From NCBI GenBank assembly GCA_016931955.1, contig JAFGDV010000010.1, positions 1-24,772 on the forward strand: DNA of 24,772 nt, written 5' to 3'. The notes under the pieces are model-generated. The model was not told where the DNA came from and ran no database searches. It saw only the letters and a list, made by a program, of their open reading frames with translations. The DNA is from Candidatus Altarchaeota archaeon. Its GTDB lineage: Archaea > Altiarchaeota > Altiarchaeia > IMC4 > QMZM01. Below are positions 1-24,772 of the stretch, piece after piece; positions within the stretch are counted from its first letter, which is position 1; each line of letters starts with the position of its first letter. The position numbers and the translations under genes were made by a program.

Positions 1-2223
1 CCAAGCTCAGTAATACACGTCTTCAGAGTGAATCAGACACCTAATAGACCACCTAACAGACCAAATCTGAACTCTCCTAAGAATGACAGCTACGTCAACA
101 AAAAATATGTCTTGCTGAACTGGACCTGCACGGACCCCGACGGAGACAACATGACAGCATACATATACGGCGGAAACGAGACACTACAGCTCATAAACAC
201 CACCTCGAACTACGCGAACAACTCCTCTTACACGTTTAACTGGACGGGACTGAATGAGTCAATGTATTACTGGAAGGTGGTATGCAACGACTCTGCCTTA
301 GCGAATACTTCAGATACCTACAAGTTTACAGTAGACTGGACTGCGCCAACCACCAACGCCTCCGCGGTAAACGAAAATGGCTCAGTTTACGTGTTCGGCA
401 CATGGACCAGCTCCAGTTACGTGAACGTGACCTTGAGCTGCTCTGATACCGGCTCAGGATGCGACAAGATCCTTTACTGTATGGATCTAGTAGACTCCTG
501 TAATGCAAGTGATTCATATATATGGCCAGTCAATGTCAGCGTTGAGGGTACGAACTACGTCCGGTTCAGGTCGAATGACTCCGCAGGAAACCTTGAGGGC
601 ATAAATTCAGTGATAATAGGGATAAACACCTCCTCGGGCAGCATAGGGACATCACTCAGCTGCGGAGACCTGAATGAATCAGGAAAAACATACGTTCTCG
701 ATCAAGACGTTTCCTCTAGCGGAACCTGTTTCACAATAAGAAACTACAGCATCACATTAGACTGTCAAGGCCATAGGATTGATTACGCGAACAACTCTGT
801 AGGCTACGGCGTGAACGATTCAATGGGATATGACAATATAACCATCAAAAACTGTACGATTGCGCAGGAGCAAGCCGCATACGATGACTCCCATGCAGTC
901 TACTTTTATGATGTGACGGATTCTGTTATAGCAGCTAGTGAGATAAAGACATCCGGTTCTAATTCAACGGGGATATTTCTTGGGGCTGACTCAGACTCAA
1001 ACACGATAAGAGACAACAAAATCAAAAACCTGGAAGCGCATGCAATATATCTGAATGGATCCTCCACTAGTTACCCAGACAACAACCTCATCTACAACAA
1101 CCTGATAAACAGCTCACATCAGATAGGCTTCTATGGAACAGTAGGCAATAATGCCTGGAATACTACACTGCAGCTGGGTGGGAGGGTGGACGGCATAGGT
1201 AACCTGATTGGAGGAAACTACTACACCTATCCAACAGGTAGCGGATACTCTGAAAAGTGCGTGGACTCCAACCATAATGGATTCTGCGATAAACAATTCA
1301 ACATGACAAACGACACGAAAAACATCGACTACCACCCCTTGAGCGACAACAAGAGCTACTGCGGAAACAATGGGATAGAAGGTGTGGAAACATGTGAGTC
1401 AACTGGCAGTATTGGCTACCTTTATGTGGGGGGGGATTCCTGCGCAGACCATGGAATCTTTAACATGGGTTCACTTGATTGTGTCTCCTGCACCATCGAC
1501 ACCAGCGGTTGCTGGCTTCAGACAGGCGGCGGAGGGGGGGGAGGTGGTGGTGGCGGAGGCATCGTGAATCCTCCTCAAGCCACGTGCTTTGATGGAATAC
1601 AGAATCAAGGAGAAGATGATGTGGACTGCGGAGGACCATGCGCGGCTTGTATGGGCTGCAGTGATGGAGTGCAGAATCAAGGCGAAACAGGGATAGACTG
1701 CGGCGGACCATGCCAGCCCTGCGCCGCCACCACAACCAGCTCAATTCCGGAGACGACCACGACGCTGGCAGGCGGCGTTACCACTGGCATAGGAAACCGC
1801 ACAATTGGGGGTGGCGGCCCAATAGGCACGAATCCTGCGGTAACCGTGGTGACGACAACAACCACTACCTCAACAACAACCGCGACAACGCCGACGCAGA
1901 CCAAGAATACAGAAGAAGCCATCAAAGTAGTTGAAGCAGTCCAGAAACAATTCCAGGGATTCGTTTCAGGCGTCTACGAGATCGTGTCAGCGAATCCAGG
2001 TGGATCCAGCGCCTCAGCCCTTGGATTATTCGGGCTATTGTACTTATACTATAGAAAAACAAGATCAACCAGTTTGGGGAGAGAAGCGGAAAAGGTTAAG
2101 AAAGAAGTGGAGGGAAGGAGGGAAAAAACCACCCATCCACAACCGAAAGACAAGAAAAAGACTACTAGTTCTCACGCAAAAGATAAGAAGAATACTACTC
2201 GCTCTCACTCGAAAGCTCTTTGA
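1..2223 (+). CDS. Large secreted/cell-surface protein: Ig-like, beta-helix, Cys motifs, Thr stalk, C-terminal TM (5' partial)
   Basis: The frame is open from the first base, so the start lies outside the window; the GTG at 28 is only the first start-like codon. In order, one sees an Ig/fibronectin-like module with many N-x-S/T sequons (about residues 10-105), a second beta-sandwich-like module, and a NosD-like right-handed beta-helix (about 205-360, with recurring N-x-I/T-I and N-L-I-Y-N-N type turns). Next come a Cys-rich CGN-x-GIEG-x-E-x-C module, a run of about 12 Gly, two copies of C-x-DG-x-QNQGE-x3-DCGGPC-x2-C, a Thr/Ser-rich stalk, one TM segment (about 655-672) and a Lys-rich cytoplasmic tail. 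The Ig-like module resembles one in the protease at 12578. The protein is probably anchored at the membrane with a glycosylated ectodomain. Its ligand is unknown. The last 29 bases overlap the convergent gene at 2195-2914. Confidence 0.85.
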   Translation, partial: PSSVIHVFRVNQTPNRPPNRPNLNSPKNDSYVNKKYVLLNWTCTDPDGDNMTAYIYGGNETLQLINTTSNYANNSSYTFNWTGLNESMYYWKVVCNDSALANTSDTYKFTVDWTAPTTNASAVNENGSVYVFGTWTSSSYVNVTLSCSDTGSGCDKILYCMDLVDSCNASDSYIWPVNVSVEGTNYVRFRSNDSAGNLEGINSVIIGINTSSGSIGTSLSCGDLNESGKTYVLDQDVSSSGTCFTIRNYSITLDCQGHRIDYANNSVGYGVNDSMGYDNITIKNCTIAQEQAAYDDSHAVYFYDVTDSVIAASEIKTSGSNSTGIFLGADSDSNTIRDNKIKNLEAHAIYLNGSSTSYPDNNLIYNNLINSSHQIGFYGTVGNNAWNTTLQLGGRVDGIGNLIGGNYYTYPTGSGYSEKCVDSNHNGFCDKQFNMTNDTKNIDYHPLSDNKSYCGNNGIEGVETCESTGSIGYLYVGGDSCADHGIFNMGSLDCVSCTIDTSGCWLQTGGGGGGGGGGGGIVNPPQATCFDGIQNQGEDDVDCGGPCAACMGCSDGVQNQGETGIDCGGPCQPCAATTTSSIPETTTTLAGGVTTGIGNRTIGGGGPIGTNPAVTVVTTTTTTSTTTATTPTQTKNTEEAIKVVEAVQKQFQGFVSGVYEIVSANPGGSSASALGLFGLLYLYYRKTRSTSLGREAEKVKKEVEGRREKTTHPQPKDKKKTTSSHAKDKKNTTRSHSKAL

Positions 2224-2914
2224 TCTTGGCTTCTATTTCGATCAGGCTCTTCTGGTAGTCTCTCATGATCTCTCTGAAGCTTTCTTCGTCTATTTTTCTT
2301 TTATGGTATTTGGTCTTCGTGATGTTGATCATGTACTCTATTCTGGCTTTCTCTTTCTTCAGCACTGAGATCTCGTCCATGGGTTCCCCTTCAGCAAGCT
2401 TTTCTTCGATGCTCTTCTTCTCGGCCTCTAAGTCTTTCTCTAATTCCCTCATCCTCCTCTTTCTTAGATAGAGTTGGTCTACAAGTATTACAGCGAGGAT
2501 TATTACTGCAACTATTACGACGATTAGGAAACCATCGCCTCCAACGATATCGCCGCCGCTGACGCTTTTCACGCTTTTCACGCTTATATCGAAGTCGACC
2601 TTCTGGATGTATCCTTCCCCAATGTAGACCGTCTGACGGGGGTTGACATTGCCAAGGCGGACATAGATGTCGTAGGTGTCGCCCGCCGGAACCGAGGTAT
2701 TATAGTAGCCCCTGATGTCAGTATACAGCGCAACCACTGGTTTGCTGTGGTCTGTGGAGGAAAAGATCTCCACTGCTATGTCGTCGAGGGGCTTCCCTGT
2801 GTCTGTGTCTATCACGTAACCGTGGATGGTTGCGTTCGATGCTGCATCGGCTGACGCGCATATGAGCATCAGGGAGAATATCAAGTGAAGCAAGCAAGAT
2901 TTTTTTATATCCAT
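2195..2914 (-). CDS. Membrane protein with carboxypeptidase-regulatory-like ectodomain and coiled-coil cytoplasmic tail
   Basis: This 239-residue protein has an N-terminal signal peptide (hydrophobic core LLHLIFSLMLICASADA). A domain of about 75 residues follows (HGYVIDTDTGKPLDDIAVEI, then DIRGYYNTSVPAG), which matches the carboxypeptidase regulatory-like/CNA-B beta-sandwich pattern. One TM segment lies at about 128-148. A charged tail of about 90 residues is strongly coiled-coil in character (E/K heptads, IEEKLAEGE, KSLIEIEAKIKEL). The topology is therefore an extracellular sandwich joined to a cytosolic coil. The ATG at 2912-2914 is preceded by an A/T-rich stretch with a TATA-like box about 25 bases upstream, suggesting a leaderless mRNA. 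The 3' end overlaps the upstream surface-protein gene by 29 bases in convergent orientation. The specific function is unknown. Confidence 0.85.
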   Translation of the reverse strand: MDIKKSCLLHLIFSLMLICASADAASNATIHGYVIDTDTGKPLDDIAVEIFSSTDHSKPVVALYTDIRGYYNTSVPAGDTYDIYVRLGNVNPRQTVYIGEGYIQKVDFDISVKSVKSVSGGDIVGGDGFLIVVIVAVIILAVILVDQLYLRKRRMRELEKDLEAEKKSIEEKLAEGEPMDEISVLKKEKARIEYMINITKTKYHKRKIDEESFREIMRDYQKSLIEIEAKIKELSSESE

Positions 2915-2953
2915 TGTATCTTAATTTATCATAGTTGTATAAATACATTTCTA
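2915..2953. promoter_or_regulatory. Divergent A/T-rich promoter between the coiled-coil membrane protein and thiDN
   Basis: The 39 bases between the two start codons are almost all A/T and include TTGTATAAATAC at about 2934-2945. Read on the minus strand this gives TTTATACAA about 25 bases before the ATG at 2914, the spacing of an archaeal TATA box for a leaderless transcript. TTTATCATA near 2926-2934 could serve thiDN. The assignment rests on position and composition only. Confidence 0.5.
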
Positions 2954-4267
2954 ATGATGAAGACCGTTCTCTCGATTGCGGGCTCAGACTCCTGCGGCGG
3001 CGCAGGCGTGCAGCAGGACCTTAAGACCTTCACTGCTTACAGGCTTCATGGAGCATCTGTTATCGCTGCAGTAACCGCCCAGAACACCCTTGGAGTGCAG
3101 GAGGTATTCGTCTTGCCGTTGGACATCATAGAGGCGCAGATTGATTCCGTGATGTCTGATCTTAAACCATCTGCTGTGAAGACTGGGATGCTGGCTAATA
3201 CGGAGATAATAGATCTTGTGCGCAGGAAGATCAAGCAGTATAGAATATGTAATCTCGTCGTTGACCCAGTCATGGTCTCTACCTCAGGGGACCGGTTGCT
3301 TGAGGGGGAAGCCGTCTCTTCCATGAAGAAATTTGTCAAGGCTGCGAAGCTGTCGACGCCGAACATATACGAGGCTGAAATCCTATCGGGGGTGAGGGTA
3401 GAGACTGAGAGGGATATGGAATTAGCAGCCTCTAAACTCGGTGACTGTGTGGTGAAAGGCGGCCACCTTTATGGGATGGACATCCTCTGCTTTGAGGATG
3501 AGATCTATCGTTTCCCTACAAAAGAACTCAAGGATGTCAGACTGCATGGCACTGGCTGCGCCTTCTCTGCTGCGATAGCCTCTGGTCTGGCATTAGGCTT
3601 TGAAGTCCCTAAGGCGGTGGCTGAGGCGAAGGACTTCATGGACTCCATAATCAGCAGGAATTATTCTCCCGGCTCTGGGTTGAGGGTTATAGACACTGCA
3701 GGGATAAGGCTTGGAGTGACCTATGAGGACTCTGAGAGGGATGCTGTCGTACAGAACGTCGAGGACGCCGTCTATAGATTCATAGCAAGCAAGCATTCAC
3801 ATAAGTTGATGCCCGAGGTCGGAGTCAACATCGCGATGGCTTTGGATGGCACGAAGGTCATAGATGAGGTCGCAGGAGTAAGCGGCAGACTGGTGCGTTG
3901 TGGGAGAAGAGTCATACCAGTCGGCTTTGTGATGTTCGGGGGTTCCTCGCATATAGGCAGAGTCATTCTGACTGCGATGAAATCCGCCCCAGAGAAGAGG
4001 GCTGCTATGAATATCCGCTTCTCTGAGGGGATCCTGGGTATTTGTGAGAAGCTGGGTCTGAGTATTTCATCCTTCAGCAGAAAGAAGCAGCCTGAGGACA
4101 CACCGACGATGGAGTGGGGCACCTCTGAGGCGATAAAGAAGCTCGGCGGAATCCCGGACATCATCTACGATAAAGGGGCTATTGGAAAAGAAGCCATGAT
4201 CCGTATCCTTGGAATAGATGCTGTTTCAGTCGTAGAATTGGCCGTGAGGATAGCTGAACGCTTGTAG
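2954..4267 (+). CDS. thiDN: Bifunctional hydroxymethylpyrimidine kinase/phosphomethylpyrimidine kinase - thiamine-phosphate synthase (ThiD-ThiN)
   Basis: The N-terminal ~250 residues are ThiD: they open with VLSIAGSDSCGGAGVQQDLK and carry the ribokinase-fold signatures VDPVM and HGTGCAFSAAIASG, the second holding the catalytic region. ThiD phosphorylates hydroxymethylpyrimidine (phosphate) for thiamine biosynthesis. The C-terminal ~175 residues match ThiN, the archaeal thiamine-phosphate synthase that replaces ThiE (MPEVGVNIAMAL, FGGSSHIGRVILTAMK, KLGGIPDIIYDKGAIGKE). The ThiD-ThiN fusion is typical of archaea. I chose the ATG at 2954 (MMKTVLSIAG; the ATG at 2957 is equally possible). The open frame extends to an ATG at 2885, but that would add an unrelated leader and overlap the divergent gene. 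The stop codon abuts the next convergent gene at 4268 without a gap. Thiamine genes are often riboswitch-controlled in bacteria, but no leader is visible here. Confidence 0.95.
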   Translation: MMKTVLSIAGSDSCGGAGVQQDLKTFTAYRLHGASVIAAVTAQNTLGVQEVFVLPLDIIEAQIDSVMSDLKPSAVKTGMLANTEIIDLVRRKIKQYRICNLVVDPVMVSTSGDRLLEGEAVSSMKKFVKAAKLSTPNIYEAEILSGVRVETERDMELAASKLGDCVVKGGHLYGMDILCFEDEIYRFPTKELKDVRLHGTGCAFSAAIASGLALGFEVPKAVAEAKDFMDSIISRNYSPGSGLRVIDTAGIRLGVTYEDSERDAVVQNVEDAVYRFIASKHSHKLMPEVGVNIAMALDGTKVIDEVAGVSGRLVRCGRRVIPVGFVMFGGSSHIGRVILTAMKSAPEKRAAMNIRFSEGILGICEKLGLSISSFSRKKQPEDTPTMEWGTSEAIKKLGGIPDIIYDKGAIGKEAMIRILGIDAVSVVELAVRIAERL

Positions 4268-4729
4268 TCAGTACCCAACAGTACCCGTAATCCTTCCTGT
4301 TGAGTTTCTTTGAAGGACAGTACCTGCCACCCTCTCATAGTGAGTGATTGTCACGTCAGTTGAAAAAGATTCCCATGGATTTTTTGGATTGCAGTCGACG
4401 GATACGGTTGATGTTTCCAATGCCTTGAGTTCGCTTATGTAGTGGGTTTGTCCTGCGCAGTCGCCGGTGAAGGAAAAGCTTATGTTCTCAATTGATGTGC
4501 CCACAGCGTTTATTGCAACAAAGGACAATGTTCCATCATCCTTGTACTGGATGCTGCGGTCGAATGCTGTGACTTGTGTGAATCCCATAGCCCTATTTGT
4601 CCCAGAATCGCCTGCTGTGAAGGTTCCGAGCTGCCAGAGTACCACCCCTCCAACCAATAGAAAGAAAAAGCCAACAACTGCGATTACAACCACGGCTATG
4701 ATAACCATGACCGCGGTCTTCTTCTCCAT
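4268..4729 (-). CDS. Pilin-like single-TM membrane-anchored protein, function unknown
   Basis: The 153-residue protein starts MEKKT and has one long hydrophobic segment (residues 6-34, rich in V, I, A and F). A small ectodomain of about 115 residues follows, predicted mostly beta, with two Cys (in DCAGQ and VDCNP) that may pair. The pattern after the TM (WQLGTFTAG, then GFTQVTAFDRSIQY) resembles small archaeal pilin-like proteins. A clear class III signal-peptide cleavage site followed by the usual hydrophobic stretch is not seen, so this is inference only. The gene lies 10 bases downstream of the PRC-barrel gene on the same strand, so the two may be co-transcribed. A VirB11-type ATPase is encoded 1.3 kb away on the other strand. 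Confidence 0.8.
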   Translation of the reverse strand: MEKKTAVMVIIAVVVIAVVGFFFLLVGGVVLWQLGTFTAGDSGTNRAMGFTQVTAFDRSIQYKDDGTLSFVAINAVGTSIENISFSFTGDCAGQTHYISELKALETSTVSVDCNPKNPWESFSTDVTITHYERVAGTVLQRNSTGRITGTVGY

Positions 4730-4739
4730 TTCTTAGAAG

Positions 4740-4985
4740 TCAGTCTTTTACGACGACTACCTTGCTGACCGCGTTCACTGAGTCGTAGGGGATTATGAGG
4801 TTGCCGTCTTTGTCTTTTGGGTAGGCTATCTTCGGCAGTTCCTCACCGACGGGCTCCACTATCAGGGATATGAACTGCCCTGTTTTTTCGTCGATGACTA
4901 TGTCGTCTACGCGTCCGAGTTCTTCGCCACTTACCGTGATAACTGGTTTCCCACCCAGCTGCCTTGCGATTATATAGGTAACCAT
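4740..4985 (-). CDS. PRC-barrel domain protein
   Basis: The 81-residue protein is close to a single PRC-barrel domain: IIARQLGGKPVITVSGEELG at the start, then DDIVIDEKTGQFISLIVEP, IAYPKDKDGNLIIPYDSV and a final hydrophobic strand, KVVVVKD. Archaeal stand-alone PRC-barrel proteins of this size are common, and some have been linked to cell division (CdpB family), although many are uncharacterised. I cannot assign this one to a subgroup. Its GGAGG Shine-Dalgarno (minus strand, 4995-4999) lies 9 bases before the ATG, so translation here is SD-driven rather than leaderless. It probably forms a two-gene operon with the pilin-like gene downstream. Confidence 0.85.
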   Translation of the reverse strand: MVTYIIARQLGGKPVITVSGEELGRVDDIVIDEKTGQFISLIVEPVGEELPKIAYPKDKDGNLIIPYDSVNAVSKVVVVKD

Positions 4986-5068
4986 CTTTTTAAGCCTCCA
5001 GACATAGGAGTCTGACTTATATTATTCTATTTATTAGAATATATATCCTTAAAAATGTACTGGGAAAA
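4986..5068. promoter_or_regulatory. Divergent promoter region between PRC-barrel gene and taw1
   Basis: The centre (about 5020-5050) is very A/T-rich with overlapping TATA-like stretches (TTATTAGAATATATAT), suited to promoters in both directions. On the minus strand the presumed 5' UTR of the PRC-barrel gene carries a short inverted repeat (CAGAC / GTCTG, about 4999-5014) next to its SD site. The repeat is only 5 bp and may be chance. Confidence 0.4.
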
Positions 5069-5986
5069 ATGATTCCTTCTGATGTCAGGGATGTACTGCT
5101 ACATCAGCATTATCACCTTGTTGGCGGACACTCTGCGGTCAAATTATGCCTCTGGACGAAGAAGAGTATTCAAGACCAGGGCTACTGTTATAAACAGAAG
5201 TTCTACGGCATCCAAAGCCACCGCTGCCTGCAGATGACACCCGCAGTTACGTGGTGCACGCAAAAATGCGTGTTCTGCTGGCGTAGCACGGAACACACCC
5301 TCGGAACCGCCTTGCAGGAAATCGACGACCCGGGAGAGATCATAGATGGAGCAATAATCGCCCAGAGGAGGCTCCTCAGCGGCTTCGGCGGAATACCTGA
5401 AAGAATAAACCAGAGAAAGCTCAAGGAGGCACAGGATCCTAATCAGGCTGCTATCTCTCTCTCAGGGGAGCCCACCATCTATCCAAGACTGTCTGAACTC
5501 ATAGGGGAGTTCACGAGGAGGGATTTCACCACCTTCCTCGTGACCAATGGAACACTGCCTCAGAGGCTCAATTCACTGGATAAGATGCCTACGCAACTCT
5601 ACGTTTCCCTCGACGCCCCCGATGAAGAAACCTATCAAAGGGTCTGCAATCCCCTGATTCCAGACGGCTGGGATAGGCTGCAGGAGACCCTCGAACTCCT
5701 CCCCTCCCTCAAAACTAGAAAGGTCATCCGGATAACGCTGGTCAAGGACTGGAACATGCACGACGTTGAAGGCTACAGCAGACTTATCAAGAAGGCTGAG
5801 CCGGACTTCGTCGAAGCCAAGGCCTTCATGCTGCTCGGGGGCTCAAGGAAAAGGTTGAGCTTAGAGAACATGCCCTCCTTCCATGAAGTGCTTGCGTTCT
5901 CTGAAAAACTGGCTTCGAAGATAGACTACGAGCTTGCTGACCAGAAAGAAGACAGCCGAGTCGTCCTTTTATCCAAGAAGGGGTAG
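5069..5986 (+). CDS. taw1: tRNA 4-demethylwyosine synthase (archaeal TYW1)
   Basis: This 305-residue radical-SAM enzyme is expected to condense N1-methylguanosine-37 of tRNA-Phe with pyruvate-derived carbons to form the tricyclic 4-demethylwyosine. The Cys triad C63-x3-C67-x2-C70 (WCTQKCVFCW) would bind the radical-SAM 4Fe-4S cluster. Further Cys residues in the N-terminal part (in KLCLW, GYCYKQKFYG, SHRCLQMTP) match those for the second Taw1 cluster. Later motifs are SLSGEPTIYPRL, FLVTNGT and YVSLDAPDEETY. Length and order fit the archaeal family, which lacks the flavodoxin domain of eukaryotic TYW1. The ATG at 5069 starts at the conserved N-terminus (IPSDVRDVL) about 25-30 bases after a TATA-like box. 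The gene is alone between a divergent promoter and the secretion ATPase gene 41 bases downstream. Confidence 0.95.
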   Translation: MIPSDVRDVLLHQHYHLVGGHSAVKLCLWTKKSIQDQGYCYKQKFYGIQSHRCLQMTPAVTWCTQKCVFCWRSTEHTLGTALQEIDDPGEIIDGAIIAQRRLLSGFGGIPERINQRKLKEAQDPNQAAISLSGEPTIYPRLSELIGEFTRRDFTTFLVTNGTLPQRLNSLDKMPTQLYVSLDAPDEETYQRVCNPLIPDGWDRLQETLELLPSLKTRKVIRITLVKDWNMHDVEGYSRLIKKAEPDFVEAKAFMLLGGSRKRLSLENMPSFHEVLAFSEKLASKIDYELADQKEDSRVVLLSKKG

Positions 5987-6027
5987 AGAACATATATATA
6001 TACTAATCTGCTAAATGAGTTTATACC
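5987..6027 (+). promoter_or_regulatory. TATA-type promoter of the secretion ATPase gene
   Basis: The intergenic 41 bases contain CATATATATATAC (about 5991-6003), centred some 30 bases before the ATG at 6028. This is the spacing of an archaeal TATA box with a leaderless or very short-leader transcript. A second T/A-rich TTTATACC sits directly before the start. Confidence 0.5.
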
Positions 6028-7521
6028 ATGTCTGAAGCAATCGACGCCTATGGGTATATCAAGATTTTGAGGAGTGACGGCGGCGAACTGCCAGTTTACA
6101 CCGTAAAACCGCCGCAGTTTTCCCTGGAAGAGCTCAAGATCGTGGAAAACCCCACAGACCTTATGGGGGACTATAAGAGCATCTTAGCGAGGCTTGATGT
6201 CTTCAGGACGTCTATTGAGAAGGAAAACTTCCTCAACAGCTACATCAGACAGCACCTTGAGGGAAGGGAGGTGTCGCCTGAAAACATGGACCGCGTTGTC
6301 TCAATGATAATGGACAAGATCTTCTTCGGCTATGGGAAGCTGGGTCCGATGATGAGGGATGACAACCTTGAGGAGATAATGGTTAATGGAGTCGACATAC
6401 CAGTCTTCGTGGTCCACCGAAGCCACGGGATGTGCCTTACGAACATCGTATACGAAACCAATGAGGAACTGCAGGAGTTGATTGAGTGGCTTTCGAGGAA
6501 CGCCCACAGGGAGATAAGCCAAAAAAGCCCCCTCCTGGACGGTCACATGCCAGACGGCAGCAGGGCGAACGTCGCCATATCCCCTGCGTCGCCTAAGGGG
6601 CCTGCTATAACCATAAGAAGATTCCGGAGGGATCCATTCACCATCCTCGACTTGATAGCGAAGAGAAGCCTGAGCTCTGAATTGGCTGCTTTCCTGTGGG
6701 TCTGCGTTGAAGGCTTCGGCATCCACCCCTGCAATATATTGATCGCTGGGGGCTCCGGGAGCGGTAAGACAACTCTACTAAACTCCTTGATCATGTTCAC
6801 CCCACAGTACGAGCGAGTGGTGACGATAGAGGACACCCTGGAGCTTAACTTCAACTTCCTGAAGAACTGGGTTCCACTGGAGGCTAACCCGTCCCTCATA
6901 GAGAAAACTGAGGGAACAATAGACATGCAGACATTGGTGGAGAACTCCCTCAGGATGCGACCGGACAGGGTAGTGGTTGGAGAGATAAGGGGTAAAGAGG
7001 CTGAGACGTTATTCGTTGCCATGGACATCGGCTTGAACGGCTGCATGGGTACTGTGCATTCCAATACCGCCAAGGAGACCACGATAAGGCTTACAAGCGA
7101 TCCCATGAACCTGCCTGTGAGGATGTTCCCCCTGCTTGACCTGATCGTAGTAGTCAATAGACGCTTCGACAAAAACAAGGGCTTGGTGCGTAGAATCACT
7201 GAAGTGGGTGAGGTGGCCGGCTTAGAGGGTGAAGTGGTTCAGATAGGTCAGATCTACAAGCTTAACCCAAAGACTGAGGAGATCGCCAGAACAGAGTACC
7301 CAATACTGCTTACAGAAAAGATTGCCAGAAACTGCAGGCTTACCAAGCAGCAGGTCAACGTGGAGATCCTGAAGCGTAGGCTGGTCCTTGAAGCCATGAT
7401 GAAGAACAACATCCGGGGCCAAACAGATGTGATAAGGACCTTCCAAGAATACCACAAGAACCCTGACGCCGTTATCCTGAAACTGGGGGTTGCTGAGATG
7501 ATACACAACCAGAAGACTTAG
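6028..7521 (+). CDS. Type II/IV secretion system ATPase, VirB11/CpaF (GspE) superfamily
   Basis: The 497-residue protein has the two-part layout of secretion ATPases: an N-terminal domain (about 1-215, including [20 protein letters not shown] and [18 protein letters not shown]) and a RecA-like motor domain. The Walker A P-loop GGSGSGKT is at residues 241-248 with K247. An Asp box ([10 protein letters not shown]), Walker B-like [12 protein letters not shown] and His box ([11 protein letters not shown]) follow. Such ATPases energise assembly of archaeal pili, archaella or secretion complexes at the inner face of the membrane. No TadC/FlaJ-type membrane partner is adjacent, which is unusual. The pilin-like gene at 4268-4729 is the only candidate substrate nearby. 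The stop codon overlaps that of the convergent hisI. Confidence 0.9.
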
Positions 7522-7928
7522 TAGACGTCTTCTGGCTCGAATACCTTCTTTCCAGTAACCTCGAATCTTCTACCCTTTATCTTCCTGTAGAAACACGACC
7601 TGTATCCTGTATGGCATGCCCCGCCCTTCTGTTCCACCTTGAAGAGGAGCGCGTCTCCGTCGCAGTCTACGTAGAGTTCCTTGACCTCTTGTACGTGACC
7701 TGAACTTTCTCCCTTCATCCACAGCGTTTTCCTGCTTGTAGAGTAGTAGTGCATCTTCCCTGTCTCAAGGGTCTTTTTTATTGCATCCATGTTGGCGTAA
7801 GCCACCATCAAGACCTCATCTGTTTTATGGTCCTGTGCGATAGCCAATACAAGATCGGGATTACCGTCAACCTCCCTGAACTTCAGCGACTTAGATAGGA
7901 ATTCAGCGTCGGCATTTATACTCTCCAT
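7518..7928 (-). CDS. hisI: Phosphoribosyl-AMP cyclohydrolase
   Basis: The 136-residue protein matches the stand-alone HisI family. It opens the adenine ring of phosphoribosyl-AMP in the third step of histidine biosynthesis. Diagnostic stretches are [39 protein letters not shown] and the metal-binding Cys residues in VDCDGD and [14 protein letters not shown]. Length is normal for the archaeal enzyme without a HisE fusion. No other his gene is in the window, so it is a single scattered gene. Its stop overlaps the end of the ATPase gene by four bases (TAG and the reverse TAA interleave). Its start is 30 bases from the start of the divergent aIF1A gene. Confidence 0.96.
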
Positions 7929-7958
7929 AACATATAATTAGTATCCGAAATTATAAAG
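7929..7958. promoter_or_regulatory. 30-base divergent promoter between hisI and eif1A
   Basis: Only 30 bases separate the two ATGs. They include CATATAATTA (7931-7940), which lies about 20-28 bases before the eif1A start and could act as its TATA box. The hisI promoter must then lie at least partly in the eif1A 5' end or overlap the same box. Both mRNAs are probably leaderless. Confidence 0.5.
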
Positions 7959-8312
7959 ATGGTAGACGGAAAGAAGGATAACAGAAGGCACACAGGGGCG
8001 AAAAAGCAGACCGGTGGAGAGGACGAGCTAATACGCGTCCGTGTTCCTAGACGCGGCCAGATTCTGGGCGAGGTCGAGCAGCTTCTCGGAGACAGGAGGA
8101 TGAGTGTCCGCTGCACCGACGGCCACACAAGGCTTTGCAGGATACCTGGCAAGATCAGGAGAAGGATTTGGATCAAGGAGGGTAATATCGTCCTCGTCGA
8201 GCCATGGGAGGTTCAGACCAATGAGAGAGGAGATATCCTGTGGAGGTACACCTACCAGCAGGCTGAGTGGCTGGAGAGGAAGGGCTACCTGAAAAGCCTG
8301 GAAGGGGACTGA
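7959..8312 (+). CDS. eif1A: Translation initiation factor aIF1A
   Basis: The 117-residue protein has a basic N-terminal tail (KKDNRRHTGAKKQTGG) and one S1-like OB fold: GQILGEVEQLLGDRRMSVRC, TDGHTRLCRIPGKIRRRIWI, then GNIVLVEPWEVQ. This is the archaeal counterpart of eIF1A, which binds the A site of the small ribosomal subunit and helps start-codon selection. Family length is as expected. The stop is 10 bases before the rio1 start, on the same strand, an arrangement seen in many archaea. A TATA-like box 20-28 bases before the ATG suggests a leaderless message. Confidence 0.95.
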   Translation: MVDGKKDNRRHTGAKKQTGGEDELIRVRVPRRGQILGEVEQLLGDRRMSVRCTDGHTRLCRIPGKIRRRIWIKEGNIVLVEPWEVQTNERGDILWRYTYQQAEWLERKGYLKSLEGD

Positions 8313-8322
8313 TTCTGGAGCT

Positions 8323-9027
8323 ATGATCAAACAGACTGAATACGAGCTTAGGAAGATTTCTGAGGGCGTCTTCGACAGATCGACGCTGATGACCCTCTAT
8401 GATCTCTCAAAAAAGAACCTCATCAGAGAGCTAAAAAGCATCGTCGCCACAGGCAAGGAATCGAATGTCTACCATGGCCTACTGAATCGAGAAGAGATCG
8501 CCGTAAAGATCTACTTGGTAGAGACCTCAGACTTCAAGACCATGGAGAAGTATCTGAGGGGTGACAGGCGTTTTTCCTCCTGGAAGAACCACCGTCATCT
8601 CATCTATAACTGGGCTAAGAAGGAGTTCAAGAACCTCTCAAGACTTCAGAGCGTAGTAAGATGCCCTAAGCCTATAGGAGTCGAAAACAACGTGCTGGTG
8701 ATGGAGTTCATCGGCGAAGACGGAATCGCGGCCCAGAGATTGAAGGATTCCCCGCCAGAAAACCCTAAGAGATTCTTCAGGAAGATCAAACAGTATATGA
8801 AAGCCATGTATAAGCAGGGAATCATTCATGGCGACCTCTCCGAATACAACATCCTCAACTGGGGCGAACCTGTGATTATCGACCTCTCGATGGGTGTTCT
8901 CCTCGACCACCCATTGGCTGAGGAGCTTTTAAGGAGGGATATCAGAAATGTCCTGAACTACTTCAGGAAGTTCGGCATAGAAGAAGACGAAGAGAAAGTC
9001 CTTGATTTCGTGAGGAAGAAATGTTGA
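8323..9027 (+). CDS. rio1: RIO1-type serine protein kinase
   Basis: The 234-residue protein has the RIO kinase signatures: a nucleotide loop ATGKESNVYHG, the Lys in IAVKIYLVE, a flexible loop with RFSSWKNHRHLIYNWAKKEF, the catalytic loop IIHGDLSEYNIL with its Asp, and the metal-binding Asp in VIIDLSMGV. RIO1 acts late in maturation of the small ribosomal subunit, mainly as an ATPase. DLSMGV replaces the more usual DVSQSV, a mild variation. A GGAG sits a few bases before the ATG. The gene lies between eif1A and the DUF371 gene and overlaps the latter by 7 bases, so all three are probably one translation-related operon. Confidence 0.95.
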   Translation: MIKQTEYELRKISEGVFDRSTLMTLYDLSKKNLIRELKSIVATGKESNVYHGLLNREEIAVKIYLVETSDFKTMEKYLRGDRRFSSWKNHRHLIYNWAKKEFKNLSRLQSVVRCPKPIGVENNVLVMEFIGEDGIAAQRLKDSPPENPKRFFRKIKQYMKAMYKQGIIHGDLSEYNILNWGEPVIIDLSMGVLLDHPLAEELLRRDIRNVLNYFRKFGIEEDEEKVLDFVRKKC

Positions 9028-9440
9028 CTGAAAGGATCAGTGCCTTGGGCCACCGTAATGTTTCAGCCAGGCATGAGACCACCTTTGAGGTTACTAAAGA
9101 AAAGCATCTGACGCCTCGAGGAGACTGTATCATTTCCGTTTCTGCAGACAAGGCATTCCCTGAACTTTCAGAGGAATTCAAGAAAACGCTCAGGGGGGAT
9201 GACACCGTCCTTGAGATAACGATAAGCTGCGCCGGCTTATCTGAAAAGGTCATCGCCCACGGAAGCTGCGATCTGCAGCTGTCTCATCCAACCGATCTCG
9301 TTGTTAGGAGGAGCTCCTTCATCTGTGAGAGGACGCTTGCAATTAGGGCTGACAAGGCTGCCATAGATTTCAACAGAGAGCTTGTGAAGAGCCTGTCAGA
9401 GAATAATCCAGTAGAAATCGAACTGAGAATACTGGACTGA
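9021..9440 (+). CDS. DUF371 family protein
   Basis: The 139-residue protein matches the archaeal DUF371 family throughout: GHRNVSARHETTFEVTKEKH, LTPRGDCIISVSADKAF, LSHPTDLVVRRSSFICERT and LAIRADKAAIDFNREL. The family is conserved in archaea without an established biochemical role; its linkage to ribosome genes suggests a translation- or RNA-related job (inference). The ATG overlaps the rio1 stop by 7 bases, which implies translational coupling, and GAGG in the rio1 end may act as its SD. In many archaea a KH-domain protein follows rio1; here this gene takes that place. Confidence 0.9.
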   Translation: MLTERISALGHRNVSARHETTFEVTKEKHLTPRGDCIISVSADKAFPELSEEFKKTLRGDDTVLEITISCAGLSEKVIAHGSCDLQLSHPTDLVVRRSSFICERTLAIRADKAAIDFNRELVKSLSENNPVEIELRILD

Positions 9441-9502
9441 GATTTATTGCACTATTTCCAATGAAGTACATGGTCTTAGGACTACGTTCCCACTGATTGA
9501 GA

Positions 9503-10405
9503 ATGGATAGGATAGCCTTTCTAGCGCAGCTTGCCGCAGTCCTTGAGGTAAGCACCGAAAAGCCAGGTAATGTTTCCCCAGCTCACGACTTCGCCGACAC
9601 AACCTACGGAGACTTTCTCTTAAGCTCCGTCGCCGTAGGCTTCATAGCAAAGGAGTCTGCTTTGAGGGGGCTTCAAGCAGGCAAGGGTGAGATCCCCTTC
9701 AGCAAGATAGGAGTCGGCGGACTTATATTAGAGGGCGTCAAAGAGATCCAAAGATCAAACATCAGAGGAAACACCCACTTCGGCACACTTTTGCTCTTCG
9801 TTCCCTTAGCGGCGGCGGCAGGCTACTGCATATCCAGGAGCATCCCACTCAGGAAGGGTTTACGGAGTACCGCTGCTGATATCCTCAAGGATTCCTCCGT
9901 ACAAGATTCAAGAAACTTCTATGAAGCCATTAAACTAACTGGCGTCGGAGGCCTGGTTGAGCCCTTAGAGGATCCTGAGGTATCATTCCACGATCTCATG
10001 AAGATTTCTTCCTCAGTCGACCGGATAGCGGAGGAATTATCTGATGGGATGGAGATCACCTTCGAGTTTTCCGTTCCTGCCTTGGATAATATCCTCCAGA
10101 GGACTGATGCTATGATGGACGCCATCCTGCAGACTTACCTCATCATCTTGTCGGAGTTCCCCGATACCTTGATCGCTAAGAAACTCGGCATCGAAAAATC
10201 TCGGGAGGTCTCGGTGAAGGCATCTGAGGCCTTAGAGGCTGGTGGCGTATTCAGTGAGGCTGGGAAGACTGCTATAGAGGAATTCAACGTCTTCCTTCGA
10301 ACGGACGATAACATCCTTAATCCAGGGACCACCGCTGACTTGGTCGCTGCAGCAGTCTATGTTTGGCTCCTCTATAATTATTCCCAGGAAGCCCAGCTGC
10401 CGTAG
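9503..10405 (+). CDS. CitG/MdcB-like triphosphoribosyl-dephospho-CoA synthase family protein
   Basis: The 300-residue protein carries the family signatures EVSTEKPGNVSP near the N-terminus, then GNTHFGTLLLFVPLA, PALDNILQRTDAM and the C-terminal LNPGTTADLVAA. In bacteria CitG makes the prosthetic-group precursor of citrate or malonate lyase from ATP and dephospho-CoA. Archaeal homologues occur without lyases and their substrate is uncertain, as here: no lyase subunit lies nearby. I prefer the ATG at 9503 over a TTG at 9497. A 62-base gap with an A/T-rich GATTTATTG (about 9440) precedes it, so it may have its own promoter or be read through from the DUF371 gene. The last 28 bases overlap the convergent thyX. 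Confidence 0.85.
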   Translation: MDRIAFLAQLAAVLEVSTEKPGNVSPAHDFADTTYGDFLLSSVAVGFIAKESALRGLQAGKGEIPFSKIGVGGLILEGVKEIQRSNIRGNTHFGTLLLFVPLAAAAGYCISRSIPLRKGLRSTAADILKDSSVQDSRNFYEAIKLTGVGGLVEPLEDPEVSFHDLMKISSSVDRIAEELSDGMEITFEFSVPALDNILQRTDAMMDAILQTYLIILSEFPDTLIAKKLGIEKSREVSVKASEALEAGGVFSEAGKTAIEEFNVFLRTDDNILNPGTTADLVAAAVYVWLLYNYSQEAQLP

Positions 10406-11229
10406 ATCTTTTCCCGCATCATCTGAGCCTTCTCTCTGTTGAATCCCTTGACCTCCACTCCCCCCCTAAGCTCCTCTATTGTGGGGATGTAGGCGTCTGA
10501 CTCTAGATTCCTGTATGGGCAGACTGGGTAGAATGGGTGCTGTTTTCCAACCCTCACCCCTGTGACGCCGCTTTCCGGGCACGCGCCTCGCATAAAACCC
10601 CTGCATCCAATAAGCCCTTCCAGTAGGGGCAACTCCTCCACCAATTTAGCGTATAGTTGTGATGCGATGCACCTGAACTCTGGGGAGGATCTAACACACA
10701 ACCTCAGAGACAGTAGGTTCAGCAGCGACCTCAGGTTTATGGTCACATGGTATACGCCAACGGCTTGCGCGAACGGCAGAACATAGCGTGATATCTCCCT
10801 CGGCGTCTCCTTGGAGATCATCTGAGCATAGTTTTTTATCGAATCATGGAGGCTTGACTCCATGACTTCTCTGATCTCTTTTTGTGTCAGCAGATGCGTT
10901 GGCAGGATCACTTCATAGGTTTTTTCTTTTTTTTCTATTCCCTCACTCACTTCTATGTAGCGCGTTGAATAGCCTGAATGCGACATCATCCTATGCTCCA
11001 GGAACTCTGGGGCGTTTCCCTTGGACATCTTGACGTCGAATTTTATGGTTACATGCTCTAACGCAGAACCGTAGTCGTTTGCCACCAGCATTTTGAAGAC
11101 TTTTTCGTCTTTCACCTGAGGCGGCACCCCACTCAGCCTCGCAGAGTACACTACCTCCTTCCAGGCATCCTCTCCGCCTACTACCTTGAAGTTCCAGACT
11201 TCGGGTTTAACAAGCTTAACCTCTCTCAT
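10378..11229 (-). CDS. thyX: ThyX-like FAD-dependent thymidylate synthase with altered signature motif
   Basis: The 283-residue protein has the ThyX layout: SALEHVTIKFDV, then the signature region FLEHRMMSHSGYSTRYIE, then INLRSLLNLLSLRL. ThyX makes dTMP from dUMP using methylene-tetrahydrofolate (or an archaeal pterin) and FAD. The canonical signature R-H-R-x2-S-x-N-x2-S-x-R-Y reads E-H-R-M-M-S-H-S-G-Y-S-T-R-Y here, so the first Arg is Glu and the Asn is Ser. An added C-terminal part has several Cys (GCRGFMRGACPES, PVCPYRN) that could bind metal. It may be a divergent archaeal thymidylate synthase or a relative with a changed substrate. The 3' end overlaps the convergent CitG-like gene by 28 bases. 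Confidence 0.85.
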   Translation of the reverse strand: MREVKLVKPEVWNFKVVGGEDAWKEVVYSARLSGVPPQVKDEKVFKMLVANDYGSALEHVTIKFDVKMSKGNAPEFLEHRMMSHSGYSTRYIEVSEGIEKKEKTYEVILPTHLLTQKEIREVMESSLHDSIKNYAQMISKETPREISRYVLPFAQAVGVYHVTINLRSLLNLLSLRLCVRSSPEFRCIASQLYAKLVEELPLLEGLIGCRGFMRGACPESGVTGVRVGKQHPFYPVCPYRNLESDAYIPTIEELRGGVEVKGFNREKAQMMREKIYGSWASWE

Positions 11230-11326
11230 CCTAACCAGATAATAAAAAATGGTTTTCTAATTAAATAAGAAAAAATACCCAATACATTACAATATTTGAA
11301 CATATAAACAGCTAAGAGAGAAAAAA
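11230..11326. promoter_or_regulatory. A/T-rich divergent promoter region between thyX and the cold-shock gene
   Basis: These 97 bases are strongly A/T-rich. CATATAAAC at 11301-11309 lies 18-26 bases before the ATG of the cold-shock gene and is a fair TATA box for a leaderless or short-leader mRNA. On the thyX side, A/T-rich sequence near 11240-11270 could hold its promoter, but no single box stands out. Confidence 0.5.
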
Positions 11327-11521
11327 ATGGAAGGAAAAGTTAAATGGTTTAATCGGAATAAAGGGTATGGTTTTGTCCAAGGCGACGACGGCGAAGACTA
11401 CTTCGTACACCACTCAGCAATCGCTGAAGGTGTTGTTTTGAACGAAAACGACCAGGTCTCCTTTGAAGTGACTGAAACCGAACGCGGAAAACAGGCCAAA
11501 GATGTTAGACTGAAGGAGTAA
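11327..11521 (+). CDS. cspA: CspA-family cold-shock protein
   Basis: The 64-residue protein is one complete cold-shock domain: MEGKVKWFNRNKGYGFVQGD includes the RNP1-type K-G-Y-G-F-V, followed by DYFVHHSAI (RNP2-type), a beta-barrel middle part and a C-terminal KDVRLKE. It would bind single-stranded RNA or DNA and loosen RNA structure. CspA proteins are bacterial in distribution and only patchy in archaea, so horizontal origin is likely at some point. The gene has its own promoter and is followed 23 bases after the stop by a bacterial-looking hairpin plus T-run, then by the hairpin-rich region beside the tRNA gene. Confidence 0.95.
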   Translation: MEGKVKWFNRNKGYGFVQGDDGEDYFVHHSAIAEGVVLNENDQVSFEVTETERGKQAKDVRLKE

Positions 11522-11543
11522 TCCTCGAAAAAAGAAACCAATA

Positions 11544-11575
11544 GAATTCGCCCAAAGGCGAATTCCAGTTTTTTT
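11544..11575 (+). terminator. Hairpin plus T-run terminator after the cold-shock gene
   Basis: A perfect 9-bp stem (GAATTCGCC at 11544-11552 with GGCGAATTC at 11557-11565, loop CAAA) is followed by CAG and seven T. This is the form of an intrinsic terminator. Archaeal polymerase mainly needs the T-run, so the stem may instead stabilise the mRNA end. Confidence 0.75.
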
Positions 11576-11606
11576 CTAAAAAGAAAGGTGGGCCCGGTGG
11601 GATTCG
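11569..11606 (-). repeat. Truncated copy of the tRNA 3' end and flank (distal copy)
   Basis: The 17 bases at 11590-11606 are identical to 11918-11934 of the tRNA gene: the acceptor stem's 3' strand, the 3' strand of the T stem and part of the T loop. The A/T-rich flank TTTTTTTCTAAAAAGAAA on the side beyond the tRNA 3' end is also kept in near-identical form. Beyond the T loop the similarity ends, so this is a truncated copy, in the same orientation as the tRNA. It may be an attachment-site remnant. Confidence 0.75.
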
Positions 11607-11613
11607 TACATAA

Positions 11614-11911
11614 GGGTGGGAACTTCGTTCCCTCCCTCGCACAATACACGTAAGTGTATTGGCGCGCAGAGCGCTGCGCGCTCTCGCGTATCAACCCAAC
11701 CCTCCTCGTTGAATCTACGAAGCAGATTCCCTTTTTTCTTTCGCTGAGCGAGACCTTCGGTCTCGACTCAGACAAGACCATAGTTCTTGCTGATAGCACT
11801 TTTCTTTTTCTAAAAGAAAAGGGCTATGGGCCCGGTGAGATCACAGAGCACCTTTTTCTTTAAAAAAGAAAAACGTGCACGAAAAAGAAATCAGTTTTTC
11901 TAAAAGAAAAG
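11614..11911. repeat. Array of short inverted repeats (hairpins) without a credible gene
   Basis: Perfect or near-perfect small stems follow each other closely. They are GGGAAC/GTTCCC with loop TTC (11618-11632, extendable to 11614-11636); CAATACAC/GTGTATTG (11642-11661); GCGCGCAG/CTGCGCGC (11662-11681); GAATCT/AGATTC (11711-11729); CTGAG-CGAGACC/GGTCTCG-CTCAG with loop TTC and one bulge (11744-11771); CTTTTCTTTT/AAAAGAAAAG with loop TCT (11799-11821, extended by TAGC/GCTA); and TTTTTCTTT/AAAGAAAAA framed by GCAC/GTGC (11848-11878). Each stem has a different sequence, so this is not a CRISPR array or a simple tandem repeat. The open frames across it are short and resemble nothing I know. It lies between the cold-shock gene and the tRNA 3' end. 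Confidence 0.75.
11805..11837 (-). repeat. Truncated copy of the tRNA 3' end and flank (proximal copy)
   Basis: These 33 bases are identical to 11895-11927, which spans the tRNA 3' end and its downstream flank. On the tRNA-sense strand the next bases here read CTCAC where the present tRNA has CCCAC. The copy is in the same orientation as the tRNA, 90 bases from the real end and 238 bases from the distal copy. Confidence 0.8.
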
Positions 11912-11916
11912 GGCTA

Positions 11917-11991
11917 TGGGCCCGGTGGGATTCGGACTCACGACCACTCGATTATGAGTCGAGCGCTCTAACCAGGCTGAGCTACGGGCCC
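11917..11991 (-). tRNA. tRNA with CAT anticodon (elongator Met, or Ile2)
   Basis: The 75-base gene folds as a standard cloverleaf: acceptor stem GGGCCCG/CGGGCCC, D arm GCTC/GAGC, anticodon stem CTCGA/TCGAG with loop CTCATAA, variable loop TGGTC, T arm and discriminator A. The anticodon CAT is at 11954-11956 on the minus strand. CCA is not encoded. A CAT tRNA of this type is either elongator Met or the Ile2 tRNA whose wobble C is modified; the sequence alone does not let me decide. The initiator type is less likely. The T arm is unusual: stem GTGAG against CCCAC leaves an A-C mismatch, and the loop reads TCCGAAT instead of TTCGAAT. A TATA-like box lies 35-45 bases upstream (about 12026-12037). 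Confidence 0.93.
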
Positions 11992-12021
11992 TTTTTTTGG
12001 AGGTAATTATTTATGATTCTG

Positions 12022-12041
12022 GGTTTTTATTTATAAAAGGG
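12022..12041. promoter_or_regulatory. TATA-like box between the tRNA gene and the secreted protein gene
   Basis: GGTTTTTATTTATAAAAGG can be read as a box A on either strand: TTTATAAATA toward the tRNA gene (about 40 bases from its 5' end) and TTTATAAAAG toward the gene at 12080 (about 40 bases before its ATG). It is probably a shared divergent promoter core. Confidence 0.5.
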
Positions 12042-12079
12042 TTAAGGATTTATCCTCTGAATCGCATATATGTGATGGG

Positions 12080-12544
12080 ATGAAATCTTGGTTTTTTTTT
12101 CTTGGTTTTTTTGTGTTGGCTTCGGAGGCTGCTGCATCTGGCATGCTCGTCTATGGTTATGCTTATGTTGATGGCGGACCTATGCCGTCTGGTTCCGTAG
12201 TTACTGCGATGGTTGCTGATTCTGTTGTCGGTGGTTGTTCTGTGGGGGATGATGGCTTGTATAGTGTCTTTGTCAGAACTAATAGGTCGGAGTATTCTCC
12301 TGTGGAGTTTTATGTCGGCTGGGGTAAGGCGACACAGGTGGTGCCTTTCGTCGGTTATGGTGTTATGGAGATTGACTTGGATTTTGAGCCTCTAACGGAG
12401 ACGACGACGACCTTGTATCATCCTCCCGCCGTAACGGGTGGGGCTGTTTCTGTGACGATAAGCGATAATGTGTTGACTTTCGGGATCATTGCTTTGTTGG
12501 TCGTCATAGTCTACTCGATAAAGGACATCCTCATGTTCCAGTGA
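12080..12544 (+). CDS. Small secreted membrane-anchored protein with carboxypeptidase-regulatory-like domain
   Basis: The 154-residue protein has a signal peptide (FFFLGFFVLASEAAASG). A domain of about 85 residues follows, with the pattern GYAYVDGGPMPSGSVVTAMV then GDDGLYSVFV, typical of transthyretin/carboxypeptidase-regulatory-like sandwiches. A short TETTTT linker precedes a C-terminal TM (about 128-148) and almost no cytoplasmic tail. It therefore faces outside. It precedes the protease gene by 33 bases on the same strand and shares its style (sandwich, Thr linker, TM), so it may belong to one surface operon with 12578-16501 and 16511-17593. The specific role is unknown. Confidence 0.8.
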   Translation: MKSWFFFLGFFVLASEAAASGMLVYGYAYVDGGPMPSGSVVTAMVADSVVGGCSVGDDGLYSVFVRTNRSEYSPVEFYVGWGKATQVVPFVGYGVMEIDLDFEPLTETTTTLYHPPAVTGGAVSVTISDNVLTFGIIALLVVIVYSIKDILMFQ

Positions 12545-12577
12545 GAGTATTTATCCCTGTTATCATAATAATTTTTC

Positions 12578-15500
12578 ATGTTTGATGATATGTGTCGAAG
12601 GTTTATCTGTTTTTTGCTTTGCCTGCTACTGCTTGTGTTTTTTTGTGGTCTTGCTTCAGCCCCCCAAGAGGGTGAGTCGATAAGTAGTGTTCAAGTGGGG
12701 GATAGTATTCCAGTGATCGTGGTCTTGAGGGGGGATATAGGCAAGTTACCAGAACATAGGCTGCAGGTTTCGGCTGCTCGGGAGAGGGTTCTCTTTAGAT
12801 TGGATAAGCAGAAATTCAAGCTTAAGCATAGTTACTCTGCGATAAATGGTTTTTCTGGGGAGGTTTCTGAGGATGAATTAGGGAGGCTTTTGGATGACCC
12901 TGATGTTTTAGGGGTTTATAGGGATAAAAGGGTTCATGCTTTCCTACCTCAAAGTGTTCCTCTGATAAATGCCTCCGCCGTCTGGGGTCTACAAGTCGGT
13001 GTAGAGAATATCACTGGTAAGGGAGAGACCATCTGCATCATAGATACCGGTGTGGATTATACGCACCCTGATCTTGGGGGTTGTAATCCAATGAACTATA
13101 AGCTTTCAGGGAATACAGTGGATTACACTCGCCAATCACCTCACCCTTATCCAGATGATTACGACAATATCTGGAATATCACTCAACCGGGTTTTGAGAG
13201 GATTGCAGTTCACTTTAAGAATTTTAGCCTGGAGATGCCGAGTTTCTTTTTTGATGCCCTTGATAGGATCTACGTCTATGACGGGAACATGGTAGGGATT
13301 GCCGCCTACCGTGGTGTCAACGTCCATGATGTCTGGACCCCATCTGCTGAGGGAGATACAATCTATATCCGTTTAGTGTCTGATGCTTCAGTTAATGACT
13401 ATGGTTTTTACATCGACAGGATTATTAATGGGACGGCTAATCAGACTCTTAACTGGTCTTCTTGTTCTAAGGTGGTTGGTGGCTGGGATTTCGTCAACTC
13501 TGATTCGAATCCGTGGGATGATGAAGGACATGGAACCCACTGCGCAGGTATTGCTGCCGCTAACGGTGCTGTGAAGGGTGTTGCTCTGGATGCGAGGATC
13601 GTGGCAGTGAAGGCCTTGGACGACACTGGAAGCGGTTGGAATTCGGACGTTATTGCAGGGATTGACTGGTGCGTGGATAACTCCCTCAGCTATAACATCT
13701 CTGTTATCTCAATGAGTCTTGGAACGGACTCAGTCTATGGGAGCTACTGCGATGATGAGGATCCTCCTACGACCTTGGCCATAAATGCCGCCGTCGCGCG
13801 AAATATCTCTGTCGTGGTTGCAAGCGGAAATGGAGGCCATAATGTGGGTATCTCGCTTCCTGCATGCATACAGAATGCCACGCCAGTTGGCTCCGTGGAC
13901 GATGGCTCGGGTGGGACGACCGCTGATGTTTTTTCTTCATTCACGGACAGGGACTCTGGTTTTCCTGAGATGCTTCTCGCCCCGGGCAAATGGATCACAT
14001 CAACTGTTCCCGGAGGTGGATATGATACTTGGAGTGGCACTTCGATGGCTACTCCCCATGCGGCTGGTGCTGTTGCTTTGTTGAAACAATATCTTAGGCT
14101 CAGTAATCAGGATCGGACTCCTCAGGAGATCGAGGATTTGTTCAATGATACTGGGAGGAGGGTCTACGACAGCGGAACTGGTTTATATTTTTCCAGGATT
14201 GACATCTATAGCACTATCACAGACCTCGATAATCCCCCAGTCGTTTCCTTAAATAAGCCGTTGAATGCTTCTTTCTTAGACAGAGACTACAGCCTTCTTA
14301 ACTGGACCTGTGTTGATCCGGAAGGGTTGGATATGACTTCTTGGGTCTACGGAGACAACATAAGCGCAAACACTTTACTGACCTCAAATAATTGCTCCAG
14401 CAATGTCTCATGCTCTTATAACTGGACTAACCTAAGTGAAGGGGTCTATTATTGGAGGGTAAATTGCAAGGATAACCTGAGTTTAACTAGTTCATGTATC
14501 TTGGGCTTTGAGGTTGACATGACTGCGCCAAGTGTCGCCTTTACCTCACCTACACCCAATAATGGATCGGTTGTTGACTTTAACACAATAGGGTTTAATG
14601 TAAGCCACTCTGAGGCGAACCCTGACACCTTGATGTTCTACTTTAACGGGGTGGCAGAAGATGACGGCTATTCTGGAGGCAACACTCTCATAGAAAAAAT
14701 CCTTTCTAATGGCTTCTATAATTTCTCTGTTTGGTTGAATGATTCCGCCGGTAATGTGAACCAAACTGGTATACGATACTTCACAGTGAATGCCACGCCT
14801 CCAACGGTGGCTTTGGTTTCGCCTCCGGCTCTGTCGTTCTCTAATGGAACGGTTAATCTTACATGTAATGCCTCAGATAACATGGGACTTGAATCAGTGT
14901 CGTTGTATTGGAACTATTCTGGGGGCTGGCATGTGAACGAAACAAAGAACGTTTCCGGGAAATCTTCTCTAGCATGGTTTCATAAAAGCGTTTCCGGGGA
15001 GGGATTGTTTGGATGGAATTGTCTTGCATGCGATAATTCCTCCAACTGCGCCCTTTCTCCAGGTAATCTCTCCGTGACAGTGGACACTGTTCCACCTGCA
15101 ATCAACTCGTATTCGATTAATCCGAGGGTTGCAATCAATGGAAGTAATGTTTCATTGTCCTTGGATGTTACAGACTCTCACCTGAATTCTTCGTGGGCCT
15201 TCGTTTATCCCCCAAACCTGTCTCAGACAGGGATTAGCCTCCCAGGGGATTATAGCACTGGTATATTAGGGTGGCATAATGTCTCCTTCCACGTTAATGA
15301 TTCCGCTGGTAATAAGGCCTCCGTAGAGGACTATTTTGTAGTAGGCGAAGAGATGGTCTTTAATTCGTCTTTTCAGGGATACAACAACACCTCGTTGAAT
15401 GTCACTTTAAGGGTTTTCTTTGGGGATAGCCTTATAGCCTTCAACCAGTCCGCGGGCAATGTCAGCATGACTCTAGCAGACTACGTCTATGACCTCGAGT

Positions 15501-16501
15501 TTTCAGTCTTCAACAACTCTCTGGTGGTCTTTCTCCTGGGCGTTAATCTTTCAGGGAACAACAATAGGGTGATTGGCTTCGACATTCTCACCTCCGTTGG
15601 GGATTATCTAGTAACCTATGCCGTGAACAGCTCTTATCTGATGGAAAACGCCTCCCTGAATCTGAGTTATTCTGGTTCGGGGTACACGAACAGCAACTAC
15701 TTGGGAGTCTATAGGTGTGCTTCTTGGAATTTCACGGCCAGGAATTGCTCTGGGGCCTGGGAGGAAGTCAACGCCAGCAAGTTCGCAGCCGGCGAGTATT
15801 TCCTCCTTAACGTCAGCGGTTTCTCTGCCTTTTCTGTTAAACAGGAGCCCTACTGCGGTGACGGCTTTATAGGCGCTGGCGAGCAGTGTGACGGCAGTAA
15901 CTTCGGCGGAAAAACGTGCCAGAGTTACGGATTCGATTATGGCTCTCTCTCCTGTTCTGCTTCCTGCACGATATCCACTGCAGGGTGTAGTTACAGTGGA
16001 GGGGGAGGTGGTGGCGGCTCCTCGGGTGGTGGCGGAAGAGGGGGTTTGAAGGTTACCGTAAGCTGCTTTGACGGCATAAAGAACTGCCACGACAACAGCT
16101 GCGAGGAAGGCATAGACTGCGGTGGGCCGTGCAGAGCATGCCCCAGCTGCGATGATGGTGTACAGAACCAGGGAGAACAGGGAATAGACTGCGGGGGGCT
16201 GTGTAAGCCGTGCTCTGTTACCACGTCGACGACAAGGTTTATCAGGTCAACTACTTCAACGCTTTTCTCTCCGATAGCAACGATGGGTTCTACAATGCCG
16301 ACATCGACTTCATTGGTTGGTTCTACGACAACCCTCACAGTATACGAGAAGACAAGTGGGGGATATGAGGGTCTCCTGGTAGCGGTCCTTGTTTTAGCGG
16401 TCTTGGTGTTTGCCCTCCATATCAGGTATACTAAACATGCTAAGGCAAAGGTCGAAGAGGAGGAAAGCGATCTTAGAGAGGCCATCTCCGGCAATGATTA
16501 A
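12578..16501 (+). CDS. Secreted subtilisin-like (S8) protease with Ig-like repeats, Cys motifs and C-terminal TM
   Basis: The 1307-residue protein has a signal peptide (residues 1-28), an I9-like propeptide (about 40-120) and an S8 domain with the full triad: D156 in IIDTGVDYTHPDLG, H318 in GHGTHCAGIAAA and S489 in GTSMATPHAAGA. The oxyanion Asn is in VASGNGG. About 150 residues are inserted between Asp and His, where a subtilisin has some 30; the insert (FERIAVHFKNFSLE, IYVYDG, GDTIYIRLVSD) looks like a CUB-type sandwich. Several Ig-like modules with dense N-x-S/T sequons follow. Then come a CGDGFIGAGEQCDG Cys module, a Gly-rich hinge, two DCGG Cys motifs, a Ser/Thr stalk, one TM (about 1264-1282) and a short acidic/basic tail. 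It is a membrane-anchored outside protease that may mature or degrade surface proteins. The substrate is unknown. Confidence 0.93.
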   Translation: MFDDMCRRFICFLLCLLLLVFFCGLASAPQEGESISSVQVGDSIPVIVVLRGDIGKLPEHRLQVSAARERVLFRLDKQKFKLKHSYSAINGFSGEVSEDELGRLLDDPDVLGVYRDKRVHAFLPQSVPLINASAVWGLQVGVENITGKGETICIIDTGVDYTHPDLGGCNPMNYKLSGNTVDYTRQSPHPYPDDYDNIWNITQPGFERIAVHFKNFSLEMPSFFFDALDRIYVYDGNMVGIAAYRGVNVHDVWTPSAEGDTIYIRLVSDASVNDYGFYIDRIINGTANQTLNWSSCSKVVGGWDFVNSDSNPWDDEGHGTHCAGIAAANGAVKGVALDARIVAVKALDDTGSGWNSDVIAGIDWCVDNSLSYNISVISMSLGTDSVYGSYCDDEDPPTTLAINAAVARNISVVVASGNGGHNVGISLPACIQNATPVGSVDDGSGGTTADVFSSFTDRDSGFPEMLLAPGKWITSTVPGGGYDTWSGTSMATPHAAGAVALLKQYLRLSNQDRTPQEIEDLFNDTGRRVYDSGTGLYFSRIDIYSTITDLDNPPVVSLNKPLNASFLDRDYSLLNWTCVDPEGLDMTSWVYGDNISANTLLTSNNCSSNVSCSYNWTNLSEGVYYWRVNCKDNLSLTSSCILGFEVDMTAPSVAFTSPTPNNGSVVDFNTIGFNVSHSEANPDTLMFYFNGVAEDDGYSGGNTLIEKILSNGFYNFSVWLNDSAGNVNQTGIRYFTVNATPPTVALVSPPALSFSNGTVNLTCNASDNMGLESVSLYWNYSGGWHVNETKNVSGKSSLAWFHKSVSGEGLFGWNCLACDNSSNCALSPGNLSVTVDTVPPAINSYSINPRVAINGSNVSLSLDVTDSHLNSSWAFVYPPNLSQTGISLPGDYSTGILGWHNVSFHVNDSAGNKASVEDYFVVGEEMVFNSSFQGYNNTSLNVTLRVFFGDSLIAFNQSAGNVSMTLADYVYDLEFSVFNNSLVVFLLGVNLSGNNNRVIGFDILTSVGDYLVTYAVNSSYLMENASLNLSYSGSGYTNSNYLGVYRCASWNFTARNCSGAWEEVNASKFAAGEYFLLNVSGFSAFSVKQEPYCGDGFIGAGEQCDGSNFGGKTCQSYGFDYGSLSCSASCTISTAGCSYSGGGGGGGSSGGGGRGGLKVTVSCFDGIKNCHDNSCEEGIDCGGPCRACPSCDDGVQNQGEQGIDCGGLCKPCSVTTSTTRFIRSTTSTLFSPIATMGSTMPTSTSLVGSTTTLTVYEKTSGGYEGLLVAVLVLAVLVFALHIRYTKHAKAKVEEEESDLREAISGND

Positions 16502-16510
16502 TCGTTATAT

Positions 16511-17593
16511 ATGCTTAGAAAAACAAATAAGGATATGCGGATGAAAGAATCAAGCCGAGGTATGCTTATAAAGGCCGGTGTCTTGTTTTTTGTGTTCATA
16601 GTAGTCTACTCTGCTGACGCGCAACTGCCCAGCAGGAGGTACCTCGAAGTCGGCATCTCTGGTAACTGCACAAATCAGACTGTGACAATACGCACTACCG
16701 ACAGAAACGATAACAGCTTGTATGGGGTCGACATAGAGGTCTACTTTAACCATTATCTAATCCATGACCTTAGGACCGACTCTGAGGGGATTGCGTCTTT
16801 TACCCCCGCCTTTGTGGGCGAATACGAGTTACAGCTAACGAAAGCTGGATACCAGGGCAGGGAAGTAGACCTCCTGGTGGGGTACTGTGGTTCATGTTCG
16901 GATGGGATACATAATCAGGGAGAACAGGGGATAGATTGCGGGGGACCATGCCAGCCCTGCACGACCACCTCGACCACCACCACCACGACCACGACGACCA
17001 CGACCACGACGACCACCACCACGACCACGACTACGACGACGACCACTACTACAACCACTACTACGACGACTACCTCAACAACCTCGACCTTGGCTGAAGA
17101 GTCGAAGGGGTTTGATATGGGACTCTTTGGCATAATTCTTGCAGCCGTTGTTGTCTTGTTCGTTCTTTATAGTAGGTTCAGGGGTGGGAAGGGAACTGTG
17201 GAAGCTGAGGAGGAACCCAAGAGTGCGCTTTATAGGGGCTCAATGGGGGCTGCGTCAGCCGAAGAAAGGTATAGGGGCTTCAAGGAAAAGGCTGAGGAAC
17301 CGCAGGGGGATAAGCTGGAGGAAGGCTTCGATGAGATCAAGAAGCTGAATGAGGAATTGGAGACCCTCAAAGAGGGGTTAAAGGAGAACCACCGGTATGC
17401 TGGATTTATGGAAAGCAAGGGCAGTGGTTCTCTGAAGGATGTCTCCCAGAGCATCAAGGGGGGGCAAGCAGTTGGGAGGAAGAGTGTGTTTGATATCAAC
17501 TTGGCGGGCATCACGGATTTAGCGGGCAAGATGAGGTTCCTTGATGTGCCTGGACAGAGTGGGGGTAAAAAGAAGGGGGAGAAGAAGGGTTGA
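16511..17593 (+). CDS. Single-TM surface protein with Cys motif, poly-Thr stalk and coiled-coil cytoplasmic tail
   Basis: This 360-residue protein has a signal peptide ending near YSADAQ. An Ig-like/CNA-B-type domain of about 95 residues follows (VTIRTTDRNDNSLYGVDIEV, DSEGIASFTPAFVGEYELQL). One C-x-DG-x2-NQGE-x2-IDCGGPC-x2-C motif precedes a nearly pure Thr stalk of about 40 residues (16961-17092). A TM (FGIILAAVVVLFVLY) and a charged tail of about 150 residues with a coiled-coil part (EIKKLNEELETLKEGLKE) complete it. Starts at 16511, 16535 and 16541 are all possible; a TATATAT at about 16505-16511 and a more usual n-region favour 16535 or 16541. The long tail suggests contact with a cytosolic partner. 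It lies 9 bases after the protease gene, so the two are probably co-transcribed. Confidence 0.85.
   Translation: MLRKTNKDMRMKESSRGMLIKAGVLFFVFIVVYSADAQLPSRRYLEVGISGNCTNQTVTIRTTDRNDNSLYGVDIEVYFNHYLIHDLRTDSEGIASFTPAFVGEYELQLTKAGYQGREVDLLVGYCGSCSDGIHNQGEQGIDCGGPCQPCTTTSTTTTTTTTTTTTTTTTTTTTTTTTTTTTTTTTTTSTTSTLAEESKGFDMGLFGIILAAVVVLFVLYSRFRGGKGTVEAEEEPKSALYRGSMGAASAEERYRGFKEKAEEPQGDKLEEGFDEIKKLNEELETLKEGLKENHRYAGFMESKGSGSLKDVSQSIKGGQAVGRKSVFDINLAGITDLAGKMRFLDVPGQSGGKKKGEKKG
16961..17092 (+). repeat. Thr-codon tract encoding the extracellular stalk
   Basis: About 44 codons are almost all ACN, with a few TCN. ACC, ACG, ACT and ACA are mixed rather than one trinucleotide repeating. The mix argues that the poly-Thr protein sequence, probably O-glycosylated, is under selection, although slippage can still change its length in frame. 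Confidence 0.85.
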
Positions 17594-17594
17594 A

Positions 17595-19082
17595 TTATTT
17601 CTTTTTCAGTTTGTAGGCGACTGCCACGACTATGATAAGTAGGACCGCTGCTGGTAACAGTATTCCTGTGCCACCTCCCTTGGTCGGCTGTGTCGTCGTT
17701 GTCTCACTGGCCGCTTCTGTCGTCGAAGTCGTTGTCCCCAGCATTACTACTGGCTGAGTCCTGGTTGTCGTAGTAATCTTTCCCATGATTTTCTGCTTCA
17801 GTGTGTCGCAGTCTTGGGGGTCTTCTTGACATTTCCCCAGGTTACATGCGGCGTCTGTCGTGGTCAACTGCTCTATCCTCTCTCTTGCCTCCTCGTATCT
17901 GCCTTCGTTGTATAGTGTCTCCGCTTCTTCATAGAGCGTATAGGTCTGCCTTTCTTTTATGTAGATTTCCCTGGCCTTGAACAGGTATACAGTATGGTCG
18001 GCGCCGCTTACTATTAGATCGTTTCGACCGTCGTTGTCTACGTCTCCTATGTATAGCTCAGTGGATGTTCTATATGGGTCATACGTCCACTGCTCTTCTC
18101 CATCCTTACCCAGTACGTAGATCTTCTTTGATGCGGCCGCTATCTCTTTGACGCCGTCCCAGTCAAGGTCGCCGCTGTGAACGAAGTAGACCTTGTCTGT
18201 CGTATTATGAGTCCATAGTTCTTTTCCGTTGGCGTCCAATGCGTAGACCTTGTCTGAAGCTAGTATTATCTCCTTTTTTCCGTCTTCCTCCAGGTCCGTC
18301 ACGTGCACGCTTCTTACTATTCCCTCAGTCTTATACTCCCATTTCAGTTCGCCGTTGGTTTTTAGGACTGTGAGGTCAGGATATGAGCCGACCAGTATCT
18401 CGTCTTCTCCGTCGCCGTCTATGTCCTCTACTTTGAGGTCGTATGCTGAGCCATCCAGTCCATAGCTCCATAGTATGTTTCTGTCGGCGTCGTAGGTGAA
18501 GACCTGCGATCCAGCCAGTATGACCTCTTTTTTGCCGTCTTTGTTTGTGTCGTAGACTGCCATGCCCCAGGGGAAGTCTCCTCTGATGGTCTGCTGCCAT
18601 ATGACCTCCAGGTCTTTGTCGAATATGTATACTGTGTGGCTTCGAACGCTGCCTGCGCCAGCTATTATGTCGTCGGATCCGTCGCCGTCGAAGTCCTCCA
18701 CCACTATCTTCTTCACGTCATTGTCTGTCTTGACTTTCGTTATCACTGTGCCATTCAGGTCCAAGACGCGGAGGCTTGCCGCCCCCACCACAATCTCTTT
18801 TATGCCGTCTTTTTCCAGGTCGACTGTAGCTACCGAGTAGACGTAGGATCGTGCGTCATACACCCACTTCTGGTTCACCTTTGAGTCCAATAGGTATAAC
18901 TTGCTGTCATATGATGTCACCAGTATTTCCTTCCCTACGTTGTCGTCTACGTCTTCCACCAGTAGGTCGGTGACCTCCATCCTAGCGATGTGTTTGTTTT
19001 CAAGTGTTATGTAACCCTGGGATTGGGCGCTGCCTAATGCGATGAGGAATATGCATAGCACCGCGAGTGTTCTTTTTTCCAT
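17595..19082 (-). CDS. Secreted FG-GAP/VCBS-like beta-propeller protein with C-terminal TM
   Basis: The 495-residue protein has a signal peptide (LAVLCIFLIALGSAQSQ) and about eight repeats of the form D-x-D/E-x-D-G-x-x-E/D-I-x-V, for example VEDFDGDGSDDIIAGAG, VEDIDGDGEDEILVGS, VTDLEEDGKKEIILAS and GDVDNDGRNDLIVSG. These are alternated with W-x-Y/W-T-Y strands (residues 25-375). This is the calcium-binding integrin-alpha-like propeller pattern. A short TPR-like helical pair (YTLYEEAETLYNEGRYEEAR) follows, then a Cys-bearing segment, a Thr/Ser stalk, a C-terminal TM and KLKKK. It would stand outside the cell and bind ligand or matrix. Its stop lies one base beyond the stop of the convergent stalk-protein gene. 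The BatA/VWA gene lies 32 bases upstream on the same strand, so the two are probably one operon. Confidence 0.9.
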   Translation of the reverse strand: MEKRTLAVLCIFLIALGSAQSQGYITLENKHIARMEVTDLLVEDVDDNVGKEILVTSYDSKLYLLDSKVNQKWVYDARSYVYSVATVDLEKDGIKEIVVGAASLRVLDLNGTVITKVKTDNDVKKIVVEDFDGDGSDDIIAGAGSVRSHTVYIFDKDLEVIWQQTIRGDFPWGMAVYDTNKDGKKEVILAGSQVFTYDADRNILWSYGLDGSAYDLKVEDIDGDGEDEILVGSYPDLTVLKTNGELKWEYKTEGIVRSVHVTDLEEDGKKEIILASDKVYALDANGKELWTHNTTDKVYFVHSGDLDWDGVKEIAAASKKIYVLGKDGEEQWTYDPYRTSTELYIGDVDNDGRNDLIVSGADHTVYLFKAREIYIKERQTYTLYEEAETLYNEGRYEEARERIEQLTTTDAACNLGKCQEDPQDCDTLKQKIMGKITTTTRTQPVVMLGTTTSTTEAASETTTTQPTKGGGTGILLPAAVLLIIVVAVAYKLKKK

Positions 19083-19114
19083 GTTTCTATTATTTGTCTT
19101 CTTGTATTAAATAC

Positions 19115-21067
19115 TTAGCCCTTGAAGTATCCGCGCTTGATGTAGTATACTAATTCGATCAACAGTAACAGGATTGTCACTCCTAGGAGGTATGGGTACA
19201 TATCCCATACCACGTCCACTTGTTCTTTTTGGATCCCAGCACCTTGGTCTATTGTCTCTATGTCGAGGAATTCTGCTATGTTTGATTCCCTCTCATTAAC
19301 TAGGTTTACTGCTATTTTTTCCTGGTTTCCGAGGTATTCTATGGAGTAGACTCCTACCTCGTCCAAGACCATGTTGGCTGCTGTTATCCTCTTGTTTGAT
19401 GGCGTCGTCACATTCACATTTTCCTTGATCGGCAGGTATTCTCCAGTCTTATGGTTTTGTTGGGTTGTCGCTGTCTCTACCTTGTTGATCCATTTGATGG
19501 TCTGGTACCAGAATATCGGCATCGAGGAGCTGTAGTAGAAGTTGCTCCATGTTGGGTTCGGGTTTAGTCCGACGTAGAGTACCTTGCCTTCGCCGTACAC
19601 CCCGTATACTATCTCAGGCACCCCGGAGACTTGGACTATCACTTCCGTGTTTTCTTTGGCTTCTGCCTTATAGTATCTGCTCACTATGATGCCTTCCAGT
19701 ACTGTGTCCTTCAGTATCTCGTGTTCGCTGAGTGTGGTTATCCCTGAGTCCATTGTTTTGATCCATTCAAGTCTTACAGGAAGCATCTGCTTCAGCTCTG
19801 CTTCTCCGATGTCCGCTAGATCCGTGGATGCTAGTATTATCAGGTTGCCTCCCTTTTTCACGTATTCCTCCAGTTCGGTGTACATTCCCTTCAGGAGCAG
19901 TTCTTTGTTCACCTCAGCATGTATTATGGTGTCGAATTCCTGGATCTCTGGTAGCACTGGCAGCACTGTCTTCGTTAGTCTTATGTCCGGTGACGCCTTG
20001 AGCGCGTATTCCAGGTACGTGTCTGAGCCTTCATCCGTTATCAGCAGTGTGGAGTATTTTCTGATTCTCGGGATCGCGACGTATGCTGTGTTATCCACCG
20101 CTAGATTGTCTTCGGTGTTTATCTTCACGCTCACTATGTGGGGGTCTGCATTAAGCGAATCCTCTACATATATGAGCCTCGTTGATTTTGCAGGAATTAT
20201 CTCATTTATCTCTTTTATGTTTTCGCCGTCCACCTGCACTTGTATCTTGGCTCCCCAGTCTCCTGGGTTGTAGTTTTGTATTGTCGCTGTTAGGTAGAAT
20301 CTTTCTCTGTTTGTCAGGAATCTTTTCGAATCTATTTCGGTGATGGCTAGATTGTTTCCGCCTTCTGCCACCTTTATCAGCCTTGTGTTTATGCCGTCTG
20401 CTGACGCTATCTTGTTTGCGAGTTCTATGTCTAAGCCCTCGCTTGTTGCATAGTCTGAGAACACATACATTTCTTTGTCTTCTTTTTGGGAGAGTGTGTC
20501 TTTTGCGAATAGTATGCTGTCTCCTATATTTGTTGGGGTGTCTGCGCAGCTGACTTGGTTCAGTATTCTTTGGGCTGTTTCTGCGTTTCCTTCTTTGAGT
20601 GCCATCACTGGGGTGTTCTCTGCCAGTATTATCGTGTATGTTGTCCCCTGAGCTGATTCGTCTATTATCTGTTTGGCGTATTCTTTAGCTTTCTGGAACC
20701 GGTTGGGTTGTACGTCGTTTGCCTGCATGCTCGCCGAGGTGTCTATTACCAAAGCTATGTTTCCTTGGGGTTTTTTCTCGGCCTTTGTTGTCATGTTGGG
20801 GTTCACTATCGCCAGAACCAGTACTGTGATGGCCAGTATCTGTATTAGTAGCAGGGGGTCTCGGATGAATCTCTTCGGTAGTAGCCTGAATCTTTTGTCT
20901 TTTTCCATCCGGGTTATGAACATTATGGTGGGGAATTTTATTTTTTTTGGTTTAGGCTTCAGTAGGTATAGTAGGATTACTGGTATTATCAGTAGCAGCC
21001 CTATCAGCGCCCAGGGGTTTGCCAGCATTAGCGTTTGTATGTTCAGTATCTCCGGCGGTAGTTGCAT
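19115..21067 (-). CDS. BatA/VWA-domain membrane protein
   Basis: The 650-residue protein starts with a BatA-type N-terminus: two TM segments (about 16-37 and 70-88) around FPTIMFITRM. A von Willebrand A domain follows with the MIDAS motif DTSAS (D109-S111-S113). The middle part is sandwich-like (TATIQNYNPGDWGAKIQVQV), then comes a class-I amidotransferase-like segment (KGGNLIILASTDLADI and GEGKVLYVGLNPNP). A last TM lies near 622-642 with a basic end. Such proteins often accompany MoxR ATPases, but none is seen here. The VWA domain should face outside or the periplasm-like space and bind metal-dependently to partners. It leads a two-gene unit with the propeller protein; VWA and integrin-alpha-like propeller together are suggestive of adhesion (inference). 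Confidence 0.88.
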   Translation of the reverse strand: MQLPPEILNIQTLMLANPWALIGLLLIIPVILLYLLKPKPKKIKFPTIMFITRMEKDKRFRLLPKRFIRDPLLLIQILAITVLVLAIVNPNMTTKAEKKPQGNIALVIDTSASMQANDVQPNRFQKAKEYAKQIIDESAQGTTYTIILAENTPVMALKEGNAETAQRILNQVSCADTPTNIGDSILFAKDTLSQKEDKEMYVFSDYATSEGLDIELANKIASADGINTRLIKVAEGGNNLAITEIDSKRFLTNRERFYLTATIQNYNPGDWGAKIQVQVDGENIKEINEIIPAKSTRLIYVEDSLNADPHIVSVKINTEDNLAVDNTAYVAIPRIRKYSTLLITDEGSDTYLEYALKASPDIRLTKTVLPVLPEIQEFDTIIHAEVNKELLLKGMYTELEEYVKKGGNLIILASTDLADIGEAELKQMLPVRLEWIKTMDSGITTLSEHEILKDTVLEGIIVSRYYKAEAKENTEVIVQVSGVPEIVYGVYGEGKVLYVGLNPNPTWSNFYYSSSMPIFWYQTIKWINKVETATTQQNHKTGEYLPIKENVNVTTPSNKRITAANMVLDEVGVYSIEYLGNQEKIAVNLVNERESNIAEFLDIETIDQGAGIQKEQVDVVWDMYPYLLGVTILLLLIELVYYIKRGYFKG

Positions 21068-21099
21068 ATTAATTATCTATGAAGTCTTAAGGTAAATAT
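21068..21099. promoter_or_regulatory. Short divergent promoter between the VWA gene and the YdjM-like gene
   Basis: The 32 bases between the two ATGs are A/T-rich, with ATTAATTATC next to the VWA start and AAATATATG next to the other. Two promoters must share this space or extend into the coding ends. No single TATA box can be assigned with confidence. Confidence 0.3.
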
Positions 21100-21537
21100 A
21101 TGAGCGGCTACAGAGTCCATGCCTTATCTTATATGGTCTTCATCTCTGTTCTACTCTGCGTCCTCTCCTTCCTTGGTTTCCAGGCTCCTGTGTCTTCTTT
21201 GTTGCCGGCTTTCTTTGTCGGTTTTTTTTATTCTCTTCTCCCGGACGTCGACGTGGATAGGTCTATGGTGCGGCGTTTTTTTGTTTTTTGTCTTCTCGTA
21301 TGTCTCGGTCTTTTTTTCTTTTCTGATGTTTTCTTCTTCGCCTTAGCTGGTGTTGTCTTGGGTTTCTTTCTTTTTGTTTCTTTTTTTGTCAGACACCGCG
21401 GCTTTTTTCATTCTTTTTCTGCAGCTGTTTTGTTTTCTCTGCCCCTCTATTTTTTGGATCCAGTTCTCTTCTTCTTCGGCTTCTTCGGTTTCTTGACTCA
21501 TCTGGCGGTGGATGGCAGATTCTTCAGTCTATTCTGA
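21100..21537 (+). CDS. YdjM/DUF457-like membrane-bound metal-dependent hydrolase family protein
   Basis: The 145-residue, very Phe-rich protein has four or so TM segments. It carries the spaced polar motifs of this family: HALSYMV near the N-terminus, LLPDVDVDRS, FVRHRGFFHSFSA and FLTHLAVDGR. The His and Asp residues are thought to bind a metal at the membrane. The exact activity of the family is not settled (bacterial YdjM is SOS-regulated; other members are annotated as hydrolases). The protein is short compared with many relatives but has all of these motifs. It starts 32 bases from the divergent VWA gene and ends 24 bases before the convergent Thr-stalk protein gene. Confidence 0.75.
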   Translation: MSGYRVHALSYMVFISVLLCVLSFLGFQAPVSSLLPAFFVGFFYSLLPDVDVDRSMVRRFFVFCLLVCLGLFFFSDVFFFALAGVVLGFFLFVSFFVRHRGFFHSFSAAVLFSLPLYFLDPVLFFFGFFGFLTHLAVDGRFFSLF

Positions 21538-21541
21538 TGTA

Positions 21542-21572
21542 GAAAAAAAGAGGAAAGGGGTTTATTCCCTTT
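21542..21572 (-). terminator. Hairpin/T-run terminator overlapping the stop codon of the CBM9-like gene
   Basis: On the minus strand a stem AAAGGG/CCCTTT (21567-21572 with 21554-21559) has a loop that contains the TAA stop. It is followed by CCTCTTTTTTTCT. The same design, with the stop in the hairpin loop, recurs at the two PEP-CTERM-like genes upstream. Confidence 0.6.
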
Positions 21573-22509
21573 TCTTTGCCATCAGGTATGCGAATCCTGA
21601 GCTTGTTAGTATCACTATTAATGCCACACCTGCTGAGCTGAATTCCGGTACCGTTGGAATAGTCGTCGTAGTCGTCGGTAGAGTTGTAGTCGTCGTAGTC
21701 GTCGGTAGAGTTGTAGTCGTCGTAGTCGTCGGTAGAGTTGTAGTCGTCGTAGTCGTGGTGGTGGTCGTCGTGGTCGTGGTGGTGGTCGTCGTGGTCGTGG
21801 TGGTGGTCGTCGTGGTCGTTGGTGGTGTGTCCCAGTCGAATGTTGTGTATATTACGTCGTTTCCGCAGGTTTGTGTTACGTGTATGTCGCTCATGGTTGC
21901 TTGTGGTGGTAGTCCTAGTGCGGATTTAGGTATTTTGGCTTCGATTATGTAATTTTTTAGGCAGTGTGAGCTGCTCCCTAGGGTGCATCCTGCTGGGTAG
22001 TCGTTTATCGTTGCTTGTATGTATACTAAGTTGGTTGCGTATCCCATGCTTGTTCCGCAACTTAGTATGCGGCTTGGTTCTCCCTTTACGATCGACCAGT
22101 CGGGATTGTAGCATACTTGTCCCATGACGCCTGTTAGTCTGATTCCGTATTCGTAGCCGTCTTCCCCGGTTAGTGGGTTGTTGTCGACGTCTAGTGCCAG
22201 GTCTCCTGGTTGGTAGGTACCACTTCCTGTTGGCGGGAAGGATGTCACGATTGCGAAGTATGCGTATCCTACTTCGTCGTCGCAGTACATTGCTTCTATG
22301 TCGTAGAGTTCTCCTCCGGCTGGCATGGCACTGCTGCTTACTGGGTAGTCTTCTAGTGTGTAGTCGCAGGTTGGGCTGCTGGGTGTCCAGTCTGTGAAGG
22401 GTGTTACGCCCCAGTCAGCTAGGTTTCCATCTATTGTGTAGGGTGGTCCTGCTGTGGCTGTTGTCAGTGTTATGAGAAGCATCAAAAAAACCATGATTTG
22501 TTTTTTCAT
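21562..22509 (-). CDS. Secreted protein with CBM9/DOMON-like domain, Thr stalk and PEF-type C-terminal sorting signal
   Basis: The 315-residue protein has a signal peptide (MKKQIMVFLMLLITLTTATA). A sandwich domain of about 205 residues begins YTIDGNLADWGVTPFTDW, the usual opening of CBM9/DOMON-like sugar-binding domains, and includes GDLALDVDNNPLTG and YIIEAKIPKSALG. Several Cys residues could form disulphides. A long Thr stalk with three LPTTTTTTT units follows. The tail is VPEFSSAG, a hydrophobic segment and AKKRE, which fits an archaeal PEF-CTERM-like sorting signal handled by an archaeosortase (inference; no such enzyme is in the window). A TATA-like TATAAAAAG at about 22564-22572 lies some 55 bases before the ATG. 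Confidence 0.87.
   Translation of the reverse strand: MKKQIMVFLMLLITLTTATAGPPYTIDGNLADWGVTPFTDWTPSSPTCDYTLEDYPVSSSAMPAGGELYDIEAMYCDDEVGYAYFAIVTSFPPTGSGTYQPGDLALDVDNNPLTGEDGYEYGIRLTGVMGQVCYNPDWSIVKGEPSRILSCGTSMGYATNLVYIQATINDYPAGCTLGSSSHCLKNYIIEAKIPKSALGLPPQATMSDIHVTQTCGNDVIYTTFDWDTPPTTTTTTTTTTTTTTTTTTTTTTTTTTTTLPTTTTTTTLPTTTTTTTLPTTTTTIPTVPEFSSAGVALIVILTSSGFAYLMAKKRE
21661..21741 (-). repeat. 27-bp tandem repeat, three perfect copies
   Basis: The unit is repeated at 21661-21687, 21688-21714 and 21715-21741 and encodes LPTTTTTTT per copy in the stalk of the CBM9-like protein. Copies are identical at the DNA level, indicating recent expansion. The unit is a multiple of three, so copy changes keep frame. 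Confidence 0.9.
21752..21814 (-). repeat. 21-bp tandem repeat, three perfect copies, in the Thr stalk
   Basis: A different unit of 21 bases (seven Thr codons) repeats exactly at 21752-21772, 21773-21793 and 21794-21814, next to the 27-bp repeat. Both arrays lengthen the same extracellular stalk. Confidence 0.9.
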
Positions 22510-22654
22510 GTCAAATCTACCTTTTAGGCCTTTTTGGGGTGTAGACTATATTGAACATTGGAGTATAAAAAGCACTTTAACTTAGTCCAATAAACTTGTT
22601 TAGTCTTTTTCTGATTTTTTTTATTCCTAAAAGTGGCCTATTTGTGGTAAAATG

Positions 22655-22690
22655 TAAAAAAAAGAAAAGAGGGGAGAGTTTTATTCTCTC
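22655..22690 (-). terminator. Hairpin/T-run terminator with the stop codon in its loop
   Basis: On the minus strand GAGAG and CTCTC (22686-22690 and 22674-22678) pair around a loop AATAAAA holding the TAA stop. CCCTCTTTTCTTTTTTTT follows. The sequence is nearly the same as at 23427-23464. Confidence 0.65.
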
Positions 22691-23235
22691 TTCCTTATCA
22701 GGTAGATCATTCCCGGCACCAATAGGGATAGTATTCCTATTGCAAGCGCCGGCTCTGGTGTCGATATTGTTTCTGTCTCGAACGTCACATCGTCGACTGC
22801 GAAGTAGTTGTAGTTGTTGCATACTACACTCACGTTGTCGACTGATGCGAAGTTTGCATTCAAGAACTGTGGTGTACTAGTCATTGCTATCGTCGCTGAG
22901 GTTCCAACCAAGACACCGTCATCGTATCCTTCAAAGTAGCAGCTTACACCTGTCCCTGAGAAGTATGCTCCCGTGAAGTCGACGTCCTGCGGGAACTCCA
23001 TCCATCCGCCGTAGTTGTGTGTGGCTATTCTCGTATTCGGCGAGCTTGGAGTATATGGTGGTTGTTCCCAACTCCAATAGAACCACTCTGAATCCCAGGT
23101 TATGCCGCCGTAGTTTGTGGGCAGCTGGGGCGAATCCCCATATGCGCAGACTAGGTCGTCGAAGTTTATCACCGTCGCCGCGGCTGTTGCTGCTAGCATG
23201 ATGACTGATGCTAGCATTACTATCATTTTCTTCAT
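22681..23235 (-). CDS. Secreted protein with PEP-CTERM-like sorting signal (first copy)
   Basis: The 184-residue protein has a signal peptide (MKKMIVMLASVIMLAATAAA) and a sandwich-like cargo domain of about 135 residues (VINFDDLVCAYG, YGGITWDSEWFYW, PQDVDFTGAYFSG, YFAVDDVTFE). The C-terminus is PEPALAIG, a hydrophobic stretch and YLIRKRE. P-E-P, TM and basic end is the PEP-CTERM design, processed by exosortase/archaeosortase enzymes. I chose the ATG at 23235 over the in-frame GTG at 23247, because a strong AAGGAGGTGA SD ends 8 bases before this ATG and itself contains that GTG. Leader, C-terminus and terminator are shared with the next gene upstream (23455-24045), whereas the cargo domain is not. 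Confidence 0.87.
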   Translation of the reverse strand: MKKMIVMLASVIMLAATAAATVINFDDLVCAYGDSPQLPTNYGGITWDSEWFYWSWEQPPYTPSSPNTRIATHNYGGWMEFPQDVDFTGAYFSGTGVSCYFEGYDDGVLVGTSATIAMTSTPQFLNANFASVDNVSVVCNNYNYFAVDDVTFETETISTPEPALAIGILSLLVPGMIYLIRKRE

Positions 23236-23308
23236 TCTGTTTTTCACCTCCTTTACATTATCGGTTTATGTCGCCCCGCCTCGGCGAATTTTGATTGATA
23301 GATTTAGG
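23236..23308 (-). promoter_or_regulatory. Conserved 5' leader with hairpin and strong SD (copy 1)
   Basis: Read on the minus strand: CCTAAAT, a spacer, then AAAATTCGCCGAGGCGGGG, GCGA, then ACCGATAATGT and AAGGAGGTG. TCGCC (23271-23275 on +) and GGCGA (23283-23287) form a hairpin. A TTTTAAG box lies just upstream (about 23316-23323), which would start the mRNA near CCTAAAT. The same leader precedes the gene at 23455-24045. I do not recognise a known riboswitch class in it. Confidence 0.6.
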
Positions 23309-23426
23309 CTTCGTTCCTTAAAAGACAATGTACAAGTTTTCTAAAGAAGAAAAATCTTATGTACTACATATTCTTTATCTCATATATCACAGTACATACT
23401 TCAAGCTGATGCGATAGCATTTAGTA

Positions 23427-23464
23427 CAAAAAAAAAGAAAAAGAGGGGAGAGTTTTATTCTCTC
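23427..23464 (-). terminator. Hairpin/T-run terminator with the stop codon in its loop (second copy)
   Basis: The GAGAG/CTCTC stem with loop AATAAAA, which includes the TAA stop, is followed by CCCCTCTTTTTCTTTTTTTT on the minus strand. It is almost identical to the element at 22655-22690. Confidence 0.65.
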
Positions 23465-24045
23465 TTCCTTATCAGGTAGATCATTCCTGGCACAACTAGG
23501 GATAGTAGTCCTATTGCTAACGCAGGCTCTGGCACCGTTGTCCCAGTGTATGGGCCTGTCGTCCCAGAGACGGTGAATGCTGCCGGGCACATATTTTCTG
23601 CAGCGATCTCCTCTGCTGTGTGTGCTTGGAATCCTGCGTCTCTCACCTCTATGGTGTATGTTCCTGGTGTCAGGCTTATTGTCGCTGAGCCTGAGCTTAG
23701 TCCCTCTCCGTAGGTACCGCTCTCGCATCCCCATTCGCTTGGCACGGGTGTTGTTCCAATCAGTACGATGTCTACGTATATCTCGAAGTAGTCTCCTGGG
23801 CAGCAGCAGTCATCCACTTGTATGGTGACGTCTTTAGCTTCTGTCAGTGTCAGTATCCATCTGTCATATGCCCACCCAGTAGTGCTGCCGTAGACGCAGT
23901 CAATTGTTCCTGTGGATGTGTTCCAGCCGGATGCGTCCACTGGTATGTCGCTGTGTGGGTGGAATATCGTCGGGTCGCCTCCGTTGTCGGCGGTTGCCAT
24001 ACCTATTGCTGTTAATATCATCAGTATTGTCAGTATTTTTTTCAC
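23455..24045 (-). CDS. Secreted protein with PEP-CTERM-like sorting signal (second copy)
   Basis: The 196-residue protein starts with GTG at 24045 (MKKILTILMILTAIGMATA signal peptide), set by an AAGGAGGTGG SD about 8-10 bases upstream. The cargo of about 145 residues (WAYDRWILTLTEAKDVTIQV, DDCCCPGDYFEIYVD, GSATISLTPGTYTIEVRDAG) reads like a PPC-type beta-sandwich with a Cys cluster. The end is VPEPALAIG, a hydrophobic stretch and YLIRKRE, almost the same as in the neighbouring gene. The protein is expected to be exported and then cut and attached by an exosortase-like enzyme not present in the window. Leader, 3' end and terminator match the downstream paralogue, so the two genes probably arose by duplication with exchange of the cargo. 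Confidence 0.87.
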   Translation of the reverse strand: MKKILTILMILTAIGMATADNGGDPTIFHPHSDIPVDASGWNTSTGTIDCVYGSTTGWAYDRWILTLTEAKDVTIQVDDCCCPGDYFEIYVDIVLIGTTPVPSEWGCESGTYGEGLSSGSATISLTPGTYTIEVRDAGFQAHTAEEIAAENMCPAAFTVSGTTGPYTGTTVPEPALAIGLLSLVVPGMIYLIRKRE

Positions 24046-24122
24046 CTTATCTCCACCTCCTTGACATTATCGGTATTCTGCTTCGCCCCGCCTCGGCGAA
24101 TTTTAGGGCTCAAATATTTAGG
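24046..24122 (-). promoter_or_regulatory. Conserved 5' leader with hairpin and strong SD (copy 2)
   Basis: On the minus strand this leader has CCTAAAT, AAAATTCGCCGAGGCGGGG, GCGAA, ACCGATAATGT and AAGGAGGTG in the same order as copy 1. The stem here is TTCGCC/GGCGAA (24082-24087 with 24095-24100 on +). A TTTATAAG box (about 24131-24139) sits upstream at a suitable distance for a start near CCTAAAT. The spacers differ from copy 1 while the blocks are kept, as expected for a functional element or a recent duplicate. Confidence 0.6.
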
Positions 24123-24130
24123 TTTTATTT

Positions 24131-24384
24131 CTTATAAACCAATATTTATGAAATTCTAAAATTATCGGTTTTTTGTACTTTCTTGTGTCCATGTGTTTTT
24201 CCCATGTTCTCTTTTTCCTCTATACTGCAGGGCCATAGTACGAAATAGCTTGTCTTCGGCGGCGTAATAAGGCGCTAGAATAAAGTCGTCGACCAACCAA
24301 ACCCCCCCCTGATTATTTCTTCGATTTATTCCCTATAAGGCGGCTTTAGATTAGTTCACAGAAGACGGCTGATTCAGTCCCTTA
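24131..24384. other. Intergenic stretch without recognised gene
   Basis: After the promoter box of the PEP-CTERM-like gene, this A/T-rich interval shows no open frame with a credible start and no RNA fold I recognise. It contains a run of eight C (24302-24309) and short stop-rich segments. It also includes the 3' flank of the MazF-like gene. Confidence 0.5.
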
Positions 24385-24699
24385 TCAAAATCCAAGAACC
24401 ACGCGGATCCTTTCTGAGACTTCCTTCTTCAGTATGGAGCCTATCTCTCCAATCTCCCCCAAGATCAGGGTCTTAGAGAGGGTTGCTATCTTGTCCAATC
24501 TTATCACAGAATCTGTTTTAAGGCCGCTTACCTTGAACTCTGGATGGTCTTCAGCTACCAACACAACTGCGTCGTTTGTTTTATCTGAAGCCTTAGAGGA
24601 TATGAAGGACACCACCACATCATGTTCTCTCTCCAGCAGAACAAGGGCGGGTCTTAGTTTAGTCTCGCTCAGGTCAGTGAAGGGGAAATCAACAACCAC
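24385..24699 (-). CDS. MazF/PemK-like toxin, N-terminus apparently missing
   Basis: The frame encodes 104 residues, opening VVDFPFTDLSETKLRPALVL, the hallmark of the MazF/PemK endoribonuclease fold, and continuing with VVSFISSK and SGLKTDSVIRLDKIATLSKT. MazF toxins cut RNA at short sequences and are normally held by a small antitoxin. The usual start has about 6-8 more residues (a G-D-I/V-V-type strand) before VDFPF. Here an in-frame TAG lies only two codons before the GTG at 24697-24699, so the frame cannot extend. The GTG is inside the arm of a perfect inverted repeat. No antitoxin gene is visible within the window. It may be a 5'-damaged remnant or a short but active variant. Confidence 0.7.
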   Translation of the reverse strand: MVVDFPFTDLSETKLRPALVLLEREHDVVVSFISSKASDKTNDAVVLVAEDHPEFKVSGLKTDSVIRLDKIATLSKTLILGEIGEIGSILKKEVSERIRVVLGF

Positions 24700-24716
24700 A
24701 CCCTAAAGGGTGTGGT
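24695..24716. repeat. Perfect 9-bp inverted repeat at the start of the MazF-like gene
   Basis: ACCACACCC (24695-24703) and GGGTGTGGT (24708-24716) are separated by TAAA. In the MazF mRNA the hairpin would include the only available start codon. It could hide the start, mark a deletion or insertion end, or terminate another transcript. Confidence 0.7.
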
Positions 24717-24738
24717 ATGTACTTACAAACACACTAAA

Positions 24739-24772
24739 ATGTCAAAAACAAAGGAGGTGCAAGCGCAAGGTA
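24739..24772 (+). CDS. Possible start of a gene running off the right edge
   Basis: An ATG at 24739 opens a frame (MSKTKEVQAQG) that stays open to the last base. Alternatively, the AAAGGAGGTG inside it (about 24750-24759) may be the SD of a gene starting just beyond the window. Only 11 codons are visible, so no function can be given. Confidence 0.3.
   Translation, partial: MSKTKEVQAQG

Follow-up and report, generated by a model that had tools for sequence, protein, structure and literature searches.

The row of hairpins between a cold-shock gene and a tRNA-Met gene in a DPANN archaeon is not one gene or one RNA but a pile-up of short, non-coding, apparently mobile DNA repeats, which these small archaea carry in and next to their tRNA genes. 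The core of the repeat is a hairpin with a mirror-image tail that could fold into a triple helix, and it may be one source of the tRNA introns of these archaea. We analyzed a window of 24,772 nucleotides, positions 1 to 24,772 of contig JAFGDV010000010.1 (Candidatus Altarchaeota archaeon, GCA_016931955.1; order Altiarchaeales), in which a sequence-only reading had described a dense chain of distinct small hairpins at 11544-11911. We refer to the genome of the window as G000 (1.55 Mb, 46 contigs), to the congeneric genome as G001, and to further genomes and individual loci by G and L numbers, respectively.

To determine if the hairpins are real, we first carried out the comparison with dinucleotide-shuffled controls that had been proposed for both strands. 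The folding energy of 11544-11911 was -143.5 kcal/mol on the plus strand against -93.7 +/- 6.0 for 100 shuffles (z -8.4), and -151.2 against -101.3 +/- 5.6 on the minus strand (z -8.9); no shuffle did as well. The observation of the sequence-only reading was therefore correct, and the individual stems it named are present, among them 11544-11552/11557-11565, 11613-11623/11627-11637, 11642-11649/11654-11661, 11662-11669/11674-11681, 11749-11755/11759-11765, 11793-11808/11812-11827 and 11848-11861/11865-11878. As it had claimed, no credible gene overlaps the chain: the two ORFs over the stretch (11398-11799 on the minus strand and 11654-11863 on the plus strand) only read through hairpins, and 11535-11916 has no coding capacity. 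No Rfam family matched at its gathering score except the flanking tRNA. Two corrections are needed. The feature runs from about 11535 up to the tRNA end at 11917, and the key landmarks had been missed, namely two partial copies of the tRNA-Met 3' end inside the chain and the mirror symmetry of 11862-11890.

The chain lies between a cold-shock protein gene, csp (11327-11521, plus strand, 64 aa), and a convergent, intact tRNA-Met (CAT) without an intron (11917-11991, minus strand; ARAGORN, and Rfam tRNA at 65.7 bits), the gene into whose 3' end the elements appear to have gone. Starting from the tRNA, 11895-11931 (minus strand) is the first copy of a 37-nt direct repeat, consisting of the tRNA 3' end ATCCCACCGGGCCCA followed by TAGCCCTTTTCTTTTAGAAAAA. 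The core element at 11848-11890 (plus strand, antisense to the tRNA) is a mirror-tailed hairpin, GCACC-TTTTTCTTT-AAAAAAGAAAAA-CG-TGC-A-CG-AAAAAGAAA, and with the degenerate sense half at 11894-11916 it makes an inverted dimer (element 1). The second copy of the 37-nt repeat (97% identical) is at 11805-11841 (minus strand), in which 11827-11841 is the partial tRNA-Met 3' end ATCTCACCGGGCCCA. The hairpin ATAGCCCTTTTCTTTTAGAAAAAGAAAAGTGCTAT at 11793-11827 (minus strand) is the left-end type of element 2, and the same hairpin type follows Ile, Val, Gly, Phe, Gln and other tRNAs. Next is a double-hairpin module at 11744-11791 (minus strand; 11744-11771 and 11773-11791), which in other copies (Phe, Pro and Gly) appears as a nested insertion; a copy at 24278-24388 of contig C7 is 93% identical over 11722-11830. 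A further hairpin, GAATCTACGAAGCAGATTC, is found at 11711-11729. The 3' module of element 2 (11613-11697, minus strand) contains hairpins at 11662-11684, 11642-11661 and 11613-11637, and a 92% copy elsewhere in the genome (contig C10, 893-956) keeps the stems through paired changes. The third copy of the tRNA-Met 3' end, CGAATCCCACCGGGCCCA, is at 11589-11606 (minus strand; 18 nt exact, tRNA nt 58-75). Finally, the hairpin GAATTCGCC-CAAA-GGCGAATTC at 11544-11565, with a flanking T tract, is a dispersed module next to csp. The order on the minus strand is thus tRNA, element 1, partial end, element 2, partial end. Elsewhere in the window, very long threonine runs were seen at 16915-17133 and 21700-21900 in two predicted surface proteins (16511-17593, plus strand, and 21562-22509, minus strand).

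Next, we searched G000 with the chain and found 76 partial matches. We then inspected every tRNA gene found by the Rfam model (17 genes) and found the same hairpin modules beside 16 of them, 10 with an exact duplicate of at least 11 nt of one end of that very tRNA on the far side of the hairpins. The 3' duplicates run from the T-loop (about nt 57-65) to nt 73-75, and the 5' duplicates run from nt 1 or thereabouts to the D-loop. The 16 of 17 count and the assignments of nested modules were made by eye, and the total copy number of the strict core in G000 was not counted. The one tRNA without hairpin modules, tRNA-Cys (contig C38, 51049-52180; L063, L195), is followed by a tyrosine recombinase gene, perhaps a separate integrated element. 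Upstream of a second tRNA-Met (L057, 1501-1575), the sequence encodes what looks by eye like a LAGLIDADG homing endonuclease. tRNA-Glu has the same partial 5' copy plus hairpin (GGCCTATCATGCAACCCCTTT..AAAGGTGTTGCATCCCCAAAG) upstream in G000 (contig C46, L056) and in G015 (L093; Candidatus Altiarchaeales archaeon IMC4), which belong to two different families of the order; this is either an old retained insertion or a repeated target. A second dispersed module family around the motif GTCGCTTAG (GTGTGGC...GTCGCTTAGCCACAC) was found at tRNA 5' ends, in a tRNA-Thr intron and in three tandem copies after tRNA-Met of G001 (L010 1165-1250, L011 3440-3510, L035 1578-1900 and the L096 intron). In G015, several intergenic copies of TAGCCCTTTTCTTTTCCAAAAGAAAAGTGCTATCATCCCAAAAGAAAAG are followed by a TATA-like ATACTTTATAAGACAATAAAAATG just before a gene start (L069, L070, L071, L073), a hairpin plus promoter-like unit spread as one piece.

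Across the copies, one hairpin of about 43-60 nt keeps a strict grammar, XYZ-CC-(pyrimidine tract)-loop-(purine tract)-CG-Z'Y'X'-Z-CG-(purine tract in mirror order), and is found singly or as inverted dimers with other hairpin modules nested between. To determine how widespread it is, we scanned 84,980 GTDB genomes with an exact pattern covering only the right arm and tail, AAAGAAAAACGNNNNCGAAAAAGAAA. This resulted in 73 stretches, 71 of them archaeal and labelled Altiarchaeota, Micrarchaeota, Aenigmatarchaeota, Diapherotrites, Woese-, Pace- and Nanoarchaeota, with some labelled merely archaeon, Euryarchaeota or Thermoplasmatales. The other two, from Pontibacter, look like chance matches; two IMG/VR hits likewise lie in purine-rich sequence without the left arm and look like coding chance matches, giving no support for viral spread. 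Although the left arm was not part of the pattern, 68 of 75 places have it, 66 of 67 preceded by CC. Compensatory change in relatives had been named beforehand as a test of the stems, and it is found in the core module: the outer triplet pairs in 194 of 201 positions against 101 +/- 7 when partners are permuted (0 of 5000), with many different triplets (CAG, CAA, AGG, TAA, GCA, GAA, TGG and others). The base before the tail equals Z in 62 of 67 cases against 34 +/- 4.

The purine tract after CGNNNNCG is the mirror image of the right arm, not a direct or inverted repeat. Beyond the nine bases fixed by the pattern, 143 of 155 positions agree with the element's own arm against 90 +/- 6 for permuted tails (0 of 20,000), and 40 of 42 arm G are met by G. 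In a second set of hairpins, picked without any tail condition, 463 of 492 positions agree (94%) against 377 +/- 7 (z about 12), and arm G is met by tail G in 79 of 91 cases against 42 +/- 3. As the sequences are related, these permutation values are not strict probabilities, but the two sets show many tract variants (TTTTTCTTTCTCTT, TTTCTTTTT, TTTTTTCTTTTCTTC and others). A pyrimidine block, its purine complement and a mirror purine block on one strand is the layout of an intrastrand triplex of the purine motif (antiparallel third strand). Triplex formation is inferred here and was not measured. The purine motif is reported not to form in RNA (PMC4666352), which points to single-stranded DNA, or to the pyrimidine motif on the complementary RNA.

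To look for signs of mobility, we compared flanking direct repeats at elements and control places, and found them at 19 of 84 elements against 14 of 730 controls; 65 elements show none. The cleanest cases are L155 (JANLGZ010000098), a perfect 63-nt repeat directly abutting a 50-nt core, and L084 in G009, a 54-nt repeat starting at the start codon of a prephenate-dehydrogenase-like gene. G000 carries its own insertion in the same gene at a different point, and there G001 has the uninterrupted junction, with the upstream gene stop followed by the start and neither the ~70-nt element nor the 32-nt duplication. These two Altiarchaeal genomes (L021/L242 and L084/L245) thus carry core elements at different points of the 5' end of this gene, whereas the other family genomes read do not. 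A DNA search of relatives for an unfilled L155 site found only diverged flanks and many further cores. An early idea that duplications always stop at mature RNA ends failed, as the repeat in L040 runs about 15 nt past the tRNA and that in L155 is not in a tRNA. Tandem amplification of [tRNA part + hairpin] units occurs in G013 (Altiarchaeales WOR_SM1_SCG; six units, L065) and G015 (two units, L095). One alternative, which we consider unlikely, is triplex-induced instability without any mobility machinery, in which the sequence stalls replication and template switching creates local duplications and spreads hairpin pieces, as proposed for bacterial TMECO motifs. In its favor are the variable duplication length, the lack of a common enzyme, the tandem amplification in G013 and G015, and the linkage of TMECO loci with rearrangement (PMC4666352). 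However, it does not explain how near-identical cores reach many unrelated sites with clean flanking repeats, as in L155, L084 and the G000/G001 site.

We next asked if the chain is conserved at its own locus. G001 keeps the order p154 - tRNA-Met - csp (55.6% and 67% identity), but its 442-nt interval shows no exact match of 8 nt or more to the tRNA and folds little better than shuffled sequence (z -1.7 against -7.2 for the window interval), apart from one GGTTGATAAGGG...CCTTAT module near csp. The interpretation offered by the sequence-only reading was partly supported. Of its three ideas, the folded end of a former mobile element is closest, as the chain is built from dispersed repeat modules with target-type duplications. 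A conserved non-coding RNA of this locus is not supported. A stack of terminators between convergent genes fits this locus but not the family as a whole, which also lies inside tRNA introns, in 16S rRNA and at gene starts. More broadly, it is improbable, though possible, that the hairpins are functional RNA (tRNA-transcript terminators, trailers or processing signals kept by selection). Element strand agrees with tRNA sense in about 26 of 35 flank cases (a count made by hand), the chain lies between convergent genes and the stems keep pairing through compensatory changes; the RNA-seq evidence suggested for this question was not examined. Against this reading, beyond the lack of conservation in the congener and the varied locations, both orientations occur in dimers and the mirror tail is not needed for termination.

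To characterize where the elements sit, we examined their flanks. tRNA sequence lies within about 180 nt of 35 of 74 pattern elements against 19 of 284 random places in the same contigs. Covariance model searches with Rfam found complete tRNA genes interrupted by the core in L148, L152, L153, L161 and L170, and a 5S rRNA just upstream in L168. In L134, from an Aenigmatarchaeota genome, a core hairpin lies inside a 16S rRNA gene (around 7757-7782) and is probably an rRNA intron. Relatives of the L155 genome reach 35, 21 and 16 matches, and there the cores lie mostly in anticodon-loop introns, singly (sense) or as head-to-head dimers, though the intron borders and isotypes from ARAGORN are approximate. 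T-loop insertions without duplication (GGGTTCAAAT^...^AATCCCGG in L151 and L176) fall at the same place as the 3'-duplication type. The location in tRNA introns, the sense bias of monomers, and duplications that end near RNA ends in tRNA genes could suggest RNA-mediated spread, in which excised tRNA-intron RNA re-enters RNAs and is copied back by a reverse transcriptase. We consider this very unlikely, as no RVT_1 family (PF00078) reverse transcriptase was found in any of six element-bearing genomes (G000, G001, G009, G013, G015 and G041), and one insertion is at a protein gene start; for the same lack of an enzyme, a SINE-like retroelement is not supported.

We then searched for other enzymes that could move the repeat, and none could be tied to it. 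Cas1 (PF01867) was found in G013 but not in G000, G001, G009, G015 or G041, and the flanking duplications of 14 to 63 nt do not fit the fixed 14-15 bp target duplication of casposons, arguing against a casposon-derived MITE or CRISPR-like integration. The Y1 transposase of REP/IS200-type elements was absent from G000, G009, G013, G041 and G047, and present in G015, G045 and G048. Tyrosine recombinases were found in five of six genomes and so stay open as candidates. Under this alternative, which we regard as doubtful, the repeats are gene-less cassettes moved by a tyrosine recombinase that uses tRNA genes as attachment sites, and the tRNA end copies are att cores. The tRNA 3'-end copies of 14-19 nt resemble att cores, direct repeats of the tRNA 3' end are present at the distal ends (11827-11841 and 11589-11606), and in L051 the tRNA-Gly copy carries the neighbouring tRNA-Gln bases. 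However, no such recombinase was detected in G009 (83% complete), the window element does not encode an integrase, duplications also occur at tRNA 5' ends and protein gene starts and reach 63 nt, and elements of about 50-100 bp are too short for a normal circular intermediate.

Taken together, we favor with moderate confidence a short non-autonomous mobile repeat that has accreted at the 3' end of tRNA-Met. The analysis itself demonstrates the dispersed copies, the mirror tail, the stem co-variation, the association with tRNA genes, the flanking direct repeats, one clear uninterrupted site and one orthologous locus without the chain in the same genus; the mechanism is our inference. In this view, the single strand folds into a hairpin whose purine tail turns back (through CGZ'-NN-ZCG) into the major groove as a third strand, this structure is what is copied or moved, and it enters a target opened by two widely spaced nicks, with fill-in yielding a duplication of 14-63 nt. 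We could not choose between such nicks and replication template switching, and the wide variation in duplication length would be unusual for a dedicated transposase. Insertions in essential tRNA genes would survive when the duplication rebuilds an intact gene (intact tRNA + element + partial tRNA 3' end, or partial 5' end + element + intact tRNA), or when the insert is spliced out as an archaeal intron; in the window, two such insertions would have happened in succession. Some observations fit less well: the blocks in the window are composites with only one clear mirror-tailed core, copy 2 differs from the tRNA by one base, and monomers in tRNA introns all appear in sense orientation, which a purely DNA-level element does not explain. 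A bolder possibility, which we hold only tentatively, is that DPANN archaea carry a family of minimal mobile elements, about 50 nt of triplex-forming DNA without genes, that keeps inserting into tRNA and rRNA genes and becomes their introns, a direct source of archaeal tRNA introns and of partial tRNA copies, moved by an enzyme not yet recognised.

How archaeal tRNA genes acquire introns and become broken into partial copies is an open question, and a ~50-nt dispersed repeat found both as tRNA intron content and as tRNA-end insertion with target duplication gives a concrete, countable candidate source, traceable across several DPANN phyla. It is also a practical warning: in the one-contig genome G015, the standard tRNA covariance model finds only 22 tRNA genes, and we infer that some are probably hidden by such inserts. 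The case we found in the literature, the Caldiarchaeum tRNA-Thr insertion element (PMC3293823), is also an insertion in a tRNA gene with a scattered tRNA 5' fragment and intron gain, but it is a 1.87-kb element encoding a predicted recombinase, whereas the elements here are about 50-230 nt and non-coding. As in archaeal bulge-helix-bulge introns, the core lies in tRNA introns at or near the anticodon loop in several DPANN genomes, though the window copy is not an intron, its tRNA-Met being uninterrupted, and the core also lies outside introns. REP/BIME/MITE repeats and mitochondrial repetitive hairpin elements (PMC3733652, PMC2800124) are likewise short, palindromic, dispersed non-coding repeats in modular arrays. 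These repeats have no mirror purine tail and no systematic tRNA-gene location. The recurrent G-rich triplex/quadruplex repeats of Methanomicrobiaceae (PMC8044849) are archaeal dispersed repeats able to form a hairpin with an antiparallel purine third strand, but they are G-rich and intergenic and belong to a different clade, and the text of that paper does not mention tRNA or mobility. We found no description of the present repeat in the papers searched, which did not include most subscription papers or any preprint server. The closest structural parallel is the BoxC/PIT/TMECO intrastrand-triplex repeats of bacteria (Hoyne and Maher; Holder et al. 2015, PMC4666352), which share the block order pyrimidine - loop - purine - short loop - mirror purine on one strand and are short, dispersed, conserved and sometimes in inverted pairs. 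TMECO is G/C-rich (CCCTCNCCC..., consensus CCCTCNCCCN3-6GGGNGAGGGN3GGGNGAGGG), reported as always intergenic in E. coli and not associated with mobile elements. The repeat described here has A/T-rich tracts of the TTTTTCTTT / AAAGAAAAA types with a fixed C.C mismatch and a CGZ'NNZCG turn, lies inside and beside tRNA genes of DPANN archaea and in 16S rRNA, and carries flanking target duplications; it would be a triplex-type repeat with signs of mobility, which the bacterial ones lack.
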